NCBI GenBank assembly: GCA_015067825.1
Contig: SVLQ01000006.1
Location: forward strand, 1 to 64,000
From: Oscillospiraceae bacterium
GTDB lineage: Bacteria; Bacillota; Clostridia; Oscillospirales; QAMX01
DNA: 64,000 bases
Reading direction: 5' to 3'
Shown here in pieces: positions 1 through 64,000 of this stretch. Every line of letters starts with the position of its first letter. Within the stretch, counting starts at the first letter, position 1. Below the pieces are notes generated by a model. The model saw only the letters and a program-made list of their open reading frames with translations. It was not told where the DNA came from and did not search any database. The position numbers were made by a program, and so were the translations under genes.

Positions 1-307
1 TATTTCTACACTTTGCAAAATTGCTACCGTGTTTTGCTTGCTGTCTACGTACAGGTTGCGATGAAAAAACATTTCTTCTTTGTCTACTGCGGATCAAATT
101 TTGATATAGAAAGAAAAAACAACCACCAGTGTTGAGAAAATTCAACGACTGCGAGGTTGTTTTTTGACCACAGTTTATCCCACATCTGCAACCGGAACAT
201 ACTGACACAACGGAAATAAAAGCACCAAAGAGGATGTGATTTTGAGCAGAAAGGGTTAGGAATAACCAGAAACGTCTATAAATCAGGTGTTTTTTATCAT
301 TTGGGAC
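1..307. repeat. Copy A of a ~307-bp direct repeat ending in an att-like core
   Basis: This stretch aligns along its length, with substitutions and small indels, to 2522-2828. Shared blocks include TTTGTCTACTGCGGATCAAA, the AAAGAGGATGTG segment, and AAATCAGGTGTTTTTTA just before the end. Both copies stop at TTTGGGA (300-306 here), the anticodon-loop sequence of tRNA-Pro(TGG). Each copy also contains a hairpin whose arms differ in sequence but still pair (here 114-124 with 155-165, followed by T residues), so the structure is conserved and may be a terminator. I read the copy as the conserved end of an integrative element next to its attachment core; that is inference. Confidence 0.75.
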
Positions 308-484
308 AGTGTCGAAAAACGTAGAATTTTGACGAGTTCGAATTCAGGAATAATCCTTATTTTATGCGGATTTATGGTAGCTTGGATTCTGTTCGAACCT
401 ACCGTCAAATCACCGTTTGACCACGGTTAGTCCACTTCATTTTCCAGCCTAAATTACTGTCAATATTATCGACACTTTGCTCTA
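308..484. other. Non-coding AT-rich spacer inside the accessory block
   Basis: No gene is visible here. At 414-434 it has a short degenerate third copy of the TTTGACCAC..TCCAC block found in both long repeats (around 164-184 and 2685-2704), which suggests further element debris. Confidence 0.4.
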
Positions 485-1072
485 TTAAGACTCGTATGAT
501 TCTCCAAAATGTTTCTTGATGGTTTGCGCAAACAGGTCATAAGGAAATAACCATTCCTCTTTGCCGTTTATCTTTCTCGTCTGAGGCATTTCATTGACTT
601 CTCGGTTGATTTTTCTGGTATGTAAAATACCATCCTTAATATAGTCGTAAAAACGGTACCCATCCCATGCCCAACGCGACTGTACTCCGTTCAAGCTGGC
701 AATAATGCTTTTATCCGTTATCCGGTCAAAACACACCAGAGGAGCGGCGGCAAAGTAGTTCTTTAATGCTTGCTCCATATCCGAATCCCCGGCATACAGA
801 TCCAGTAGGTAATGCGCAACCGCATCCCCCACACATTCAAGATCCTTTACTTTCAAATCCACCAGAAAAATGACCAGTTTCGTTTCAAAGTGCATAATTT
901 GCAAGCACTTTCTTCTATCGAAGTAAAACAGCTTACAGCCCCATTCAAACAATCGATTTCCGCGTTCCCGATTTACGACTGCTCGAACGAACGGAGCCAC
1001 CTCTGATTCGAATTGTTCCGGAGTCTTCAGCTTATAGCGTTGTAACGTTTCTTTTGTGGCATAATAAATCAT
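485..1072 (-). CDS. DUF6933-like hypothetical protein
   Basis: A 195-residue soluble protein beginning MIYYATKETLQRYKLK. The opening resembles the small DUF6933 family, whose function is unknown. There is no signal peptide or membrane segment, and no catalytic motif is obvious. It lies 47 bases downstream of the AAA ATPase on the same strand, so the two may share a transcript. Base composition is clearly more AT-rich than the genes after 2866, in keeping with its place in an acquired element. The family assignment rests on the N-terminal pattern only. Confidence 0.6.
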   Translation of the reverse strand: MIYYATKETLQRYKLKTPEQFESEVAPFVRAVVNRERGNRLFEWGCKLFYFDRRKCLQIMHFETKLVIFLVDLKVKDLECVGDAVAHYLLDLYAGDSDMEQALKNYFAAAPLVCFDRITDKSIIASLNGVQSRWAWDGYRFYDYIKDGILHTRKINREVNEMPQTRKINGKEEWLFPYDLFAQTIKKHFGESYES

Positions 1073-1119
1073 TTGTAAACTCTACCCACTTTTTTGATTT
1101 GCGTTTTAACATATCTTCA

Positions 1120-2418
1120 TTACATATCCATAGCAGTTTCATCAAGAAGAAATTGCTCAGTACCGATATAGAGAATGCCGTCATCGTCGTGCCACGGAAT
1201 AATGTTATCTTTTACTACTACGATCTTTTTAAAGGAGTCACCTACACGGTTGAGAGATCTGACTTCCTGCTTGCGTTTTTCTTCCTCGCTCACGGTAAGT
1301 GCGGACTGAATATAATACTTTTTACTTCCTTTGTTAGCCACAAAGTCTATTTCTAACTGTGAGCGTTTGCTCTTTTTATTTTCATCTTTATAACAGTACT
1401 CAACCACGCCAACATCTACGCTAAAATCGCGGTTACAAAGCTCATTATAAATGATGTTTTCCATAATATGATTCTCTTCTTGCTGACGGAAATTAAGTCT
1501 CGCGTTGCGCAGGCCTACGTCGCTGAAATAATATTTAAGCGGAGATCCAATATATTTCCTGCCTTTAACATCATACCGTTCGGCTTTATATATCATAAAT
1601 GCATCAATGAAGAAGTCCAGATATCTGCTGACGGTTTCATCGCTTATGCTTACTTGTCTTTCGCTTTTAAATGTTTTGGATATCTTGCTTGCGTTAGTAA
1701 GTGATCCTACCGAAGAAGAAATGATATTCAAAAGGTCGTCAAGAACGGATTTATCGTGCAAAATCTTGTTTCGTTCTATGATATCCCCAATATAAATTTT
1801 ACCAAACAAAGATTCCAGGTATTTCGCTTTTTCCTCGTGTCCTTTTTTCTTCATCACAAGAGGCAGACCACCGTAGGTATAATACTCTTGCCAAGCATCA
1901 CGCTTATCGCCTTCGTACGCATGATAGAACTCTTCAAAAGAAAGAGGATTCACACGGATCTCGTCACCGCGTCCACGGAATTCGGTGAGAATGTCTGAGG
2001 ATAACATTTTCGAGTTACTTCCGGTCACGTATACGTCAATGTTTTCGTGTTTCATCAGTCCGAGCACAACGTCCACAAAGCCGATCTTATCCTCGACACC
2101 TTCCACATAGGGGTTTTGAATGGTAACAACCTTTTGAATCTCATCGAGAAACACATAATACGTTTTGCTTTCATCTACAGTTAAGCTGCGGATATACTTG
2201 CCAAGTTCAAGAGGGTTACGGCACTTGATATTCTCGTCATCATCGAGTGCAAGACAGATGATACACTCGTCTTCTACGCCGATGGACTTAAGATAGTCTT
2301 TATAAATGTTGAACAACAAATAAGATTTACCGCATCTTCTAATGCCGGTAATAACCTTTACCAAACCATTTTCTTTCTTAGCAATCAATCTTTCGAGATA
2401 TTTTTTTCGCTCTATCAC
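1120..2418 (-). CDS. AAA family ATPase with C-terminal DUF4143
   Basis: A 432-residue protein of the AAA_14/DUF4143 type common in anaerobes and of undefined role. The Walker A motif is GIRRCGKS near residue 25, and the Walker B region is YYVFLDEIQ near residue 90. A sensor-like TGSNS follows near 135. The later part (about 200-400) carries the DUF4143 pattern, including LEIDFVA, an endonuclease-fold-like motif. No membrane segments are seen. A consensus promoter lies upstream at 2470-2498. The gene is AT-rich and sits between the two copies of the long repeat, so it is probably cargo of the mobile element; a defence or stability role is possible but not shown. Confidence 0.85.
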   Translation of the reverse strand: MIERKKYLERLIAKKENGLVKVITGIRRCGKSYLLFNIYKDYLKSIGVEDECIICLALDDDENIKCRNPLELGKYIRSLTVDESKTYYVFLDEIQKVVTIQNPYVEGVEDKIGFVDVVLGLMKHENIDVYVTGSNSKMLSSDILTEFRGRGDEIRVNPLSFEEFYHAYEGDKRDAWQEYYTYGGLPLVMKKKGHEEKAKYLESLFGKIYIGDIIERNKILHDKSVLDDLLNIISSSVGSLTNASKISKTFKSERQVSISDETVSRYLDFFIDAFMIYKAERYDVKGRKYIGSPLKYYFSDVGLRNARLNFRQQEENHIMENIIYNELCNRDFSVDVGVVEYCYKDENKKSKRSQLEIDFVANKGSKKYYIQSALTVSEEEKRKQEVRSLNRVGDSFKKIVVVKDNIIPWHDDDGILYIGTEQFLLDETAMDM

Positions 2419-2429
2419 AGTCGCACCTC

Positions 2430-2526
2430 TTTCGGAAATTTTGCGTATTTACTCATTTTCGTCGATCCTATTATATCATAGCCAACATTATAAGTCAATA
2501 TACACTTTCGGAAATTTTGCGTATTT
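2430..2526. repeat. Pair of 21-bp direct repeats flanking the ATPase promoter
   Basis: The sequence TTTCGGAAATTTTGCGTATT occurs at 2430-2449 and again at 2506-2525, in the same orientation and 76 bases apart, on either side of the promoter at 2470-2498. The position suits a pair of operators, or a small duplication; neither is proven. Confidence 0.6.
2470..2498 (-). promoter_or_regulatory. Promoter of the AAA ATPase gene
   Basis: On the minus strand TTGACT (2498-2493) is followed after 17 bases by a perfect TATAAT (2475-2470), about 50 bases before the ATPase start codon. Confidence 0.8.
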
Positions 2527-2828
2527 CTACGTTTTTACGGATACTCTGCACAGTTTCCCTTGCTGTTCACATACAGTCTCTGTTTCAACTGGAACTTATT
2601 CTTTGTCTACTGCGGATCAAATTTTGATATAGAAAGCATAAACAACTTCGAGCTGCTGGAGAACGCAACGGCTGCGCGATTGTTTTGACCACATATCATC
2701 CCACTTCCAGGACCATAACAGGCGGAGACAACGGAAACAAAAGCGCCAAAGAGGATGTGGTTTTGATCAGAAAGGGTTAGAAATAACCGGAAAGGTATAT
2801 AAATCAGGTGTTTTTTACCATTTGGGAG
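2522..2828. repeat. Copy B of the ~307-bp direct repeat, abutting the tRNA-Pro fragment
   Basis: The second copy of the repeat seen at 1-307. It runs straight into TTTGGGA at 2821-2827, which here continues as a genuine tRNA 3' half. An internal hairpin corresponding to the one in copy A (AAACAA pairing with TTGTTT, around 2640-2686) keeps pairing potential despite different bases. This marks the right boundary of the integrated DNA. Confidence 0.75.
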
Positions 2829-2865
2829 CAGGAGGCCCGGGGTTCGAGTCCCCGCACTTCGACCA
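2821..2865 (+). tRNA. tRNA-Pro(TGG) 3' half only (attachment-site remnant)
   Basis: The sequence starts in the anticodon loop (TTTGGGA, anticodon TGG), then the 3' anticodon stem GCAGG, the variable loop, a T-arm CGGGG-TTCGAGT-CCCCG, the acceptor strand CACTTCG, discriminator A and an encoded CCA. G72 and A73 suit a proline tRNA with C1. The required 5' half (acceptor CGAAGTG, D-arm, 5' anticodon stem CCTGC) is absent: the preceding sequence is copy B of the element repeat. This is therefore not a working tRNA gene but the displaced 3' end typical of tyrosine-recombinase integration at an anticodon loop. The intact gene should lie to the left, outside the window. Confidence 0.85.
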
Positions 2866-2868
2866 AAC

Positions 2869-2911
2869 AGAAACGACAATTTTCGGCAGAAGATTGTCGT
2901 TTCTTTTGTTC
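2869..2911 (+). terminator. Terminator of the tRNA-Pro locus
   Basis: A perfect 12-bp stem (AGAAACGACAAT, 2869-2880, with 2893-2904) followed by TTTGTT, directly after the encoded CCA. Confidence 0.8.
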
Positions 2912-3002
2912 TTATCCCTCTTCACCGAAAGAAAAACGCGGTCTTTGCATTTCCCCATCACCCTCAAATCATCCATATATACTGTATAAGGAGCAACACA
3001 AT

Positions 3003-3566
3003 ATGCTGACAATGGAACGCGCGCAGGCGCTTTTAGAAACAACGACCACCGAAGACCACCTCTTTCTCCATGCCAAAAACGTTTCCGTTGCGATGGGTGG
3101 GCTGGCGGAGCATTTCGGCGCCGACAAAGCGCACTGGGAGGCCATCGGCTACCTGCACGACTACGACTACGAGCAGTTTCCAACCGAGCACCTGCAGCAC
3201 ACCGAAGAACCGCTCCTTGCCGCCGGTCTGACCGCCGAAGAGGTGCGAGCGATCCTCGCCCACGGTTACGGCCACTGCAACGACGTTGAACCGCTCTCGC
3301 CGCTGGAACGCTCGCTCTTTACCGTCGATGAGCTCACCGGCATCATTCAGGCCGCCGCGCGGATGCGCCCGCTGGGAATCACCGATATGGAGACCGCCAG
3401 CTTTATGAAAAAGTTTAAGGATAAAAAATTTGCTGCCAAATGCGACCGCGAAGTGATCCGCAAGGGCTGCGAGATGCTCGGGATGGAAGTCAAAGACGTC
3501 GCCGAGATCTGCATTGCGGCGATGAAGGCGCACGCCGAAGAACTGCAGATCGGCCCGAGGGAATAG
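3003..3566 (+). CDS. Predicted HD-superfamily hydrolase
   Basis: A 187-residue HD-domain protein of the COG2316 type, a predicted metal-dependent phosphohydrolase whose substrate is unknown. The HD signature is visible as HAKNVSVAM near residue 23 and LHDYDYEQ near 51, with a further His in LAHGYGH around 83. There are no membrane segments. The ATG at 3003 is chosen because AAGGAG sits at 2988-2993; reading further upstream would run through the tRNA remnant. It has its own terminator and is the first chromosomal gene after the integration boundary. Confidence 0.8.
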   Translation: MLTMERAQALLETTTTEDHLFLHAKNVSVAMGGLAEHFGADKAHWEAIGYLHDYDYEQFPTEHLQHTEEPLLAAGLTAEEVRAILAHGYGHCNDVEPLSPLERSLFTVDELTGIIQAAARMRPLGITDMETASFMKKFKDKKFAAKCDREVIRKGCEMLGMEVKDVAEICIAAMKAHAEELQIGPRE

Positions 3567-3568
3567 AC

Positions 3569-3616
3569 AGAAACCGTCCGGCAAGGAGAAATTCTTGACC
3601 AGACGGCTTCTTTTTT
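3569..3616 (+). terminator. Terminator after the HD hydrolase gene
   Basis: An interrupted stem (GAAACCGTC with GACGGCTTC, plus an inner CAAG/CTTG helix) followed by a run of six T. Confidence 0.65.
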
Positions 3617-3679
3617 GCCGATAGCCGTGCTGATTTGCTTTTTTTAAAACAAAAATCGCGGATGATCGCCGGAAAACGG

Positions 3680-3708
3680 TTGACTTTATCGCAATGGTGT
3701 GGTAAACT
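3680..3708 (+). promoter_or_regulatory. Promoter of the sodium/proline symporter gene
   Basis: TTGACT (3680-3685), 17-base spacer, TAAACT (3703-3708), about 70 bases before the start codon. Confidence 0.6.
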
Positions 3709-3775
3709 ATACGACATATCAGAAAAGAGAAAACGCCGCACGGCGGCGTGTGTATCGAATAAGGAGGAATATCAC

Positions 3776-5344
3776 ATGACGGATACCGTACAGATCCTGA
3801 TCTCTATGGCTATCTACATGGCGGCGGTCATTTTGATCGGCGTATTTTACGCCAAGCGCGCCAACAAAAACTCGGAAGAATACTTCCTCGGCGGCCGTTC
3901 TCTCGGCCCGTGGGTCACGGCGATGAGTGCCGAGGCTTCGGATATGAGCGGCTGGCTGCTGATGGGTCTGCCCGGCGTCGCCTACTGGTGCGGCTTGGCC
4001 GATGCCTTCTGGACGGCTTTTGGTCTCGCAGTCGGTACGTATCTGAACTGGCTGATCGTTTCCAAGCGTCTGCGCCGTTACAGCGTGCGTGTCAACAACT
4101 CTATCACGCTGCCGGAGTTCTTCTCCAACCGCTTCAGAGAAAAGAAAAAGACGATCATGTTCGTTGCCGCCGCGTTTATTCTGGTGTTCTTCACGGTCTA
4201 TGCGGCCAGCTGCTTCGTCACCTGCGGTAAGCTCTTCTCCACACTCTTTGGCACGTCGTACACCTCGATGCTGATTGTCGGTGCGATCTTCGTTCTGCTC
4301 TATACACTCCTCGGCGGCTTCCTCGCCGAAAGTATTTCCGACTTCATGCAGGCGATCGTCATGATCGTCGCCCTCACGGTCATCGTCATCCTCGGCGTCG
4401 TGAGTGCCGGCGGTATCGGCGACGTGATCGATAACGCCAAACAGATCCCCGGCTTCCTCGAATTCTTTGGCCTGGCTTCGCCGGTGCTGAATGAAAGCGG
4501 CCAGCAGATCGTCGAAGCCGGCATGCCGGTCTTCGGCCCGGCCGCCAACTACGGCATCCTGTCGGTCTGCTCCATGATGGCTTGGGGTCTCGGCTACTTC
4601 GGCATGCCGCAGGTTCTGTTGCGCTTCATGGCCATCCGCAAAGAAGGCGAATTGAAGCGTTCGCGCCGTATCGCCATGGTTTGGGTCGTGATCTCGCTCG
4701 GCGTCGCCGTCTTCATCGGCATCTTGGGCCGTCAGCTCTTCCCGACGGAACATCTGACCAAATCGGGTGCGGAAAACATCTTCATCACCCTCGCCAACAG
4801 CTCGCTGCCCGCGATTCTCGCCGGCTTCGTCATGGCCGGCATCCTTGCGGCCACCATCAGCTCGTCCGACTCCTATCTGCTGATCGCCGCCTCGGCGTTC
4901 TCTAAAAATATTTTCCAGGGCATCTGCAAGAAAAACGCGACCGACAAGCAGGTCATGCTTGTCTCGCGCATCACGCTCCTGGTGCTGGCGCTGATCGGCG
5001 TCACCATCGCCCTCGACGAAGACAGCGTTATCTTCCAAATCGTTTCCTTCGCGTGGGCGGGCTTCGGCGCGACCTTCGGCCCGCTGATGCTCTTCTCGCT
5101 CTTCTGGAAGCGCACGACCAAAGCCGGTGCGATTGCCGGTATGGTCAGCGGTGCGGGCATGGTCTTCCTCTGGAAGCTCGTTATCAGCAAGCTCGGCGGC
5201 GTGTTCGCCATCTACGAGCTGCTCCCGGCCTTCATCGTTTCGGCGATCTTCATCGTGGTGTTTTCGCTCCTGTCGAAAGCGCCCTCCAAAGAGATCGAAG
5301 AAGACTTCGAGGCCGTTCGCAGCGGCGCGGTCTCAATGGACTAA
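3776..5344 (+). CDS. putP: Sodium/proline symporter family (SSS) transporter
   Basis: A 522-residue membrane protein of the sodium:solute symporter family, closest in pattern to PutP, which imports proline with sodium. The hallmark segment SDMSGWLLMGLPG lies near residues 56-68, after the FLGGRSLGPWVTAMSA block. About 12-13 hydrophobic helices can be counted, and the length is normal for PutP (~500). The ATG at 3776 follows AAGGAGG at 3761-3767. Proline is the best guess for substrate. It is monocistronic, with a promoter and a strong terminator. Confidence 0.88.
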   Translation: MTDTVQILISMAIYMAAVILIGVFYAKRANKNSEEYFLGGRSLGPWVTAMSAEASDMSGWLLMGLPGVAYWCGLADAFWTAFGLAVGTYLNWLIVSKRLRRYSVRVNNSITLPEFFSNRFREKKKTIMFVAAAFILVFFTVYAASCFVTCGKLFSTLFGTSYTSMLIVGAIFVLLYTLLGGFLAESISDFMQAIVMIVALTVIVILGVVSAGGIGDVIDNAKQIPGFLEFFGLASPVLNESGQQIVEAGMPVFGPAANYGILSVCSMMAWGLGYFGMPQVLLRFMAIRKEGELKRSRRIAMVWVVISLGVAVFIGILGRQLFPTEHLTKSGAENIFITLANSSLPAILAGFVMAGILAATISSSDSYLLIAASAFSKNIFQGICKKNATDKQVMLVSRITLLVLALIGVTIALDEDSVIFQIVSFAWAGFGATFGPLMLFSLFWKRTTKAGAIAGMVSGAGMVFLWKLVISKLGGVFAIYELLPAFIVSAIFIVVFSLLSKAPSKEIEEDFEAVRSGAVSMD

Positions 5345-5353
5345 AACGGTATT

Positions 5354-5393
5354 TAAAAAACGCGGCAAGGCGTCTGCCTTGCCGCGTTTTTTT
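5354..5393 (+). terminator. Terminator of the symporter gene
   Basis: A 12-bp GC-rich stem (ACGCGGCAAGGC with GCCTTGCCGCGT) with preceding A residues and a following run of seven T. Confidence 0.9.
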
Positions 5394-5398
5394 CGCAG

Positions 5399-6301
5399 TT
5401 AGTCCGCTTTTTTGAGCGGAAGCCACAGCTCGATGTAGCGCGAGTTGTTGACTTTTTCGTTTTCGTGCTCGTAAAACCAGTGGTGTACGGCGATTTCAGG
5501 CGCATCCGAAAGCTCGTATCCCGACGAGGGCAGCCACTGGCTGACCGCCTGCTTGCGCAGCTCCGGTACTTCCTGCGTGGGATGGTTTGAGCGCTCCGTC
5601 TCGCAAACGAGGTAGCGCTGGGGCGGAATTACGATGGTTTCAAAGCGTTTGGCATCTTCGCCGAGCTCTTCCTCGATGTGCTCGAGGCACCACGGGTCGA
5701 GCCGCACGGCGATGTAGAAATCGTAGCCATCGTCGGCGAAATCGGTGAGGACGTTGTAGCTGGTAGCGATGTCGCCGGAATAGCCTTGCAGCAGGTATTG
5801 GTTTGCGCGGGTGGTGATGTAGAAATCGCTCACCTGTTCCTGTCGGTCGGCCGCATCGCCGCTGAAGCGGCGGCGGTAACCCGTGAGGGTCATGGCCGGC
5901 TTGTCTTCGATTCGGTAGTTCATACTGGTACCGCCTTCCAAAGAAATTTTGAGCGAGAGGCGGGAAAACGACCGCAGCGTGCCGCCTGTGCGCGCGGCAG
6001 ACGGCAGGATGCCGTGGAATTTTTGGAACGCTTTGGCAAAGCTGTCCGGACTTTCGTAGCCGTATTTCAGCGCGACGTCAATCACTCTGCTTCCCTCGGC
6101 CGCAAGCTCCGCGCCGGCAAGACTCAAACGGCGGTTCCGGATGTATTCGCCTACGGTAAAGCCGACAAGGATGCTGAAGACGCGCTGAAAATGAAAGCTT
6201 GACGAAAAACTCTCTCTGGCGACCTCGTCGTAGTCGATCTCTTCGGTGAGATGTTCTTCGATGTAGTCGATCGCCTTTTGCATTCCGATGATCCAGTTCA
6301 T
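5399..6301 (-). CDS. AraC-family regulator with GyrI-like effector-binding domain
   Basis: A 300-residue transcription factor. The N-terminal ~110 residues are two AraC helix-turn-helices (DEVARESFSSSFHFQRVFS and the second around VIDVALKYGYESPDSFAKAF). The C-terminal ~150 residues have the GyrI-like/SOUL-type small-molecule-binding pattern found in multidrug-sensing regulators (RLDPWCLEHIEEE, then HHWFYEHE). The ATG at 6301 has AGGGAGGG just upstream; a longer reading to 6397 has no such support. Its target is unknown; it is convergent with the symporter gene and has no obvious operon partner. Confidence 0.85.
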   Translation of the reverse strand: MNWIIGMQKAIDYIEEHLTEEIDYDEVARESFSSSFHFQRVFSILVGFTVGEYIRNRRLSLAGAELAAEGSRVIDVALKYGYESPDSFAKAFQKFHGILPSAARTGGTLRSFSRLSLKISLEGGTSMNYRIEDKPAMTLTGYRRRFSGDAADRQEQVSDFYITTRANQYLLQGYSGDIATSYNVLTDFADDGYDFYIAVRLDPWCLEHIEEELGEDAKRFETIVIPPQRYLVCETERSNHPTQEVPELRKQAVSQWLPSSGYELSDAPEIAVHHWFYEHENEKVNNSRYIELWLPLKKAD

Positions 6302-6383
6302 GTCGTTTCCCTCCCTCTCTGGCAATAGGATACCATAAATCTTGCGTACCTTCCCGACAATTTCTGCGCTCTGGTAGCGGGTG

Positions 6384-6414
6384 AAAAAATCGCCCAAGCC
6401 GTGCGGCTTGGGCG
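6384..6414 (-). terminator. Terminator of the lipid kinase gene
   Basis: On the minus strand the stem CGCCCAAGCC/GGCTTGGGCG is followed by ATTTTTTC. Confidence 0.8.
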
Positions 6415-6421
6415 AAATCAG

Positions 6422-7327
6422 TTATCTGGTCAAAACGGCTTCTTTGGCCGCGCGGTCCTCGGCGAGGGCCTTGGCCGTGCGGATCTGGTAGCGCTGCAGG
6501 TCCGGATGGGTCTCGCCGTCAATCTGCATATGCATGGTGCGGTCGAACTCGATCTCAAAGCGGTGGCCGGTGAGAACGGTGACGTGTTTGGTGAGCTTCA
6601 GGTGCTTCCCGGCAATGACCGAGGGCAGCAGCGTCAGTGCCCGCGAACGCGATCTGCAGCGCATGACCATCACCGAAACCGTGCCGTCTTCGTTCAACCG
6701 TTCCTGCGTCGGCGCGGCCATAACGCCGCCGCCAAAGTAGCGGCCCTGCATCGCCGGCGCCATCCACATATCCTCAAAAATATGCGTCTTGCCGTCCACG
6801 GTGATCGTGGCCTTGCCCGGCGCATAGCCGTAGAGCAGTCCCTGCACGGCGACCAGCTTGTAGCTGACGTCCTTGCCGGTCTCGACGTGGCGGCGGTTGA
6901 CCTCGGCACAGCAGTAGCCGTCGATGCCCGCGCCCGTGCCGTTGATGAAGCGGTGGGCCTTGCCGTCGATGACGATCGCGGGCAGATTTTTCAGGTAATC
7001 GTTGACGCAGAAGGGGTCGCCGCCGCGCTTGCGGCCGACATCGTGCAGAAAATCGTTGCCGGAACCGCAGCCGAAAAAGTAGATCTCGTGCGGCAGATCG
7101 AGCTCGGCGATCGCGTCGGCAAAGCGGCTCAGCGTGCCGTCGCCGCCGGCGACGAGGATGCGCTCGTCTGCGGGAATCCCGGCGAAGAATTCGCCCGAAA
7201 GCCCGACTGCGGTGATGTCGTAAAAGCTGAGCTCGTTGCCGGCGAGCAGCGTTTCCAACTTTTTCACGTCGGTTTTGCCGCGGCCGTTGCCGGCGAGCGG
7301 ATTGTATAAAACGTGGTAATGTGCCAT
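6422..7327 (-). CDS. Diacylglycerol/lipid kinase (DagK/YegS family)
   Basis: A 301-residue cytoplasmic lipid kinase. The nucleotide-binding GGDGT signature is at about residues 62-66 (VAGGDGTLSRF), preceded by the NPLAGNGRG opening typical of PF00781. A second glycine-rich element (GCGSGNDF) follows near 90, and the family's C-terminal beta-sandwich domain occupies the last ~150 residues. Members phosphorylate diacylglycerol, or sometimes ceramide or long-chain bases, and feed it back to phospholipid synthesis. The start ATG is preceded by AGGGAG. The gene has its own promoter (7396-7424) and terminator. Confidence 0.88.
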   Translation of the reverse strand: MAHYHVLYNPLAGNGRGKTDVKKLETLLAGNELSFYDITAVGLSGEFFAGIPADERILVAGGDGTLSRFADAIAELDLPHEIYFFGCGSGNDFLHDVGRKRGGDPFCVNDYLKNLPAIVIDGKAHRFINGTGAGIDGYCCAEVNRRHVETGKDVSYKLVAVQGLLYGYAPGKATITVDGKTHIFEDMWMAPAMQGRYFGGGVMAAPTQERLNEDGTVSVMVMRCRSRSRALTLLPSVIAGKHLKLTKHVTVLTGHRFEIEFDRTMHMQIDGETHPDLQRYQIRTAKALAEDRAAKEAVLTR

Positions 7328-7395
7328 CGGCGCATCTCCCTCATCTTAAAGATCAAGCCGCCGGAAACAAAACGGCGGCTTTTGCGTATATAAAA

Positions 7396-7424
7396 AGTAT
7401 ATCACATCGTTTGACCGATTTCAA
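7396..7424 (-). promoter_or_regulatory. Promoter of the lipid kinase gene
   Basis: Minus-strand TTGAAA (7424-7419), 17-base spacer, TATACT (7401-7396). The ~70-base leader contains a hairpin (AAGCCGCCG with CGGCGGCTT, about 7353-7381) with no T-run on this strand. Confidence 0.75.
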
Positions 7425-7543
7425 GGGCGAAGCGCTGATTTTGTCGAAAAAGAGGGGATTGTCAGAGATATTTGCTGCGGAGTTGGCTGCGGGACGACTT
7501 CCAACAACCTAATTACGAAAAAAACGCCGTTTTCGGCAAAGTG

Positions 7544-7572
7544 TTTGCAAAAAACGGCAAATATGGTATAAT
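7544..7572 (+). promoter_or_regulatory. Promoter of the DUF1643 gene
   Basis: TTTGCA (7544-7549), 17-base spacer, perfect TATAAT with upstream TATGG (7567-7572). Confidence 0.75.
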
Positions 7573-7602
7573 GGTAGCAATCCAACGATTCCGGAGGGGC
7601 TT

Positions 7603-8214
7603 ATGCATATTCCGACCGCTTCAACGCAGGAACTGACGATCCTGACGTTTGCCGATGCGCTTGTGCCGCGCGCCGAAAGCGCACAGTACGACCGCGAAAA
7701 ATGGCTTTATATTCCCAATTTCTATTCCGAATACCGTTATATCCTCGGCACGGCAGGTTCCCACCCGCTGATCACCATCGGCATCAACCCGTCGACCGCC
7801 GAGCCCGATCACCTCGACAATACGCTCAAATCGGTCGAACGCATTGCCTTAGCCAACGGATTCGACTCGTTTGTGATGTTCAACGTCTACGCCCAGCGCG
7901 CGACCCGTCCGGACGACATGGACAAGGAATGCAACGTCGCGCTGCACGCTGAGAATATGCGCGCGTTCCGCTGGGTGCTGGAGCGCAGCGGCGAGGCTCC
8001 CGCCGTTTGGGCGGCGTGGGGCGCGATCATCGAAAAACGCGCGTATCTGAAGGATTGCGTGAAGGATATGCTCGCGATCGGCGCGGAATTTGGCGCGCAA
8101 TGGTTGTCGGCGGGCAAACACTCGGTCAAGGGACATCCGCACCACCCGCTCTATCTGCGCAAAGATACGCCGGTCGAACCCTTCGACGTGGCGGAATATC
8201 TGCAAAAGATATAG
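7603..8214 (+). CDS. DUF1643 domain protein
   Basis: A 203-residue soluble protein of the DUF1643 (COG4333) family, of unknown biochemical function. Typical blocks are visible: YRYILGT, the GINPSTAEPDHLDNT segment near residues 66-80, FVMFNVYAQRAT near 95, and the terminal GHPHHPLYL. The ATG at 7603 follows GGAGGGG with good spacing. DUF1643 proteins occur near mobile and defence loci as well as alone; here there is no neighbour to help. A modular hairpin repeat starts 3 bases after its stop codon. Confidence 0.88.
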   Translation: MHIPTASTQELTILTFADALVPRAESAQYDREKWLYIPNFYSEYRYILGTAGSHPLITIGINPSTAEPDHLDNTLKSVERIALANGFDSFVMFNVYAQRATRPDDMDKECNVALHAENMRAFRWVLERSGEAPAVWAAWGAIIEKRAYLKDCVKDMLAIGAEFGAQWLSAGKHSVKGHPHHPLYLRKDTPVEPFDVAEYLQKI

Positions 8215-8217
8215 AAT

Positions 8218-8396
8218 CGATTTGGAAACTGCGTTTCCAAATCGGGCTAACCGATCGAAAACTGTGTTTTCGATCGATCTCTCACGCGCGTATCCCCGCC
8301 GACAAAATCTGCGATTTCGTCGGCTCCTCTCGGCGCGTGGACGGTCTGGCGACCGTCTTGAAGGAGTTTTTTCGGCGGCGGAGCCACCGAAAAAAC
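8218..8396 (+). repeat. Modular hairpin repeat, copy R1 (five hairpins)
   Basis: A string of perfect or near-perfect hairpins: CGATTTGGAAAC-TGC-GTTTCC.. (8218-8244); CGATCGAAAAC-TGT-GTTTTCGATCG (8252-8276); GCCGACAAAATC-TGC-GATTTCGTCGGC enclosed by CACGCGC/GCGCGTG (8283-8339); ACGGTC-TGGC-GACCGT (8341-8356); and GTTTTTTCGG../..CCGAAAAAAC (about 8366-8396). The same modules recur at 57939-58353, and a reduced one at 12989-13014. It encodes no plausible protein. Confidence 0.9.
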
Positions 8397-8446
8397 GGAA
8401 TTGAAATTCGGAATCCTCGGCACTACTGATTGCATTATTAAGGATA

Positions 8447-8492
8447 ACACACGCCAAACGCGTTGTCAATGCGTTTGGCGTGTGTTTGTTTT
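8447..8492 (+). terminator. Terminator downstream of DUF1643
   Basis: A perfect 15-bp stem (8447-8461 with 8471-8485, ACACACGCCAAACGC and its complement), then TTGTTTT. Confidence 0.85.
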
Positions 8493-8585
8493 CGTAAAAG
8501 AAAAATCGCACAGCGAGGTAGATCGTCGGTGTCCCGGCGTTATCGCATTACCGTAGGAGAGGCTATCAGCCTCCCGCTCCTTTTG

Positions 8586-10577
8586 CTACACGTTCTCGCC
8601 GCGCATCCACCGCGCCAGCCGTTCGGCGCGCGCTTCCTCCGCTGTTTTTTCGCTCGTTACGGTCGGCGCGAACTGCACGTGCCGCATCCGCGCGACTGCC
8701 GCGAGCACTTCCTGCCGCCGCGGCAGCGCGAGAAACCGTCCGCACGTTGTGAAATAGCTCGACCAAACCGTGTCGAGCCCTTCGCGGACGATCCGCGCGA
8801 GCAGCGCGTCGACCGCACTTGCGAGGTCGATCTCGGCGTTCGGGTTCTGCCGCATCAGCGCGCGCAGGAAAAACGCCAAGGCCTCGGTCTGCATGGACAG
8901 CGCGAGACCGCTCATCCCGCGCAGATCGACCGCTTCGTCGCCGATGCGCAAAAATCCCAGCGGATCAACGGCCAAAACCTCGCTCGAAGCCCCCTCTGGA
9001 AACGAGGTGAAACCCTCGGCGCGCAGGCAGCGGTGCTGCGACCAATCGGCGGGCGGCGGCTCGGGAATCGACAGTCCGCCGCACAAATCGTGCGCCTCGG
9101 CGGTGACGTCGCGGATCACGAATTCGTCCATGCGGTATACGCGGTCAGCCACGGCGAGGTATTCGCCGCTGCCGCCGATGACCAAAATCGTCGAAACGCC
9201 GCGCGCGGCGAGCTCACGCACGCGGTCGGTGAACGGCGTGATCGGCTCTCTGGCGATCAGCGCTTTCATGCGGTCATCGCGGATCATGAAGTTGGTCGCG
9301 CTTTTGTCTTCGTCGATCAGCAAAAGCGTGCTATTTGCGTCGAGTGCTTCCATAATGTTGGCGGCCTGCGAGGTCGAGCCCGATGCGTGCGCCGTGGAAA
9401 AATCACGCGCATCACCCGTGGGCAGCCACTTCAAAAACGGCGAAATATTGAGGTTTTTCACACTCCTGCCGTCCTCGGCGGCGATCGTCACGCCGCTCGG
9501 ATCGGTCAGGCAAAGCTCACGCCCGTCGCCCAATACGTGGTCGTAAACACCTGCGGAAATCGCGTCGAGCACGGTCGATTTGCCCGAGTATCCACCGCCG
9601 GTGATCACGGTCACGCCGCGGCGGATGCCCATCCCTCGCACGCCGGCCACCGTCACGGCGTCGGCTGGTGTGGAGACAAACGGCAGGGCATCGGCCATTG
9701 GCCGCTCGGTTCCGCTCTGTCGCGGCAAAATGCTGCCGTCGGCGAGGAACGCGCAGCAGTCGCTTTGGGCGAGCCAAACGCGGATCTTCTGCTGCGTTTC
9801 GCTGAGCGCGAGGGCAGCGCTCAGCGCGGCGCGGTCGAAATCAGCGAGCCACGCAGAAACGGCGTAGGGCAGGTCGCGGCAGAGCATCCGTACCGATTGC
9901 CTGAGCTTGTGGAACGGCAGCTGCACCTGCATGCGAATGCACAGGCAGACCGCGGGCGGCGGCATATCCGGCAGCTCCTGCACGTTTGTTCCGGTTAAGT
10001 TTTGGTACCATTTCGGCTGCGCAAACGCGAAATACGCGGAGTTTCGCAGGCAAACGATGCTGCCGGGCTCATCAAGAACGTATTTTCCGTTTTCGGCGTC
10101 GGTGCGTTTGCGGTTATAAAGCGGGGCGTTGAGCGCGTCGATCACGGGGCCAAGCGCGCGCAGCGCGTGGTCGGCAGCCGCGATTGTAAGCGGCGTGGCG
10201 AGATGTGTTTCAGTAATCGGCAGGTTCGCTTCGCGGCGCTTTTTTGCGGCGGCTTCGGCTGCGGCGATCTCGGCGGCAAGGTGTGCGGCGGGGCTGTCGG
10301 CGGCGGGATGACCGAGCAGACGGTCGGCTGGGATCGCGATCACAACGGTCGGGCGATCCTTGGCGAGCTTATGGGTGGCGGAAAGCGTGTAGCCAACGCC
10401 GTCGTGGTAATAGGTCGGCTCGTCGTCGGTAAAAACGTGGCAGGGATCGGATCGGCAGCCGGTGCAATCCTTGCCGAAACATTCGGCGGGGCGCACGCGG
10501 AGTGTCCCTTCGTAGATCGGCCCGAAGGTTTCGGTCTTTTCGGGCAGGGCAAGCAGCGTGTGTTTGAGGCGGTTCAT
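8586..10577 (-). CDS. ABC-class predicted ATPase (PF09818 type)
   Basis: A 663-residue soluble protein of the COG3044 'predicted ATPase of the ABC class' family, whose cellular role is unknown. The P-loop GGGYSGKST lies in the middle (about residue 360), the signature-like region SGSTSQAANIMEALD near 435, and the Walker B LLLIDEDKSATNFM near 455. The N-terminal half has CFGKDCTGCRSDPC, a possible metal-binding cysteine cluster. There are no membrane segments and no permease nearby, so it is not a transporter subunit. The start at 10577 has AAGGA upstream. Its unusual leader (10578-10857) has a small reading frame, two terminator-like hairpins and a possible ribosome-site-masking helix. Confidence 0.85.
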   Translation of the reverse strand: MNRLKHTLLALPEKTETFGPIYEGTLRVRPAECFGKDCTGCRSDPCHVFTDDEPTYYHDGVGYTLSATHKLAKDRPTVVIAIPADRLLGHPAADSPAAHLAAEIAAAEAAAKKRREANLPITETHLATPLTIAAADHALRALGPVIDALNAPLYNRKRTDAENGKYVLDEPGSIVCLRNSAYFAFAQPKWYQNLTGTNVQELPDMPPPAVCLCIRMQVQLPFHKLRQSVRMLCRDLPYAVSAWLADFDRAALSAALALSETQQKIRVWLAQSDCCAFLADGSILPRQSGTERPMADALPFVSTPADAVTVAGVRGMGIRRGVTVITGGGYSGKSTVLDAISAGVYDHVLGDGRELCLTDPSGVTIAAEDGRSVKNLNISPFLKWLPTGDARDFSTAHASGSTSQAANIMEALDANSTLLLIDEDKSATNFMIRDDRMKALIAREPITPFTDRVRELAARGVSTILVIGGSGEYLAVADRVYRMDEFVIRDVTAEAHDLCGGLSIPEPPPADWSQHRCLRAEGFTSFPEGASSEVLAVDPLGFLRIGDEAVDLRGMSGLALSMQTEALAFFLRALMRQNPNAEIDLASAVDALLARIVREGLDTVWSSYFTTCGRFLALPRRQEVLAAVARMRHVQFAPTVTSEKTAEEARAERLARWMRGENV

Positions 10578-10630
10578 AGCATTCCTTCTCTCGTTTTCAA
10601 ATCTTTCGCTGTGGCCTATATGGGAATGCT
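10578..10630 (-). promoter_or_regulatory. Possible ribosome-site-masking helix before the ABC-class ATPase
   Basis: On the mRNA AGCATTCC (10630-10623) is exactly complementary to GGAATGCT (10585-10578), which includes the AGGA ribosome site and abuts the start codon. The helix would be 8 bp with a loop of ~37 bases. The pairing is visible; the regulatory effect is inference. Confidence 0.45.
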
Positions 10631-10643
10631 CTCCGCGAAGATG

Positions 10644-10665
10644 AAAAAAGCACCCGTGCGGGTGC
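10644..10665 (-). terminator. Second hairpin with T-run in the ATPase leader
   Basis: Minus strand GCACCC-GTGC-GGGTGC followed by TTTTTT. Confidence 0.65.
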
Positions 10666-10677
10666 GCAGATCTGCAT

Positions 10678-10718
10678 AGAAAAAGGCCTGTGCACCCCAT
10701 ATCGGATGCACAGGCCTG
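10678..10718 (-). terminator. First, strong terminator in the ATPase leader
   Basis: Minus strand CAGGCCTGTGCA pairs with TGCACAGGCC and is followed by TTTTT. It lies 16 bases after the stop of a 16-codon reading frame and 100 bases before the ATPase start, so it would end most transcripts unless regulated. Confidence 0.8.
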
Positions 10719-10733
10719 AAATTGACGGGAAAC

Positions 10734-10784
10734 TCAGCCGAAATGCGTGATTTTTGTGACATCCGATCCATATAAGCTTGTCAT
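10734..10784 (-). CDS. Putative 16-residue leader peptide
   Basis: A short reading frame, MTSLYGSDVTKITHFG, preceded by AAGGAG (10800-10795) at good spacing and by a consensus promoter. It ends just before a strong terminator hairpin. This layout, with promoter, ribosome site, tiny frame, terminator and then the gene, fits translation-dependent attenuation, or a stand-alone micropeptide. No run of one rare or regulated codon is obvious, so the signal sensed is unknown. Confidence 0.5.
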   Translation of the reverse strand: MTSLYGSDVTKITHFG

Positions 10785-10828
10785 AAAAATCACACTCCTT
10801 GTGTTAAATTCGGTCATCGACCGTTACC

Positions 10829-10857
10829 AGTATAGCACGAAACCGTGGCTTTGTCAA
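10829..10857 (-). promoter_or_regulatory. Promoter of the leader/ATPase unit
   Basis: Perfect TTGACA (10857-10852), 17-base spacer, TATACT (10834-10829), just downstream of the mntP stop codon. Confidence 0.85.
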
Positions 10858-10871
10858 ACAAATTTTCGGTG

Positions 10872-11456
10872 TTACAGAATTCCCTGCAGCCAGATCTCCA
10901 GACCGATGGCAATTAAGATCACGCCGCCGAGGATCGAGGCCTTGCCCGCAAGGCAGGTACCGGCTTTTTTGCCGATCACGAGTCCGCCAGCGCAGATAAA
11001 GAAGGTGACGACGGCAATCAGCAGGCAGCAAACGAGCGCCATCAGCCAATCGTAATCGGCGATCGTAAACCCGACGGAGAGCGCGTCGATCGCGGTGGCC
11101 ACGCCCTGCACCAGCAGAGCGGCGAACCCAACCGCCGGCTTTTCGGCGCACGAATCCTTGTTTTGGATGCCTTCAACGAGCATTTTTCCGCCGATGAACG
11201 CGAGCAGTATGAGCGCGATCCAGGGGATGAATTTTTCAAACGCTTGAAAATGCTGTGCGATCGTATGGACGCAGATCCAGCCGACCGCCGGCATAAAAAA
11301 CTGGAAGAACGCAAACGTTCCCGCGATCAAACCCATGCGCGGCAGCTTCATCTTCGGTTCGTTCATGCCGTTGGCAAGCGAGACCGAAAACGCATCCATC
11401 GCCAGACCGATGCCGAGCAGTATACTGTTCAAGAAAAAGCGGAATCCCCAATCCAT
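10872..11456 (-). CDS. mntP: Manganese efflux pump MntP
   Basis: A 194-residue inner-membrane protein with six hydrophobic helices, exporting Mn(II). The repeated acidic helix motifs are visible: LLGIGLAMDAFSVSLANG near residues 13-30, and the second-half counterpart VQGVATAIDALSVGFT near 112-127. The length matches the family (~190). The ATG at 11456 follows GAGGGTG; an extension to 11624 would read through the riboswitch and its terminator and is rejected. A yybP-ykoY manganese riboswitch directly upstream supports the assignment. Confidence 0.93.
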   Translation of the reverse strand: MDWGFRFFLNSILLGIGLAMDAFSVSLANGMNEPKMKLPRMGLIAGTFAFFQFFMPAVGWICVHTIAQHFQAFEKFIPWIALILLAFIGGKMLVEGIQNKDSCAEKPAVGFAALLVQGVATAIDALSVGFTIADYDWLMALVCCLLIAVVTFFICAGGLVIGKKAGTCLAGKASILGGVILIAIGLEIWLQGIL

Positions 11457-11479
11457 GAAAAACACCCTCGTTTCCAAAC

Positions 11480-11519
11480 AAAAAATCCCCGCGCACAGCC
11501 GCAAGCCGTGCGCGGGGCC
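11480..11519 (-). terminator. Riboswitch expression-platform terminator
   Basis: Minus strand CCCCGCGCAC..GTGCGCGGGG stem followed by ATTTTTTG, between the aptamer and the mntP start. It is expected to form without Mn(II). Confidence 0.85.
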
Positions 11520-11554
11520 GAACAGACAGACCGACTCCTGCATCGCTTGCGAAA

Positions 11555-11655
11555 GTGATACATGAGTCTCGCGATTGAAAACAAGCCAGGCCGAGGGCCA
11601 GTATGTTGACTTGCTACGCACCAAACGTGCGCTCGCTACTCCCTCACGGGTTTTA
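11555..11655 (-). promoter_or_regulatory. yybP-ykoY manganese riboswitch aptamer
   Basis: The minus strand carries the family's conserved blocks in order: GGGAGTAGC (11643-11635), AGTCAACATACTGG, GGCCTGGCTTG, and GAGACTCATG closing the basal stem (GTGAG with CTCAT). The aptamer binds Mn(II) and turns on exporters such as mntP. Gene context agrees. Exact ends are approximate. Confidence 0.92.
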
Positions 11656-11666
11656 CATTAAGTGGT

Positions 11667-11695
11667 ATTATAGCACAGCGTGCGTAAAAAAGCAA
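11667..11695 (-). promoter_or_regulatory. Promoter of the riboswitch/mntP transcript
   Basis: TTGCTT (11695-11690), 17-base spacer, perfect TATAAT (11672-11667). Confidence 0.75.
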
Positions 11696-11731
11696 GATAT
11701 TTTTGCGCTTTTTTCAAAGAATACATCCGTT

Positions 11732-12220
11732 TTACGGCCGTACGGTTTCCGTGACTTCCGTTACGCGCATTTCCAGCAGATAAACCGCGGAAGCGCCGGT
11801 CCGGTCGGTGACGGTCAGCTCGAAAAAGAGACCGTTTTTCAAAAGCGCGGCCGCGTCGGCATCCTCCTCGCAAAGCAGCTGATCGGTGATCACCTTGCCG
11901 AGATCGCCGCCGACGGCGATCGGCGTTCCGGTCGTATCCTCGGCGTGCATCGAAAGAATCGTATGCTGCTTGTCGCCGTCCCAGACAAAAAACGTCGCGG
12001 AATAGGCGGTGATATCGGAGAATACCTCTTCTTTCGGTGTCAAAATACCGCCGTAAAACACGTCGTCGGTGGAGCAGAGGCCGAATACGCCGTTGGAAAC
12101 CGTGAAGAAATCGTGCTCCCCGCCAAACGAGCAGACGATGAGCGGGTCGGGCGTGGCGCAACCGCCAAACAAAGCCGCGCAGATAAGGAGCAAAGCGAGA
12201 AGAACTGCCGTCTTTTTCAT
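11732..12220 (-). CDS. Small lipoprotein of unknown function
   Basis: A 162-residue secreted lipoprotein. Residues 1-21 form a signal peptide MKKTAVLLALLLICAALFGGC with the lipobox LFGGC (acylated Cys21). The mature part has no domain I recognise; it contains mostly polar beta-type sequence and several cysteines. It begins 14 bases after the GDPD stop codon on the same strand, so the two are likely cotranscribed, perhaps with a role at the cell envelope. Confidence 0.75.
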   Translation of the reverse strand: MKKTAVLLALLLICAALFGGCATPDPLIVCSFGGEHDFFTVSNGVFGLCSTDDVFYGGILTPKEEVFSDITAYSATFFVWDGDKQHTILSMHAEDTTGTPIAVGGDLGKVITDQLLCEEDADAAALLKNGLFFELTVTDRTGASAVYLLEMRVTEVTETVRP

Positions 12221-12234
12221 GCGCGATCTCTCCC

Positions 12235-12969
12235 CTAGAGCCTGCCGAGCACTTTCATCAGCGGTACGGGATCGTTGGCGGTGATCAGCGCAGCGCCGTG
12301 GTCAATGCAGAAGCGGACGTCTTCCTCGGTATCCGCGCAGTACATATGCACGGGCCAACCTTTAGCCATATAAAACGGCAGCAGTTCGGAGTGCACGAGC
12401 TTCATGTTCAACCCCAATTCTTCGTAGAAATCGTAACTGCCGGGGACGAATTCACGCATCTGGAAGTCGGGATAGCCCATCGTACGGCCGTTGTAGGTCT
12501 CCTTGATGTAGCGGATGATGCCGGCATGGAAGGCGTAGAACCAGCAGTCGTCGAAAAAGCCGTACTGCTTCAAGAGGGCGACGGTGAGGTCGACGGTTTC
12601 CTCGGTGTACTGCTTGATCTCGACGCCGAGCTTGATGGTTGGGCGTTTTTCGCAGCAGAGCTTGAGGAGGTCTTCGAGCGTGGGGATGCCGACGGCCTGC
12701 CCCAAAAACCGATCGCCGAACTTGTCGGGGTAGTGCGCCGAGAGCGCGCGCACTTCGGCGAGGGTCAGATCGCTGACGTGGACGTCGACGCCGCAGGTAC
12801 GGTGGCAGTTGCCGTCGTGGATCAAAACGGGCACCTTGTCGGCGGTCAGCCAGACGTCGAATTCGATGGCGTCGACGCCGAGATCGATGGCCGAAGCGAA
12901 CGAGAGCAGGGTATTTTCCGGGTAGGCAGCGGCGTAGCCGCGGTGGCCTTCAACGACGATGTTTGGCAT
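12235..12969 (-). CDS. Glycerophosphodiester phosphodiesterase
   Basis: A 244-residue GDPD-family TIM-barrel enzyme that hydrolyses glycerophosphodiesters to glycerol-3-phosphate and an alcohol. The catalytic GHRGYAAAYPENT (residues 8-20) supplies HR and E/N. EFDVWLTADKVPVLIHD follows, with the metal ligands and the second catalytic His. Later elements include GVEIKQY and the C-terminal ITANDP. No signal peptide is present, so it is cytoplasmic. The ATG at 12969 has GGAGGAG at good spacing; the longer reading to 13149 has no support. Confidence 0.9.
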   Translation of the reverse strand: MPNIVVEGHRGYAAAYPENTLLSFASAIDLGVDAIEFDVWLTADKVPVLIHDGNCHRTCGVDVHVSDLTLAEVRALSAHYPDKFGDRFLGQAVGIPTLEDLLKLCCEKRPTIKLGVEIKQYTEETVDLTVALLKQYGFFDDCWFYAFHAGIIRYIKETYNGRTMGYPDFQMREFVPGSYDFYEELGLNMKLVHSELLPFYMAKGWPVHMYCADTEEDVRFCIDHGAALITANDPVPLMKVLGRL

Positions 12970-12988
12970 AGATTTCTCCTCCATATTG

Positions 12989-13014
12989 CGATTTGGAAAC
13001 TCCGGCTCCAAATC
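12989..13014. repeat. Reduced member of the modular hairpin repeat
   Basis: CGATTTGGA..TCCAAATCG, the same outer arms as module 1 of the R1-R4 repeats but with a changed centre (AACTCCGGC). It lies between the AraC gene and the GDPD gene. Confidence 0.6.
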
Positions 13015-13021
13015 GGTGTTT

Positions 13022-13858
13022 TTAGCGGTAGGTTTTGGCGTATTGGAACGGTGTTGTGCCGAATTTGCGTTTGAAGAGAGCGATAAAATGCGAATAATCG
13101 GAAAAACCGCATGCCGCGCACGTTTCCTGCACGGATGCACCTTGCTCAAGCATCATCTTGGCGGCGGCCAGACGGCGCGTCTCCACGTATTTTGCGGGCG
13201 AGGTGTTTAGGTGGGTGCGGAACCGGCGGTTTAGGGTGCTGCGGCTGGTGAAAAAACGGCGTTCGAGCTCGGCCATCGAGCAATCGCCGGAATAGTGGGT
13301 GTCGAGGAACGAGACGATCGCCAACAGGTCGCGCGGGAGCTTCTGTGCTTCACCGGTGTCGAACCGGTGGGTCTGAAGAATATCGAGCACCGCAAAGACG
13401 GCCGAAAGCCCGCGCGCCTCGCCGAGGCTTCCGCTGCGCTTGGCCTGCCACAGCGTTTCAAATGCGGCGGCGAGCTGCTGTTTGTCGGCCGGACGCATGG
13501 AGATGCGGTTCATCTCGCCGTTTTTGCGGTCGTAGAAAAACGAGAGCAGCGGCAGGAGCGGGTGGTCGGCGGCCAGCCACAGGCAATAGTGCGCGTGGAC
13601 GCTGTCGCTGTGGTAGATACAATGGTGGAATTCGTTGGGCTTGGTGATGATGACGTCGCCGGGCTCTACCGGGTAGACGTTGCTCTCGACCAAAAACGAG
13701 ACGTCGCCGCTTAAGTTCAGATAGATCTCGCAGCAACTGTGGATGTGCGAGTCGTCGCCGACGTGTTCGGCGGCGATGGTGAGGTCGTCGGAGAAGCGCA
13801 CGTCCGAAAAAAGCGTGGCGGCGGGCAGGATCTCGCGGAGTTTCGGGGTGTAATCCAT
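13022..13858 (-). CDS. AraC-family regulator with cupin-type sensor domain
   Basis: A 278-residue regulator of the sugar-sensing AraC type. An N-terminal cupin (about residues 20-100: HIHSCCEIYLNLSG and EPGDVIITKPNEFHH) binds a small ligand, and the C-terminal ~100 residues carry two helix-turn-helices ending FALFKRKFGTTPFQ-like. Of two nearby ATGs, 13858 lies 9 bases from AGGAG and is preferred over 13864. It has its own promoter. The EamA transporter gene starts on the other strand from the shared intergenic region and may be a target. Confidence 0.88.
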   Translation of the reverse strand: MDYTPKLREILPAATLFSDVRFSDDLTIAAEHVGDDSHIHSCCEIYLNLSGDVSFLVESNVYPVEPGDVIITKPNEFHHCIYHSDSVHAHYCLWLAADHPLLPLLSFFYDRKNGEMNRISMRPADKQQLAAAFETLWQAKRSGSLGEARGLSAVFAVLDILQTHRFDTGEAQKLPRDLLAIVSFLDTHYSGDCSMAELERRFFTSRSTLNRRFRTHLNTSPAKYVETRRLAAAKMMLEQGASVQETCAACGFSDYSHFIALFKRKFGTTPFQYAKTYR

Positions 13859-13936
13859 AGGCATCGACTCCTGATGCGTTGAATTGCATATTTTGTGGCG
13901 TAATTTGCGTGTTTTTATGCAAATCCGTGCTGTATA

Positions 13937-13965
13937 ATTATATCGCGTCCGATGCAAGTTGTAAA
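13937..13965 (-). promoter_or_regulatory. Promoter of the AraC/cupin gene
   Basis: TTTACA (13965-13960), 17-base spacer, TATAAT (13942-13937) on the minus strand. Confidence 0.7.
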
Positions 13966-14004
13966 GTCCCCCCGGCGCAAAACTTTTGAAAACGAGGCTT
14001 TTCT

Positions 14005-14904
14005 ATGGAAAACATCCCGATCGTCGTATTGTTTGCCGTTTCGATGGCGGCAAATTTATTGGGCGGGCTCGTCCGCACCTATTACAGCAAGTCGGTCTCT
14101 TCGTCGATGGCGGGCTATCATTTGTTCAACGCGGTCTCCAGTCTGGTCTGCGGCGTAACGCTGCTTTCTCTGTCCGGCGGCGATTTTCGGATGTCGGTCT
14201 ATACGCTCGTGACCGCGCTGATCTTCGGCGTGATCACCGCGCTGCAGCAGGTGACCAATTCGGCCGCGCTCAGCCTTGGCCCGTGGTCGTATACCTCCGT
14301 CATCGTCTCGATGTCAACGGTCATCACCGCGCTCTCCGGCGCACTCTTTTTCGACGAAACCATCCGCGCCACGCAGATCTTCGGCATTGTGCTGATGCTT
14401 GTGTGTCTGGTTCTGTCGGTTTCCAAAGAGAGCGGCGAGCAAAAAAAGAAAACGCTGCGCTGGTTTTTGGTCTGCCTCGTCTGCCTCTGCTGCTGCGGCG
14501 GTGTCGGCTTGATGCAAAAGATCCACCAAAGCTCGGCCCACCGCGAAGAACTGACGATGTTTTTAGTGATCGCGTTCCTCTGCTCGTTTGTGTTTTCTTC
14601 GGTCAATCTGGCGATTCTGCGACTCGGTAAGGGCGAAAAAACGCCGGTTCTCGACCGAAAAACGGCAGTTTGGGTGTTGGTCGTTCTGTTTGCTGCCGGC
14701 GGGATCGGGATCGCGCTCAATAACCTGATCAACCTCTATCTCTCCGGTGTGGTCGCAAGCGCCGTCTTCTTCCCGATCGTCAACGGCGGCGGCTTGGTGC
14801 TGATCACGGTTGCCTCCGTGATCTTCTTTCGCGAGAAGCTCGCACCGCGCCAGTGGCTTGGTCTGGCCAGCGGTCTGGCGGCGACGCTGCTTTTGTGCCT
14901 CTGA
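14005..14904 (+). CDS. EamA/DMT-family transporter
   Basis: A 299-residue membrane protein with about ten hydrophobic helices arranged as two EamA-like halves (about 1-135 and 150-299). The second half ends VASVIFFREKLAPRQWLGLASG, the usual DMT signature. Substrates in this superfamily are metabolites or drugs and cannot be deduced. The ribosome site is weak (CGAGG). It is divergent from the cupin AraC regulator, which may control it. Confidence 0.82.
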   Translation: MENIPIVVLFAVSMAANLLGGLVRTYYSKSVSSSMAGYHLFNAVSSLVCGVTLLSLSGGDFRMSVYTLVTALIFGVITALQQVTNSAALSLGPWSYTSVIVSMSTVITALSGALFFDETIRATQIFGIVLMLVCLVLSVSKESGEQKKKTLRWFLVCLVCLCCCGGVGLMQKIHQSSAHREELTMFLVIAFLCSFVFSSVNLAILRLGKGEKTPVLDRKTAVWVLVVLFAAGGIGIALNNLINLYLSGVVASAVFFPIVNGGGLVLITVASVIFFREKLAPRQWLGLASGLAATLLLCL

Positions 14905-14994
14905 ATCTCGTACCCGGACGGAACTCCGGTATTTTTGCTGATCGTTGAAAAGGATCGGCTGAACGGTAAAGCGGAATTTGATGGAGAATAAGGA

Positions 14995-15594
14995 ATGAAA
15001 ATCTACGATATTTCTCAAGAAGTTTACGGTTGCCAAGTCTATCCCGGCGACCCTAAGCCGGAGAAAAAAGCGCTCAAATCGATAGAAAATGGCGAAGTAT
15101 ATAATTTGACGGCATTTCGTATGTGTGTACACAACGGCACACATATAGATGCACCGCATCATTTTATTCAAGGCGGAAAAACCGTGGATGAGATGTCTTT
15201 GGATGCATTTATCGGAATGGCTTACGTAGCAGAGCATCGTGGGGTTGTTACCGAAAAGGATGCCGCAAGAATCATCAAAAAAGCAGAACAACATAATACG
15301 GAAGCAGCAAAGAGAATTCTGATAAAAGGAGATGTCGAGGTATCATTAGAGGCGGCAAAGGTATTCGCATCTTCCAATATCTTACTTCTCGGAAACGAGC
15401 ATCAGTCGGTCGGACCACAAAATGCGCCAATGGCGGTGCATCTTGCACTATTGTCTGCAGATGTTATCTTGCTTGAGGGGATTCGTTTGGCAAAGGTGGC
15501 CGAGGGGGTATATTTCTTAAATGCGGCTCCGTTGAATTTGGCGGGGGCAGACGGTTCACCGTGCAGAGCGGTGTTGATAGATGCTGAGAGATAA
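14995..15594 (+). CDS. Cyclase family protein (kynurenine formamidase-like)
   Basis: A 199-residue metal-dependent hydrolase of the cyclase/KynB-like family (PF04199). The metal-binding signature HNGTHIDAPHHF is at residues 42-53. Members hydrolyse formylkynurenine, other amides or cyclic esters, so the substrate is uncertain. The ATG at 14995 follows GGAG with 8-base spacing. The gene is visibly more AT-rich than its neighbours, which suggests recent acquisition. It has its own terminator. Confidence 0.85.
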   Translation: MKIYDISQEVYGCQVYPGDPKPEKKALKSIENGEVYNLTAFRMCVHNGTHIDAPHHFIQGGKTVDEMSLDAFIGMAYVAEHRGVVTEKDAARIIKKAEQHNTEAAKRILIKGDVEVSLEAAKVFASSNILLLGNEHQSVGPQNAPMAVHLALLSADVILLEGIRLAKVAEGVYFLNAAPLNLAGADGSPCRAVLIDAER

Positions 15595-15627
15595 ATTCCA
15601 ATTTATCGAACTGTTTGAAAGGACTGC

Positions 15628-15666
15628 GGCACCATGGGAGTTCAAGAATCCTATGGTGCCTTTTCC
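15628..15666 (+). terminator. Terminator of the cyclase gene
   Basis: GGCACCAT/ATGGTGCC stem (15628-15660) followed by TTTTCC. Confidence 0.75.
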
Positions 15667-15754
15667 TATACATACTTCCGTCATTTCGGCGAAAGGCTTT
15701 TTTAATATGCCGAAACCGGCATGCTGGGTTAAAAGGGATAAGCGATCCGGGTGT

Positions 15755-15783
15755 TTGCTATTGGAAAAGAAATATGGTATAAT
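15755..15783 (+). promoter_or_regulatory. Promoter of the GH116 gene
   Basis: TTGCTA, 17-base spacer, TATAAT, about 60 bases before the start codon. Confidence 0.75.
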
Positions 15784-15842
15784 AAAGAAAGAAATCATAC
15801 ATCCCTCCATATCATCCCTCTGACTTTGAAAAGGAGTTTCTT

Positions 15843-18338
15843 ATGGCAAAGATCACAATGACGAAGCCTTCCAACAGCGGCGTTGCCCTCGGCGGCATTG
15901 GCACCGGTTCGGTTGAGCTTCTGCCCGACGGTGAATTCCACTATTGGCAGGTCGCCAATCCTAAATCTTGGGCGTCGGTCAGCCGTGCCCCGGATAATGA
16001 CGACAGTGAGAGCGGTGTCGGCGCATTGTCGTTCTGGATTCGGACGAAGACGGCCGACGGCAAGCCGATCATCCGTAAGCTCGGCATGAAGACCGACCCC
16101 GAAGATTTTACCTACCGTATGTTCGGCTGGAACAAGCCGGTCGAGCGCATCGAATACGATGGCAAGTTCCCGGTCTGCGATCTTGATTATATCGACCGCG
16201 GCCTGCCCTGCAAGCTGCATTTGCGCGCGGTCTCGCCGTTCGTGCCGCACCAGTCCGATATCGCCGCCACGCCGGGCTTCTACCTCGAATTCACGGTGGA
16301 AAACACCTCCGACAAAGAACAGACCGTGAGCTTGCTCGGCACGCTCATTCCGGAATTTGCCGACCGCGAATACGGCATGGAAAACGAACTCGTGCGGTTC
16401 GGCAACGCCGTCGGCGTGTTTTCCAAATCCCTCGAGCCGGAAGAATGGCCGCGCGGCTATCAATTCCCCGCCAACTACGGCAACCTCTGCTTCACCGTCA
16501 GCGGTGACGGCGAATCGACCTACGTCGTCGGCGAATACGACCGTTACCTGCGCGAATATATCACCTGGTCGCCGGTCTACGGCGTCACGCAGGAATCGAT
16601 CCTCTTCGACTTCCGCGAAAGTGGCCGCCTGCCCAACAGCACCGTGGGCAAAAAACCGCGTCCGCTGCCGCTCTATCCGGAAGACCTGACCGACGAAGCG
16701 CTCGACCGCATCATCGCCGAATACACGGCACTTCCGTGGGGAGCTTCGGTGCTCGAACACATCCGCCACACCTACCCCGACTTCCCCTCGACCCGCGAAG
16801 AAAAAGAAACGATGATCCCGCACCTCGCGGAGCAGGTCAGCAACCTCAAGGGCTCGGCCTTTGGCGCCAGCGCGCTGGCAAACGAAGTCACGCTTGCCCC
16901 GGGCGAATCGGCCAAGGTGCGCTTCGTGCTTTCGTGGCATTTCCCGTTCCACAGAAATCCCGACGGCAAGGTGCTCGGCCACTACTACGAAAACCTCTAC
17001 GAAAACGCCGCTGCCTCCAACAAATTCCTCGTCGAAAATCCGTCGGTCTTCGACCGTGCCGCCGCACTCACCGATCTGCTATTTACGACCGATCTGCCCG
17101 AAGTGTATCCCGAAGCGTGGTCGTCGCAGCTGGAAACGATCGTCAAGGGCTCTTGGTACTTAAAAGACGGCAAGTTCGGCCTGTGGGAAGGCCTCAGCTA
17201 TTGCGGTTTCCACACGACCGACATCACCTACCACGCCTCCTTCGGCCTGCTCGCGCTCTTCCCGGATCTGCAGAAAAAGCAGATGAAGATGGGTGCGGCC
17301 TTCCAGCGGGAAGACGGCCGTGTCCACCACTTCTTCACACCCGACCTCGAGCACGTCGACAATGGCTTTGACCGCGTCGATATGAACCCGCAGTTTGTGC
17401 TGATGGTTCTGCGCGACTATCTCTTCACCGGCGACAAGGCGTATCTCACCGACCTCTGGCCGCACGTCACACGGGCGATGGATTCGATCGCTGAGCTCGA
17501 CCAGAACGGCGACGGTCTGCCCGATACCGGCACCAAACGCAACACCTACGATGCCTGGAACTTCTCGGGCACGCCGACCTACATCTCCGTTTTGTGGCTG
17601 GCGGCGCTGAAAGCGGCCGTCATGATCGCCCGCCGCGTCGGCGACGATGCGCGTGCGAAGGCGTGGGCCGAAACGCTGGAAAAAGGCAAGGCCTCGCTGG
17701 AAACGCTGCTTTGGAACGGCAGCTACTATAACCTCTGGCGCGACGACACCCAAACCGACGAATCGCTGATGACCGATCAGCTCGACGGCGAATGGTTCCT
17801 GCGCATGATGGGGATCGGCGGCAATCTGCCCGACGAACGCGTGCGCGCGGTACTGGAAGTGATCTACGCCGAAAACTTCGATCATGAAGCCGGCCTCGTC
17901 AACGCCACCTGCCCCGAAGGCAAGTCGACCAGCCTTGCAACCTACGAGAACTGCCAGGCCGAAGCCGTTTGGACGGGTATCGGCTACCTGATGGCGGCGA
18001 TGGCGATGGCGGTCGGCCGCCGCGACCTCGCCGATATGGGCGTGCAGTCCATCTACGATAACCAGGCGAGCTTCGGTGCGCTGTGGGATCACTGGGAATG
18101 CGGCCACCACTACACGCGCCCGATGTCCTCGTGGACGACGCTGAACGCCGCCCTCGGCCTCTTCGTCGATGCCGAAAACCGCAACGTTCGCCTCAACCCG
18201 ATCGCCAAGGATATCACGCTGCCGCTCGTGCTGCCCGATGCCCTCGCCGTCGTCACCGTCCGTGACGGCATCTGCGAGCTCAAATGCGTTGAAGGCAACC
18301 TGAACGACTGGTCGATCGTCTGCAAACCGGTGCGATAA
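15843..18338 (+). CDS. GH116 beta-glycosidase (GBA2-type)
   Basis: An 831-residue glycoside hydrolase of family 116, the family of bacterial beta-glucosidases and animal non-lysosomal glucosylceramidase GBA2. It has an N-terminal beta-sandwich (to about 380) opening GVALGGIGTGSVELLPDG, and a C-terminal (alpha/alpha)6 barrel. The nucleophile region is LWEGLSYCGFHTTDITYHAS near residues 445-465, and the acid/base region is NTYDAWNFSG near 563-572. There is no signal peptide, so it should act on imported or internal glycosides. The AAGGAG site is well placed. The true sugar specificity (glucose, xylose or GlcNAc) cannot be read from sequence. Confidence 0.88.
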   Translation: MAKITMTKPSNSGVALGGIGTGSVELLPDGEFHYWQVANPKSWASVSRAPDNDDSESGVGALSFWIRTKTADGKPIIRKLGMKTDPEDFTYRMFGWNKPVERIEYDGKFPVCDLDYIDRGLPCKLHLRAVSPFVPHQSDIAATPGFYLEFTVENTSDKEQTVSLLGTLIPEFADREYGMENELVRFGNAVGVFSKSLEPEEWPRGYQFPANYGNLCFTVSGDGESTYVVGEYDRYLREYITWSPVYGVTQESILFDFRESGRLPNSTVGKKPRPLPLYPEDLTDEALDRIIAEYTALPWGASVLEHIRHTYPDFPSTREEKETMIPHLAEQVSNLKGSAFGASALANEVTLAPGESAKVRFVLSWHFPFHRNPDGKVLGHYYENLYENAAASNKFLVENPSVFDRAAALTDLLFTTDLPEVYPEAWSSQLETIVKGSWYLKDGKFGLWEGLSYCGFHTTDITYHASFGLLALFPDLQKKQMKMGAAFQREDGRVHHFFTPDLEHVDNGFDRVDMNPQFVLMVLRDYLFTGDKAYLTDLWPHVTRAMDSIAELDQNGDGLPDTGTKRNTYDAWNFSGTPTYISVLWLAALKAAVMIARRVGDDARAKAWAETLEKGKASLETLLWNGSYYNLWRDDTQTDESLMTDQLDGEWFLRMMGIGGNLPDERVRAVLEVIYAENFDHEAGLVNATCPEGKSTSLATYENCQAEAVWTGIGYLMAAMAMAVGRRDLADMGVQSIYDNQASFGALWDHWECGHHYTRPMSSWTTLNAALGLFVDAENRNVRLNPIAKDITLPLVLPDALAVVTVRDGICELKCVEGNLNDWSIVCKPVR

Positions 18339-18347
18339 ATAGTTTTC

Positions 18348-18388
18348 AAAAAGCGATACGCAGCAATCCCGCTGCGTATCGCTTTTCA
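18348..18388 (+). terminator. Terminator of the GH116 gene
   Basis: A long stem AAAAGCGATACGCAGC with GCTGCGTATCGCTTTT. Confidence 0.85.
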
Positions 18389-18416
18389 TTTCATCGGCAT
18401 TATCGGTGTAAAATAA

Positions 18417-18445
18417 TTGATTCTGCTGCGAATTTATGATATAAT
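18417..18445 (+). promoter_or_regulatory. Promoter of the zinc-ribbon/repeat protein (and probably the RT unit)
   Basis: TTGATT, 17-base spacer, TATAAT. No other convincing promoter is seen between here and the reverse transcriptase. Confidence 0.7.
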
Positions 18446-18527
18446 GCATGTATATTCCCACCGAGTGAAAAGACCCGTCGGAACGTTTTCGCGGGTTGAC
18501 ATATTCATATTTTCAGGAGGAAGATTT

Positions 18528-20144
18528 ATGCCCATTCTGTCCATCCAATGCGACCTCTGCTCCGGTGAACTGCAGATGCTGCCGCACGGTCTCGGCGCAC
18601 GTTGTGCCGACTGCGGCATGGAGCACTCGTTTGCGCGCCTGCAGGAAAAGCTGGAGCAGGAAAAAGCGATCGCCGACAGTTTCACCGGCCGCGGCGATCC
18701 GCCGTCGGCACCCCACATTTGGCCGACCGAACCGCCCAAAACCGGTTTGGGCTGCGACCTCTGCTTCGGCGAGATCAAAATCTGCGAAGGCGGGAAGGGG
18801 CGCTGCGCGCTCTGCGGTGTGACCTACACGTTGGAGGATCTGCGCGCCAAGATGCAGGCCAAAAAGAGCGGTGTCCAGCCGGTAAAACCGGTTGTTGAAC
18901 CGCCGAAACCCATCGTTGAACCGGTAAAACCCATCGTTGAACCGGTAAAACCCGTGGTCGAACCGGTAAAACCCGTGGTCGAACCGGTAAAACCCGTGGT
19001 CGAACCGGTAAAGCCCGTGGTCGAGCCGGTAAAACCCGTGGTCGAGCCGGTAAAACCTGTCGTTGAGCCGGAATCCGTTGTTGAACCGCCTCTGCCGAAG
19101 AATCCGCCGTTTTGGATGCCGGTTGACAGCGTGTTTCCGATTTCCGGCGTCGGCGTCGTTGTTTCGGGTAAAATCATCGGCTCGATCTGCAGCGGTAACT
19201 TTGTGCAGACGGCGAACGGAAAACTGTGCGAGGTAAAGGCTGTTGAAGTCGACAAAAAGGTCTGCCAAACCGCGCAGACCGGCGAAACGGTCGGACTGTT
19301 GCTGGCGGGCGTCGACTGCACGCTGGACGGCACCGATTTCCAAATCGGCGACAAACTCATTGCGTCGGACGTTCAGCCGCCGAAGGATGAAGAAATTTTC
19401 GACGTTGAATTCACCCAGATCGACGCAGACGACTACACGGATGCGGAGTACACCGAGGTCGAATACACGGAAGTCGAGTATACGGAAGTGGAATCCACGG
19501 ATGCGGAGTACACCGAAGTGGAATACGTCGAGGTTGAACCCACCGAAGTGCAGAAGCCGTCGGTTGTCCCGGAGGGCTACAAACAGTTCCGCATGCAGGT
19601 CAACTCGACAGCCCACGGCAAGCTGAAAGGCACCGTGCTCGCCGGCACAATCGCGCCCAACGCCAACGTTTTCCTCAACGATACCACGCAGAAGGCGCGC
19701 GTGCTCACCTGCGTTCCGGCCGATCCCAAGGTCGGTCAGACCGTCACGCTGACACTTTCCTACTACTCCAAAGAACCCATCAAGCGCACCATCAAAACGA
19801 TCACCGGTATGCCCCAAACGAATGCGGCGGCCAACGATCTCTACGAATACGGCGGCACGGAAGAGCAGTATTTTGAAGAGCTTTTGCGCCGGAATTTCGC
19901 CGATTACGCGATCAGCAAAGGTCCGCAGGATCCCAACTGGAAGCAGACCTGTTCGTGGCTGCTCTCCAAGAACGGCAAGCCCGCTCTTTTGGTGATTGCA
20001 AGCACCAAACGTGAAGATCCGTTTGCCGGTGAAATTCGCAGCGAGATTTACGCCTACAAGGGCTATCGCAGTGTTCGCTTCTTCATGGAATTCCGCAACA
20101 AGGTCGACTTCGTGGTCAGCCGCATCCGCCAAGCTCTGGCCTGA
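18528..20144 (+). CDS. Double zinc-ribbon protein with repeat linkers and EF-Tu domain II-like barrels
   Basis: A 538-residue protein of unknown function. Two four-cysteine ribbons start it (CDLC..CADC, residues 8-29, and CDLC..CALC, about 76-97). Nine heptads of PVKPVVE type follow (about 118-181). Then comes a segment patterned on domain II of translational GTPases (about 192-280: VFPISGVGVVVSGKI, then VGLLLAGVD and GDKLIAS), an acidic EYTEVE repeat (about 302-340), a second weaker barrel-like segment, and a C-terminal domain I do not recognise (about 430-538). No GTPase domain, signal peptide or membrane helix is present. The start follows AGGAGG. It is immediately upstream of a structured RNA segment and a reverse transcriptase, with no terminator of its own between. 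Confidence 0.75.
   Translation: MPILSIQCDLCSGELQMLPHGLGARCADCGMEHSFARLQEKLEQEKAIADSFTGRGDPPSAPHIWPTEPPKTGLGCDLCFGEIKICEGGKGRCALCGVTYTLEDLRAKMQAKKSGVQPVKPVVEPPKPIVEPVKPIVEPVKPVVEPVKPVVEPVKPVVEPVKPVVEPVKPVVEPVKPVVEPESVVEPPLPKNPPFWMPVDSVFPISGVGVVVSGKIIGSICSGNFVQTANGKLCEVKAVEVDKKVCQTAQTGETVGLLLAGVDCTLDGTDFQIGDKLIASDVQPPKDEEIFDVEFTQIDADDYTDAEYTEVEYTEVEYTEVESTDAEYTEVEYVEVEPTEVQKPSVVPEGYKQFRMQVNSTAHGKLKGTVLAGTIAPNANVFLNDTTQKARVLTCVPADPKVGQTVTLTLSYYSKEPIKRTIKTITGMPQTNAAANDLYEYGGTEEQYFEELLRRNFADYAISKGPQDPNWKQTCSWLLSKNGKPALLVIASTKREDPFAGEIRSEIYAYKGYRSVRFFMEFRNKVDFVVSRIRQALA
18879..19070 (+). repeat. Nine-copy 21-bp in-frame tandem repeat
   Basis: Units such as CCGGTAAAACCCGTGGTCGA encode PVKPVVE-type heptads. 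Copies 4-6 are identical at the DNA level, pointing to recent expansion by slippage or recombination. The reading frame is kept throughout. Confidence 0.9.
19434..19541 (+). repeat. Acidic EYTEVE-coding degenerate repeat
   Basis: 12- to 15-base units of the GAGTACACCGAGGTC type, encoding repeated EYTEVE/ESTDAEYTEVE. More diverged than the 21-bp array in the same gene. Confidence 0.75.
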
Positions 20145-20163
20145 TCGGCCCATCTCAAATTGC

Positions 20164-20304
20164 AAAAAACAGAGGGAAACGCATTGCGCCTGTGAGGGGC
20201 CCAGCACAGACCTTTTTCCGACTTTGCAGGCAGTCGGTTTGTGTACGGTCCGGTAACGCCATACGATGCGTATGGCGCTTTAACGCATTTTCCCTCTGTT
20301 TTTT
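20164..20304 (+). ncRNA. Structured non-coding segment directly upstream of the RT (retron-like ncRNA candidate)
   Basis: A perfect 16-bp stem, AAAAAACAGAGGGAAA (20164-20179) with TTTCCCTCTGTTTTTT (20289-20304), closes a ~109-base interior. Three further hairpins lie inside: CTGTG/CACAG (20190-20209), CCGACT/AGTCGG (20218-20237), and a 9-bp CGCCATACG/CGTATGGCG with an ATG triloop (20257-20277). The segment ends 19 bases before the RT start codon. Long outer repeats around an msr/msd-like core beside an RT gene are the layout of retron ncRNAs. The alternative is a very large terminator or leader. Confidence 0.55.
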
Positions 20305-20323
20305 CTTTTTTCAGGAGAACGCT

Positions 20324-21538
20324 ATGGTACTTCTCTCTCAGCTCTTAAATCCGGATTGCTGGCAGGCACTTTTGGCGCACAAAAGCGAACACGGCCATCT
20401 GCCGCAGAGCGAACAAGCCGCGATGGAAACCTTCCTCGCCGACGAGGCCTACCGCCCGATCGTGGAATCGATGATGGCCGGCGAGGTGTTTCCGCCGCCG
20501 AGGAAGAGCGCGATCGGCAAAAAGGGATCGGAGAAAAAGCGTATTGTCTACATCTATCCGCCCGACTATAACCGCGTTTTGAAGCTGTTGGGCTTTTTGC
20601 TGCAGCGCCGCTACGACCATCTCTTCGCCGACAATCTCTATTCGTTCCGCTCTGCCCACGGTGTGCGTGAGGCGGTTCGAACGCTGACCTACAGCAAAAA
20701 CATCGGGAAAATGTGGGCATACAAAGTCGACATCAGCAACTATTTCAACTCCGTGCCCATAGAACGGTTGCTGCCAATACTCTCTGCGGCTCTGGCCGAT
20801 GCACCCGAAACCTGCCGATTCCTCACCGCACTGCTGACCAGCCGCACCGTGCTGGAAAAAGGCAGCCTCATCGAAGAGGACAAAGGGATCATGGCCGGTA
20901 CGCCGATCTCGCCGTTTTTGGCCAACCTCTACCTCGCCGATCTCGACCGCAAATTTGCCGATGCCGGTGTGCGCTACGCGCGCTATTCCGACGACATCAT
21001 CCTCTTTGCCGATTCCGCCGAAGCGTTGGAGCACCACATCGCCGCGCTGCGGGCGCATTTGGCCGAAGCCGGGCTTGCGATCAATCCGGACAAGGAGGAG
21101 TACAGCGCACCGGGCGAACCTTGGACATATCTCGGCATTTGCTACACGCACGGTGTGATCGACGTTTCGCCGGTTTCGGTGGAGAAGCTGAAGGCCAAAA
21201 TGCGCCGTAAGCGCCGCGCCCTCGCACGGTGGCAGGCCAAAAAGAATGTCACCGGCGTGCAGGCAGCCAAGGCGTTTGTGCGGGCATTTCACAGAAAGCT
21301 GTTTGAAAATCCGGTCGTCAACGATCTGACGTGGACGCACTGGTACTTCCCGCTGATCAACACCGCCGATTCGCTGCGCATCATCGACCACTACGCCCAA
21401 AGCTGCATCCGCACGCTCGCAACCGGCCGCAACACCAAATCTGCCTACAACTTCCGCTACGAAGATATCAAAGCCCTCGGCTACGAAAGCCTGGTTCACC
21501 ATTTCTACGCATACTGCGAAGAGCGTTCCGAACAGTGA
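20324..21538 (+). CDS. Stand-alone reverse transcriptase of unassigned class
   Basis: A 404-residue protein with the main RT motifs: KVDISNYF around Asp136, GTPISPFLANLYL (192-204), and the catalytic box YSDD (221-224) in RYSDDIILFA, followed by GLAINPDKE and the thumb-side WTYLGICY. There is no maturase, endonuclease or integrase domain, and no group II intron RNA is recognised around it. The retron NAxxH motif is not seen and the SQ signature of diversity-generating RTs is absent, so it belongs to a group II-like or unknown RT clade. The ATG at 20324 follows AGGAG. A hairpin-rich non-coding segment lies directly upstream and a zinc-ribbon protein before that. Confidence 0.85.
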   Translation: MVLLSQLLNPDCWQALLAHKSEHGHLPQSEQAAMETFLADEAYRPIVESMMAGEVFPPPRKSAIGKKGSEKKRIVYIYPPDYNRVLKLLGFLLQRRYDHLFADNLYSFRSAHGVREAVRTLTYSKNIGKMWAYKVDISNYFNSVPIERLLPILSAALADAPETCRFLTALLTSRTVLEKGSLIEEDKGIMAGTPISPFLANLYLADLDRKFADAGVRYARYSDDIILFADSAEALEHHIAALRAHLAEAGLAINPDKEEYSAPGEPWTYLGICYTHGVIDVSPVSVEKLKAKMRRKRRALARWQAKKNVTGVQAAKAFVRAFHRKLFENPVVNDLTWTHWYFPLINTADSLRIIDHYAQSCIRTLATGRNTKSAYNFRYEDIKALGYESLVHHFYAYCEERSEQ

Positions 21539-21561
21539 ATTGCACTTTTGCGACAAAAGGA

Positions 21562-21590
21562 TTGTTTTTTCGCACGCGACATGGTATAAT
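21562..21590 (+). promoter_or_regulatory. Promoter of the MATE exporter gene
   Basis: TTGTTT (21562-21567), 17-base spacer, TATAAT (21585-21590). Confidence 0.7.
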
Positions 21591-21614
21591 AGGTTCTGTC
21601 CATACACCGTTTCT

Positions 21615-21644
21615 CACCGGATCGTCACAGATCCGGTGTTTTTT
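21615..21644 (+). terminator. Terminator between the MATE promoter and its gene
   Basis: CACCGGATC..GATCCGGTG stem (21615-21638) then six T. It lies downstream of the MATE promoter and 27 bases before the start codon, so it may be an attenuator rather than only the RT-gene terminator. Confidence 0.8.
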
Positions 21645-21670
21645 CCGAAAACTTCTTTTGAGGGATTGAC

Positions 21671-23101
21671 ATGCTAAAAAGCAAACTGAAACACTCCATC
21701 CAGTGGGGACTTTTGCCCACTGTTTTTGCACTCGCGTGGCCGACGATGCTGGAACAACTGATGCAGACCGCCGTACAGTACATCGATACGGCGATGGTCG
21801 GCTCGCTCGGCACCGACGCGACTGCCGCCGTCGGCGCGACCACCACGGTCAACTGGCTTTTGGGCAGCACGATTTCGGCCTTGGGCGTCGGGTTTCTCTC
21901 GTACGTCGCGCAGGCGTGCGGTGCGGGCGACAAAAAGCTCGCCGCGCGCGCTTCGTCGCAGGCAGTTTTGGCCGTTTTGATCTCCGGCTCGCTGTTTACG
22001 ATCCTTGCGCTCTCGCTGAGCGGTCTCGTACCGGTGTGGATGCAGGTCGATCCTTCGCTGCAGGCGCTCTCCTCGCGTTACTTCTTCATCCTCTACACGC
22101 CGATGCTCGCGCGCGCCGCCACGATCATTTTCGGTACACTCCTGCGCGCCGCCGGCGACACCAAAACGCCGATGCGCGCCGGTATCCTCGTCAACGTGGT
22201 CAACGTCATCTTAAACTTCTTCCTCATCTATCCCACGCGCAAGATCTCGGTGTTCGGGTTTTCGATGACGATGCCCGGTGCCGGTTGGGGCGTGACCGGT
22301 GCGGCCGTTGCCAGCGCGGCTGCCTTCCTGCTCGGCGGCGTTTGTATCACGATCGTTTTCTTCCGTCACCCGGTGATCTCGCCGCGCGGCTATTCATTCC
22401 GCCCCGACTGGTCGGTCCTGCGCCCGTGCCTACGCGTGGCACTGCCAAATATGTTCCAGCGCTTCGGCACCTCCCTTGGCTACGTCGCGTTTGCGGCGAT
22501 GATCAACTCGCTGGGCGAGATCTCGACCGCCGCCCACACCATCGCCAACACCGTCGAATCGGCCTTCTACATCCCCGGCTACGGCATGCAGACGGCATCG
22601 GCGACCCTCGCCGGCAACGCGCTCGGCGCGCGTGACCGCCAGCGAATGCAGGATCTGGCGCGGCTGATTCTCTGGATCGAGGTTCTTTTGATGATCGTTT
22701 CGGGCGGACTTTTGTTCGCGTTTGCGCCGAACATGATTCGCATTTTCTCCAGGAGCACTGAGGTTATCACCCTCGGCGCGATCGTTTTGCGCATGGTCGC
22801 CGTTTCGGAGCCGTTTTTTGGCGTATCGATCGTTCTGGAAGGCATGATGTTCGGCGTCGGGCAGACGGTAAAGCCCTTCGTCTACAACATTATCGGCATG
22901 TGGGGCGTGCGCATCGTCGGCACGTTTATCTGCACGCAGATCTTTGCATTCGGTCTCGTCGGTGCGTGGGCGTGCATGATCGCGCACAATCTGCTGCTGT
23001 TTGTTCTGTTTCTCATCAACTACCTGCGCGGGCGCTGGAATCCGCTGAATACGGAGAAATCGGCCCGGCCGGAGGCTTTGGCCGCGGAAAGTGACGTTTA
23101 G
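21671..23101 (+). CDS. MATE family efflux transporter
   Basis: A 476-residue multidrug and toxin extrusion-type cation/drug antiporter of the NorM/DinF group. Twelve hydrophobic helices in two homologous halves can be followed, with typical segments LAWPTMLEQLMQTAVQYIDT near the N terminus and GYGMQTASATLAGNALGA near residue 300-318. Substrate unknown. The ATG at 21671 has a GAGGGA site. A terminator hairpin in the leader suggests conditional read-through. The next gene, lexA, has its own promoter. Confidence 0.9.
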   Translation: MLKSKLKHSIQWGLLPTVFALAWPTMLEQLMQTAVQYIDTAMVGSLGTDATAAVGATTTVNWLLGSTISALGVGFLSYVAQACGAGDKKLAARASSQAVLAVLISGSLFTILALSLSGLVPVWMQVDPSLQALSSRYFFILYTPMLARAATIIFGTLLRAAGDTKTPMRAGILVNVVNVILNFFLIYPTRKISVFGFSMTMPGAGWGVTGAAVASAAAFLLGGVCITIVFFRHPVISPRGYSFRPDWSVLRPCLRVALPNMFQRFGTSLGYVAFAAMINSLGEISTAAHTIANTVESAFYIPGYGMQTASATLAGNALGARDRQRMQDLARLILWIEVLLMIVSGGLLFAFAPNMIRIFSRSTEVITLGAIVLRMVAVSEPFFGVSIVLEGMMFGVGQTVKPFVYNIIGMWGVRIVGTFICTQIFAFGLVGAWACMIAHNLLLFVLFLINYLRGRWNPLNTEKSARPEALAAESDV

Positions 23102-23150
23102 ACACGCGCACGGCCGGAAAAAATGTCGCATTTTTTGCTGTTTTACAGAG

Positions 23151-23186
23151 AGAACTATTGTTTCACAGAGATTTTTGTGGTATAAT
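23151..23186 (+). promoter_or_regulatory. lexA promoter with overlapping SOS box
   Basis: TTGTTT (23158-23163), 17-base spacer, TATAAT (23181-23186). AGAACTATTGTTTC (23151-23164) is close to the Gram-positive LexA box (GAAC-N4-GTTC type) and overlaps the -35, as expected for autorepression. Confidence 0.75.
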
Positions 23187-23257
23187 AAAATTTGAGGTAT
23201 CATCTGCATTTGCAGGTGAATCCGTTTGTTTTGGCAAAACCATTTTGAGGTGACAAT

Positions 23258-23842
23258 ATGCAACCGCTGAAAGGCAAAATCAAGGAAGTCTACGAATTTG
23301 TCGAATCGACCATCCGCGCCAACGGCCTGCCGCCCTCGGTGCGCGAGATCTGCAAGGGTGTCAATTTGCAGTCGCCGTCTTCCGTGCACAGCTATCTGAA
23401 CCGTTTGCAGGAGCTCGGTTACATTAATAAAGACTCGCGCAAAATGCGCACAATCACGCTGACCAACTCCCAGAGTTACGCGCGCGTTCCGGTGATCGGC
23501 CGCGTGACTGCCGGCAGCCCGATTCTCGCTTTTGAGGACGTGACCGGCTACATCTGCTACAATACCGAAGAGACCGGCGATTTCTTCGCCCTCAACGTGA
23601 CCGGCAACTCGATGATCAACGCCGGGATTTTGGACGGCGACGTCGTGATTGTCCGCAAACAGTCGACCGCAAGAAACGGCGAGATCGTCATCGCTATGAT
23701 CGACGGCGAAGCGACCGTCAAGCGCCTGTCGGTTGACGGCGAGGCCATTTGGCTGATGCCCGAAAACCCCGACTACGACCCCATCGACGGCACAAACTGC
23801 ACGATCCTCGGGCGCGTCTGTTCGCTCTCGCGCGCATACTGA
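23258..23842 (+). CDS. lexA: LexA SOS repressor
   Basis: A 194-residue SOS repressor with self-cleaving S24 peptidase. The winged helix-turn-helix is in residues 1-70 (PPSVREICKGVNLQSPSSVHSYL). The cleavage bond is the Ala-Gly of VTAGSP near residue 86-87, the catalytic Ser is in GNSM near 127, and the Lys is in TVKRL near 164. The length is slightly under the usual ~200. RecA-stimulated self-cleavage would derepress DNA-damage genes. The promoter contains a near-consensus SOS box, so it is probably autoregulated. Confidence 0.95.
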   Translation: MQPLKGKIKEVYEFVESTIRANGLPPSVREICKGVNLQSPSSVHSYLNRLQELGYINKDSRKMRTITLTNSQSYARVPVIGRVTAGSPILAFEDVTGYICYNTEETGDFFALNVTGNSMINAGILDGDVVIVRKQSTARNGEIVIAMIDGEATVKRLSVDGEAIWLMPENPDYDPIDGTNCTILGRVCSLSRAY

Positions 23843-23890
23843 AGTTCAACGAAATAAAGGGGCCGCGCACTGCGGCCGAAAAGGTTACAC

Positions 23891-24298
23891 ATGATGAAGC
23901 TCCAACTCACAAGCAGAGAATTCCGTTTGCTGCTTGACCTCGTTTATGCCGGCAACTGGGTGATCAACTCCATTCGCGGCGACGACCGCATCGGCGAATA
24001 CGATCAGGTGGAAAGCGCCGTTTTTGCCCACTGCCGCACCTGCGGGCTTGACCAGCTCGTGGAGGGTGCCGAGTCGGTGCCTTCGGCAAAATATGTCGAC
24101 GGCGGCATCCACGAAGCGATCCTTGACTACGAAGATATGGTTTTTTACGGTATTTTGGCCGAAGAACTGGCGCGCCGCGATCTGAAAGACCGCGACGTTG
24201 ACGGCGTTGACAGCGATCTGCTCGCCCGCAAAATCGACGCATACATGGCGGAGTTTTCCGCCAACGGCATCGAAAACGTCGCCGTTTCCGGTCTGTAA
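23891..24298 (+). CDS. Hypothetical acidic protein
   Basis: A 135-residue soluble, acidic protein that I recognise only as a type of small uncharacterised protein seen in Clostridia (LLLDLVYAGNWVIN, then ILDYEDMVFYGILAEELARRDL). No catalytic motif, signal peptide or membrane helix. Two adjacent ATGs (23891 and 23894) are possible starts, with a weak AAAGG site. It lies 48 bases after lexA and 44 before the P-type-ATPase-like gene, so all may be cotranscribed. Confidence 0.65.
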   Translation: MMKLQLTSREFRLLLDLVYAGNWVINSIRGDDRIGEYDQVESAVFAHCRTCGLDQLVEGAESVPSAKYVDGGIHEAILDYEDMVFYGILAEELARRDLKDRDVDGVDSDLLARKIDAYMAEFSANGIENVAVSGL

Positions 24299-24342
24299 CA
24301 GCAGCCCGGCCAAAAACTGACCACAGGTGGTGACTCCCCTCC

Positions 24343-26580
24343 GTGAATGACGCTCAACCGACCGCCCACGAGGAAGAACTCCTCGCCGACGAGCTCTCTG
24401 CCGCAGCCAATGCGCCCTCCGGCAGCAGCCGCAGTGAATTTGATCTTGCAAAACACGGGATCCTGCTGATGAAAGCCGGCAGGCTTGTTGTTTTGCTCTT
24501 TTTGTTTGCTTCTGCGCTGATGCTCTATCTGCAGGGTTCGGTGGCGGCATCGCTGTTTGTCGGTGTGCTTTGGGTTTTGATCGTTCTGACCCAGACGGTG
24601 GCCGAACGCATGCTCGCTTCACGGCTGCAGATCACGCATTCGACATTGACAACGCTGGAATTCCAGATGTTTTTGCCGCCGAAATCCGCCAATGCGCTCT
24701 ATCTTTCGCCGGTTCTGCGAATTCTGCCGGTGGTTCTCGCCGCGGCTGCCGCGCTGGTGTTTGCGTTCTATGCGAAATCGACCGCGTCTCCGTTCACCAC
24801 ACTGCTCGCATGCCTGTCCACGGCGTTTGTCTCCGGCGTTTCCATCGCCGCACCGTTTGCCGCCTACACCGTGTTTGAATCGCTGCGCAAAAAGGACATC
24901 GCCGTCAACGACACGCTGAGCATTGCACGTTTGGCGCGCGTGCGCACACTGCTCGCCGACCAATCGCTTTTCTACGGTTCGCGCAGCGCCGAGCTCCGCG
25001 GCTTCTACGCCAACGGCATGCTGCACCCGGTAACCGACCTCAATTTCGACGATTATCTCCCGCTCGTGCTTGGATTTTGCCACTGCGACGACGGTTCGCT
25101 CGCCTCGGCCTACGGATTCCGCCAGTCTTTGATGGATGTTTTGCTGCGCGGTATGCGCACAACGCCGATGGAACACCGCGAACTTCTGACGCCGCCCTCG
25201 GCGATCTTCACCCCCTACGACCCGGAAACCGGGTACATTTGCGCCAACCTCGCCTTTGCAGACGGCCGCCGCACCGTTTACCGCACCGGCAAGCCCGAAG
25301 TTTTGCTGCCGCAGGTGTCGCATATCCTCGACAAAAATATCGCGCGTCCCGCCGAAGCCTCCGACGCCAAACGTTTGGGGACGGTTTTGCAGAATATTTA
25401 CGAAATGGGCCGTCAGGCCATCGCCCTCACCGAGGTCAACGCCGATGATACGCTGACCTTCATCGGGTATCTCTTCGTCACCTCCGCCCCGGTCGCCGGT
25501 GCGGATTCCGCCGTCACCACGTTGCGCAAAAACGGCGTCAACATCGTTTACGTCAGCCGTGAGCAGGAAAGCTGCGCGTTCTACCGCGCCTCATCCCTTG
25601 GGATCACCTCCGACGCCAGCCGTATCCTCACCGGCACGCGCATTGCAAACTTCCGGCCGGAAAGCCTGGAACGCGCGCTCCCGCGAGCCCGCATTGCCGC
25701 GGAAATGCCAACAGAACAGCGCTCCTCTCTGGTCGCCGCACTTGCGGAACGCGATGGCGTTTTGGCTGCCGCATCGGAAGACCCGGCCGACGGTTTGTTT
25801 GTCGGCGCGGATATCACCATTTCTTCGCCTTCGGAGCGCGTTGCGGCCGATTATACCGTCCGTCACTGCAAAATCACCGACGTCGCCGAAATTTTCCGCA
25901 CCGTGCGCGGCGCATGCGATGCCGCCGTACGTGCGATGACCTTTGCCGTTTCTGTACCGCTGATGGCAGCGTTGTTTGTATTTCTGGCCGCGTGGGGCAC
26001 GACGATCCCGCCGTTTTCCGTGCCGTTGGCCGTGTTTCTCTGCGCATTCCTGCCGCTGCTGTTTGTGCTGCTGATTGCCGGACGCTCCGCCTCGATCCCG
26101 ACCGCCGCCAAACCGCTCGCCGGTCTTGGCGACAAGCCCGCCCGCAAAACCGTCCGCAAAAAGCCGGTAGCGCGGCTCTACCTCGCCTGGCAGGTTTTCA
26201 CCGCCGTGTTTGGCGCATTGTTTGCCGCCCATCTCTACGCAACGCTCTCTCCGGTCTCTGTGGCCGGGATTCCCGCCGCCGCAGCCGCTGCGTTTTTAAC
26301 GTTGCTGATGGTCTCGCTTTGTTCCGCGGCTGTCTCGTATTCTTGGGGCAATTCGCTGTTTTCCCTCATCGAGCGCAAAAACCGACCGATGATTTGGTTG
26401 GTGGCGCTCTTCGCCATTGCCGCTTTTGCCGCGCTGCGCGTGGATTTCGTCAACAAAATGCTTTCTCTGGAGACCGTCGGCTTCCGGTATCTGCCGCAAA
26501 CGGTGATACCTGCCGTTTTGATCGCGCTTTTGTATGAATTCGGGCTTCTGTTGGCCCGCGCGATCAACCGCAGAAAGTAG
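24343..26580 (+). CDS. P-type ATPase-like membrane protein lacking catalytic motifs
   Basis: A 745-residue protein laid out like a Ca2+/cation P-type ATPase: two helix pairs in the first ~190 residues, a large cytoplasmic part, then about six C-terminal helices (530-745). Segments match family landmarks: YRTGKPEVLLPQVSHIL (the KGAPE region), then GYLFVTSAPVAGADSAVTTL, VYVSREQESCAFYRASSLGI (where TGD..TA is expected), and the GDGxND region reduced to SEDPADGLFVGADI. DKTGT is absent where expected (about 200-215). All residues for phosphorylation and Mg binding therefore seem lost, yet the frame is intact. It starts at GTG after AGGTGGT. Probably a pseudoenzyme; its role is unknown. Confidence 0.75.
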   Translation: MNDAQPTAHEEELLADELSAAANAPSGSSRSEFDLAKHGILLMKAGRLVVLLFLFASALMLYLQGSVAASLFVGVLWVLIVLTQTVAERMLASRLQITHSTLTTLEFQMFLPPKSANALYLSPVLRILPVVLAAAAALVFAFYAKSTASPFTTLLACLSTAFVSGVSIAAPFAAYTVFESLRKKDIAVNDTLSIARLARVRTLLADQSLFYGSRSAELRGFYANGMLHPVTDLNFDDYLPLVLGFCHCDDGSLASAYGFRQSLMDVLLRGMRTTPMEHRELLTPPSAIFTPYDPETGYICANLAFADGRRTVYRTGKPEVLLPQVSHILDKNIARPAEASDAKRLGTVLQNIYEMGRQAIALTEVNADDTLTFIGYLFVTSAPVAGADSAVTTLRKNGVNIVYVSREQESCAFYRASSLGITSDASRILTGTRIANFRPESLERALPRARIAAEMPTEQRSSLVAALAERDGVLAAASEDPADGLFVGADITISSPSERVAADYTVRHCKITDVAEIFRTVRGACDAAVRAMTFAVSVPLMAALFVFLAAWGTTIPPFSVPLAVFLCAFLPLLFVLLIAGRSASIPTAAKPLAGLGDKPARKTVRKKPVARLYLAWQVFTAVFGALFAAHLYATLSPVSVAGIPAAAAAAFLTLLMVSLCSAAVSYSWGNSLFSLIERKNRPMIWLVALFAIAAFAALRVDFVNKMLSLETVGFRYLPQTVIPAVLIALLYEFGLLLARAINRRK

Positions 26581-26614
26581 AAAATCGTGCATCCATTATA
26601 AGGAGGAATGTCCG

Positions 26615-27223
26615 GTGCCGGAAATTGAGATCAAGCTCACGCATCCCGATCCGGGCGTTTTGATGGCCGCGTTCCGCGATCCCGCCATCGCCGCCGGCAG
26701 CACCGAACAAACCATCCGTATGCGCTCCGAATACTACGACACCGCCGACGAGATCCTCTTTGCCGCCCGGTGCGGCCTTCGTTTCCGCGCCGAAAACGAG
26801 CGCGGTGTTGTCACCCTGAAAACGCAGTCTGCCCCGTCCGACGCCTCCGGGCTTTCCGTGCGCGGCGAATTCGAGGTCGAAGCTACCTCGCTTTCCGAGG
26901 CACTGCCCAAGATCTGTGCGCTGGCTCCGGCTTACGCCGATCTGCTGCGCAAGGCCGCGCCCAATCTTCAGTTGACCGCCGCGGTCACCTTCACACGAAT
27001 CGAACGCCACGCCGTCTTTGGCGAAACGGAGATCGCGTTCTCCGTCGACACCGGCATTTTCAATCACGACCCCGCTAAGCCCTTCGCCGAATTCGAGGCG
27101 GAGCTTAAGCGCGGCAGCGCGGAAACGATGATCGCCATCTGCGCCGACCTCGCCAAGACCTACGGCCTTGTTCCGCTCGCCGACTCCAAGCTCAAGCGCG
27201 CACTCGCCTGCCGCTCGCGATAA
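26615..27223 (+). CDS. CYTH domain protein (triphosphate tunnel enzyme)
   Basis: A 202-residue CYTH/triphosphate tunnel metalloenzyme. The defining EIEIK motif is at residues 3-7, with later acidic and basic barrel strands (YYDTAD, LRFRAENE, VVTLKTQ, FEVEA, and the final ADSKLKRAL). Family members hydrolyse inorganic triphosphate or thiamine triphosphate, and some make cAMP; the short form here suggests a triphosphatase. The start is GTG at 26615, since AAGGAGG lies 8 bases upstream and the motif begins immediately. It follows the P-type-like gene by 34 bases, probably in one operon. Confidence 0.85.
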   Translation: MPEIEIKLTHPDPGVLMAAFRDPAIAAGSTEQTIRMRSEYYDTADEILFAARCGLRFRAENERGVVTLKTQSAPSDASGLSVRGEFEVEATSLSEALPKICALAPAYADLLRKAAPNLQLTAAVTFTRIERHAVFGETEIAFSVDTGIFNHDPAKPFAEFEAELKRGSAETMIAICADLAKTYGLVPLADSKLKRALACRSR

Positions 27224-27273
27224 GCAAACTCACATCCGCCCGTTTTTTTGCGGCGGAGAAAGGATATTACCCC

Positions 27274-28539
27274 ATGACTCGTATCAGCATCCCCAAGGGA
27301 ACCAAAGACGTTCTGCCCTCTGCCAGCCACGACTGGCAGTACCTTGAAAGCGTTCTCCGCGGCTGTGCCGCCGATTTCGGCTTCTCGGAGATCCGTTTCC
27401 CCGCATTTGAGCACACCGAGCTCTTCCTGCGCGGCGTCGGCGACACCACCGACATCGTTCAGAAGGAAATGTACACCTTCGAAGACAAGGGCGGCCGCTC
27501 GATCACCCTTCGCCCCGAAGGTACGGCCTCGGTCGTGCGCAGCGTCATCGAAAATGGCCTCTACGCCGGCACGCTGCCGCTGAAGGTCTACTACATCGCG
27601 CCGGTTTTCCGCTATGAAAAACCGCAGGCCGGCCGTCTGCGCGAGCACCATCAATTCGGCGTGGAGATGTTCGGTGCCGCCGGTGCCGCCGCCGACGCCG
27701 AGGTCATCGCGTTGGCCGACACCTTCCTGCGCCGCTTGGGCATCGAATCGCTGACCGTTTCGATCAACTCCATCGGCTGCCCCGTTTGCCGCAAGCGCTA
27801 CCACGAAGCGCTGCGCGAATACTTCGGCGCCTACAAGGGCGAGCTCTGCCCGCTCTGCTTGGATCGCATGGAGCGCAACCCGCTCCGTCTGCTCGACTGC
27901 AAAGAGCAACATTGCGGTGAGACCGCCGCAAACGCGCCGGTCACGCTCGATTACCTCTGCGACGAATGCCACACGCATTTTGAAGCCCTCAAGCGTGAGC
28001 TCGACCTGCTCGGCATCACCTACAAAATCGATCCGCGCATCGTCCGCGGCCTCGACTACTACACCAAGACCGTTTTCGAATTCGTCGCCACCAACATCGG
28101 CGCACAGTCGACCGTTTGCGGCGGTGGCCGATACGACCGTCTGGTCGAACAGCTCGGCGGTCCGGCTCTGCCCGGTCTCGGCTTCGGCTGCGGCCTGGAA
28201 CGTTTGTTGATGGTTCTGGCCGAAAGCGGCATCGCACTTCCGGCGGCCAAAGGCCCCGACATTTTCGTCGCCGCTATGGGTTCGTCCGCGGCCGAAAAGA
28301 CCGCGCAGCTCGTCACCGCCCTCAGAAGAGCCGGATTTGCCGCCGAGCGCGACGTCACCGGCCGTTCGCTGAAGGCACAAATGAAATACGCCGATAAACT
28401 CGGCGCCAACTTCTCGCTCACCATCGGCGACAACGAACTCGCTGAAAATACCGCAACCCTGAAAAATATGCGCACGGGCGAGGCAAGCCCGGTCGCGCTG
28501 ACCGCCGAAGCCATCGGTGCCGTTTTGTCGGCACGGTAG
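27274..28539 (+). CDS. hisS: Histidyl-tRNA synthetase
   Basis: A 421-residue class II synthetase charging tRNA-His. Visible elements are the opening PKGTKDVLP, motif 2 around VFRYEKPQAGRLREHHQFGVE (residues 110-130), the histidine-specific IDPRIVRGLDYYTKTVFE (near 255), motif 3 GLGFGCGLERLL (near 300), and a C-terminal anticodon-binding domain (330-421). Full length for the family. It is followed by aspS after 33 bases, the usual Gram-positive order. Confidence 0.97.
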   Translation: MTRISIPKGTKDVLPSASHDWQYLESVLRGCAADFGFSEIRFPAFEHTELFLRGVGDTTDIVQKEMYTFEDKGGRSITLRPEGTASVVRSVIENGLYAGTLPLKVYYIAPVFRYEKPQAGRLREHHQFGVEMFGAAGAAADAEVIALADTFLRRLGIESLTVSINSIGCPVCRKRYHEALREYFGAYKGELCPLCLDRMERNPLRLLDCKEQHCGETAANAPVTLDYLCDECHTHFEALKRELDLLGITYKIDPRIVRGLDYYTKTVFEFVATNIGAQSTVCGGGRYDRLVEQLGGPALPGLGFGCGLERLLMVLAESGIALPAAKGPDIFVAAMGSSAAEKTAQLVTALRRAGFAAERDVTGRSLKAQMKYADKLGANFSLTIGDNELAENTATLKNMRTGEASPVALTAEAIGAVLSAR

Positions 28540-28572
28540 GCTCGATCTGAATACAGAGAGGAAGAGAGTTCC

Positions 28573-30360
28573 ATGGCAGAAAAAACATTCCATCGTACCC
28601 ACCGCTGCGGCGAGCTTTCGCTGGCCGACGCCGGCAAGGCCGTCACGCTTTGCGGCTGGGTCCAGCGCAGAAGAGACCTCGGTGCGCTGATCTTCATCAC
28701 CCTCCGCGACCGCAGCGGCATCATCCAGTGCGTTTTCAACCGCGAAACCAACGCCGAGCTCGCCGCACAGGCCTTCACCCTCCGCAGCGAATACACCGTC
28801 TGCATCAAGGGCACCGTTGCCGAACGCGACGACTCCGCCAAAAACCCCAAGATGGAAACCGGCATGATCGAAGTCATCGCCAGCTCGCTGCAGGTCTTCT
28901 CCAAGGCCGATACGCCGCCGTTTGAGATCGTTGAAAACAGCGACGTCAACGAAGTGCTGCGCATGCAGTACCGCTACCTCGACCTGCGCCGTCCGGATAT
29001 GCAGCGCGTGATCGCCATGCGCCACCGCATCGCTCAGGCGACCCGCCGTTTCTTCGACAACGAAGGCTTCTACGAGATCGAAACCCCGATCCTGACTAAA
29101 TCGACGCCGGAAGGCGCGCGCGACTACCTCGTGCCCAGCCGCGTCCACCCCGGCAAGTTCTACGCCCTGCCGCAGTCGCCGCAGCAGTACAAGCAGCTTT
29201 TGATGCTCGCGGGCTTTGACCGTTACTTCCAGATCACCCGCTGCATGCGCGACGAAGACCTGCGCGTTGACCGCCAGCCCGAGTTCACCCAGGTCGACTT
29301 GGAGATGAGCTTCGTGGAAATGGAAGACGTCATTGAAGTCAACGAACGCTACATCGCCCACCTCTACAAAGAGATCCTCGGCAAGGAGATCCAGCTCCCG
29401 CTGCCGCGTCTGACCTACGCCGAGGCGATGGACCGCTTCGGTTCCGACAAGCCCGACCTCCGCTTCGGCTACGAGATCCGCAACCTGAGCGACGTCGTTT
29501 CTGCCTGCGGCTTCGGCGTTTTCGAAAACGCCGTCAAAAACGGCGGCAGCGTCCGCGCGATCAAGATCGACGGCGGTTCCGCCAAGATCAGCCGCAAGGA
29601 TATCGACGCGCTGACCAACTTCGTCAAGACCTACCGCGCCGGCGGTCTCGCCTGGATCCGTCTCACCGACGGCGGCGTGAAGGCGTCGTTTGAAAAATTC
29701 GTCTCCGCGGAGACCGTTTCGGCGATCCTCTCGACGATGGAAGCGGTCGACGGCGACATCGTCCTCATCGTTGCCGACGCGAAAAACCGCGTCGTGTTCG
29801 ATGCGCTGGGTGCGCTCCGCTGCGAATGTGCGCGCAGAACCGGCGTGATCGACAAGGACGACGTCAAGCTCCTTTGGGTCGTTGAATTCCCGATGTTTGA
29901 GTACTCGGAAGAAGAAGATCGCTTCGTGGCGATGCACCATCCCTTCACCGCCCCGCTCGACGAAGACATCGATAAGCTCACGACCGATCCGGCTTCCGTC
30001 AAGGCAAAGGCCTACGACATGGTCTTGAACGGCTTTGAACTCGGCGGCGGCTCCATCCGTATCCATTCCAGCGAGCTGCAGGCAAAGATGTTCGACGCGC
30101 TCGGCCTCTCGGAAGAAGTGCAGAAAGAGCGTTTCGGCCACCTGATCGAAGCCTTCCGCTACGGCGCTCCGCCGCACGGCGGTTTGGCGTTCGGCCTCGA
30201 CCGCATCTGTATGCTGATGGCCGGCCGCGACAACATCCGCGACGTCATCGCCTTCCCGAAGATGCAGAATGCTGCCGAACTGATGATGAACTCGCCCGAC
30301 ACCGTCGACGAAAAACAGCTCACCGACCTGCATATCGCCCTCGCGCTGGAAGATCTGTAA
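28573..30360 (+). CDS. aspS: Aspartyl-tRNA synthetase
   Basis: A 595-residue bacterial-type class II synthetase. It has an OB-fold anticodon domain (residues 1-110, CGWVQRRRDLGALIFI), the catalytic core with YLDLRRPDMQ and FYEIETPILTKSTPEGARDYLVPSR (about 135-180), QSPQQYKQLLM, motif 2 FQITRCMRDEDLRVDRQPEFTQ, the bacterial GAD insertion (about 290-420), and motif 3 GLAFGLDRI near 535. Whether it also charges tRNA-Asn cannot be told. It is the second gene of the hisS-aspS operon. Confidence 0.97.
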   Translation: MAEKTFHRTHRCGELSLADAGKAVTLCGWVQRRRDLGALIFITLRDRSGIIQCVFNRETNAELAAQAFTLRSEYTVCIKGTVAERDDSAKNPKMETGMIEVIASSLQVFSKADTPPFEIVENSDVNEVLRMQYRYLDLRRPDMQRVIAMRHRIAQATRRFFDNEGFYEIETPILTKSTPEGARDYLVPSRVHPGKFYALPQSPQQYKQLLMLAGFDRYFQITRCMRDEDLRVDRQPEFTQVDLEMSFVEMEDVIEVNERYIAHLYKEILGKEIQLPLPRLTYAEAMDRFGSDKPDLRFGYEIRNLSDVVSACGFGVFENAVKNGGSVRAIKIDGGSAKISRKDIDALTNFVKTYRAGGLAWIRLTDGGVKASFEKFVSAETVSAILSTMEAVDGDIVLIVADAKNRVVFDALGALRCECARRTGVIDKDDVKLLWVVEFPMFEYSEEEDRFVAMHHPFTAPLDEDIDKLTTDPASVKAKAYDMVLNGFELGGGSIRIHSSELQAKMFDALGLSEEVQKERFGHLIEAFRYGAPPHGGLAFGLDRICMLMAGRDNIRDVIAFPKMQNAAELMMNSPDTVDEKQLTDLHIALALEDL

Positions 30361-30467
30361 CGATTCATATTCTTTTCATTTACAAAACGGACATATATCG
30401 TTCATCAGAAATGTTATAATGAACATGACGCTTTGCGCATTCATGAGAGGAAGGAAGCAGCACTTTT

Positions 30468-31409
30468 ATGATTGAAGTCACAAATTTGGTCAAGCACTAC
30501 GGCGATAAGAAAGCCGTCAACGACATCTCGTTTACCATCAACGACGGCGAACTCGTCGGTTTCCTCGGGCCCAACGGCGCCGGTAAGTCGACGACGATGA
30601 ACGTCCTGACGGGTTACCTCTCCGCCACCTCCGGTTCCGCGAAAATCAACGGCGTGGACATTCTCGAGGACCCGATCAACGCCAAACGCCACATCGGTTA
30701 TCTGCCCGAGCAGCCCCCGCTCTATATGGACATGACCGTCAACGAATACCTTGATTTCATCTGCGATCTCAAGGGCGTCAAGGACGGCCGCAAGCAGCAC
30801 ATCGACGATATGTGCGAGCTCACCGGCATCACCCACGTTTACAAGCGCATGATCCGCAACCTTTCCAAGGGTTACAAACAGCGCGTCGGCCTCGCGCAGG
30901 CGCTGATCGGCAACCCCGAAGTTCTGATTCTGGACGAGCCCACCGTCGGCCTCGACCCGATCCAGATCATCGAAATCCGCAATGTCATCAAGGATCTCGG
31001 CAAAAAGCGCACCGTCATCCTCTCCAGCCACATTCTGCCCGAAGTGCAGGCGATCTGCGAGCGCGTTCTGGTCATCAACCACGGCGAGATCATCGCCAAC
31101 GATACCCCGGCCAACCTCTCGCGCTACGTTGACATCGACCGCAAGATGCAGATCCGCGTGGCCGGCAGCGTTGAAAAGGTGCAGCCGTTGCTCGCGCGCA
31201 TTCCGGAAATGGAACGCGTGATCTTTGAAGGCAACATCGAACCCGAAACCTGCGACTTTATCCTCGAGCCCAAGAGTCAGATCGACATCCGCAAAACCGT
31301 GTTCAACACACTGGCCAACGCGGGCTGCCCGATTCTGATGTTCAGCCCGGTCTCGGCCTCGCTGGAAGACATCTTCATCAAGCTCACCGCCGAACAGGCC
31401 GGCAAGTAA
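30468..31409 (+). CDS. ABC transporter ATP-binding protein (GldA-like)
   Basis: A 313-residue ABC ATPase for an ABC-2 type permease. Walker A is GPNGAGKST (about residue 39), the signature LSKGYKQRV (about 136), Walker B VLILDEPTVGLDP (about 155), and the H-loop SSHILPEV. The ~90-residue C-terminal extension resembles GldA/NatA-type proteins. A TATAAT at 30415-30420 with a weak -35 lies upstream. It heads a four-gene operon with the permease, GldG-like and DUF4340 proteins. Confidence 0.92.
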   Translation: MIEVTNLVKHYGDKKAVNDISFTINDGELVGFLGPNGAGKSTTMNVLTGYLSATSGSAKINGVDILEDPINAKRHIGYLPEQPPLYMDMTVNEYLDFICDLKGVKDGRKQHIDDMCELTGITHVYKRMIRNLSKGYKQRVGLAQALIGNPEVLILDEPTVGLDPIQIIEIRNVIKDLGKKRTVILSSHILPEVQAICERVLVINHGEIIANDTPANLSRYVDIDRKMQIRVAGSVEKVQPLLARIPEMERVIFEGNIEPETCDFILEPKSQIDIRKTVFNTLANAGCPILMFSPVSASLEDIFIKLTAEQAGK

Positions 31410-31438
31410 GCGGGTCAGAAAGGAAGGAAAGACAATCT

Positions 31439-32143
31439 ATGTTTGCAGTGTACAAACGCGATCTGCGCGCCTTTTATACCACCCCGATCGGATACGTGTT
31501 CAGCGGCATCCTGATCCTCATCATGAACCTCTGCTTCTACTTCTTGAACGTTGAAACCAGCTCCTCCAACGTCAAGCCGATCTTCTATCTCCTGCTGATC
31601 GGTCTGGCGTTCCTCGCCCCGATCCTGACGATGCGTCTTCTGAGCGAAGAAAAGAAGATGAAGACCGACCAGCTCCTCTTCACCGTTCCGATCCGCATGA
31701 CCGATATCGTCCTCGGCAAGTACCTCGCCGCGATGAGCGTTTTCGTCATCTCGTTGCTCGGCACCTTCATGATCCCGCTCATCCTCGCCGCCTACAGCGT
31801 TTCCGAACCGTGGGCGATCTTCGGCAACTACGTGGCGATCTTCTTTGCCGCCAGCGCCTTCATCGCCATCGGTCTCTTCATCTCCAGCTTCACCGAAAAC
31901 CAGCTCGTCAGCGCGCTCGTCACCTGGACCGTTCTGATCGGTCTGTGGCTGGTCGACCTGCTCGTCGCCAACATTGAAATTGTCGCGGTCAAAACCGTTG
32001 TCAGCTGGCTCTCCGTCTTCAGCCGTTATTCGAGCTTTACCTACGGTCTGTTTGATCTGTCCGACATCATCTACTACATCAGCGTTGCGGCCGTCTTCAT
32101 CTATCTGACGATCCGTATGCTCGACAAAAAGCGTTACGCTTAA
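31439..32143 (+). CDS. ABC-2 type permease (GldF-like)
   Basis: A 234-residue membrane protein with six hydrophobic helices. It opens YKRDLRAFYTTPIGYVFSG, the amphipathic entry typical of GldF-type ABC-2 permeases, and carries SEEKKMKTDQLLFTVPI at the coupling region. It lies 29 bases after the ATPase gene and 18 before the GldG-like gene. The exported substrate is unknown; in Bacteroidetes the related complex serves gliding motility, but non-gliding Firmicutes carry it too. Confidence 0.88.
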   Translation: MFAVYKRDLRAFYTTPIGYVFSGILILIMNLCFYFLNVETSSSNVKPIFYLLLIGLAFLAPILTMRLLSEEKKMKTDQLLFTVPIRMTDIVLGKYLAAMSVFVISLLGTFMIPLILAAYSVSEPWAIFGNYVAIFFAASAFIAIGLFISSFTENQLVSALVTWTVLIGLWLVDLLVANIEIVAVKTVVSWLSVFSRYSSFTYGLFDLSDIIYYISVAAVFIYLTIRMLDKKRYA

Positions 32144-32161
32144 GGTAAGGAGGACGGACAC

Positions 32162-33745
32162 ATGAACAACAAAACGCCTGATAAGAGAACCTACAAGGCG
32201 CCGGTCAAGAACGCCGCCGCCAAAAAACCGGAAACCAAGATCACCAAAAAGGCTGCCCCGGCCAAAGCTGCCGAAGGCTCGCTGCGCGCGAAATTCTCGA
32301 AATTCAACTTCAAGCTCAAAAAACAGCGCCTGAAGTACGGCTCGCTCGCGACCGTGATGTCGCTCCTGCTCGTCACCGCCGTCATCCTCGGCAACGTCCT
32401 TGTCGGCATCGTCACCGACAAATACGGTCTCAAGTTCGACATGACCAGTGAACAGCGCTTTGAACTGAGCGATGCGACCATCGACATGCTCGAAGAACTG
32501 GACAAAGAAGTCACGCTCCATGTCTTCATGACCGAAGAAAACTTCCGCTCCATGACCTACGGCAACGAAATGGCCGAAATTATGTACGGTTACGAAGTGC
32601 ATTCGGGCGGCAAGGTCACCGTCAACTACGTTGACCCGGTCCGTAACCCGGGCTTCGTCCACAAGTATGAATCGATCGTCGAGATCTCCAACGGCTCGAT
32701 CGTCATCGAAAGCGGCGAAAAGTACCGTGCGCTGTCGCTTACCGACCTCTACTACTGGTACGATTCGACCCAGACCTCGGCTGTCGGTGTTTCGATCGAA
32801 CGTCGTCTCTCCAACTCGATCCTCTACATGGACGTTGAAAACCCGCCCACGGCTGCGATTCTGACCGGTCACTCCAGTGTCGGCGGCAACAACCTCGCTC
32901 AGAAATTCTATGAAGCCAACTACAACGTCATCTCGCTCAACCTGATGACCGACGAGATCCCTGACGAAGTCTCTGTGCTCATCGAATGCTGCCCGACCAC
33001 CGACTACACCGAATCGGAAATCCTGAAGCTCGAAAAATACTTCAAAACCTACCGCGACTTTATCTTCATCGCCGGTGCCGATGCGCCGAAGCTGACCAAC
33101 CTCGAACTCCTCTTCCGCGAATGGGGCGTTGAGTTCGACAACTCGCTCGTCTGCGACAGCCAGTACCGCGTTGGCGGCAACTACGTCAATGTTGCGACCG
33201 TTGCCACCGCCACCGACCACAACCTCACCGCCGGCTTCGGCACCATGAAATACGTCATCGCGCCGTATTCCAAGCCGATGACGATCGTTCCGATCTCCTC
33301 CGACCTCTACTCGGTCACCGAACTGCTCCAGACCTCGCCGTCGTCCTACGCGAAAGTCAAGGAAGACAACGCGACCATCGAATCGTACGAACAGGCGGAA
33401 GGTGATGAAGTCGGTCCGTTCTCGAGTGCGATCCTGACGACCTATTCGCAGATCGTCAACAACAAGACCGTCTCTTCGAACCTACTCTTCATCTCGACGC
33501 CGTATATGTTCGAAGCTTCGATCATGGAAAGCGACAGCTACGGCAACATGCGCTTCCTGACCAATATCATCAACGAGTTCAACCCCGGCGTCACCACGCT
33601 CGATATCAAGAGCAAGCGCTTCACCGATCCGGAACTGGAAGTCATCGGTAACGACCTGTCGGTCATGCTCGTTCTGCTCTGCGCGATCCCGGCCGTGATC
33701 ATCATCATGGGTATTGTCGTTTGGTACAGGAGGAAGAATCGCTAA
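32162..33745 (+). CDS. GldG-family ABC transporter accessory protein
   Basis: A 527-residue protein with a Lys/Ala/Pro-rich cytoplasmic N terminus (about 1-55), one membrane helix (about 60-85, ATVMSLLLVTAVILGNVLVG), a large extracytoplasmic domain of the ABC_transp_aux type (including ALSLTDLYYWY and ILTGHSSVG), and a second helix at the C terminus (about 500-520). It is thought to form the outer part of GldFG-like exporters. Its stop overlaps the next start by one base (TAATG), so translation is coupled. Confidence 0.88.
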   Translation: MNNKTPDKRTYKAPVKNAAAKKPETKITKKAAPAKAAEGSLRAKFSKFNFKLKKQRLKYGSLATVMSLLLVTAVILGNVLVGIVTDKYGLKFDMTSEQRFELSDATIDMLEELDKEVTLHVFMTEENFRSMTYGNEMAEIMYGYEVHSGGKVTVNYVDPVRNPGFVHKYESIVEISNGSIVIESGEKYRALSLTDLYYWYDSTQTSAVGVSIERRLSNSILYMDVENPPTAAILTGHSSVGGNNLAQKFYEANYNVISLNLMTDEIPDEVSVLIECCPTTDYTESEILKLEKYFKTYRDFIFIAGADAPKLTNLELLFREWGVEFDNSLVCDSQYRVGGNYVNVATVATATDHNLTAGFGTMKYVIAPYSKPMTIVPISSDLYSVTELLQTSPSSYAKVKEDNATIESYEQAEGDEVGPFSSAILTTYSQIVNNKTVSSNLLFISTPYMFEASIMESDSYGNMRFLTNIINEFNPGVTTLDIKSKRFTDPELEVIGNDLSVMLVLLCAIPAVIIIMGIVVWYRRKNR

Positions 33746-35220
33746 TGAAAAAGCAACTGAAAACGCTGATCTTTGGCATTTTAATTGTCGCGATCTTAGC
33801 GGTCTCTTACTTTGTCGTGGAATCTCTGCTTCCGAAGGAAGAAGAGGAAGACGACAAGCTCTATATCTTAAACCAGCCGCACGACAAAATGTTCACCGTT
33901 CTGGTCGAATACCCCGAAACGCTGATGAACGGCTACCGCTACGTCATCGGCAAGCTCCCGCAGGCGGACAGCACGGTCGTCTACCTCTATCAGGACAACG
34001 GCATTTACGACCACTTCGATTACAGTCAGTCGCTGATGGACGATGCGTTTAACCGCCTGATGAAGCTGGAAGCGATCGAACTCGTCTACGAATCGACCGA
34101 TGACCTCGCCCAGTTTGGTCTGGACGAGGAGCACGCGGTGAAGGTCACGGCCAACCCGTTTGAAACGCTCGCGGCCGAAGATCCGACGCTCGTGCCGGTC
34201 ACGCTGCTCGTCGGTAACTACAACAACCTCGCCGGTGCCTACTACGCCAAGCTCGCCGACCGCCCCGAGGTCTACCTGATCTCCTCGCTCAACGCCAACA
34301 CCTGGATCTCCGGTGCGACGCGTTACCGCGCGCTTGACATTCTGCCTTCGTTCGGCACCTACTACGATAACCTCAAGACCATCACTTTGACGACGCCGGG
34401 TGCCGAACCGATCGTGATGACGCACAACGAATCGTTCACGACGGACAAGGAAGGTGAAATCCTCTACACCACGTTCACGATGCAGGAACCGTACGTCGCG
34501 TATGTCAGTGACACGGTCGTCGCCGAAAAGCTCCTCGATCAGCTGACCTCGCTGATGATCATGGAAGTCGTGGAGGACAACCCGGAAGACCTTACGAAGT
34601 ACCTGCTCGATGACGAACACGCCACGACGGTCTCGCTCGAAACCGCTGATGGCAAAACGACGACGCTTCATTTCGGCGCGGACGGTTCGGGTATCGTCTA
34701 CATCCGCGTTGACGGTATCGATAGTGTCTACTATGCCACCGGCGAAACCGATTTCCCGTTGCTGACCCCGACCGACCTGCGCAGCAACCTCGTCTGGCTG
34801 CACGACATCAAGAACGTCGCCAAGATCGACATGGTATTGCCCAACGGCGAGTATGAACTGGTCATCGACGACACGGTCGACGCTACCGCCGGCACCGGCA
34901 CGTTCGTCGCCGCGCTGAACGGCAAAGCCGTCGGCGAAGACAACGCCCGCCGCCTCTACACCAGCATCATCTCGATCCAGTACGATGACCTGATGGCCGG
35001 CGAAGCGATCGAATCGACGCCGTCGTATTCCTTCCGCGTCACCTACAAGAGCGGCTACACCCAGCTTGTCCGCTTCTTCAAAGCCACCAGCCGCCAGTAT
35101 ATCGTCTGCCTCGGTGAAGATACCGTCCCGGGCGAATCCAACTTCTGCGCGAACATCACCTTCCTGCGTGCGGTCACGGAAAACATCGACACGATCCTCG
35201 CCGGCGGTTCGCTGAAGTAA
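33745..35220 (+). CDS. DUF4340 domain protein
   Basis: A 491-residue membrane-anchored protein: one N-terminal helix (about 5-27, TLIFGILIVAILAVSYFVVE) followed by a long extracytoplasmic beta-rich region with DUF4340-type repeats (for example KITLTTPGAEPIVM-like and KIDMVLPNGEYELV-like strands). Function unknown, but DUF4340 commonly follows GldG-type genes, as here. The ATG at 33745 has AGGAGGAAG upstream. It is the last gene of the operon, closed by a strong terminator. Confidence 0.85.
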   Translation: MKKQLKTLIFGILIVAILAVSYFVVESLLPKEEEEDDKLYILNQPHDKMFTVLVEYPETLMNGYRYVIGKLPQADSTVVYLYQDNGIYDHFDYSQSLMDDAFNRLMKLEAIELVYESTDDLAQFGLDEEHAVKVTANPFETLAAEDPTLVPVTLLVGNYNNLAGAYYAKLADRPEVYLISSLNANTWISGATRYRALDILPSFGTYYDNLKTITLTTPGAEPIVMTHNESFTTDKEGEILYTTFTMQEPYVAYVSDTVVAEKLLDQLTSLMIMEVVEDNPEDLTKYLLDDEHATTVSLETADGKTTTLHFGADGSGIVYIRVDGIDSVYYATGETDFPLLTPTDLRSNLVWLHDIKNVAKIDMVLPNGEYELVIDDTVDATAGTGTFVAALNGKAVGEDNARRLYTSIISIQYDDLMAGEAIESTPSYSFRVTYKSGYTQLVRFFKATSRQYIVCLGEDTVPGESNFCANITFLRAVTENIDTILAGGSLK

Positions 35221-35231
35221 TCCACCAACAA

Positions 35232-35271
35232 AAAAACCGATGCAGTTTTAAAAAACTGCATCGGTTTTTTT
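35232..35271. terminator. Bidirectional terminator between DUF4340 and purine nucleoside phosphorylase
   Basis: AAAAACCGATGCAGTTTT pairs with its complement and is flanked by A and T runs on both sides, serving the two convergent genes. Confidence 0.9.
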
Positions 35272-35282
35272 CGTTCATTTTT

Positions 35283-36107
35283 CTACATCGCCGCGATCGT
35301 ATCTCTGACCAACGCGGCAAACTGGATCGCCTTGCGGGTGGTGGTCTCCTTGACCTCTTCATGCGTCAGCGGCTGCTTGGAGAGGCCGGCTGCTTTGTTG
35401 GAGATGCAGCTAATGCCGCAGATCTTCATGCCCATGTGGTTGGCGGCGATCGCCTCGACCGCCGTGCTCATGCCGACGGCGTCGATGCCGAGGCGACCGA
35501 GCATTTGGATCTCCTGCGGCGATTCGTACTGCGGGCCGGTGAGCTGGGCGTAGGTGCCCTCGCGCAGGGGGATGCCGTTTTTGGCGGCGGCATCGCGCAC
35601 GAGCGCGCGCAGCGGCTCGCAGTAGATGCTGCTCATATCCGGGAAGCGCGGGCCGAATTCGTCGATATTGGGCCCGATCAGCGGCGACGGCACAAACAGC
35701 GAAACCTGACCGGTGATCAACATGAAGTCGCCGACGTCAAAGTTCTCGTTGATACCGCCCGACGCGTTGGTGATGAGCAGGTTTTGGGCACCGAGCAGGC
35801 GCATCACGCGGATCGGCAGCACGACGTCGGTCATCGCGTAGCCCTCGTAGTAGTGCACTCGCCCCTGCATCACGACCGTCGGCACACCGCCGATATCGGC
35901 GAAGATAAATCTGCCGCGGTGACCCTCGACCGTTGAGGTGGGGAATCCGTCGATCTCGCCGTAGTCGATGACCGCCTTCGCCTCGAGCGAATCGGCGAAA
36001 TCGCCGAGCCCGGAGCCTAAAATCAGCGCCGCCCGCGGCACAAAATCGGTCTTTTCGCGGATCGCCGCCACACAGCGCATCACTTTTTCGTACACTTCGT
36101 TTTTCAT
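35283..36107 (-). CDS. punA: Purine nucleoside phosphorylase
   Basis: A 274-residue trimeric-type PNP that splits purine nucleosides with phosphate for base salvage. Signature parts are LILGSGLGDFAD (about 28-39), the phosphate loop GHRGRFIF, MQGRVHYYEGY, TNASGGIN near residue 112, GPQYESP near 190, and VGMSTAVEAIAANHMG near 210-225. The ATG at 36107 is preceded by GAGGAA; the longer reading to 36161 is not supported. Guanosine/inosine preference is typical of this group. Confidence 0.93.
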   Translation of the reverse strand: MKNEVYEKVMRCVAAIREKTDFVPRAALILGSGLGDFADSLEAKAVIDYGEIDGFPTSTVEGHRGRFIFADIGGVPTVVMQGRVHYYEGYAMTDVVLPIRVMRLLGAQNLLITNASGGINENFDVGDFMLITGQVSLFVPSPLIGPNIDEFGPRFPDMSSIYCEPLRALVRDAAAKNGIPLREGTYAQLTGPQYESPQEIQMLGRLGIDAVGMSTAVEAIAANHMGMKICGISCISNKAAGLSKQPLTHEEVKETTTRKAIQFAALVRDTIAAM

Positions 36108-36153
36108 CTTCTGTTCCTCACTTTCACAAAAAACGCACCGCGATAAAAAAGGT

Positions 36154-36183
36154 TTGGACATTTGAATATAGATATGATATAAT
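36154..36183 (+). promoter_or_regulatory. Promoter of the VOC gene
   Basis: TTGGAC, 18-base spacer, TATAAT. Confidence 0.65.
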
Positions 36184-36232
36184 CAATTTGCCCGCAAAAC
36201 GGGCGATCAAACCAACGGAGAGGACGGATCTT

Positions 36233-36607
36233 ATGCAGCACACGTTCGCGCACTATAACTTCAACGTCAAAGACCTCGACGCCTCGCTCAAGTTTTACGA
36301 CCGGGCCCTCGGCCTGAAGGAAGTTCGCCGTTCCAACGCCGCCGACGGCAGCTTCACCATCGTTTACCTCGGCGACGGCGCGACCGGATTTCTGCTGGAG
36401 CTGACGTGGCTCCGCGACTGGGAAAAAGACGGCTACGACCTCGGCGACAACGAAATGCACCTCGCCTTCGTCACCGACGATTACGCCGCATCGCACGCGC
36501 TGCACGCGGAGATGGGCTGCATCTGCTACGAGAACCCGGGCATGGGCATTTACTTCATTTCCGACCCCGACGGCTACTGGCTGGAGATCATCCCCAAGCG
36601 CAAATAA
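36233..36607 (+). CDS. VOC/glyoxalase-family protein
   Basis: A 124-residue vicinal-oxygen-chelate protein close to lactoylglutathione lyase. It begins with the metal-ligand His in FAHYNFNVKDLDASLKFY and has FLLELTW (Glu ligand), MHLAFVTDDY (His), and the terminal YFISDPDGYWLEIIP (Glu). It probably acts on methylglyoxal adducts or a related small molecule, as a dimer. The ATG at 36233 follows GGAGAGG. Confidence 0.88.
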   Translation: MQHTFAHYNFNVKDLDASLKFYDRALGLKEVRRSNAADGSFTIVYLGDGATGFLLELTWLRDWEKDGYDLGDNEMHLAFVTDDYAASHALHAEMGCICYENPGMGIYFISDPDGYWLEIIPKRK

Positions 36608-36681
36608 GCTTGTTATCATTGTACCGCAAACCGCCATTTTTGTCAAATAAAAACCGAAAACTGCAAACGGAGGTATCCCTT

Positions 36682-37782
36682 ATGGCACTCCTGGAACCCA
36701 ACTGCACACACGGTATTATCCACCGCGAGACCACCGGTATGTTCACCTACCACGGCTGGCCGTCGGTCTGCATCGACGCCGACGGCGTTCTCTACGTGGT
36801 CTGCTCCGGCGGCCGCTGCCTGCACGTCTGCCCCTTCGGCAAGACTATGCTCTGGATCAGCCGCGATCAAGGCGCGACGTGGTCGGCGCCGATCATCGTC
36901 AACGACACGCCGCTGGACGACCGCGACGCAGGCATCCTTTGGCTGGGCGAGAAAAAGCTGCTGGTGACGTGGTTTATCCACCCGGCCGACGTCTACCTCG
37001 GCCAATACGCCGACTGGATGAAGAACGACTCTTCCGTTGAGGAAGCACCCGTCGTCCTCGGCACGCTGGCCTCATGGCAGCCCTTCCGCGATCAGCCGCA
37101 GCTGGGCGGATCGTTCATCAAGCGCAGCGACGACGGCGGCCTCACGTGGAGCCCCACGATCCGCATCCCCGTCTCCTCGCCACACGGCCCTTGTCGCCTC
37201 GCCGACGACCGCCTCGTTTACGTGGGCAAGCAGATGTACTCGCGGGAAGAAGTGCCGGGCGCCGTCGCCGTCTACGAAAGCCGCGACGAGGGCTACACGT
37301 GGTCGCGCATCGGCGAGATCGCCATCCCCGCAGGCTTCGTCGCCAACAACTTCCACGAGCCCCACGCGATCGAACTGCCCGACGGCACAATCTTCTGCGC
37401 GATCCGCGCGCAGGGCCATCCGGATGCCTCCTTCACCGTCTTTACCACCCGCAGCACCGACGGCGGCAAAACGTGGGCACCGCTCGCGCCGACCGGATTC
37501 GTCGGCTCACCACCGCACCTGCTGCTGCACAGCTCCGGAGCGCTCGTCTGCGTGTTCGGCCGCCGCACCGCCCCCTTTGGCCAGCGCGCTGCGGTCAGCT
37601 ACGACGGCGGTCAGACTTGGACGGACGAATACGTCCTCCGCGACGACGCCAACGACGACGACCTCGGTTACCCCTGTTCGGTTGAGCTGGCCGACGGTTC
37701 GATCTTCACCGTTTACTACCAAAAATACAAGCCGCAGGAAAAGCCCTCGCTGCTCTTTACGCGCTGGTCGCTGGAGAAGTAG
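36682..37782 (+). CDS. Sialidase-fold (BNR/Asp-box) protein, no signal peptide
   Basis: A 366-residue six-bladed beta-propeller candidate of the exo-sialidase/GH33-like superfamily. Five Asp boxes of the S-x-D-x-G-x-T-W type are visible: SRDQGATW, SDDGGLTW, SRDEGYTW, STDGGKTW and SYDGGQTW. HEPHAIELPDG and DDDLGYPCSVELADGSI are also typical of the fold. No signal peptide is present, unlike secreted sialidases. Catalytic Arg triad and Tyr/Glu residues cannot be confirmed by eye, so it may act on another sugar or be a non-enzymatic propeller. It ends 6 bases before the HD gene. Confidence 0.82.
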   Translation: MALLEPNCTHGIIHRETTGMFTYHGWPSVCIDADGVLYVVCSGGRCLHVCPFGKTMLWISRDQGATWSAPIIVNDTPLDDRDAGILWLGEKKLLVTWFIHPADVYLGQYADWMKNDSSVEEAPVVLGTLASWQPFRDQPQLGGSFIKRSDDGGLTWSPTIRIPVSSPHGPCRLADDRLVYVGKQMYSREEVPGAVAVYESRDEGYTWSRIGEIAIPAGFVANNFHEPHAIELPDGTIFCAIRAQGHPDASFTVFTTRSTDGGKTWAPLAPTGFVGSPPHLLLHSSGALVCVFGRRTAPFGQRAAVSYDGGQTWTDEYVLRDDANDDDLGYPCSVELADGSIFTVYYQKYKPQEKPSLLFTRWSLEK

Positions 37783-37788
37783 GCGCAG

Positions 37789-38358
37789 ATGGATATTTCC
37801 TCCCTCTTTTCGTTCCTTTCGGTGGCCGAACGCTTAAAGTGCAACACGCGCCACTGCGATACAACGAGCGGCCGCCGCGAAAGCGTGGCTGAGCACTGCT
37901 GGCGGCTCGCGCTGATGGCTTGGCTCGTGCGCGATGAATTCCCCACGGTCGATATCGACCGCGTGATCTTGATGTGCCTGACGCACGATCTGGGCGAGGC
38001 GATCACCGGGGACATCCCCACCTTTGAGAAGACCAAGGCCGACGAACAGACCGAAGGCGAGGCCGTGCGTGCGCTCTTTGCCACACTGCCCGCGCCGAAC
38101 GGCACCGAGCTATGTGCGATCTTCGACGAGATCGACGCGCAGCAGACGGACGAAGCGCGGCTTTTCCGCGCACTCGATAAGTTCGAAGCGGTCATGCAGC
38201 ACAACGAGAGCGATATCGCCTCGTGGCTGCCTTTGGAGTACGATCTGCAGCTCGCTTACGGCGAGCGCGAGGCCGATGCTTTCCCCTACACCCGTGCACT
38301 CAAAGACGCGTTGAACGCGTGGACGCGCAAAAAAATCGAAAACGCCAAGAATCCATAA
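37789..38358 (+). CDS. HD-domain phosphohydrolase (YfbR-like)
   Basis: A 189-residue HD-domain protein of the 5'-deoxynucleotidase/HDDC2 type. The ligands appear as SVAEHCWRLALMAW near residues 31-44, LTHDLGEAITGDIP near 63-76 (the HD pair), and a downstream Asp in RALDKFEAVMQH. Members remove phosphate from deoxynucleoside monophosphates. It is translated right after the sialidase-like gene (6-base gap), so they are cotranscribed; a functional link is not obvious. Confidence 0.85.
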   Translation: MDISSLFSFLSVAERLKCNTRHCDTTSGRRESVAEHCWRLALMAWLVRDEFPTVDIDRVILMCLTHDLGEAITGDIPTFEKTKADEQTEGEAVRALFATLPAPNGTELCAIFDEIDAQQTDEARLFRALDKFEAVMQHNESDIASWLPLEYDLQLAYGEREADAFPYTRALKDALNAWTRKKIENAKNP

Positions 38359-38402
38359 AAAGAGCCTGAAGCTCCGTTTTCCGGATGCTTCAGGCTCTTT
38401 TT
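38357..38402. terminator. Bidirectional terminator
   Basis: AAAAGAGCCTGAAGC with GCTTCAGGCTCTTTTT between convergent HD and phosphodiesterase genes. Confidence 0.88.
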
Positions 38403-38897
38403 CTACAAAACAGGTTTGATTTCCGCGGTAACGGTTTCGCCTTGAACCTCAAGAACCGCGTAGGTCGCGTTGCGGCCAAATACCGTCCGCCTACGGGCGC
38501 TGCCGGGATTGACGATCCGCACGCCGTCTTTTTCTTCGTTTCTTGCCACATGCGTGTGGCCATAGAGGATGATCTCTGCTTCCCGTGCGCGGGCGGCGGA
38601 AAGCAGGGCGGCATCGCCGTTTTTCACGTCACGCGTGTGGCCATGGAGCAGAAAAAAGCGTTTGCCGCCGATTTCCGCCTCCAGCTCGGCTGGCAATTGC
38701 GTGTAGCCGTCGCAGTTGCCGCACACTTGGAAGAGCTTGACCCCCTCGCAAAGGGCGGGATCACAGCAAATCAGCGCGTACTGCACATCTCCGCTGCAAT
38801 CGCCGAGATGGATAAGTGCGTCCGGCTTTTCGCGCGCAAGCAGTAGCTCAATCACGGCGGTATCGCCGTGGGTATCGGAGAGAACAAGGATTTTCAT
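38403..38897 (-). CDS. YfcE/MJ0936-family metallophosphodiesterase
   Basis: A 164-residue calcineurin-like phosphodiesterase. The metal-binding motifs appear in order: SDTHGD (residues 7-12), HLGDCSGDV (about 30), VCGNCDG (about 58), LLHGHT (about 84) and YGHTH (about 112). This group hydrolyses phosphodiesters in vitro; the natural substrate is unclear. It is the last gene in a minus-strand run from DegV. Confidence 0.9.
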   Translation of the reverse strand: MKILVLSDTHGDTAVIELLLAREKPDALIHLGDCSGDVQYALICCDPALCEGVKLFQVCGNCDGYTQLPAELEAEIGGKRFFLLHGHTRDVKNGDAALLSAARAREAEIILYGHTHVARNEEKDGVRIVNPGSARRRTVFGRNATYAVLEVQGETVTAEIKPVL

Positions 38898-38908
38898 CAG
38901 TGCTCCTT

Positions 38909-39448
38909 TCAGTGGAGGATCGTCACGCCGCAGCCATCGGCAAAGACCTCGACCAGCCGTTTGGCCGTGGAGAGCGCCTCGCGGTAGGCAAAAAAGCGGC
39001 GCGAGATCGGCTCGGCGACAACGGGGATTACAAGATCAGGCGAATAGCTGTTTTGGAAGTAGACCATGACCTGCAGCGCCTCGCAGCTGCTGCTTTTTTT
39101 GAGCAGTTCCGGTGCATCACCGGAAAAGAGCAGGTCGGTCTGGATGCGACCGCTCGAAGCAGCAAAAATGCGCGTGCCGTCGTCGAGCACCTGCACGCCC
39201 GTCACATCGTCGAGCGAAAGGATGTCGATCACGAGGTCGGTGCGCGTTTTGCGCAGGAAAAACTTGCGGTTCAGGCGGTCGAGGTACAGGCTCATCTCGC
39301 CGACGTCGATGACCGTATTCGTGACAAATTGTGCGTCAAGGAGCATTTTGGCGAGGATTTTTTGCGTTTCGCCGCGTTTCTTCGACGCCGACATCGGTGC
39401 CAGCGCAGAAAACAGCATAAACGCGATCACAAAGGCGACAATTTCCAA
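38909..39448 (-). CDS. Hypothetical protein with N-terminal membrane helix
   Basis: A 179-residue protein with one N-terminal hydrophobic helix (about 2-18) and a soluble beta-rich region (YLDRLNRKFFLRKTRTDLVIDILSLDDVTGVQVLDDG). I do not recognise the family. The start is taken as TTG at 39448 because GGAGG lies 8 bases upstream. It lies between DegV and the phosphodiesterase with an 11-base gap to the latter. Confidence 0.65.
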   Translation of the reverse strand: MEIVAFVIAFMLFSALAPMSASKKRGETQKILAKMLLDAQFVTNTVIDVGEMSLYLDRLNRKFFLRKTRTDLVIDILSLDDVTGVQVLDDGTRIFAASSGRIQTDLLFSGDAPELLKKSSSCEALQVMVYFQNSYSPDLVIPVVAEPISRRFFAYREALSTAKRLVEVFADGCGVTILH

Positions 39449-39474
39449 CGTCTAAACCTCCTGTTACAAGCGGT

Positions 39475-39508
39475 AAAGACCGTGGCCGCATTGGCGGTCA
39501 CGGTCTTT
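39475..39508 (-). terminator. Terminator of the DegV gene
   Basis: AAAGACCGTG pairs with CACGGTCTTT; the T-run is short. Confidence 0.6.
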
Positions 39509-39518
39509 GGGAGTGAGC

Positions 39519-40382
39519 TTATTCGGGGAGCTTATCGAGGAACAGCAGACCGATCGTATTTTTGCCGCAATGGCTGGTGATGACGCTGCCGGCGTTGGAC
39601 TGCAGGATCTCCTCAAAGTGGCCGGTGGCGGCTGCCGCATCGTACACGGCAGCGACGATCGCGGGATCGGTGTCGACCGTGTAGGTAACGAAGGCCCGGC
39701 GCGGGTCAATCTGGTCGCGGTTGGCCATCAGGCTATCGACGTATTTCTTCGCGCAGGAGACCATCGAGCCGCGGAACTTCGAGCGGTTGGCCATCGTGCC
39801 GTTGCGCACGGCGATCTCGGGCTTGATGCTCAGCATCGCCGCACCGACTGCCGTCAGGAGCGAGCAGCGGCCGCCGCGGTGGAGGTACTCGAGGCGCTCG
39901 AGGATGAAGCTGGCGCGGGAATAATCGGTCAGGGTTTCGATCGTGGAGACGATCTCTTCAAAGCTCTTGCCTTCTTCAACCATCTCGGCCGCGCGCAGCA
40001 CGAGCAGACCAATGCCGGTGGAGAGGTTTTTGGAGTCGATGCAGGCGATCTTCACGTTGTCGAACTCTTCGGCGGCCAGACGCGCATTCGTCACCGTGCA
40101 GGAAAGGCTGAGGCCGATGCCGATGTAGATGATGTTCTGACCGGCTTCGGCGAAGGGGCGGAAGAAATCGGCGAAGTCGGCGGCGTTGGCGGCTGAGGTC
40201 TTGGGCGTCTGCTGCGTTTTGTCGAAGTAGTCGTAGATATCCTTGGGGGTCACGTCGACGCCGTCTCTGTAGAAGGTATCGCCCAGTGCGACGTAGAGGG
40301 GCAGCACAGCGATATCATGCTTTGCAACCAGCTCAGCCGTCAGGTCGCAGCAGGAGTCGGCGACGATTTTGATGTTATTCAT
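39519..40382 (-). CDS. DegV family fatty-acid-binding protein
   Basis: A 287-residue DegV protein, the lipid-carrier family that includes FakB, which presents fatty acids to the kinase FakA. Visible motifs are VADSCCDLTAELV at the start, KTSAANAADFADFF near 60, the IYIGIGLSLSCTVTNA lipid-head loop near 85-100, and DSKNLSTGIGLLVLRAA near 115. Its start is preceded by GGAGG. A FakA homologue is not in the window. Confidence 0.92.
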   Translation of the reverse strand: MNNIKIVADSCCDLTAELVAKHDIAVLPLYVALGDTFYRDGVDVTPKDIYDYFDKTQQTPKTSAANAADFADFFRPFAEAGQNIIYIGIGLSLSCTVTNARLAAEEFDNVKIACIDSKNLSTGIGLLVLRAAEMVEEGKSFEEIVSTIETLTDYSRASFILERLEYLHRGGRCSLLTAVGAAMLSIKPEIAVRNGTMANRSKFRGSMVSCAKKYVDSLMANRDQIDPRRAFVTYTVDTDPAIVAAVYDAAAATGHFEEILQSNAGSVITSHCGKNTIGLLFLDKLPE

Positions 40383-40434
40383 GCGGGTTCCTCCGTTGAT
40401 CGTTTGGGCATTCGCCCCGAATTTTCAATAAATT

Positions 40435-41571
40435 TCAGCGTTTCAGCGCCTTGCAGGCGGCAATCGCACCGCCGATGAGCACGCAGGCCGCCGCGGCCGC
40501 GCCGCAGGCAAGCGTGATGCGTTCCCTTTTAAGGCCGTCGGCCTGGATGAGATACGGGAGCTCCGTGCGCATCGACGTGCCGAGCAGATCCTGATAAGAA
40601 TAGAACTGCGTTTCGTAGTTGCCGAGGCGTTCGTCGAGGATGAACGTGCGCACACCGCGCGTGCGGTTGGAATTGCACCGCAGCGACACGCACGGCGTGA
40701 GGATCAGGTCGATGCCGTCGATGCGGGTGGAAAAGTGGTTGATGTGGTCGTGGCCGGTGACGACGGCTTTGACGTCGCCGCAGGCCTTCATCGCCTCAAA
40801 TTCGCCGCTCGAGCGCACGCACATCCGCGGATAGCGGTTCATGATGCCCTTGCCGCGGCGCAGGCGATACCATTTGCCGTCCGGCCCCTTGACCGCGGCA
40901 CGGTCGCCGGGGTCGCACTCCGCGATCACACTGCGCGTCTCCGGCAGCGGGATATGCTGGAACCACAGCGCGGGCACTGGCTTGCCGCCGTTTGCGGCGG
41001 TAAAGGCGCGGCTCGTTTTTTCGTACCATCGGACAGCGCGCTCGGAAACGAATTCTTCCGACGATCCGTCGGGCAGATGGCGCACGGAGTTGACGAGCCA
41101 CAGGTTGTAGGCCGCATGCGCACCGTCGGAGGAAAAGATCGTCACGACGTCGGTATCGGCGTCGCCCGTTTCCGCTTCGCCGCCCAGCCCGTAGCAGCCG
41201 GGATAGGAGCGGTAGATCTCCGCCATGTCTTCTTTGGTGAAGTGCGGCGTATCGTCGTGGTTGCCGAACACCACCGCAAAGGGAATGTCGCGGGCGGCGA
41301 TCGGCGCGACGAGATAATCAATCGCTTTTTTGACTGCGCGCAGCTCCTTGGCCGGATCGGTGACCGGCGGGCCGTGGGGAATGCGGGAATCGCAGATGTG
41401 GTTGCCGAGGATATTATCGCCGGCGAGAATCACGAGATCCGGCTTAAAATGGTCGTAAGCCGCGTCTAAAAAGCGGAACATCGCCCGGCGGATATAGTGC
41501 ATATCCTGAATGTCGGTGACGTGCAGGACCGTGAATTTTCCGTCATGGAACTTCAGCGGCGGCAGGCTCAT
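40435..41571 (-). CDS. Metallophosphoesterase with C-terminal membrane tail (second of a pair)
   Basis: A 378-residue calcineurin-like phosphoesterase. Metal motifs: HVTDIQD near residue 20, ILAGDNILGNH near 50, FGNHDD near 104, and a later GHDHINH. A hydrophobic helix (RITLACGAAAAACVLIGGAI, about 352-371) ends the protein with a short basic tail, suggesting tail-anchoring in the membrane. The start codon overlaps the stop of the paralogue upstream (ATGA), so the two are translationally coupled. It resembles purple-acid-type or DevT-like phosphatases; the substrate is unknown. Confidence 0.85.
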   Translation of the reverse strand: MSLPPLKFHDGKFTVLHVTDIQDMHYIRRAMFRFLDAAYDHFKPDLVILAGDNILGNHICDSRIPHGPPVTDPAKELRAVKKAIDYLVAPIAARDIPFAVVFGNHDDTPHFTKEDMAEIYRSYPGCYGLGGEAETGDADTDVVTIFSSDGAHAAYNLWLVNSVRHLPDGSSEEFVSERAVRWYEKTSRAFTAANGGKPVPALWFQHIPLPETRSVIAECDPGDRAAVKGPDGKWYRLRRGKGIMNRYPRMCVRSSGEFEAMKACGDVKAVVTGHDHINHFSTRIDGIDLILTPCVSLRCNSNRTRGVRTFILDERLGNYETQFYSYQDLLGTSMRTELPYLIQADGLKRERITLACGAAAAACVLIGGAIAACKALKR

Positions 41572-42746
41572 TTTTTGCCACGCTTTTTGGCCGTTCCGAT
41601 GCCGGCCAGCGCAACCGCAGTCGCCGCGACCGTGCCGGCGGCAATGCCGAGCTTGGTCAGAAGTGCTTTTTTCTTGGCTTCGCATTCGTCGACGTCCCAG
41701 AAGTAACGGAAGCGCGCGATCGGGCCGTCGCCGCAGAGGTCGGTATAGCTATAGGTATAGGTTTTGAATTCGCCGGTGGCTTCGTCGATGATGAAGACGC
41801 GCACGCCGCGGCGGTGGTTGCCGAAGCAGCGGAAGGACGCACCCGGTGTTTGGATGTAGCGCATGCCGTTGTGGACAACGTCGAAGCAATGGGTGTGGAT
41901 ATGGCCGGAGACGACCGCCTTGACGTCGCCGCACTCCTTGAGGGCCTCAAGCTGGCCGATGTCTTCGCGGAAGCCGCAGGGACGGCCGATGATCTCGCCG
42001 TCGAGGAATTCGACGTCGTCCTTGAGGCGGAAGTAGTACTTCACGTCGGGATCGCCCGGTTCGAGCGGACGGCCGCGGAACGCGCCCGGCGCATCTTCTT
42101 CGCAGGGTTCGGAGATCTGTCCCTGCTCGTAGGGCGGGATATGCTGGAACCAGAGCGACGGAACCGGCTTGCCGCCGTTTGCGGCCGCAAGGGCTTTGCT
42201 CGTCTTTTTGTACCAGGCAAACGCCTCGGGCTTGATGCCGTCGTGGCCTTCGCCGGTCTCTTTGTCGGTCCACGCGGTGTCCACCAGCCACAGGTTGAAG
42301 GCAACGCGGCTGCCGTCTTCGGAGTAGATCGGCACGTTGTAGGTGTCGACGTCGCCGGATTCATCGCCGTCGAGACCGACACAGCCCGGGTACGCACGGT
42401 ACATTTCGGCCTGTTCTTCTTTGGTCATCGGGTTCATGTCGTCGTGGTTGCCGTAGACCATGGCAAAGGGAATGCCGCGCTTGGCGATCGGGTGGACGAG
42501 GTGGTGGATCGCCTTGCGCATATTCTTTTCCTGCGCCTCACGGCTGGGGAAGACATTGTTGCGGTAGCGGCCGTCGCAGAGGTGGTTGCCGAGAATGTTA
42601 TCGCCCGTTAAGACAACGAGGTCGGGAAGGATCGTATCGTAGGCGACGTCGAGCATATGAAACATCGTCTTGCGGACGACCTGCATATCCTGCGCGTCAG
42701 AGACCTGCAGAATCACGAATTTACCGTTTTTAAAGCGAAGATCCAT
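41568..42746 (-). CDS. Metallophosphoesterase with C-terminal membrane tail (first of a pair)
   Basis: A 392-residue paralogue of the next gene, with the same motifs (QVSDAQD, VLTGDNILGNHLCD, YGNHDDMNPMT, VSGHIHTHCFD) and the same C-terminal hydrophobic segment with basic end (GTVAATAVALAGIGTAKKRGKK-like). Clear tandem duplication. It begins after a good AGGAGGT site at 42746. Both products probably sit on the inner membrane facing the cytoplasm, as no signal peptide is present. Confidence 0.85.
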   Translation of the reverse strand: MDLRFKNGKFVILQVSDAQDMQVVRKTMFHMLDVAYDTILPDLVVLTGDNILGNHLCDGRYRNNVFPSREAQEKNMRKAIHHLVHPIAKRGIPFAMVYGNHDDMNPMTKEEQAEMYRAYPGCVGLDGDESGDVDTYNVPIYSEDGSRVAFNLWLVDTAWTDKETGEGHDGIKPEAFAWYKKTSKALAAANGGKPVPSLWFQHIPPYEQGQISEPCEEDAPGAFRGRPLEPGDPDVKYYFRLKDDVEFLDGEIIGRPCGFREDIGQLEALKECGDVKAVVSGHIHTHCFDVVHNGMRYIQTPGASFRCFGNHRRGVRVFIIDEATGEFKTYTYSYTDLCGDGPIARFRYFWDVDECEAKKKALLTKLGIAAGTVAATAVALAGIGTAKKRGKK

Positions 42747-42784
42747 GTGTTTACCTCCTGATACTTGATACGTCGGCGGTTTCC

Positions 42785-43183
42785 CTACGCTTTGCCTTCG
42801 GCTTTGGCGCCGCAGCGCGGGCAGGTGATGACGACGTTGCCGACTCCCTTAGGGATGCGCAGCGTCGCGCCGCATTTTTTACATTTAAAATAGTGGTGCG
42901 TTTTGTCCTTGCGCTGGGCGCGACGGCGTTTCCATCCGCCCGTCAGCTTGTGCCAGATCGCGAGAAACTTCTGGTTTTCGGCATAGCGGCGGGAAATATT
43001 TTTACTCCACATCCGCCAAAACGCCCAAACAATCGGCAGATACGAGAGAATCTGCAAAATGAGCGCCGCCGGAACGTCGAAGAACATCGCGGCAATGGTG
43101 AGAATTGCGCTGAGTGCGATCAGCGCGAGGGTGAGATGGTCGCTGCCGTAGCGGCCGTACATGATTTTTTGCAGCCATTTCAT
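42785..43183 (-). CDS. Membrane protein with C-terminal zinc ribbon
   Basis: A 132-residue protein: two hydrophobic helices near the N terminus (about 18-60, LTLALIALSAILTIAAMFF and AALILQILSYLPIVWAFW), a basic linker, and a C-terminal ribbon CKKCG..CPRCG (about 101-127). Similar small proteins occur in many Clostridia without known function. The ATG at 43183 follows AAGGAG; the upstream extension has poor coding character. Confidence 0.75.
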   Translation of the reverse strand: MKWLQKIMYGRYGSDHLTLALIALSAILTIAAMFFDVPAALILQILSYLPIVWAFWRMWSKNISRRYAENQKFLAIWHKLTGGWKRRRAQRKDKTHHYFKCKKCGATLRIPKGVGNVVITCPRCGAKAEGKA

Positions 43184-43252
43184 GGGTAGAGACTCCTTGC
43201 CGGAAACAGTGCCGGGAACAAAGCCGCACCACTTCGGGTACGGCGGGCGGGA

Positions 43253-43303
43253 AGAAAAAAAGAGAACCGCTGCCGGCCCTGCACGGGCCGACAGCAGCAG
43301 GGA
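43253..43303 (-). terminator. Terminator of upp
   Basis: CTGTCGGCCC/GGGCCGGCAG stem followed on the minus strand by a run of T. Confidence 0.75.
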
Positions 43304-43311
43304 TCCGGGCT

Positions 43312-43974
<663 letters not shown>

Positions 43975-44009
43975 TCATCGGCGCGCGATGCGCCGTTTCA
44001 TTCGTTATG

Positions 44010-44645
44010 CTATTGGGCGATGAGGCCGTTGAACTTGCCGGCAGCGGTCTCGGTTGAGGTCGCGACGATCTCCAGCGCGGCGGCAGCGGCATTTTTGATC
44101 GCGCCGGCCACGGGTTTGGCCTCGTCGGCGGTGAATTTACCGAGCACGTAGTCGATGACCTGGTACTCCGGATTTTTGGGGCGGTCGACGCCGATCTTGA
44201 CGCGCGGAAACGCATCGGAGCCGATCTCGCGGATGATGCTTTTGAGGCCGTTGTGGCCGCCGGCGCTGCCCTTGGCACGCACGCGGATCTTGCCGCAAGG
44301 CAGCTCCAGATCGTCGCAGACGACGATCAGCTTCTCCGGCGGAAGCTTGAACCACGCGAGCGCTTCGCGCGCGCTTTCGCCACTGGCGTTCATGTAGGTC
44401 TGCGGCTTTAAGAGCACGATGCGCTTGCCGGCATGCTCGGCTTCGGTGTAGGTACCTTTGAACTTCAGGCGGCTGATCTTGACGCCAAGGGTCTCGGCGA
44501 CGATATCGCCCGCCATGAATCCGGCGTTGTGACGCGTGCCGTCGTACTTCGCACCGGGATTCCCGAGGAAGCAGAGGCAATAGTCCACCGGGCCGGACGG
44601 AGCGGCGGACGCACGCGGTGTGCGGAAACGATTGAAAAACGACAT
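44010..44645 (-). CDS. pth: Peptidyl-tRNA hydrolase
   Basis: A 211-residue enzyme that recycles peptidyl-tRNA. Motifs: FLGNPGAKYDGTRHNAGF (with the catalytic His), LLKPQTYMNASGES, VVCDDLELPCGKIRVRAKGSAGGHNGLKSI, and RVKIGVDRP. A ~25-residue basic N-terminal extension precedes the usual start of the fold; the ATG at 44645 with GAGG upstream is favoured over one at 44717. It has a consensus promoter. Confidence 0.95.
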   Translation of the reverse strand: MSFFNRFRTPRASAAPSGPVDYCLCFLGNPGAKYDGTRHNAGFMAGDIVAETLGVKISRLKFKGTYTEAEHAGKRIVLLKPQTYMNASGESAREALAWFKLPPEKLIVVCDDLELPCGKIRVRAKGSAGGHNGLKSIIREIGSDAFPRVKIGVDRPKNPEYQVIDYVLGKFTADEAKPVAGAIKNAAAAALEIVATSTETAAGKFNGLIAQ

Positions 44646-44707
44646 AAAAACGAAACCTCGTTCAAGGCGCCGGTCGATACATTTTCGGCGATACTTTTCT
44701 GCATAAT

Positions 44708-44736
44708 AATATAACACACTTACCGGAAAAAGTCAA
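44708..44736 (-). promoter_or_regulatory. Promoter of pth
   Basis: TTGACT (44736-44731), 17-base spacer, TATATT (44713-44708). Confidence 0.75.
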
Positions 44737-44755
44737 GAAAACGGGGGCCTCGCCG

Positions 44756-44804
44756 CATAAAAAAGCAACGGAGCCGACCTTTTTTTCAGGTCAGCTCCGC
44801 TGCT
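44756..44804 (-). terminator. Terminator of the YtxH-like gene
   Basis: AGCGGAGCTGACCTG pairs with a near-complement and is followed by TTTTTT on the minus strand. Confidence 0.75.
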
Positions 44805-44814
44805 GCCGCGATCG

Positions 44815-44982
44815 TCAGACGATCACCGAAATGATGCTGTCGACGAGTTCGCCGATGCTGCGCGCCGCTTTGTCCGCGCTTTTGCGCATGTGCGCACATC
44901 TTCGCTTGGGCTTTGGCATCATCACCACGCCGGCCAGCGCACCGGTGACGACCCCGACGACCATACCTTTGATAAACGCCAT
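44815..44982 (-). CDS. Small YtxH-like membrane protein
   Basis: A 55-residue protein opening MAFIKGMVVGVVTGALAGVV, a glycine-zipper helix, then a basic stretch and an amphipathic helix (SADKAARSIGELVDSIISVI). This is the layout of short YtxH-domain proteins, whose function is unknown. The ribosome site is weak (GATGAG). Its terminator follows directly. Confidence 0.65.
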   Translation of the reverse strand: MAFIKGMVVGVVTGALAGVVMMPKPKRRCAHMRKSADKAARSIGELVDSIISVIV

Positions 44983-45040
44983 GTTCTCATCCGTTTCTGT
45001 TTTGGTTTCCGCGCATTTTTCCGCGCTTCGCCTTTAGTAT

Positions 45041-45079
45041 GGCGCGGATTTTTCCGTTTTAGCCGCGGAAAAATCCGCC
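45041..45079. terminator. Hairpin downstream of feoB
   Basis: GGATTTTTCCG pairs with CGGAAAAATCC. The T-run is on the plus side, so its use by feoB is uncertain. Confidence 0.45.
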
Positions 45080-45089
45080 TTTTTTCGCT

Positions 45090-46988
45090 TTAAAAAATCA
45101 GATTGGCCGCCAGACCAAGCGCAAGCCCCAACGCGGTCGGCAAGGCGACGGCAAGCGCGGTCAGGCGTGCGCTGCGCGTTTCTTTGGCGATCGTCCAGAC
45201 CGTCGTACCGCACGGCGCGTGGAACAAAACGAGCAGCAGCGCACATACGACCGCCGCACTTCCCCATCCGTTGGCGGCAAACACGGCCGCTAAGTCGCCG
45301 GAATTCCCCATGAGCGCTTCGATCGCGAGGAAATTTGCGAGAAACAGTTCATTTGCCGGAAACGCAAGCAGGCACGCGAGCAGCATGGACCCGCTCAGCC
45401 CGAAGACCGCAGCAACGCCGTCGAAGCTCCGTGCAGCCAGCAAAACGAGGCTCTCGCCGCCGACCGTCACGTTTTCCAGCAGCCAAAGCACCGCACCCGC
45501 CGGCGCGGCCACGGAGACCGCCCGCCCCAGCACCAACAGCGTGCGCGAGCAAATCGACCGCACCAGCACCCGTCCGATCTGCGGGCGGCGGTAGGGCGGC
45601 AGTTCGAGCATGAAGCGCGAAGGTGCGCCGCGCAGAAGCGTCGATGAAAGCACCTTGGAAACAAGCAGCGTTATCCCAACGGCGAGCATGAGGAGCGCGA
45701 GCAGCAAAAGTGCGGCAAGCAAACTGTTTTGCCCGCCTGACAGGAGCGCGCAGAGCGCGATCAGCGCCGGAAACTTCCCGTTGCAGGGCATCAGCGAATT
45801 GGTGACCACGGCGATCGCCCGCTCCTTGGGCGCTTCGATGATGCGGCAGCCGATCACGCCGCAGGCGCTGCAGCCGAGCCCCATGCACATCGTGAGCGCC
45901 TGTTTGCCGTGGCCGCCGGCGCGGGCAAGCGTCCGATCGGCCAGGAAAGCGATCCGCGGCAGAAGTCCGGCATCCTCCAGAAGCGTAAAGAGCGGAAAAA
46001 AGATCGCCATCGGCGGCAGCATCACGGCAACGACCTGCGCGGCCGTCGCGAAAACGCCGTCGGCGATCAGCCCCTGCCAAAACGGAGGCAGCCCGATGGA
46101 TTCCAGCAGCGTCCGCAGCGGCGGATCGAGCGCGGCAAACGCCCGCGCCAGCCACACCGACGGCGCATTCGCCCCGGCGATCGTCAGCCATAATACCGCC
46201 GCCAACAAGGCCGCCATCGCCGCCAAGCCCACACCGCGCCGCATAAGGATCCGGTCGAAGCGCAGACCACGCGGTTTCCCGGCGGCTACCGTTGCCGCCG
46301 CTGCCGCATCGTGCGCCGCAGCCGTCACGGTTGCGGCGATCTCCGTCCCCAGCTCCGCCGAAAGCGAGCAGAGCGCCTGAAGCCTTGGGAGCGATGACGC
46401 GGCAAGCTCCCGTTCGACCGCATCCGGATAGGACGGAAGCTTTGGCGCAGCCGGGCTGCGGCGGCAGCAGACCGCCTCCAGCGTTTCGACCAGCTCTCTG
46501 AGTCCCTTCCTGCTGCGCGCCGACGTGCCGACGACGGGGATGCCCAGTTTTTGCGACAGGGCCGGCAAGGACAGGCGGATGCCGCGTTTTTGCGCCTCAT
46601 CGAGCAAATTCACACACAAAACGACGCGCTCGCAACCCTCACAGATCTGCAGGCAAAGATGCAGGCTTCGCTCCAACGCAGTCGCATCAGCGACGACGAC
46701 AACCGCATCGGGCTCGGCCGTGCAGAGATAGTCGCGCGCGACCGCTTCTTCGGGCGAATCGGCAAGCAGCGAATACGTTCCCGGAAGATCGGTCACGGCA
46801 AAGCGCCAGCCGTTGCGGCTGACAAAACTGCCCTCGGCCGATTCCACCGTTTTGCCCGGCCAGTTGCCCGTGTGCTGATGGAGGCCGGTGAGGGCGTTAA
46901 AGACCGTACTTTTCCCCACGTTGGGATTTCCGGCCAGACAAATACGAAAAGTTTCCGCACGCGGTGCGGTGTGTACGGATCTCGTCAC
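45090..46988 (-). CDS. feoB: Ferrous iron transporter B
   Basis: A 632-residue Fe(II) importer. The N-terminal GTPase has G1 GNPNVGKST (about 20-28), G3 DLPGTYSL near 68, and G4 NLLD near 127. Then come about ten membrane helices with the two gate regions, including MGLGCSACGVIGCRIIEAPKERAI and NSLMPCNGKFPALIAL. It is shorter than the E. coli protein (773), which is normal for this Cys-rich clostridial variant. It overlaps feoA by four bases. Confidence 0.93.
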   Translation of the reverse strand: MTRSVHTAPRAETFRICLAGNPNVGKSTVFNALTGLHQHTGNWPGKTVESAEGSFVSRNGWRFAVTDLPGTYSLLADSPEEAVARDYLCTAEPDAVVVVADATALERSLHLCLQICEGCERVVLCVNLLDEAQKRGIRLSLPALSQKLGIPVVGTSARSRKGLRELVETLEAVCCRRSPAAPKLPSYPDAVERELAASSLPRLQALCSLSAELGTEIAATVTAAAHDAAAAATVAAGKPRGLRFDRILMRRGVGLAAMAALLAAVLWLTIAGANAPSVWLARAFAALDPPLRTLLESIGLPPFWQGLIADGVFATAAQVVAVMLPPMAIFFPLFTLLEDAGLLPRIAFLADRTLARAGGHGKQALTMCMGLGCSACGVIGCRIIEAPKERAIAVVTNSLMPCNGKFPALIALCALLSGGQNSLLAALLLLALLMLAVGITLLVSKVLSSTLLRGAPSRFMLELPPYRRPQIGRVLVRSICSRTLLVLGRAVSVAAPAGAVLWLLENVTVGGESLVLLAARSFDGVAAVFGLSGSMLLACLLAFPANELFLANFLAIEALMGNSGDLAAVFAANGWGSAAVVCALLLVLFHAPCGTTVWTIAKETRSARLTALAVALPTALGLALGLAANLIF

Positions 46989-47254
46989 GGCACATCCCCT
47001 TCCGCCGCCAACCGCACGGAAACGGCGCGGGCATCGCGGTTGCGGAGCGCGATAAGCGTGCCGCGCCAGAGATACGCACGCGGATCGCCGCCCGGTGCAG
47101 CTAACACCGCGCAGACGCGCGTCCCCTCCGTCAGTCCAAGATCCAAAAGCCGTCGGCTGTGCGCTGCGGCCCTATCGACAGCGGTCACGACGGCGGAAAT
47201 ATCGGTCGGGAGCCGATCCAGCGTGACCGGCTCGCCTGTTTGATTCGTTTGCAC
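46985..47254 (-). CDS. feoA: FeoA-type SH3 domain protein
   Basis: An 89-residue small beta-barrel partner of FeoB (DLGLTEGTRVCAVLAAPGGDPRAYLWRGTLIALRNRDA). Start is GTG at 47254 after GGAGGTG. The ATGA overlap with feoB shows translational coupling. A TATACT lies just upstream, but no convincing -35 was found. Confidence 0.88.
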   Translation of the reverse strand: MQTNQTGEPVTLDRLPTDISAVVTAVDRAAAHSRRLLDLGLTEGTRVCAVLAAPGGDPRAYLWRGTLIALRNRDARAVSVRLAAEGDVP

Positions 47255-47307
47255 GTTGACACCTCCCCGCTTTCAGTATACGGCCGCGGGGCAAACAGCG
47301 TGCAGCA

Positions 47308-47342
47308 AAAACCGCCTTTGCCGCAATATCGGCAAAGGCGGT
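47308..47342 (-). terminator. Terminator of the nitroreductase gene
   Basis: ACCGCCTTTGCCG with CGGCAAAGGCGGT, then TTTTTGC on the minus strand. Confidence 0.85.
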
Positions 47343-47354
47343 CGGGTATATTGA

Positions 47355-47888
47355 TTACAGGTAACGGGCGATATCCTCGTGGGGCTTGCGCGTTTTGGGG
47401 CGCAGCGCGTCACTCGCGGCGTAGCCGACGGCGATCACAAGCCGCACGCGCCGCTCCGCAGGGATCGCGAGCAGCTCTTTGAGCTTGGCCTCGTTGAACC
47501 AGCCGAGGATGCAGGTCGAGAGCCCCAGATCGGTCGCCTGCAGGCAGAGATGCGCGGTGGCAATGCCGATATCGATCTGCGAAAACTGCTGATCCTTGAG
47601 CTTGGCGCCGAGGCGGGCGGTCAGATTGGATTCGGCCTCGGCGACCACGATAAAGGCCGGTGCGCGGTCGGTAAATTTGTTCATGCCCATCCCCTGCGTG
47701 GCTTTGGCGACGGCAGCGGTCCGATCGGGCGAGGAAACGGCGTAGAACTGCCACGGCTGGGCGTTGCACGCCGACGGCGCGATGGCGGCGGTTTCGATCA
47801 AGGCTTTCAGTTGATCGGCCGTTACGGGGCGGTCGGAGAAATTGCGGCAGCTCTCACGCGAGGCAGCCAATTCGGCAAACGATGTCAT
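47355..47888 (-). CDS. Nitroreductase family protein
   Basis: A 177-residue FMN-dependent oxidoreductase. The FMN-binding start SRESCRNFSDRPV is at residues 10-22, APSACNAQPWQFYAV near 37-51, and a C-terminal half with QIDIGIATAHLCLQATDLGLSTCILGW. The length fits the short clostridial type, often NADPH-linked. The ATG at 47888 has AAAGGA upstream. Substrate unknown (nitro compounds or quinones are usual). Confidence 0.9.
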   Translation of the reverse strand: MTSFAELAASRESCRNFSDRPVTADQLKALIETAAIAPSACNAQPWQFYAVSSPDRTAAVAKATQGMGMNKFTDRAPAFIVVAEAESNLTARLGAKLKDQQFSQIDIGIATAHLCLQATDLGLSTCILGWFNEAKLKELLAIPAERRVRLVIAVGYAASDALRPKTRKPHEDIARYL

Positions 47889-47972
47889 GGCGTCGGTCCT
47901 TTCCGGATGATAAGGCATCCTTTGGAGTGTTCGGTTTGATTGTACCAAAAAGCGGCGGATCTGTCAACAGGT

Positions 47973-48001
47973 TTGACAATTGCGCGGAAATCGGCTATAA
48001 T
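47973..48001 (+). promoter_or_regulatory. Promoter of the ribokinase-family gene
   Basis: Perfect TTGACA and TATAAT with a 17-base spacer. Confidence 0.88.
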
Positions 48002-48039
48002 CGTAGCAGAGAATTCCCGATCCGAAAGGAGTGTTTTTT

Positions 48040-48963
48040 ATGGAGCGATCTGCCCGTGTCACCGTGGTCGGCAGCGCCAACGTCGACCTCACCGTCTTCA
48101 CGTCCGTCGTGCCCCGCGCCGGCGAGACCGTTTTGGGTGACGAATTTCAGATGAGCATTGGCGGCAAAGGCACCAACCAGGCCACGGCCGCCCGCCGCGC
48201 CGGCAGCGAGGTGACGATGATCACCAAGGTCGGCGACGATTCTTTGGCCGAGGTTCTGCTCGCGCACTACCGCACCGAGGGGATCACGACCGATCAGGTT
48301 TGGCGCGTGCCAAACTGCGCGACCGGCACGGCAACGATCATCGTCGACACCCACACGGGCGAAAACCGCATCGTCGTCGCCTCCGGCGCCAACGCCAAAA
48401 TCGGCGCGGACGATATTTTGGCGGCGGAAACGGCGATCGCCGAGGCCGATGCACTCGTTTTGCAGTTGGAAATCGCCCCGGAGGCCTCTCTCGCAGCCGC
48501 CGAAGCCGCCAAGCGCGCCGGCAAGCTCTGCATCCTAAACCCCGCGCCCGCCGCGCCCCTGCCCCCGCAGCTCTTTGCCTGCGCCGATTACTTCACGCCC
48601 AACGAGACCGAAGCCGAATTCTACACCGGGATCGCGATCCGTTCAATCGACGACGCTTTCTGCGCGGGCGAAAAGCTCCTCACGCTCGGTGTCGGCTGCG
48701 CGGTGATCACGCTGGGCGCGGCCGGAGCTGTGCTCGTGCGCGAGGGAAAACGCGTGCACATTCCGACGATCGCAGTCGAGGCGATCGACACGACCGGCGC
48801 CGGCGACTGCTTCAACGGCGTTCTGGCCGTCGCACTCGCCGAGGGGCTCGACGAGGTCGAAGCCGTGCGGCGCGCATCCCTTGCCGCCTCCCTCGCCGTT
48901 CAGCGCAAAGGCGCGGCCGTCTCCTGCCCCACGCGCGCGGAGATCGACGCGGCGATACAGTAA
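48040..48963 (+). CDS. rbsK: Ribokinase
   Basis: A 307-residue PfkB-family sugar kinase. Ribokinase features: GSANVDLTVFTSVVPRAGETV at the start, SIGGKGTNQATAARRAG near 42-58 (PfkB signature 1), NPAPAAPLP near 172, NETEAEFYTG near 190, and DTTGAGDCFNGVLA near 245-258 with the catalytic Asp. The ATG at 48040 follows AAAGGAG. No ribose transporter is nearby, so the true sugar remains open. Confidence 0.88.
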   Translation: MERSARVTVVGSANVDLTVFTSVVPRAGETVLGDEFQMSIGGKGTNQATAARRAGSEVTMITKVGDDSLAEVLLAHYRTEGITTDQVWRVPNCATGTATIIVDTHTGENRIVVASGANAKIGADDILAAETAIAEADALVLQLEIAPEASLAAAEAAKRAGKLCILNPAPAAPLPPQLFACADYFTPNETEAEFYTGIAIRSIDDAFCAGEKLLTLGVGCAVITLGAAGAVLVREGKRVHIPTIAVEAIDTTGAGDCFNGVLAVALAEGLDEVEAVRRASLAASLAVQRKGAAVSCPTRAEIDAAIQ

Positions 48964-48970
48964 CCGATAT

Positions 48971-49007
48971 AAAAACAGACCTGTGAAGATTCACAGGTCT
49001 GTTTTTT
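48971..49007 (+). terminator. Terminator of the ribokinase gene
   Basis: AAAACAGACCTGTGAA with TTCACAGGTCTGTTTTTT. Confidence 0.92.
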
Positions 49008-49045
49008 CGCTCCCAGGCTCCCCTCGTCAGAAGGGGCTTTGGATG

Positions 49046-49090
49046 ACGATGAAACCGGCTCGCAGGCGCGGCAGAATTCTGCCGCACCTG
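49046..49090. repeat. Long perfect-arm hairpin after trxA
   Basis: CGGCTCGCAGG..CCTGCGAGCCG with an inner GCGGCAGAATTCTGCCGC palindrome. The T-run is on the plus side; it may serve both strands. Confidence 0.6.
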
Positions 49091-49106
49091 CGAGCCGTTT
49101 TCCGTT

Positions 49107-49412
49107 TTACAGCAAAGCGACGATCTCGGACTTCGGGCGGTAGCCGACCGAGGTGGCGGCGACCTTGCCGTCTTTGATCAGCACCAGCGTGGGGATGCTG
49201 GCGATCTTGAACTCGCGGGCGAGTTCGATCTCGTCATCGACGTTGACCTTGCCGACCTTGAGCTTGCCGGCGTATTCTTCGGCGATCTCGGCAACGATGG
49301 GCGCGATCATTTTGCACGGGCCGCACCACGTCGCCCAGAAATCGAGCAGCACCGGGACGTCGGACTTCAAAACTTCCTGTTCGTAATTGGCTTTCGTGAT
49401 CTGCAGTTCCAT
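49107..49412 (-). CDS. trxA: Thioredoxin
   Basis: A 101-residue thioredoxin with the active site WCGPC at residues 29-33 and the cis-Pro in SIPT near 73. It follows the FTR-like gene by 35 bases and is the last gene of the redox operon. No thioredoxin reductase gene is in the window, so the FTR-like protein may be its reductant. Confidence 0.95.
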   Translation of the reverse strand: MELQITKANYEQEVLKSDVPVLLDFWATWCGPCKMIAPIVAEIAEEYAGKLKVGKVNVDDEIELAREFKIASIPTLVLIKDGKVAATSVGYRPKSEIVALL

Positions 49413-49447
49413 AATTTTTCTCCTTTTATCGATCGGTAAATTCAGGT

Positions 49448-49645
49448 TTATTTTTCCTTATAATATAAAAAACAGTGGCAAAATCCTTCGAAATCGGGAT
49501 CTTTGATCTGTGCGCGGAACTCCTCGCACATACAGCGGTTTTCTTCGGTGCGTTCCATGCGGCAGGGGCAGTAGCCGCCCGTGCGCTCCAGTCCGGCTTT
49601 GACGGTGGCGACAACCTCGGCATCGGGATTGAGTATGACTTTCAT
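49448..49645 (-). CDS. Ferredoxin-thioredoxin reductase catalytic-chain-like protein
   Basis: A 65-residue protein with the three paired-cysteine motifs of the FTR catalytic chain: CPC (26, 28), CMC (38, 40) and CHC (56, 58), ending FCHCFLYYKEK. In the family, four of these cysteines hold a [4Fe-4S] cluster and the others form the disulfide that reduces thioredoxin with electrons from ferredoxin. The spacing between motifs differs from plant FTR. Its start overlaps the tlpA stop by four bases, and trxA follows. Confidence 0.85.
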   Translation of the reverse strand: MKVILNPDAEVVATVKAGLERTGGYCPCRMERTEENRCMCEEFRAQIKDPDFEGFCHCFLYYKEK

Positions 49646-50268
49646 TGGGCAGATTCTCCTATCATCGTTTCTATCACGCCAAAAAGCGTTTGTTCCGAGA
49701 GCGCACCGCGGTAGGCGGTGTAGACCGTGCCATCGGCACGGATAAAGAGCGTTGCCGGGATCGAGTAGATGCCGTAAGCCTGCGCGGCGTACTGGTTGTT
49801 ATCGAAATAGACCGGGAAGGTGTAGTTTTGGCCGGAGAGGAATTCTTCGGCGTCGGCCTGCGTTTCCCATGCACCGTCGATAAGGTCGACCATCACAAAC
49901 GAGACCTCTTCCCCATAGGTTTGGTAGGCGCGCTCGAACGTCGGCATTTCCGATTTACAAGGTCCGCACCAGCTCGCCCAGAAATTCACGACTGTCGGCT
50001 TGCCGAAGAAGTCGGAGAGCTTGACCGGGTTGCCGTCACGGTCGTAGACCGTGAAGTCCCACGCCTTGACGGCGGTGGTCTGTGGAGTGGTCTGCGTCGG
50101 CGGCGTAGTCTGACCGGTACCGGGCGGTACGGTTGTGGCCGCAGTGGTAACAGAGAGGTCAGTGTCGGGCGTATAGTTGTCGGCGAGCAGATCGTAGGCA
50201 AGATATGCGGCCACAAGCACGACGAGAACGGCGACCGCAGCCAGCAAATATTTCGTTTTTTGATTCAA
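49642..50268 (-). CDS. Membrane-anchored TlpA/ResA-type thioredoxin-fold protein
   Basis: A 208-residue protein with an N-terminal membrane helix (about 8-28), a Thr/Pro-rich linker (about 40-70, PPGTGQTTPPTQTTPQTT), and an extracytoplasmic thioredoxin domain with NFWASWCGPC near residues 95-104 and the cis-Pro region SIPATLFI near 171. It probably reduces extracytoplasmic disulfides using electrons from CcdA. Start is TTG at 50268, 8 bases from AAGGAGG; an upstream GTG would place the ribosome site inside the gene. Confidence 0.9.
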   Translation of the reverse strand: MNQKTKYLLAAVAVLVVLVAAYLAYDLLADNYTPDTDLSVTTAATTVPPGTGQTTPPTQTTPQTTAVKAWDFTVYDRDGNPVKLSDFFGKPTVVNFWASWCGPCKSEMPTFERAYQTYGEEVSFVMVDLIDGAWETQADAEEFLSGQNYTFPVYFDNNQYAAQAYGIYSIPATLFIRADGTVYTAYRGALSEQTLFGVIETMIGESAQ

Positions 50269-50284
50269 AGCTTGTCCCTCCTTA

Positions 50285-50935
50285 TCACACAACCGCTAGC
50301 AGGCGGTGCAGCATACCGGTTGCCATCGCCAGACCGACGACGATCAGGAATACACCGGAGACGACGTTGATCACGCGGTAGTGGCGCTTGATCCATGCAA
50401 ACACGCCGTTCAGCCGCTCGATCAGCAGCGCCGAGGCAAAAAACGGAATTCCCAGCCCCGCCGAATACGCGAGCAGCAGAAGCATCCCCTTGACCGCACT
50501 TCCCGACGACGACGCCAGCATCAGCGCCGAACCGAGGAACGCGCCCACGCACGGCGTTAGGCTGACGGAGTAGATCACGCCGAAGAGAAACGCCGAGAGA
50601 ATGCCCGAAACCGATCGGCCTGCGCCCATGCCGCGGAAAAACGGCAACGAAAACAGGCCGAGGTACGAGAGACCAAAAAGAATCACGATCGCGCCGCAGA
50701 CGATGTTCACAACCGTCTGATGTCCGACCAGCAGCCGTCCGATCGTGCCGCCGGCAAGTCCGAGAAGGAGAAACACCGCCGTGAAGCCCACGACAAATGC
50801 CAGCGCACGCCAAACCGTTTTTTGTTTTTGGTCGGCGTTGCCGGCAAAATACGAGACGTACATCGGCAGCATCGGCAGCATGCACGGAGAGATGAAGGAG
50901 ATCAGGCCTTCGAGAAACGTGATCAGATATTGCAT
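50285..50935 (-). CDS. ccdA: CcdA-type thiol electron transporter
   Basis: A 216-residue six-helix membrane protein of the CcdA/DsbD core family that moves electrons from cytoplasmic thioredoxin to outside thiol proteins. The two redox cysteines are in SFISPCMLPMLP (residue 18) and SLTPCVGAF (about residue 127). It starts after GGAGGTGG and heads the ccdA-tlpA-ftr-trxA operon. A palindrome at 51065-51077 lies upstream of its likely promoter. Confidence 0.92.
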   Translation of the reverse strand: MQYLITFLEGLISFISPCMLPMLPMYVSYFAGNADQKQKTVWRALAFVVGFTAVFLLLGLAGGTIGRLLVGHQTVVNIVCGAIVILFGLSYLGLFSLPFFRGMGAGRSVSGILSAFLFGVIYSVSLTPCVGAFLGSALMLASSSGSAVKGMLLLLAYSAGLGIPFFASALLIERLNGVFAWIKRHYRVINVVSGVFLIVVGLAMATGMLHRLLAVV

Positions 50936-51031
50936 GGAGATCCACCTCCGGGGTGTTCTGTCCGGCGGCTTTGCCGCCGGACAGAACGAAATTCAATCAA
51001 ATTCACAGTTGTTTGCGTGTTCTGTGCTTTG

Positions 51032-51077
51032 ATAATAGGATACCACAAATCGGGCAAAAATACTGTGACTGAGTCAC
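51032..51077 (-). promoter_or_regulatory. Promoter region of the thiol operon with a GTGACTGAGTCAC palindrome
   Basis: The 13-bp perfect palindrome at 51065-51077 resembles Crp/Fnr-type sites (GTGA/TCAC arms). On the minus strand a TATTAT (51037-51032) with a poor -35 (TTTTTG) lies downstream, placing the palindrome about 46 bases before the inferred transcription start, a position suited to activation. The adjacent Crp/Fnr gene is the natural candidate. Confidence 0.55.
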
Positions 51078-51090
51078 GTTTTACGTTGTC

Positions 51091-51756
51091 TCAGAGCAAA
51101 AGTTCCAGCCCTTTCCGGTCGATGAGCACGATGCTGCCGCGGTTCACGCGCAAAAGCCCGTCCTCGGCAAATCGCTTGAGCATCCGCGCAACGACCTCGC
51201 GGGCAGAGGAAATGTAGCGCGCGATATCCTCGTGGGTCATGCGCAGCTCGTTTTTTCCCAGCCGATCGGCCTCCGAGAGTAAAAATGCGGCCAAACGGCG
51301 GTCGAAGCCGTGGAACAGGATCTGCTGCATCGTCCACATGGCGTCGGAAAAGCGCATCGTCGCTTTTTCGTAGGTGAAGCAGCGGATATGGATATTCTGA
51401 TCGATCAGCCGTTTGAATACGCCCGGCAAAATCGACAGGATGCGGCAGTCGGTCTGGGCAATCAGCAGGCTCTCGAAGGTGATCTCGTGGATCACGCACA
51501 CAGCCGACAAAACGCAGGTATCACCCGGATGCAGGCGGCAAAGCGTGACTTCCCGCCCCTCTTCGGACAAAATGCAGACGCGCATCTCGCCTGCGAGCAC
51601 GACCGACAGCCCCAGACAGGCGTTGGCACTGTTGCAAACGACGCTTTTTTTCGGGTAGTCCTCTATGATCGCGCCGCCGATCAAAAGCTCGCGTTCGGAT
51701 TCCGAAAGGCTCGGCCAGAACGGCAGCGCAGAAAGTACTCGTTTGATCTCTTCCAT
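51091..51756 (-). CDS. Crp/Fnr-family regulator, cysteine-rich
   Basis: A 221-residue regulator: cyclic-nucleotide-type beta barrel (about 15-125) and a C-terminal winged helix (about 150-215: MTHEDIARYISSAREVVARMLKRF). It has about nine cysteines, including LHPGDTCVLSAVC, but not the N-terminal cluster of E. coli FNR. The ATG at 51756 is 8 bases from AAGG and nearly abuts the LUD gene. It may sense redox state and control the thiol operon downstream. Confidence 0.87.
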   Translation of the reverse strand: MEEIKRVLSALPFWPSLSESERELLIGGAIIEDYPKKSVVCNSANACLGLSVVLAGEMRVCILSEEGREVTLCRLHPGDTCVLSAVCVIHEITFESLLIAQTDCRILSILPGVFKRLIDQNIHIRCFTYEKATMRFSDAMWTMQQILFHGFDRRLAAFLLSEADRLGKNELRMTHEDIARYISSAREVVARMLKRFAEDGLLRVNRGSIVLIDRKGLELLL

Positions 51757-51766
51757 GGCCAGCACC

Positions 51767-52417
51767 TTAATACCCCATGTCTTCGCCGACGACCCAAACG
51801 TGGGTCTCGCGGCCGCCCATCGGGTAGGAATAGCGCACGGTCACGCGGCACATCCGCAGATCGGCGGCGCATTCGTAGCAGCGGTCAGTCTTGGCACAGG
51901 GCGTTTTCATGTTCAGGCGGCGGGCATTTTGGGGGCAGGCGACGGTTTTGATGCGTTCAATCGCCGCGTCGTAGCCGCCGGTGACGAGCTTATTTTGGCC
52001 GCAGACGATGATGCAGCGCGTCGGGCCGTAGAACATCGCCGCCACGCGGTTGCCGCGGCCGTCGATGGAGACGAGCTCGCCCGAATCCATCAGCGCATTG
52101 GCGCTGCAGAGGTAGCAGTCGGAAAGCAGCGCCTGCGGGCGCACGTCGCCCTCAGCTTCGTCGGCTCTCCAGTGCCAAAGGACGGAATTGCCGCGTTCGA
52201 CGAGCGCATCAAAAACGTCGAGCTCGTCGATCGTCTTCGAGCCGCCGATGCCGACGACTTCTTCCGGGCGGATCTCGGCGAGCATCGCCGCGCGCGCCGC
52301 CGATACCGTCGGGTAGTAGCGCGTGACGAAGCCGCGCTTTTGCAGATTGGTGAGGCAGAGAGCCATTTCGTCGCTGACGGCAAAGGTCTCGCCGGCTTGA
52401 GAAGTCCAGGTTGCCAT
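51767..52417 (-). CDS. LUD domain protein
   Basis: A 216-residue protein of the LutC/DUF162 (LUD) family. Typical segments are VGIGGSKTIDELDV near 55-68, SANALMDSGELVSIDGRGNRVAAMFYGP near 103-130, and VCGQNKLV. Several C-terminal cysteines (TPCAKTDRCYECAADLRMC) suggest a metal or FeS site. LutC takes part in lactate use, but this stand-alone anaerobe form has no assigned substrate. The AAGGAGAG site is good; the Crp/Fnr gene follows 10 bases downstream. Confidence 0.87.
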   Translation of the reverse strand: MATWTSQAGETFAVSDEMALCLTNLQKRGFVTRYYPTVSAARAAMLAEIRPEEVVGIGGSKTIDELDVFDALVERGNSVLWHWRADEAEGDVRPQALLSDCYLCSANALMDSGELVSIDGRGNRVAAMFYGPTRCIIVCGQNKLVTGGYDAAIERIKTVACPQNARRLNMKTPCAKTDRCYECAADLRMCRVTVRYSYPMGGRETHVWVVGEDMGY

Positions 52418-52449
52418 GGGAAAATCTCTCCTTTTTGCAAATTTCGCTC

Positions 52450-52478
52450 TTGCAATTTGCGTCGCGGTATGGTATAAT
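52450..52478 (+). promoter_or_regulatory. Promoter of the SRP RNA gene
   Basis: TTGCAA, 17-base spacer, TATAAT. Confidence 0.8.
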
Positions 52479-52484
52479 TAAGAA

Positions 52485-52638
52485 CAGCATGGGTGATATT
52501 GTGCAGCCCTGCGATTCTGCCCTGCGCAACGGCGACCCGCGAACCATGTCAGGCGGGGAACCGAGCAGCATTAAGTGGGATTCGCAGTGTGCCGCAGCCA
52601 GCAGGTTACAGGGCTGCACAATGTCTCTCGTGCTTTTT
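52485..52638 (+). ncRNA. ffs: Signal recognition particle RNA
   Basis: Ends pair perfectly over 14 bp (ATTGTGCAGCCCTG with CAGGGCTGCACAAT). The apical domain IV carries the conserved GTCAGG..GAGCAGCA with a GGAA tetraloop closed by CGG/CCG (about 52548-52570). It has a consensus promoter and a terminal T-run (52633-52637). The position directly upstream of dnaX is the classic Gram-positive order. It binds Ffh to target membrane proteins. Confidence 0.93.
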
Positions 52639-52745
52639 TAATACCCCGTAAATTCCCCCACAAAACAAGTTTTGCGGGAAGAAACCAACTTTTCTATATT
52701 ATACCACACTTTCCGTAAAAAGGAAATGCCGAAGGAGGATCACCG

Positions 52746-54380
52746 ATGGGTCTCGCACTGTACAACAAATGGCGTCCGATGCGATTTGAAGATGTCATCG
52801 GTCAGGAGCACATCACCCGCACGCTCAAGAACCAGGCCGCCAACCGCCGTCTGTCGCACGCGTACCTCTTCTGCGGGCCGCGCGGCACGGGCAAAACGAC
52901 CTGTGCGCGTATTCTCGCAAAGGCGGCCAACTGCCTCTCTCCGGTCAACGGCGGCGACCCCTGCAACGAATGTGAGGCCTGCCGCAGCATCAACGACGGC
53001 AGCGCGACCGACGTTTTTGAGCTCGACGCCGCCACCTACACGGGTGTCGACAGCATCCGCGACCTCCGCGACGAAGCCGTTTACGCGCCATCGGAGCTGG
53101 CGAAAAAGGTCTACATCATGGACGAAGTGCACATGCTCTCGCAGAGCGCGTTCAACGCCCTCCTAAAAATCCTCGAAGAGCCGCCGGCACACGTCATGTT
53201 CGTGCTCGCATCCACCGAGCTGCACAAGATCCCCGCAACGATCCTTTCGCGCTGTCAGCGCTTTGAATTCCGCCGTATTGAACGCCGCGACATCGCCAAG
53301 CGCCTGATGAAGGTCGCCGGCGAAGAAAAGATCCCGCTCGTCGACAGCGGCGCACTGACGATCGCGCATATGTCCGACGGCGCGATGCGCAACGCCCTGA
53401 GCCTTCTCGAGCAGGCATCCGCCCTCTCCGGCGGTGTGACCACGCTCGACAGCGCCGGGGTTTCCAAGGCGCTGGGGCTCGTGACCGCCGAGGCGCTCCT
53501 CGATTGCGCGGCACAGATCGCCGCCGGCAATGCAAAAAGCGTGCTCGCACTCTTTACCGCGCAGTACGAAAACGGCGTTGAGCCGACCGGTTTCGCCGAC
53601 CGCTTGATGGCGCTCTACCGCGATCTGCTGATCCGCAAAACGAGCGACACCGATCTGCTGATCGGCAGCGGCTACACCGCCGACGATCTGAACCGCCTGC
53701 TCCCGATGTACACGCCCGAGCGTCTGCTCTTTTCGGTCAAGCTCCTGCGCGATGCGCTCCTGCTTTTGAACCGCAGCCCCAACCGCCGCATTGACGTGGA
53801 GATGGCGCTTTTGGGGCTCTGCCGCCCCAGCCTCGGCGGCGATCCCGCAGCCCTTGCCGCACGCATTTCGGCAATCGAAACGCGCCTGGCCACCGGCAAC
53901 TTCGTCGCGGCAGCCCCCGGCGATGCCCCTGCCGCACCGAGCGAATCCGTTCCCGCTGCTGCTCCGGCAGCATCCGCGGAAGCGCCCAAAGAAGCGCCCA
54001 AGGCCGTCCCCGCCGCACCGACAGCTCCGCAGGTAAGCGGACTGCAGCCGATCGACTTCCGCGATGAGCTGCTTTCGGCTCTGCGCGACCGCCTTGACCG
54101 CATGAACTATTCCTACATCAAGACCTGCGAATTCGTTGCCGGCGGCGGCAAGCTCATCCTGCGCGCCCCCGACGACATGACCATGGACATCGTTTCGCGC
54201 CGCGCCACCCTCGACGCCGTCACCGAAACGCTCGCCGTGCTCGGCAGACCGCACCGCGTTTCGGCCGAGAAGAGCGATCCCACCGCATCCGACGCCCCCT
54301 TTGACGGCGGAAGCTCCGACGGATTTGACGAGCTGATGCAATTTGCCGCCTCCAACCCCGATATCGCCGGTATCCGCTGA
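52746..54380 (+). CDS. dnaX: DNA polymerase III subunits gamma/tau
   Basis: A 544-residue clamp-loader subunit. It opens YNKWRPMRFEDVIGQEHI and has Walker A GPRGTGKTT near residues 44-52, a four-cysteine zinc site ending CNECEAC near 80, Walker B IYIMDEVHML-like near 120, and sensor 1 ASTE. A Pro/Ala-rich linker (about 395-430) precedes a C-terminal domain that may contact the polymerase. The ATG follows AAGGAGG. Confidence 0.96.
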   Translation: MGLALYNKWRPMRFEDVIGQEHITRTLKNQAANRRLSHAYLFCGPRGTGKTTCARILAKAANCLSPVNGGDPCNECEACRSINDGSATDVFELDAATYTGVDSIRDLRDEAVYAPSELAKKVYIMDEVHMLSQSAFNALLKILEEPPAHVMFVLASTELHKIPATILSRCQRFEFRRIERRDIAKRLMKVAGEEKIPLVDSGALTIAHMSDGAMRNALSLLEQASALSGGVTTLDSAGVSKALGLVTAEALLDCAAQIAAGNAKSVLALFTAQYENGVEPTGFADRLMALYRDLLIRKTSDTDLLIGSGYTADDLNRLLPMYTPERLLFSVKLLRDALLLLNRSPNRRIDVEMALLGLCRPSLGGDPAALAARISAIETRLATGNFVAAAPGDAPAAPSESVPAAAPAASAEAPKEAPKAVPAAPTAPQVSGLQPIDFRDELLSALRDRLDRMNYSYIKTCEFVAGGGKLILRAPDDMTMDIVSRRATLDAVTETLAVLGRPHRVSAEKSDPTASDAPFDGGSSDGFDELMQFAASNPDIAGIR

Positions 54381-54408
54381 GTGCGGGCCGTGAAAAGGAG
54401 AGAGGATC

Positions 54409-55014
54409 ATGCCCAACACCCCGTTTGCCGCCCCGGTTGAGCGGTTGATCGAATACTTCCAGCGCCTGCCCGGCATCGGTCGCAAGAGTGCCCAGCGCCT
54501 TGCGTTCCACGTGATGGGCATGGACGACGCAACCGCCGAGGGTTTTGCCCAGGCGATCATGGACGTCAAGCACACGATCTTTCAGTGCAAGGTGTGTCAG
54601 AATCTCACCGACCGCGAAGTTTGCTCGCTGTGCGCCTCCGACACGCGTGACCATTCCCTCGTCTGCGTGGTCGAATCGCCGACCGACGTCGCCGCCATCG
54701 AGCGCACCAAAGAATACAAAGGCACCTACCACGTTCTGCACGGCGTGATCTCGCCCTTAAACCAGATCGGCCCCGAGGACATCAAGATCAAAGAGCTTCT
54801 GGCGCGCGTCCGCGCCGGCGGCATCCGCGAAGTCATCATGGCGACCGATCCCGACACCACCGGCGAGACCACGGCGATGTACATTTCCGGTCTGCTGCGC
54901 CCGCTGGGGATCAAAGTGACGCGCCTTGCCTACGGCATCCCCGTCGGCGGGCACCTCGAATTCGCCGACGAAGTCACGCTCCTGCGCGCGCTGGAAGGCC
55001 GCCGCGAGATCTGA
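54409..55014 (+). CDS. recR: Recombination mediator RecR
   Basis: A 201-residue RecR: helix-hairpin-helix [15 protein letters not shown] (about 18-32), four-cysteine zinc finger CKVCQNL..CSLC (about 57-72), and Toprim domain [10 protein letters not shown] with [16 protein letters not shown] (about 80-125). It works with RecO/RecF in gap repair. It follows dnaX after 28 bases; the ybaB/ebfC gene that usually lies between them is absent. Confidence 0.96.
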
Positions 55015-55060
55015 GTTCCCGTATTTTTCGATATTTACAACGTCATTGGAGGTTTGTTTG

Positions 55061-57199
55061 ATGCACACTACCGACTACACGAAATACGTCAACCCCAACA
55101 TCGGCACGGTCGGCCATCTGCTGCAGGCGACCTATCCCAACGTCCAGTCGCCGCACGGCGCTGCCGTTGTCGCCCCGCTCTACCGCCCCGGCATGAAGGA
55201 CCGTTACAATTCCGACAAGATCTTCGGCTTCACCGTCGGCACGGCGGCCGTTATGCCCACGGTCACGGAAGAAGATCCGAATCTCGACAACACCGCCGCG
55301 ACCTTCGATCACGATCTTGAAGAAGCGCATCCGCATTTCTACAGCGTGTGGCTGGAATCGGCCGACATTGAATCGCGCCATACCGCCAGCAAAAACTACG
55401 GCCGCTTTGAATTCACCTTTCCCGCCGGCAAACCGGCCAGAGTGGCGTTTTATATGCTCGACTGCGGCGAAGCCCGTTACGAAAACGGCCGTCTCTACGT
55501 CAAACCCGCCGGCGGCCCCTTCGGCCCGCTGTGGACGATGTTTGACCTCTCGGCCGCCACGAAGGTGACGCGCCTCGCCGATATCCCCGCCACCGAAGAC
55601 CACCCCTACTACGATGACGATCCGCTCTCCATCGTCGTTGCCGATTTCGCCGACCGCAGCGTCGCCATCCCCTTCTGCCTCTCCGCGCTTGGCATGGAAA
55701 GCTGCGACGAATCCTACGCCGCCGACTGCGCGGGCAAGGATTTTGAGACGATCGCGGAAGAAAGCAAGGCGGCGTGGAACGAGGTTTTGGGCAAGGTCCG
55801 CGTGACCGGCGGCACCGAGGCCGAAAAACGCGTTTTCTACACGGCGATCTACCGCGCGACTTCGCGCATGCACAACTACAGCGTCGGCGGCAAATACTTC
55901 GGTTTCGACGGCAAGATCCACGACGACGGCGGCGAAGCCTACCTCTGCGACGACGGCATCTGGGACACCTACCGCGCGATGTATCCGCTGCAGCTGCTTC
56001 TGGAGCCCGAGACCCACAAAAACGCGCTGCGCTCCTACCTCAGGATGTACGAGGACAGCGGCTGGCTGCCGCGCTTCCCGCATCTTTACGGCAATATCCC
56101 CTGTATGCTCGGCCACCACAGCGTTTCGATCCTCGCCGAAGCGATCGCCAAGGGGATCGACATCGACCCCGCACTCGCCTACGAAGCCGCTTATAAAAAC
56201 GCCACCAAGCGCACGATGCTGCCTTGGGTCGACGGCGAAGCGGAAGATCTGACGCAGTGCTACTACGATAACGGCTTCTTCCCCGCCCTTGAAGAGGACG
56301 AACCCGAAACCTGCACGCGCATCCACCGTTCGGAGAACCGCCAGTCCGTCGCCGTGACGATCGAGCACTCCTACGACGACTGGTGCGTGGCAGAGTTGGC
56401 GAAGGCGCTCGGCAAAACCGAGGACGAGGCCTACTTCCGCGCCCGCTCCAAAAACTACCAAAACGTCTACGACGCCGAGATCGGCTTCGTGCATCCGCGC
56501 AAGGCCGACGGCACCTTCACGAAGGTCTACAACCCCAAATACTGCGGCGGCAACGGCGGACGCAAATACTTCGCCGAAAACAACGCCTACATCTATAATT
56601 TCGCCGCGCACCACGACCCCTACGGCATGATTGAAATGATGGGCGGCGAGGAGGCGTTTGCCGCGAAGCTCGATAACCTCTTTGTCGAGCAGTACGACGG
56701 GCTGAAATCGCGGTTTTTGGCACAGTACCCCGACGCGACCGGTCTGATGGGACAGTTCTGCATGGGCAACGAACCGAGCTTCCACATCCCCTACCTCTAC
56801 AACTTCTGCGGCCAGGCCTACAAGACCCAGCGCAAGATCCACGAGCTGATCCACCTTTGGTTCACCGATTCGCCGCTCGGCATCTGCGGCGACGAAGACG
56901 GCGGCGCAATGAGCGCGTTCCTCGTCTTCTCGGCGATGGGCTTCTACCCGTTCAACCCGGCCAGCGCCGAATACGAGCTGGGCAGCCCGATCTTCGACAA
57001 GGTCGAGCTCACGCTGCCCAACGGCAAGACCTTCGCGATCGTCGCCGAAGGCGCTTCCGGCAAGGCCAAATACATCCAGTCGGCGGCGATGAACGGCAAA
57101 GCGCTCACCGCTCCGCGCTTCACCCACGCCGATCTCATGGAAGGCGGCGAGCTCGTCCTCGAAATGGGCGAACGCCCCAACAAAACGCTCTTTGCCTAA
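55061..57199 (+). CDS. GH92 family glycoside hydrolase, cytoplasmic
   Basis: A 712-residue exo-alpha-mannosidase-family protein. The N-terminal beta-sandwich begins YVNPNIGT..GHLLQATYPNVQSPHGA, and the (alpha/alpha)6 domain carries the GH92 landmarks GIWDTYRAMYPL, MGNEPSFHIPYLYNF and ICGDEDGGAMSAFLVFSAMGFYP. The family is Ca-dependent and removes mannose from N-glycans. No signal peptide is present, so imported mannosides are likely substrates. The ATG at 55061 has GGAGGT; sequence reading further upstream overlaps recR. Confidence 0.9.
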   Translation: MHTTDYTKYVNPNIGTVGHLLQATYPNVQSPHGAAVVAPLYRPGMKDRYNSDKIFGFTVGTAAVMPTVTEEDPNLDNTAATFDHDLEEAHPHFYSVWLESADIESRHTASKNYGRFEFTFPAGKPARVAFYMLDCGEARYENGRLYVKPAGGPFGPLWTMFDLSAATKVTRLADIPATEDHPYYDDDPLSIVVADFADRSVAIPFCLSALGMESCDESYAADCAGKDFETIAEESKAAWNEVLGKVRVTGGTEAEKRVFYTAIYRATSRMHNYSVGGKYFGFDGKIHDDGGEAYLCDDGIWDTYRAMYPLQLLLEPETHKNALRSYLRMYEDSGWLPRFPHLYGNIPCMLGHHSVSILAEAIAKGIDIDPALAYEAAYKNATKRTMLPWVDGEAEDLTQCYYDNGFFPALEEDEPETCTRIHRSENRQSVAVTIEHSYDDWCVAELAKALGKTEDEAYFRARSKNYQNVYDAEIGFVHPRKADGTFTKVYNPKYCGGNGGRKYFAENNAYIYNFAAHHDPYGMIEMMGGEEAFAAKLDNLFVEQYDGLKSRFLAQYPDATGLMGQFCMGNEPSFHIPYLYNFCGQAYKTQRKIHELIHLWFTDSPLGICGDEDGGAMSAFLVFSAMGFYPFNPASAEYELGSPIFDKVELTLPNGKTFAIVAEGASGKAKYIQSAAMNGKALTAPRFTHADLMEGGELVLEMGERPNKTLFA

Positions 57200-57208
57200 A
57201 GAAACACA

Positions 57209-57247
57209 AAAAAAATCAGCCGTTGGCAAAGCCAACGGCTGATTTTC
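57209..57247. terminator. Bidirectional terminator between GH92 and rubrerythrin
   Basis: AAAATCAGCCGTTGGC-AAA-GCCAACGGCTGATTTT. Confidence 0.9.
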
Positions 57248-57258
57248 GTTCCGTCTTT

Positions 57259-57798
57259 TTAGTAGTTTTCGGCTTTGATCATGAAATAGGCCTTCGGATG
57301 CGCACAAACCGCGCACACTTCGGGGGCCTTTTTGCCGACGACGATGTGACCGCAGTTGCGGCACTGCCAGATCGTATCGCCCTCGCGGGAGAAAACGAGG
57401 CCGTCTTCAAGGTTGGCAAGCAGCTTTCTGTAGCGTTCTTCGTGCTCTTTTTCGATCTTGGCCACGCTTTCAAACAGAGCGGCGATCTTGGTGAAGCCTT
57501 CTTCGCGCGCTTCCTTGGCAAACGTCGCGTACATATCGGTCCATTCGTAGTTTTCGCCGGCAGCGGCGTCGGCGAGGTTATCGGTCGTGGTGCCGATCTC
57601 ACCGCCGTGCAGGAGCTTGAACCAAATCTTGGCGTGCTCTTTTTCGTTTTCGGCCGTTTCGAGGAAGAGCGCGGCGATCTGCTCGTAGCCGTCTTTTTTG
57701 GCCTTGGAAGCGTAGTAGGTGTACTTGTTTCTCGCCTGCGATTCGCCGGCAAATGCAGCCATCAGGTTGGCTTCGGTTCTCGAACCTTTCAGTTCCAT
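57259..57798 (-). CDS. rbr: Rubrerythrin
   Basis: A 179-residue peroxide-scavenging protein: a four-helix diiron domain with Glu/His ligands ([40 protein letters not shown]), then a rubredoxin-type iron site CRNCG..CAVCAHP at the C terminus. It is typical of anaerobes and takes electrons from rubredoxin or NADH oxidoreductases. Strong promoter. Confidence 0.95.
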
Positions 57799-57848
57799 GG
57801 ATAAAACACTCCTTTTCGTTTGTTCAAAGCATTGGTTTGCTTATCTTT

Positions 57849-57877
57849 AGTGTATCCTTTTTTTGGCAATTTGTCAA
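57849..57877 (-). promoter_or_regulatory. Promoter of rubrerythrin
   Basis: TTGACA (57877-57872), 17-base spacer, TACACT (57854-57849). Confidence 0.8.
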
Positions 57878-57896
57878 GTCGATTCCCGGCGGATAC

Positions 57897-57926
57897 TTGA
57901 CAAATCCGGGCAAAAACACCTATAAT
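57897..57926 (+). promoter_or_regulatory. Promoter reading into the repeat array and WYL/chr operon
   Basis: TTGACA (57897-57902), 18-base spacer, TATAAT (57921-57926). It is divergent from the rubrerythrin promoter, 20 bases away. Confidence 0.8.
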
Positions 57927-57938
57927 GATAGTATCGGT

Positions 57939-58353
57939 CGATTTGGAAACTGCGTTTCCAAATCGGACCCGCTGCGGCGGGGTTTTCTCACGCGCTTATC
58001 CCCGCGTCCTTATCGGCGCGTGGACGAGCTTTTATCGATTTGGAAACTGCGTTTCCAAATCGGGCCCGCTGCGGCGGGGTTTCTCACGCGCTTATCCCCG
58101 CCGACAAAATCTGCGATTTCGTCGGCTCCTTTCGGCGCGTGGACGAACTTCGTTCGTCTTGGTGGAGTTTTTTCGGCAGCAAAGCCTTATCGATTTGGAA
58201 ACTGCGTTTCCAAATCGGGCCCGCTACGGCGGGGTTTCTCACGCGCTGATCCCCGCCGACAAAATCTGCGATTTCGTCGGCTCCTTTCGGCGCGTGGACG
58301 AACTTCGTTCGTCTTGGTGGAGTTTTTTCGGCAGCAAAGCCGCCGAAAAAACG
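57939..58353 (+). repeat. Tandem array of modular hairpin repeats (R2-R4)
   Basis: Three copies start with the CGATTTGGAAAC hairpin at 57939, 58036 and 58191. R3 and R4 are nearly identical, with a 155-base period. R2 is shortened and lacks the GCCGAC hairpin. Modules are shared with R1 (8218-8396), although the second module differs (GGGCCCGCTGCGGCGGGG here). The last copy ends with the complete TTTTTTCGGC..GCCGAAAAAA hairpin, 40 bases before the WYL start codon. It lies downstream of a strong promoter, so the array is probably transcribed as a ~460-base leader. Confidence 0.92.
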
Positions 58354-58392
58354 GAAATACATATGATTTTATTCGGATCGGAGGGAAACGAT

Positions 58393-59397
58393 ATGCCGAA
58401 GGTTTCGGGTCAAAAACTCAAGCTCATGTATCTCCACAAGATCCTTCTGACCGAAAGCGACGAGGATCATCCGCTCTCGATCAAGGATCTGATCGACCGC
58501 CTCCGCGAGTACGGGATTGCCGCCGAACGCAAAAGCATTTATTCCGATTTAGAGGCGCTGGAGGAATTCGGCGTGGATCTCGGCGTTGTCCGCGGGACGA
58601 CGACGCGCTACTTTATCGGCGAGCGCACGTTTTCGGTGCCGGAGCTGCAACTTTTGGCCAGCGCGGTTGCATCGAGCAAGTTTATCACCGAGCAGAAATC
58701 GGCCGAGCTGATCGGTAAGATCACCTCGCTGGCAAGCAGCCATACCGCCGGGCGCATCAACCGCCAGATCTATCTGCTGAACCGCCGCAAGCACGGCAAC
58801 AAATTCATCTATTATAACATCGACCGCATCCACGACGCGATCGGTGCGAAACGCGCGGTGACCTTCAAGTACTTTGAGTATACCACAAAAAAGGAAAAAC
58901 AATACCGCCGCGGCGGCGAAATCTATACGGCCGTTCCCTACGCGCTCTGTTGGGACGACGATAACTACTACATGATCGCCTATTACCCGCGCTACGACTC
59001 GATCACCAATTTCCGCGTCGACCGTATGGAGTCGGTCGAGCTGGGCGAGGAACTCGCCGAAGATCCGCACCGCGCGAAGTTTGCCGTGGAAACGCACACG
59101 CAAGGCCTGTTTTCGATGTTCGGCGGCGAAAAGCTGCTCGCACGCATCGCCTTTGCGCCGCATCTGATCGGGGCGGTGCTCGACCGGTTCGGCCGCGACG
59201 TCGCCATCGAGCAATGCGCCGACGGCTGGTTTGCTATCGCCGCCGACGTGATCGTCAGCCCGGCGTTCTGGGGCTGGCTGTTCCAGTTCGGCACGGATGC
59301 CCGTGTGATCGGCCCCGACCGCCTCGTCGCGCTTGCCGGCGAGGAAGCCAAAAAACTCAGCGATCTCTATACAAAAGAAGGAGGAACCCAAGCATGA
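58393..59397 (+). CDS. WYL-domain transcriptional regulator
   Basis: A 334-residue regulator: N-terminal winged helix (about 8-65, SIKDLIDRLREYGIAAERKSIYSDLEAL), a central WYL domain (about 150-225, YTAVPYALCWDDDNYYMIAYYP..FRVDRMESVEL), and a C-terminal extension. The ATG at 58393 follows GGAGGG. WYL domains bind ligands such as nucleic acids, and many control defence or stress loci. Its stop overlaps the first chromate transporter start (ATGA), so the three genes form one unit. Confidence 0.9.
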   Translation: MPKVSGQKLKLMYLHKILLTESDEDHPLSIKDLIDRLREYGIAAERKSIYSDLEALEEFGVDLGVVRGTTTRYFIGERTFSVPELQLLASAVASSKFITEQKSAELIGKITSLASSHTAGRINRQIYLLNRRKHGNKFIYYNIDRIHDAIGAKRAVTFKYFEYTTKKEKQYRRGGEIYTAVPYALCWDDDNYYMIAYYPRYDSITNFRVDRMESVELGEELAEDPHRAKFAVETHTQGLFSMFGGEKLLARIAFAPHLIGAVLDRFGRDVAIEQCADGWFAIAADVIVSPAFWGWLFQFGTDARVIGPDRLVALAGEEAKKLSDLYTKEGGTQA

Positions 59398-59951
59398 AAT
59401 CACCCAAACGGCTCTGGCAGCTGTTTACAACTTTTTTCCGGATCGGCGCCTTTACCTTCGGCGGCGGTTACGCGATGATCCCGCTGATCCAGCGCGAGAC
59501 CGTTGAGAAGCACGGCTGGATCTCCGACGACGATATTTTAGAGATCCTCGCCATCGCCGAGTCGACGCCCGGCCCCATCGCCATCAATTCGGCCACCTTC
59601 GTCGGTTTCCGCGTCGGCGGCGTTTTGGGCAGTGCGTGCGCCACGTTGGGCGTTGTGCTCCCCTCGTTTATCATCATCTCGCTGATCGCCGTTCTGCTGC
59701 GCGATTTCTCCGATCTGAAGCCCGTTCGATACGCGTTTTTTGGCATCCGTGCCGGCGTTCTCGCGCTTCTTCTGAAAGCGCTGTGGACGATGTTCAAAAA
59801 GTGCCCGAAGAAGGTCGTTTCGTACGCGATCGTCGCCTGTGCGTTTGTTTTGAGCGCGATCATCGACCTGAACGTTCTGATCATCATTGCCGCCAGCGCG
59901 GTCGTGGGTCTGACCGCATCGCTGATTAGCGAGAGGAGGAAGGACAAGTGA
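59394..59951 (+). CDS. Chromate transporter, first half-size subunit
   Basis: A 185-residue membrane protein of the short-chain CHR family. It has the signatures FRIGAFTFGGGYAMIPLI and IAESTPGPIAINSATFVGF, with about five to six helices. Such half-size proteins act in pairs. The true substrate may be sulfate or another anion rather than chromate. Translationally coupled at both ends. Confidence 0.9.
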   Translation: MKSPKRLWQLFTTFFRIGAFTFGGGYAMIPLIQRETVEKHGWISDDDILEILAIAESTPGPIAINSATFVGFRVGGVLGSACATLGVVLPSFIIISLIAVLLRDFSDLKPVRYAFFGIRAGVLALLLKALWTMFKKCPKKVVSYAIVACAFVLSAIIDLNVLIIIAASAVVGLTASLISERRKDK

Positions 59952-60520
59952 TTTTTCTCGAGCTGTTTCTGACCTTCTTCAAAATCGGTGCCTTCACCTT
60001 TGGCGGCGGCTATGCGATGCTGCCGCTGATCCAGGCCGAGGTCGAGGCCAAGGGCTGGATCGCGCAGGAAGCGATCGTCAACTTCATCGCCGTCAGCGAA
60101 TCGACGCCCGGGCCGTTTGCGATCAATATGGCGACCTACGTCGGCGCGGAGATGGGCGGCGTTCTGGGCAGCGTCTGCGCCACGCTGGGTGTGGTCATGC
60201 CGTCGTTTGTGATCATCCTCATCGTCGCCAAGTGCTTTGAAAAATTCAAGACCAACCGCATCGTCAAGGGTTGTATGTCCGGTCTGAAACCGGCCGCCAT
60301 CGGCCTGATCGCCGCCGCCGTCGTCTCCGTCGGCGTGACGGTTTTCTTCCCCGCAGGTTGGGATACCGCCGTGTTTTCGGGCGCGCCGTTCTGGATCTCG
60401 CTGGCGATCTGTGCCGTGATGGCCGTTGCGGCCTTCAAAAAGGTGCACCCGATCCTCATCATCTGCGTTTCTGCCGTCATCGGGATCGCCGCGGGCTACG
60501 CGTTGGATCTGCCGTTGTAA
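59948..60520 (+). CDS. Chromate transporter, second half-size subunit
   Basis: A 190-residue paralogue of the preceding gene (FKIGAFTFGGGYAMLPLI, VSESTPGPFAINMATYVG). The start is GTG, in a GTGA overlap with the previous stop. The pair presumably forms the two antiparallel halves of one carrier. Confidence 0.9.
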   Translation: MIFLELFLTFFKIGAFTFGGGYAMLPLIQAEVEAKGWIAQEAIVNFIAVSESTPGPFAINMATYVGAEMGGVLGSVCATLGVVMPSFVIILIVAKCFEKFKTNRIVKGCMSGLKPAAIGLIAAAVVSVGVTVFFPAGWDTAVFSGAPFWISLAICAVMAVAAFKKVHPILIICVSAVIGIAAGYALDLPL

Positions 60521-60593
60521 CGAAAAAATCGTACGATGGATCTTTGCAAGCGAAAAATCTTTCTCGAAAAAAAGACACCCCGTGCTCCAGCGC

Positions 60594-60811
60594 CGCACGG
60601 TAAAGTCTCTCCACCCGTAGCAGGAATCCCCCAGTCTTCCGCGCTCGCTTGCGCAATCGCGGAAGCCAGCCCCCTTTACAAGGGGGGCCTTGGAATCTAT
60701 CGTTCCCATCGCCGCACGGTAAAGCCTTTCCACCGACATGAGCTAACCGCCCGAGCCTCCCTTGTAAAGGGAGGTGGGTTTTGCCGCAGGCAAAAGCCGG
60801 AGGGATTCCAA
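60594..60811. repeat. Second intergenic repeat family (two units)
   Basis: Two related units begin GCCGCACGGTAAAG at 60594 and 60712. Each holds a palindrome: CCCCCTTTACAAGGGGGG (about 60670-60687) and CCTCCCTTGTAAAGGGAGG (about 60757-60775). The second continues into GCAGGCAAAAGCCGGAGGGATTCC. The first unit also has TTCCGCGATTGCGCAA-type complementarity. No protein is encoded; I recall similar palindromes as dispersed repeats in Clostridia, which cannot be checked here. Confidence 0.7.
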
Positions 60812-60884
60812 CAGACGCTCCGCCTACCATCCCGTTTCAACAAACTCGAAACTCCCTCTCCAAAAATGCAAAGGAGAAATACCC

Positions 60885-63356
60885 ATGAAAAATCGCACGT
60901 TTTTGCTCGCTTTGCTGCTAATGCTCTTCTGTCTTGCCGGCTGCGGCAGCAACGAACCGGCCGAGACCGATCTGCCGGAATCGCCCGAACGCCCGGCGAA
61001 AACCGACGCGGTTGCCCTGATCCCGCAAGACGGTGTCGTCGAAATTGAAGACGAAACCGGCACCTACGAGGTCGTTTACGCCGAGGATCTCAAAGAGATC
61101 CGAATGGACGAAGATACCAACGTGCTCGTCTCGGCCGACGACGAAAACTTCGTCTATACGTTTGAAAACGCCGATCTCGTCCTGAGCATGATGCGCGAGG
61201 GCGACGTTTTCTGCGGCATTCTGCCCGATAGCGGCGAGGCGCTTGCGATCGTCGTCCGCGAGATCGAGAAAAACGGCGACTCCGTTACCGTCTACGGCGT
61301 GCAGCCGACGCTCGCCGATCTGTTCGAAACGATCGAGATCGAGGCGACTTACGCTCCGGAAACCATCGTGGTCGATGAGCTCGCCGAGGGTGCAATCATA
61401 GAAGAAAAGGCAATTGATCCGAGCCTTGCGTCCGACCGTGCGCCCCGCGCGATGAATCTGGCCGCCGGTCCGTTCTCAAAGGGTGAACCCAAGCGGATCC
61501 CGCCGGATCACACCATCTCGCTCGGCATTTCCGTGGAAGCCGATCGGGCGAAGGTCGAAGGCTCCATTTCCATGACGATCGAAACGGTCAATGTGTCGGT
61601 GGAGTATCGCGGCGGCACAATGCTGACGTCGGTCGCCACGGTGCAGACCACGACGGCGTTTGAAGCGGAGCTGGCGATCCAAGGCGGCTGGGAATACGAC
61701 AAACCTGTGGGAAAATTCCATATCCCCACGCAAATTCCGCTTCTGACCGTTCCCGTCAGTCTGAACGCCTATGCGTCGATCAGCGGCAGCGTCGGCGGGA
61801 AGCTGTCTTATCAGCAAACCTCGGTCAACGGTGCCGAAATTTCCGTCGCGGGCGGTGACGTCGCGGCGGACGACGTTGACCGCGTGATCCGTAAAAATGT
61901 GGATGCCGATTTCGTCAATTTCCAGGCGGAAGCCAAGATTGGCGCCAAGGTGGCAGTCGGCTTGTCGCTTTGCCGCGGCGTTTTTGAAGCCGAGCTTTCG
62001 GCGCTGGTCGGTCTGAAAGCCGAAGCGGAGTACGCTCCGTTTGAACCGTGGGACGAATTTGCCGATTCCTGTCACGACTGCGGCATCTGTTTCGACGGCG
62101 AATTTAGCGCGTTCGGCGAGATCGCCTATGATGTTACGGTCGCATTCCCGATGAGCACGCCGATCAACGTTGGCGCAACGCTGGTGGAGGTCACCGTGCC
62201 GATCAACGATTTCTACGTCTCTCTCGGCCCTGACGGCCGCGCCGCTCCGCGTTTTGGCCTCGGCGAATGCCCCTACCGCCGTTACCGCACGGAGGTGAAG
62301 GTCACCAGCAAATACGGTGAGATCTACGGCGCAGAGGTTTTCGCGCAGTACCCCGACGGTCGCTCGGAAATGAAATGGACGGATGAATTCGGCTATGCCG
62401 TATTCTGGTTACCTGCGGGTCAAAACTGGCTGGATACAAAATACAACGAACGTGTCACCGGTGATTATTACCCGATTGCCGCCAAGCCCGGAAAAGTGGA
62501 GCTCGAGTTGGAATTTGACCAGAGAGTTGTGATTGCGTGTAATTTTTTAGATACCGACTACTCGCAGGAGCATCCTTCTGCCGTCAACGTAATACCGGAA
62601 GCATTCGGAGATATCTATGAACAATTGGTTTCAAAATATCCGCAAGCGGAAATCTACGGTATTACCGACGAAAATTACAATGCTTTTATCAATACGTGGT
62701 GGGATGGAATAACTGTTTTTGCATTTACCCTTTATAAGTATAGAGAATTTCTGCCGGAGCTTAATTTGCGCCCGGGCGATATACTGGTTTGTTTGACTGT
62801 GAACCATGATAAAATGGTGACGGATGGCTACGCTTTAGACGGCAGAAACAGTAAGCTTGAACTCCCACCCTATGAGTATGACGGCTACGGTTGGTTTCGG
62901 GCTAAAGTATACATGGCGGTCAATTCATGGGAAGACGAGACAGAGCTTTACACGATCGGAGATGTAGGCTATAGCTTGGAGACTGACCGATCCACTTCTT
63001 TCCTTCCGGAGGTTCATTGGCTGAAAGCCGGCGGCGAGGAACGAGTTTTGACCAGAGTGTATTTCAAGGGAACCAATGACTCGGGTTATATGGAATGTAC
63101 GGATTTCTTTGATGAAATTTCGTATAGTTTTGATGACGTATATTATGAATCGGCACCTGAAATCGACTATTGGACCGGCAGGGAAGTCCTTGAGACGGAT
63201 TTGTGGGAATGGGATGCTCAATATAACGTCGTCGTTTCTCACACGCGGGAAAAAAACTACTACTACGAGGAAAACTACAACTCTTGGGGTGATGCGCTAA
63301 TCAGCTACAGCATGGACTGTCTGATATCGCACATCGACCGCGCACTTATTCACTAA
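60885..63356 (+). CDS. Large lipoprotein of unknown function
   Basis: An 823-residue secreted lipoprotein with signal MKNRTFLLALLLMLFCLAGC and lipobox LAGC (Cys20). The mature part holds a beta-rich acidic region, a CHDCGIC motif near residue 395, and a stretch like a carboxypeptidase-type regulatory fold (KVTSKYGEIYGAEVFAQYPDG, about 470-490). The last ~290 residues are Tyr/Trp/Asp-rich, and their DNA (from about 62,470) is clearly more AT-rich than the rest. The ATG at 60885 follows AAAGGAG. I do not recognise a family; adhesion or binding at the surface is a guess. Confidence 0.7.
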   Translation: MKNRTFLLALLLMLFCLAGCGSNEPAETDLPESPERPAKTDAVALIPQDGVVEIEDETGTYEVVYAEDLKEIRMDEDTNVLVSADDENFVYTFENADLVLSMMREGDVFCGILPDSGEALAIVVREIEKNGDSVTVYGVQPTLADLFETIEIEATYAPETIVVDELAEGAIIEEKAIDPSLASDRAPRAMNLAAGPFSKGEPKRIPPDHTISLGISVEADRAKVEGSISMTIETVNVSVEYRGGTMLTSVATVQTTTAFEAELAIQGGWEYDKPVGKFHIPTQIPLLTVPVSLNAYASISGSVGGKLSYQQTSVNGAEISVAGGDVAADDVDRVIRKNVDADFVNFQAEAKIGAKVAVGLSLCRGVFEAELSALVGLKAEAEYAPFEPWDEFADSCHDCGICFDGEFSAFGEIAYDVTVAFPMSTPINVGATLVEVTVPINDFYVSLGPDGRAAPRFGLGECPYRRYRTEVKVTSKYGEIYGAEVFAQYPDGRSEMKWTDEFGYAVFWLPAGQNWLDTKYNERVTGDYYPIAAKPGKVELELEFDQRVVIACNFLDTDYSQEHPSAVNVIPEAFGDIYEQLVSKYPQAEIYGITDENYNAFINTWWDGITVFAFTLYKYREFLPELNLRPGDILVCLTVNHDKMVTDGYALDGRNSKLELPPYEYDGYGWFRAKVYMAVNSWEDETELYTIGDVGYSLETDRSTSFLPEVHWLKAGGEERVLTRVYFKGTNDSGYMECTDFFDEISYSFDDVYYESAPEIDYWTGREVLETDLWEWDAQYNVVVSHTREKNYYYEENYNSWGDALISYSMDCLISHIDRALIH

Positions 63357-63372
63357 ACACTTGCAAAAATAT

Positions 63373-63419
63373 AAAAGGGGCTGCTGTAGGTTTTCCAAAC
63401 CTGCAGCAGCCCCTTGCTT
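63373..63419. terminator. Bidirectional terminator
   Basis: AGGGGCTGCTG..CAGCAGCCCCT stem between convergent genes, with T residues on both strands. Confidence 0.75.
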
Positions 63420-63446
63420 TGACAAATTCCATTGACGGATCAGCGC

Positions 63447-63602
63447 TTACATCAGCGAGGTCTTGATAAACAGCGCGTAGACGATGATCGCCAGCGTGCC
63501 CACGGAGGCGAGCGCCAGCCACAGCCAATAGCCGAGACGCGCGCAGTACGCCTTGAGCTTGGTGAAAAGATTCAATTTAACTTCCGCGCGGTTTTCTTCC
63601 AT
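63447..63602 (-). CDS. Small single-helix membrane protein
   Basis: A 51-residue protein: a polar N terminus MEENRAEVKLNLFTKLKAY, then one membrane helix (LGYWLWLALASVGTLAIIVY) and a short tail. GGAGG lies upstream at good spacing. No family recognised; it lies downstream of the M23 peptidase gene on the same strand. Confidence 0.6.
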   Translation of the reverse strand: MEENRAEVKLNLFTKLKAYCARLGYWLWLALASVGTLAIIVYALFIKTSLM

Positions 63603-63711
63603 AGCCGTTGTCCTCCATCGCTGATCGTAGCTCTATTCTACACTATTTTCGCCTGCAACACAAGAGCCCGGCGCAAATGTTTGCAGAAAGTTCACACCGT
63701 TGCCCGCCGCC

Positions 63712-64000
63712 CTATTCGCCGGGCAGATAGTAGCTGGGGTCGACGGCGCTGCCGCTCTTGCGCATCTCAAAATGCAGGTGCGGGCCGTCGAGCGATTCAA
63801 AGATCGCCGTCTCGCCGACGCAGCCGATGACCGTTCCGGCGGTGACGGAATCGCCGATCGTAACGTCCAGCCCCTCGGCCAGACCGCAGTAGACCGAGGT
63901 CAGGCCGTCGAGGTGCAAAATCTCTACGGTCAGACCGGCAAAATAATCCTTGTAGACCGCGCTGACCGTGCCCGGCGCCACCGCGCACACCGCCTCACCC
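63712..64000 (-). CDS. M23 family metallopeptidase, C-terminal part
   Basis: The last ~96 residues of a LytM/M23 peptidoglycan hydrolase or its regulator. Visible are the beta-sheet core (GTVSAVYKDYFAGLTVEILHLDGL), GDSVTAGTVIGCVG, and the zinc-site motif PHLHFEMR. The reading frame stays open to the edge of the window, so the N-terminal part, including the HxxxD motif and any signal, lies outside. Confidence 0.85.
   Translation of the reverse strand, partial: GEAVCAVAPGTVSAVYKDYFAGLTVEILHLDGLTSVYCGLAEGLDVTIGDSVTAGTVIGCVGETAIFESLDGPHLHFEMRKSGSAVDPSYYLPGE

Follow-up and report, generated by a model that had tools for sequence, protein, structure and literature searches.

A UG26 reverse transcriptase gene preceded by a partner gene and a pseudoknotted RT-5 RNA in an Oscillospiraceae bacterium

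Organization of the locus

The window analysed here, a stretch of 64,000 nucleotides from an Oscillospiraceae bacterium, carries a three-part locus on the + strand, in the order partner gene, RT-5 noncoding RNA (ncRNA) and UG26 reverse transcriptase (RT) gene. The partner gene (18528..20144) is an open reading frame with domain and profile matches and encodes a protein of 538 aa. It is followed by a 141-nt RNA (20164..20304), which comprises a core matching an Rfam family (20184-20291) and an outer stem, P1, defined by folding and covariation; the two arms of P1 (20164-20179 with 20289-20304) form a perfect 16-bp helix. The first-pass annotation of this DNA had reported a 141-nt segment with a perfect 16-bp closing stem, ending 19 nt before the ATG at 20324, and these figures are exact. 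The RT gene (20324..21538), with the ribosome-binding site CAGGAG ahead of it, was assigned by its PADLOC profile and encodes a protein of 404 aa with a YSDD box.

A sigma-70-like promoter candidate for the whole unit (18417..18445, + strand) was detected by consensus scan (TTGATT-17-TATAAT, 10/12, with TG before the -10 element); 1.3 such sites are expected by chance, about as many as were seen, and it is the position of this one that recommends it. Downstream of the RT gene, an intrinsic-terminator-like hairpin of 9 bp with a T run (21615..21638, + strand) matches the consensus and would end the unit. The scan of the window found no terminator-like site on the + strand between the partner reading frame and the RNA, in agreement with the earlier reading of the sequence. 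Given the two flanking consensus matches, the three parts could share a single transcript, and the UG26 cassette is probably transcribed in this way. The neighbouring genes in the window are of housekeeping type (GH116, MatE, LexA-like, tRNA synthetases) and there is no obvious defence island, which counts against a role in defence.

All three components are already catalogued, the RT as PADLOC UG26, the RNA as Rfam RT-5 and the partner as a relative of PADLOC RTasCOG2852. The cassette belongs to a known kind, and the first-pass description of it as an undescribed system has to be dropped. RT-5 was reportedly defined in Weinberg 2017, and UG26 is said to have been defined in Mestre 2022. Our literature search, the scope of which lay outside these two defining papers, found no published experiment on UG26 and no published function; among the relevant papers, a full-text search for UG26 returned only one viral survey, which lists it. 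Within that same scope, the recognition that Rfam RT-5 is the RNA of PADLOC UG26 joins two catalogues.

The RT is a full-length member of UG26

The RT in the window matches the PADLOC RT_UG26 model over its full length (about residues 1-398) with 530 bits, and the next RT model scores 121.6 bits. All other RT models in PADLOC and NCBIfam, including those of retrons and group II introns, stay at or below 122 bits; of the UG models in PADLOC, those ranking next are UG27, UG4, UG17 and Drt9. As first described, the protein is a single-domain RT, with a match to RVT_1 and the YSDD box and without the NAxxH motif. Among 89 UG26 RTs the active-site box reads YSDD in 87 and YLDD in 2, and a basic segment around K288-R302 is almost invariant. 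Strings typical of retron RTs occur in this set at chance level (NAxxH in 2, VTG in 4).

In a phylogenetic tree whose rows were UG26, group II intron RTs, DRT2, UG17, one retron and unassigned RTs, a selection from the UG groups, UG26 forms a clade with support of 99/98 that takes in a divergent viral branch. Near the C-terminus of the 89 UG26 RTs lies a pair of tyrosines, at positions 394 and 395, conserved at 91% and 97%. Most members have YY and the window has Phe-Tyr; the divergent viral branch likewise ends in ..YYK. Compared with solved defence RTs, the UG26 profile matches the 9ioa series best (1.1e-19) and Drt2 second. Going by its entry codes, we take the 9ioa series to be DRT9. By analogy with the priming residues of DRT9 and DRT10, the UG26 tyrosine pair is a candidate priming site.

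Covariation adds an outer stem and a pseudoknot to RT-5

The core of the upstream RNA is a member of Rfam RF03026 (RT-5), with 81 bits against a cut-off of 45.7 (E = 2.2e-14) over the full model, 1-104. Folding of 20162-20308 gave -60.2 kcal/mol, compared with -40.4 +/- 4.1 kcal/mol for shuffled sequences (z = -4.85, 0/200 shuffles as stable). The earlier reading had proposed three internal hairpins; the interior is indeed structured, but the hairpins are not independent. It consists of a stacked arm, P2-P3-P4, a hairpin, P5, and a pseudoknot in which a 5' strand pairs with the loop of P4. The 5' strand (20188..20194; GCCUGUG here, consensus GCCUGCG) and the 3' strand in the P4 loop (20225..20231; UGCAGGC here, consensus CGCAGGC) were both placed by covariation. 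Two segments are unpaired and could serve as templates. One is the junction between P3 and P4 (20213..20219), the least conserved and length-variable part of the alignment; the other is a UUUAA-type linker running from hairpin P5 to the 3' arm of P1 (20278..20288), which we propose from its position and by analogy with DRT10 (PMC12632851).

Compensatory changes in the helices, which the first-pass annotation had proposed to look for among homologues, are present. Covariation was counted in a structure-blind alignment of 66 RNAs, over P1, P2/P3, P4, P5 and the pseudoknot. Paired cells make up 92.1%; shuffling lowers this share to 82.2%, and sliding the strands against each other lowers it to 38-48%. 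Of the 45 pairs, 37 change on both sides. The slid controls keep the relatedness of the sequences and the shuffles do not; the two controls agree. All 7 positions of the pseudoknot pair in 66/66 sequences (0/500 shuffles), with double changes at 4 pairs, in 9 cells compared with 0.7 in shuffles. In P1, 12/13 pairs change on both sides, and the paired-cell figure for this stem is conservative, since those sequences whose 5' arm is shorter, including that of the window, sit one position off in the alignment. The covarying outer stem P1 and the 7-bp pseudoknot are both absent from the Rfam consensus and are new additions to the RT-5 model. Across the alignment, the loops of the core are near-invariant, and conservation in its loops and helices greatly exceeds that in the short unpaired segments.

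The RNA, the RT and the partner occur together

Among 394 genomes of the order, RT-5 occurs in 11 (12 copies), and UG26 RTs, complete or cut by a contig end, occur in the same 11. One further genome has a broken RT fragment only, and every complete UG26 locus in this survey has the RNA. Scanning about 85,000 species genomes recovered at least 500 relatives, of which the best 80 were retained. All 80 are named as bacteria of Clostridia type, and most came from samples of animal gut and rumen. UG26 is common in gut and rumen Clostridia. With a covariance model built in this analysis, RT-5 was identified in 74 of the best 80 relatives, which corresponds to 74 of 78 testable loci after two that are cut by contig ends (L078 and L081) are set aside. 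The possibility that the RT might be found everywhere without the upstream RNA was thus looked for in both surveys and is not what we found. Three loci (L053, L104 and L114) have the RT with neither RNA nor partner and count against the explanation favoured below; a fourth, L101, retains only a degraded remnant of the RNA. In two loci the RNA is displaced from the RT, by about 0.6 kb in L050 and about 1.35 kb in L110, and it still scores 139 and 115 bits. This conservation in spite of displacement argues for a trans-acting RNA and not for a leader.

A partner gene is found in 80 of 85 RNA-bearing loci, as a rule ending no more than about 70 nt from the RNA; its absence from the remaining 5 also counts against the favoured explanation. 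Relatives on phages and plasmids are distant RTs only, and several of those on plasmids carry a group II intron RT annotation. Scanning viral contigs with a single sequence yielded no relatives, and a profile scan of viral contigs recovered the divergent UG26 branch. None of the other Rfam RT-n families was found in one UG17 locus, in three DRT2 loci or in one DRT9 locus, the last of which contains an interrupting stop.

The partner combines a constant domain with exchangeable N-termini

The partner in the window contains two zinc-ribbon-like units (CxxC..CxxC), an EPVKPVV repeat and one or more barrels resembling domain II of EF-Tu, features that had been recognized in the first reading. Its C-terminus (about residues 436-537) matches positions 67-166 of the RTasCOG2852 model weakly (20.6 bits, E 1.1e-4). 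In another locus, L032, a small upstream protein matches the same model (PADLOC PDLC03793) over its full length with 195 bits. This full-length match indicates that UG26 RTs usually have RTasCOG2852 as their partner, of which the protein in the window is an enlarged relative. The earlier suggestion that the upstream gene could be the partner of the RT is supported.

The small partners have 150-200 aa, compared with 538 aa in the window. They begin with a conserved short helix, MSLLSKLFGG..., whose mean hydrophobic moment is 0.38 compared with 0.23 for shuffles, followed by a linker modelled at low confidence and a constant domain, whose motif is YLRFYYDHEGWWNTR. Other members begin differently: zinc ribbons form the N-terminus in the window, L042, L044-L046 and L051, and a helix with a zinc ribbon does so in L035 and L041. 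The EF-Tu-like barrel is present in the window and, by alignment, also in L042, L044, L045 and L047. From these sequence comparisons the partner appears as a constant C-terminal domain joined to N-termini that are exchanged between members, the large protein in the window being a lineage variant.

The constant domain is predicted to have the order helix-strand-strand-strand-helix-strand-helix, and the C-terminus of the window protein is predicted to be alike. Structural neighbours of the predicted domain are mostly of nuclease fold, namely the catalytic domain of I-Bth0305I (Z 6.7, the highest value, in a range below 8 that is no proof of a nuclease fold), TIP26, EcoT38I and VRR_NUC, and the model of the window partner also matches I-Bth0305I. 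The core order of PD-(D/E)XK-type enzymes, alpha-beta-beta-beta-alpha-beta, is present in both predicted models. A search with the partner profile against solved structures gave no match, and Foldseek searches with the partner gave nothing under E 0.001. The catalytic D and (D/E)xK of PD-(D/E)XK/COG2852 nucleases were not found in the partners. The sole invariant Glu of the small partners lies in VVEL, the preceding strand has no conserved acidic residue and no conserved Lys follows; the window has LLVIAST at this site and lacks the Glu. With the catalytic set missing, in the window entirely, cleavage is unlikely, and the domain is probably nuclease-like without catalytic residues.

A possible mechanism and its alternatives

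We favour, with a probability of roughly 0.65, a reading in which the three-part UG26 cassette works like a Class 2 defence RT (DRT) that is assisted by an effector or sensor, RT-5 being its cis-encoded template or scaffold. The RT would bind the RNA, which P1, the pseudoknot and P5 would hold in place on the enzyme, and DNA synthesis would be primed on the C-terminal tyrosine of the RT itself. Upon phage infection a short unpaired stretch of RT-5, either the UUUAA linker after P5 or the variable P3-P4 junction, may be copied into repetitive cDNA, as in DRT2, DRT9 and DRT10. The constant C-terminal domain of the partner, a probable dead nuclease-like fold, could attach to this nucleic acid, RNA or DNA; executing or localizing the response might fall to the exchangeable N-terminus, be it an amphipathic helix or, as in the window, a zinc ribbon with a barrel. 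A fuller version, which we hold only tentatively and at somewhat less than even odds, would make UG26 a further Class 2 system in which a protein-primed repeat cDNA is copied from a short stretch of an RNA about 140 nt long that contains a pseudoknot, a dead-nuclease partner senses or uses the product, and the N-terminal module is swapped between lineages.

A template of the DRT10-like A-B-A' type beside P5 was considered but is not supported, as 3.1 coincident changes were counted on the RT tree where 2.3 are expected. The repeat is striking in some members (GGATTTAAGGATTT, GGTTTTAACGGTTTT), and naive shuffles reach as high a value in 1/5000 cases.

RT-5 might instead be a cis-regulatory leader, an attenuator or autoregulatory site, with the RT using another RNA or no template. 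An RNA that stops 19 nt short of the ATG and leaves the ribosome-binding site in between is what such a leader would look like, and the U run after P1 could terminate transcription. We nevertheless regard a leader as unlikely, given that the RNA is conserved at 0.6-1.35 kb from the RT, that attenuation would not call for a fold of about 137 nt that is pseudoknotted and has near-invariant loops, and that an RNA downstream of the partner would not control the whole unit. Quite unlikely, too, is a scaffold that organizes or inhibits the RT and is never copied, with the RT making DNA by other means and the partner as a toxin under its control. It would account for the far better conservation of loops and helices than of the short unpaired segments and for the fact that no template repeat could be demonstrated, and an ncRNA role in oligomerization is reported for DRT9 (PMC12489045); against it, the Class 2 systems examined to date use their ncRNA as a template (PMC13174585).

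The first-pass annotation had left a choice between a divergent retron-like unit and another RT working with a structured RNA next to it; the covariation and the strict co-occurrence of RT and RNA bear out the latter. As a retron, RT-5 would be msr/msd, P1 would be a1/a2 and the RT would make branched msDNA, and a closed inverted repeat directly upstream of a stand-alone RT does have this look. The RT speaks strongly against it: retron models reach at most about 58 bits where UG26 reaches 530, the NAxxH and VTG counts are those of chance, and in the tree the UG26 clade stands apart from the retron, though the retron row is very long. A long variable msd hairpin is also absent, P5 being short in most members, and we consider a retron highly improbable.

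Comparison with known systems

Class 2 UG RTs frequently adjoin ncRNAs (PMC12039810), which serve as templates (PMC12039810, PMC12483538, PMC12632851, PMC13174585) and, in the systems studied, are copied into repetitive cDNA (PMC13174585). The UG26 locus shows the arrangement by which Class 2 UG/DRT systems are recognized, an RT gene with an adjacent structured ncRNA (PMC12039810). The Class 2 defence RTs DRT2, DRT3, DRT9 and DRT10 make quite different DNA products from their adjacent RNAs, and UG26 is now open to a direct test, since its RNA is bounded and there are candidates for the priming tyrosine and the template segments as well as a partner domain.

With respect to the catalogued families, the RT in the window does not differ from PADLOC RT_UG26, to which it belongs end to end, and the RNA is of the same family as RF03026, whose model lacks the P1 stem and pseudoknot found at UG26 loci. 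The partner shares with RTasCOG2852 the C-terminal domain and the place upstream of the RNA, and has zinc ribbons, a repeat and a barrel where RTasCOG2852 has an amphipathic helix. Like UG26, retrons have a small RT directly preceded by an RNA that an inverted repeat closes; they differ in RT motifs, RT family and RNA.

DRT9 (UG28) and DRT2 (UG2) are like UG26 in having an RT with an adjacent structured ncRNA (PMC12039810, PMC12483538). The DRT2 ncRNA is pseudoknotted, as is RT-5, and wraps the thumb of the RT (PMC12039810); RT-5, at about 140 nt, is half the size of this 280-nt RNA, and the RT groups differ. DRT9 is primed on C-terminal tyrosines (PMC12483538), which the UG26 pair resembles, but it has a universally conserved poly-U template and RT-5 has none. 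DRT10 (UG17) likewise consists of an ncRNA of about 137 nt, an auxiliary protein and an RT with a conserved C-terminal hydroxyl residue, its primer being a C-terminal serine or tyrosine (PMC12632851). It differs from UG26 in its SLATT partner, in the order ncRNA-SLATT-RT and in its A-B-A' template, which is unsupported in UG26; a UG17 locus, L135, has no Rfam match, unlike UG26 loci. UG26 thus has a DRT10-like kit of RNA, auxiliary protein and RT with another partner, from which we infer that it may make ncRNA-templated, probably protein-primed anti-phage DNA, acting together with the partner or by way of it.

Insertions in the RT-5 RNA (Rfam RF03026) of individual reverse transcriptase (RT) loci reveal which of its parts tolerate added sequence. 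The 5′ linkers of four RNAs (loci L091, L094, L102 and L107) carry additional small hairpin-like insertions in the interval that separates the outer stem P1 from the pseudoknot strand. The RNA of L043 has a greatly lengthened hairpin P5. The partner gene in the window holds an in-frame array of the 7-residue unit EPVKPVV (18880-19075) and, later in the gene, an acidic YTEVE repeat (about 19430-19540). The window also encodes an ordinary bacterial small SRP RNA (RF00169; 52513-52611; 70.5 bits).

Three loci (L053, L104 and L114) have a UG26 RT reading frame that is still open and is accompanied by neither the RNA nor the partner, both of which were either lost or never present. One contig (C10 of genome G076) carries two different UG26 cassettes, L034 and L035, about 55 kb apart and with different partner types.

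A divergent UG26 branch occurs on three IMG/VR viral contigs (L122, L123 and L124), where the RTs score about 300 bits at 30% identity and RT-5 RNA was not detectable. On each of these contigs, the gene that follows the RT encodes a cold-shock-domain-like protein (GVVKSFN..GYGFISC).

Another RT-associated RNA, RT-18 (Rfam RF03021), was found at 1403-1481 of locus L028, directly upstream of an RT with a YLDD motif; this RT fits every PADLOC UG group poorly (Drt3a, 85 bits; UG17, 79 bits).

What the first reader, a model, noticed from the sequence alone, without database searches (positions are those of the whole stretch)
20164..20304. Perfect 16-bp inverted repeat enclosing three hairpins next to the RT
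The outer arms match at all 16 positions over a ~109-base interior, far beyond chance. A normal terminator has a loop of a few bases. The helix count and sizes suit a small structured RNA, and the last hairpin (9 bp, triloop) would suit a short msd.
Basis: seen in the sequence. Interest (0 to 1): 0.7.

Follow-up and report, generated by a model that had tools for sequence, protein, structure and literature searches.

The report
RNA partner of UG26 reverse transcriptase
The inverted repeat closes a small folded RNA of an already catalogued but unexplained kind, which sits between a nuclease-like protein gene and a reverse transcriptase gene and is probably the RNA that this enzyme binds and copies.

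Summary
The 16/16 inverted repeat (20164-20179 / 20289-20304) is real. It is the only one of eight perfect repeats of 16 bp or more in the window with a long interior, and 10 shuffled windows gave none. The interior is RT-5 RNA, Rfam RF03026 (81 bits). The gene that follows is a UG26 reverse transcriptase (PADLOC, 530 bits), not a retron. In 75 of 80 UG26 loci a model of this RNA lies directly upstream of the RT. The arms change as complements (14 of 15 main pairs with double changes). Rfam's model leaves the outer stem, a small second hairpin and a pseudoknot unmodelled; covariation supports all three. Just upstream, in 69 of 75 loci, lies a companion gene with a restriction-endonuclease-like fold. 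In 394 genomes of the order, all 11 with the RNA also match the companion; 1 of 383 others does. Best reading: a three-part module in which the RT binds this RNA and copies part of it. What is copied, and why, is not shown. A telomerase-like template is possible but weakly supported.

The parts
18529..20144 (+). companion gene (real start probably ATG 18529; the open frame listed begins TTG 18417). Its C-terminal domain matches RTasCOG2852 / profile A7; the N-terminal part (zinc-ribbon-like, repeats, EF-Tu domain-2-like) is particular to this copy
   Evidence: E 1.3e-4; E 2.3e-6; E 4.4e-8, the only match in the genome
20164..20179 (+). P1 5' arm (outer stem)
20180..20188 (+). P2, small hairpin CGC-AUU-GCG; longer and compensated in some relatives (e.g. 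ACAGC..GCUGU in L102)
20189..20194 (+). pseudoknot strand 1 (CCUGUG), pairs with 20225-20230
20197..20251 (+). P3: 20197-20201/20247-20251, 20204-20211/20237-20244, tip 20220-20223/20232-20235
20225..20230 (+). pseudoknot strand 2 (UGCAGG) in the P3 loop
20257..20277 (+). P4, 9 bp with AUG triloop; variable in relatives
20278..20288 (+). J4/1, unpaired CUUUAACGCAU; UUUAA conserved; candidate template segment
   Evidence: UUUAA in 88 of 101 elements
20289..20304 (+). P1 3' arm, ending in a U tract
20184..20291 (+). match to Rfam RF03026, RT-5 RNA
   Evidence: 81 bits, model 1-104 of 104
20324..21538 (+). UG26 reverse transcriptase, 404 aa, YSDD active site

Best explanation
The inverted repeat is the closing stem (P1) of the RT-5 non-coding RNA, the RNA component of a three-part UG26 reverse-transcriptase module: companion protein, RNA, RT. 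Shown by comparison: the RNA folds into P1, a small hairpin P2, a pseudoknotted P3 and a variable hairpin P4, and it stays next to this RT and this companion. Inferred: the RT binds the folded RNA and reverse-transcribes an internal unpaired stretch of it (most likely the conserved UUUAA-containing joint between P4 and P1), as the characterised defence RTs DRT2, DRT9 and DRT10 do with their ncRNAs. The companion, which has a nuclease-like but apparently non-canonical fold, would then act on or respond to that DNA or RNA. Also inferred: the biological role is anti-phage defence, from the RT family alone.
For: RF03026 match, 81 bits. RT_UG26 match, 530 bits. Own model R1 finds the RNA directly upstream of the RT in 75 of 80 UG26 loci and finds it in 26 of 26 RF03026 loci. 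Covariation: 93.9% of cells paired, 34 of 48 pairs with double changes, 206 such cells against 58 +/- 7 in shuffles, and only 46-48% paired when slid by one column. P1 in a set chosen by the core motif alone: 56 of 62 have a helix of 12 bp or more, and 60 of 62 pair better with their own partner than with others' on average. The pseudoknot is 6/6 paired in 87 of 88 elements parsed (of 101), with compensated variants such as GCCCGC/GCGGGC and ACCUGU/GCAGGU. Companion within 140 nt upstream in 69 of 75 loci. Genome-level co-occurrence 11 of 11 against 1 of 383. The companion's typical form matches RTasCOG2852 at 5e-84. RT model pLDDT 92.5, with DRT9 and DRT2 RTs among its structural matches.
Against: No transcript, cDNA or defence assay exists here. 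Of 20 neighbouring proteins from 5 of the 80 loci, two have weak hits to defence models and 18 none. No close UG26 relative turned up among phages or plasmids or in viral contigs (one hit at 28% identity). The nearest solved structures of the RT are group II intron RTs, ahead of DRT9. The window's companion is divergent, and its match to the companion family is modest.
Confidence: 0.72

Rival explanations
1. A retron ncRNA: P1 is the a1/a2 stem, P2-P3 the msr and P4 the msd.
For: Same gross plan: closing inverted repeat, hairpins, RT just downstream.
Against: The RT is UG26; retron models score far below cut-off. NAxxH in 0 of 44 and VTG in 2 of 44 RTs. P4 is short and variable. A conserved pseudoknot is not a retron hallmark as I recall them.
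Confidence: 0.06
2. A cis-regulatory leader or attenuator of the RT gene (structured 5' UTR, P1 acting with the U tract as a terminator) rather than a trans-acting RNA partner.
For: The RNA ends in a U tract 19 nt before the RT start codon. No sigma-70-like promoter was found at 19900-20420.
Against: P1 has a 109-nt interior. The conserved core with pseudoknot is retained in 75 of 80 loci although the distance to the RT varies. Fixed association with one RT clade and one companion fits an RNA-protein machine better.
Confidence: 0.15
3. An RNA with a structural role only (scaffold or inhibitor that holds the RT inactive), not copied.
For: Most of the conservation is in paired or pseudoknotted positions.
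Against: The characterised relatives DRT2, DRT9 and DRT10 copy their RNAs (PMC12632851, sections 8-10 read), and UUUAA in the unpaired J4/1 is conserved.
Confidence: 0.12

Closest known systems
RT-5 RNA, Rfam RF03026
   Same: full-length match, same core (P3 and P4), same place before an RT
   Different: Rfam's model has open flanks: no outer stem P1, no P2, and no pseudoknot marked in its structure line. These are added here with covariation support.
UG26 reverse transcriptases with RTasCOG2852 (PADLOC 'DRT' models)
   Same: RT 530 bits; companion family 5e-84 in typical copies; both adjacent to the RNA
   Different: No function or RNA partner found in print for UG26 in the searches made; the window's companion carries unusual N-terminal domains
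DRT10 (UG17) with its ncRNA and SLATT protein
   Same: three parts: RT, ncRNA, partner protein; candidate template placed just after a stable hairpin
   Different: different RT group, different partner fold (nuclease-like, not SLATT), different RNA; no cDNA data
DRT9 (UG28) and DRT2 (UG2)
   Same: RT with a dedicated structured ncRNA; RT fold similar
   Different: no poly-U template loop and no evidence of a rolling-circle gene
retrons
   Same: closing inverted repeat and RT-adjacent RNA
   Different: RT lacks retron motifs; no msd-like region

Membership tests
RT-5 RNA (RF03026) | covariance model score above gathering cut-off (45.7 bits) | tested here: met
   81 bits, positions 1-104 of 104
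RT-5 RNA (RF03026) | lies next to a reverse transcriptase gene | tested here: met
   19 nt before the RT start codon; 75 of 80 relatives
UG26 RT (DRT/UG family) | full-length match to the group's profile, well above other groups | tested here: met
   530 bits over 1-398; next RT model 121.6 bits, next UG group (UG27) 104.5
UG26 RT (DRT/UG family) | catalytic RT motif YxDD | tested here: met
   YSDD in 44 of 44
UG26 RT (DRT/UG family) | anti-phage activity | not testable with these tools
   needs phage assays
retron | retron RT motifs NAxxH and VTG (recalled) | tested here: not met
   0 of 44 and 2 of 44
retron | inverted repeats a1/a2 enclosing the RNA | tested here: met
   P1
retron | msDNA with branched RNA-DNA link | not testable with these tools
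   needs cDNA analysis
telomerase-like / DRT10-like repeat template | A-B-A' repeat in the unpaired template segment, co-varying between systems | tested here: inconclusive
   own-pair match exceeds shuffles and five control segments do not inside clades, but an unbiased scan shows 110 of 834 window pairs at z>2.5, so the signal does not stand out
PD-(D/E)XK nuclease fold (companion) | alpha-beta-beta-beta-alpha-beta core matching solved members | tested here: inconclusive
   Z 6.8-4.3 to TIP26, I-Bth0305I, EcoT38I, Bax1, BstEII, AbaSI, with unrelated folds at similar lower Z; Foldseek best E 0.034; all on the L115 homologue
PD-(D/E)XK nuclease fold (companion) | conserved catalytic D and (D/E)xK | tested here: inconclusive
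   read by eye from the alignment: a near-invariant E in 'VVEL', but no conserved acidic residue on the preceding strand and no K after it; the window copy lacks the E
intrinsic terminator | G+C-rich stem with a loop of a few bases before a U run | tested here: not met
   interior 109 nt; scan lists no terminator at the P1 arms

The most novel reading that the evidence does not exclude
RT-5 is a minimal bacterial analogue of telomerase RNA. Hairpin P4 sets the 5' template boundary, the joint UUUAACGCA (20279-20287) is the template, the following UUU (20288-20290) is the realignment site, and the pseudoknot holds the RNA in the RT. The UG26 RT would then make tandem 9-nt repeats (TGCGTTAAA here, other units of about 7-10 nt in relatives), which control the nuclease-fold companion.
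Probability: 0.18. Interest if true: 0.85.

Novelty: new member of a known kind. Interest (0 to 1): 0.45.

Why it matters
RT-5 has stood in Rfam as an RNA without a function, and UG26 as an RT group without an RNA in the papers searched. Linking RNA, RT and companion, and giving the RNA a full fold with outer stem and pseudoknot, turns both into one testable machine. If its RT copies the P4-P1 joint repeatedly, it would be a further RT system that works like telomerase, with a new kind of partner protein.

Tried and rejected
Direct repeat AACGCATT (20178-20185 and 20282-20289), first taken as a hint of DRT2-like template jumping: the two copies differ in most relatives (by eye), so it was dropped.

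A-B-A' template in J4/1. Longest shared stretch between A and A' is 3.55 nt against 3.26 +/- 0.09 in shuffles over 69 distinct pairs. It persists with shuffles inside RT clades (0-8 of 1000 reach it), and five other segments tested the same way show nothing inside clades. But A and A' were defined after looking at the sequences, and an unbiased scan of 834 window pairs has 110 with z above 2.5, the template pair reaching only 3.2 and the top being 5.7 in the G+C-rich core. I therefore treat it as undecided. The single position before the U runs matches in 34 of 69 pairs against 26.5 +/- 3.7 (157 of 5000 shuffles reach it).

Defence-island test: 20 neighbouring proteins chosen from 5 of the 80 loci; two have weak PADLOC hits, 18 none. 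Not supportive.

Phage, plasmid and viral-contig searches gave only remote RTs and no RNA core match.

Companion fold search with Foldseek alone was weak; only the second look listed many restriction-endonuclease folds. The 45 sequences behind one search were chosen for a P1 helix of at least 12 bp, so P1's percentage paired there is biased; one search repeats P1 without that choice, but on sequences found by a core pattern that missed 42 of 107 sources. The companion profile was built from 58 of the upstream ORFs it then finds.

The primary papers on RT-5 and on the UG groups are not held; what I say of them is recalled.

Full report
Observation. Of the eight perfect repeats of at least 16 bp in the window (gap up to 150) it alone has a long interior; ten shuffled windows had none. 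The stretch folds far better than shuffles (z -4.5).

Identity of the RNA. The interior matches Rfam RF03026, RT-5 RNA, over the whole model (81 bits). Apart from the SRP RNA at 52513-52611 it is the only Rfam match in the window at gathering score, and it is the only RT-5 in the 2.7 Mb genome. Rfam's structure line covers the central helix and the last hairpin and leaves both flanks open.

Identity of the RT. The ORF at 20324-21538 (404 aa from the ATG at 20324) scores 530 bits with PADLOC's RT_UG26; the next RT models score about 122 or less. The genome holds no other RVT_1 match. AlphaFold2 gives a confident model (mean pLDDT 92.5). Its best solved matches are group II intron RTs, then a G2L4 RT, then DRT9.

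Relatives. A scan of genome contigs with an RT alignment kept 80 loci, from Clostridia by their record titles, most of them gut or rumen. My covariance model, built from 45 elements, finds the RNA directly upstream of the RT in 75 of 80; L068, L091, L111, L114 and L125 have no match, and L091's contig begins 121 nt before the RT. It also finds all 26 loci brought in by RF03026. RF03026 occurs in 11 of 394 genomes drawn from the order, 15 of 391 from the class and 2 of 398 from the phylum, the own genome being in each count.

Fold. On 45 sequences 93.9% of cells form standard pairs. 34 of 48 pairs show changes on both sides, and 206 cells do, against 58 +/- 7 in shuffles. Sliding the partners by one column drops pairing to 46-48%. 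P1 carries double changes at 14 of its 15 main pairs. Because those 45 were chosen with a P1 of 12 bp or more, I repeated P1 on 62 elements chosen by the core alone: 56 have 12 bp or more, and 60 pair better with their own partner than with others' on average. The loop of P3 pairs back to the stretch just after P2: 87 of 88 elements parsed have 6 of 6 pairs, with several compensated variants; 13 of 101 elements could not be parsed by the pattern. P4 varies in sequence and length with pairing kept in 85% of cells. The joint between P4 and P1 holds UUUAA in 88 of 101 elements and a near variant in 12.

Companion. The ORF ending 19 nt before the RNA (stop codon ends at 20144) has a C-terminal domain found, by a profile made from its relatives, within 140 nt upstream of the RNA in 69 of 75 loci; none is found in L132, L100, L064, L097, L137 and L059. 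Typical copies match PADLOC's RTasCOG2852 at 5e-84 to 8e-61, divergent ones weakly. In the order, 11 of 11 genomes with the RNA also match the companion profile, G142 only weakly and 583 nt away; of the 383 without the RNA, one (G251) has a match, inside a 1232-aa frame. A model of the L115 copy (C-terminal part pLDDT above 90) resembles restriction-endonuclease folds at Z 5-6.8, including TIP26, which I recall to be catalytically inactive. Its catalytic residues look incomplete by eye.

Mechanism. Shown: one RNA fold, one RT group and one companion travel together. Inferred: the RT binds the RNA and copies part of it, as DRT2, DRT9 and DRT10 do (PMC12632851, sections 8, 9 and 10 read; PMC12483538, passages only). 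The most likely copied part is the unpaired joint between P4 and P1. In this genome that joint reads CUUUAACGCAU and runs into UUU of P1, which has the A-B-A' form that DRT10 uses for repeat addition. Statistical support for A/A' co-variation is modest and did not stand out in an unbiased scan, and part of A' would have to leave the P1 helix. Defence is inferred from the RT family only; 20 neighbours from 5 loci gave no clear defence genes.

Known or new. RNA family, RT group and companion model each exist in databases. No paper held in the library was found to link them: searches for RT-5 RNA with reverse transcriptase, for UG26 with reverse transcriptase or DRT, for COG2852 with reverse transcriptase and for RF03026 gave nothing relevant (one search lists three papers, judged by title and abstract start only, one of which, PMC10504277 on cold-seep viruses, holds the term UG26 twice and was not read). 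The library lacks the two primary papers, so a link may already be in print there.

Noticed in passing
18529-20144: The window's companion has unusual N-terminal parts for its family: two zinc-ribbon-like segments, a PVKPVVE repeat run, an EF-Tu domain-2-like stretch and an acidic YTEVE repeat, fused to the C-terminal companion domain.
   Followed up: partly
L029 and L003 (G092 contig C10, 14023 and 69348): One genome carries two RT-5/UG26 pairs about 55 kb apart on one contig, with clearly different RTs and RNAs.
   Followed up: no
L067:6722-7510: A second companion-domain ORF lies downstream of the RT in this locus, besides the usual one upstream.
   Followed up: no
5355-5392, 8446-8486, 18349-18386, 35230-35271, 38357-38402, 48971-49006, 57212-57246: Seven other perfect inverted repeats of 16-20 bp with loops of 2-14 nt, terminator-like in form.
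   Followed up: no
52513-52611: Bacterial small SRP RNA (RF00169, 70.5 bits).
   Followed up: no
L068, L111, L114, L125: UG26 RT loci with upstream sequence held but no RNA match to model R1; the RNA may be lost, diverged or elsewhere.
   Followed up: no
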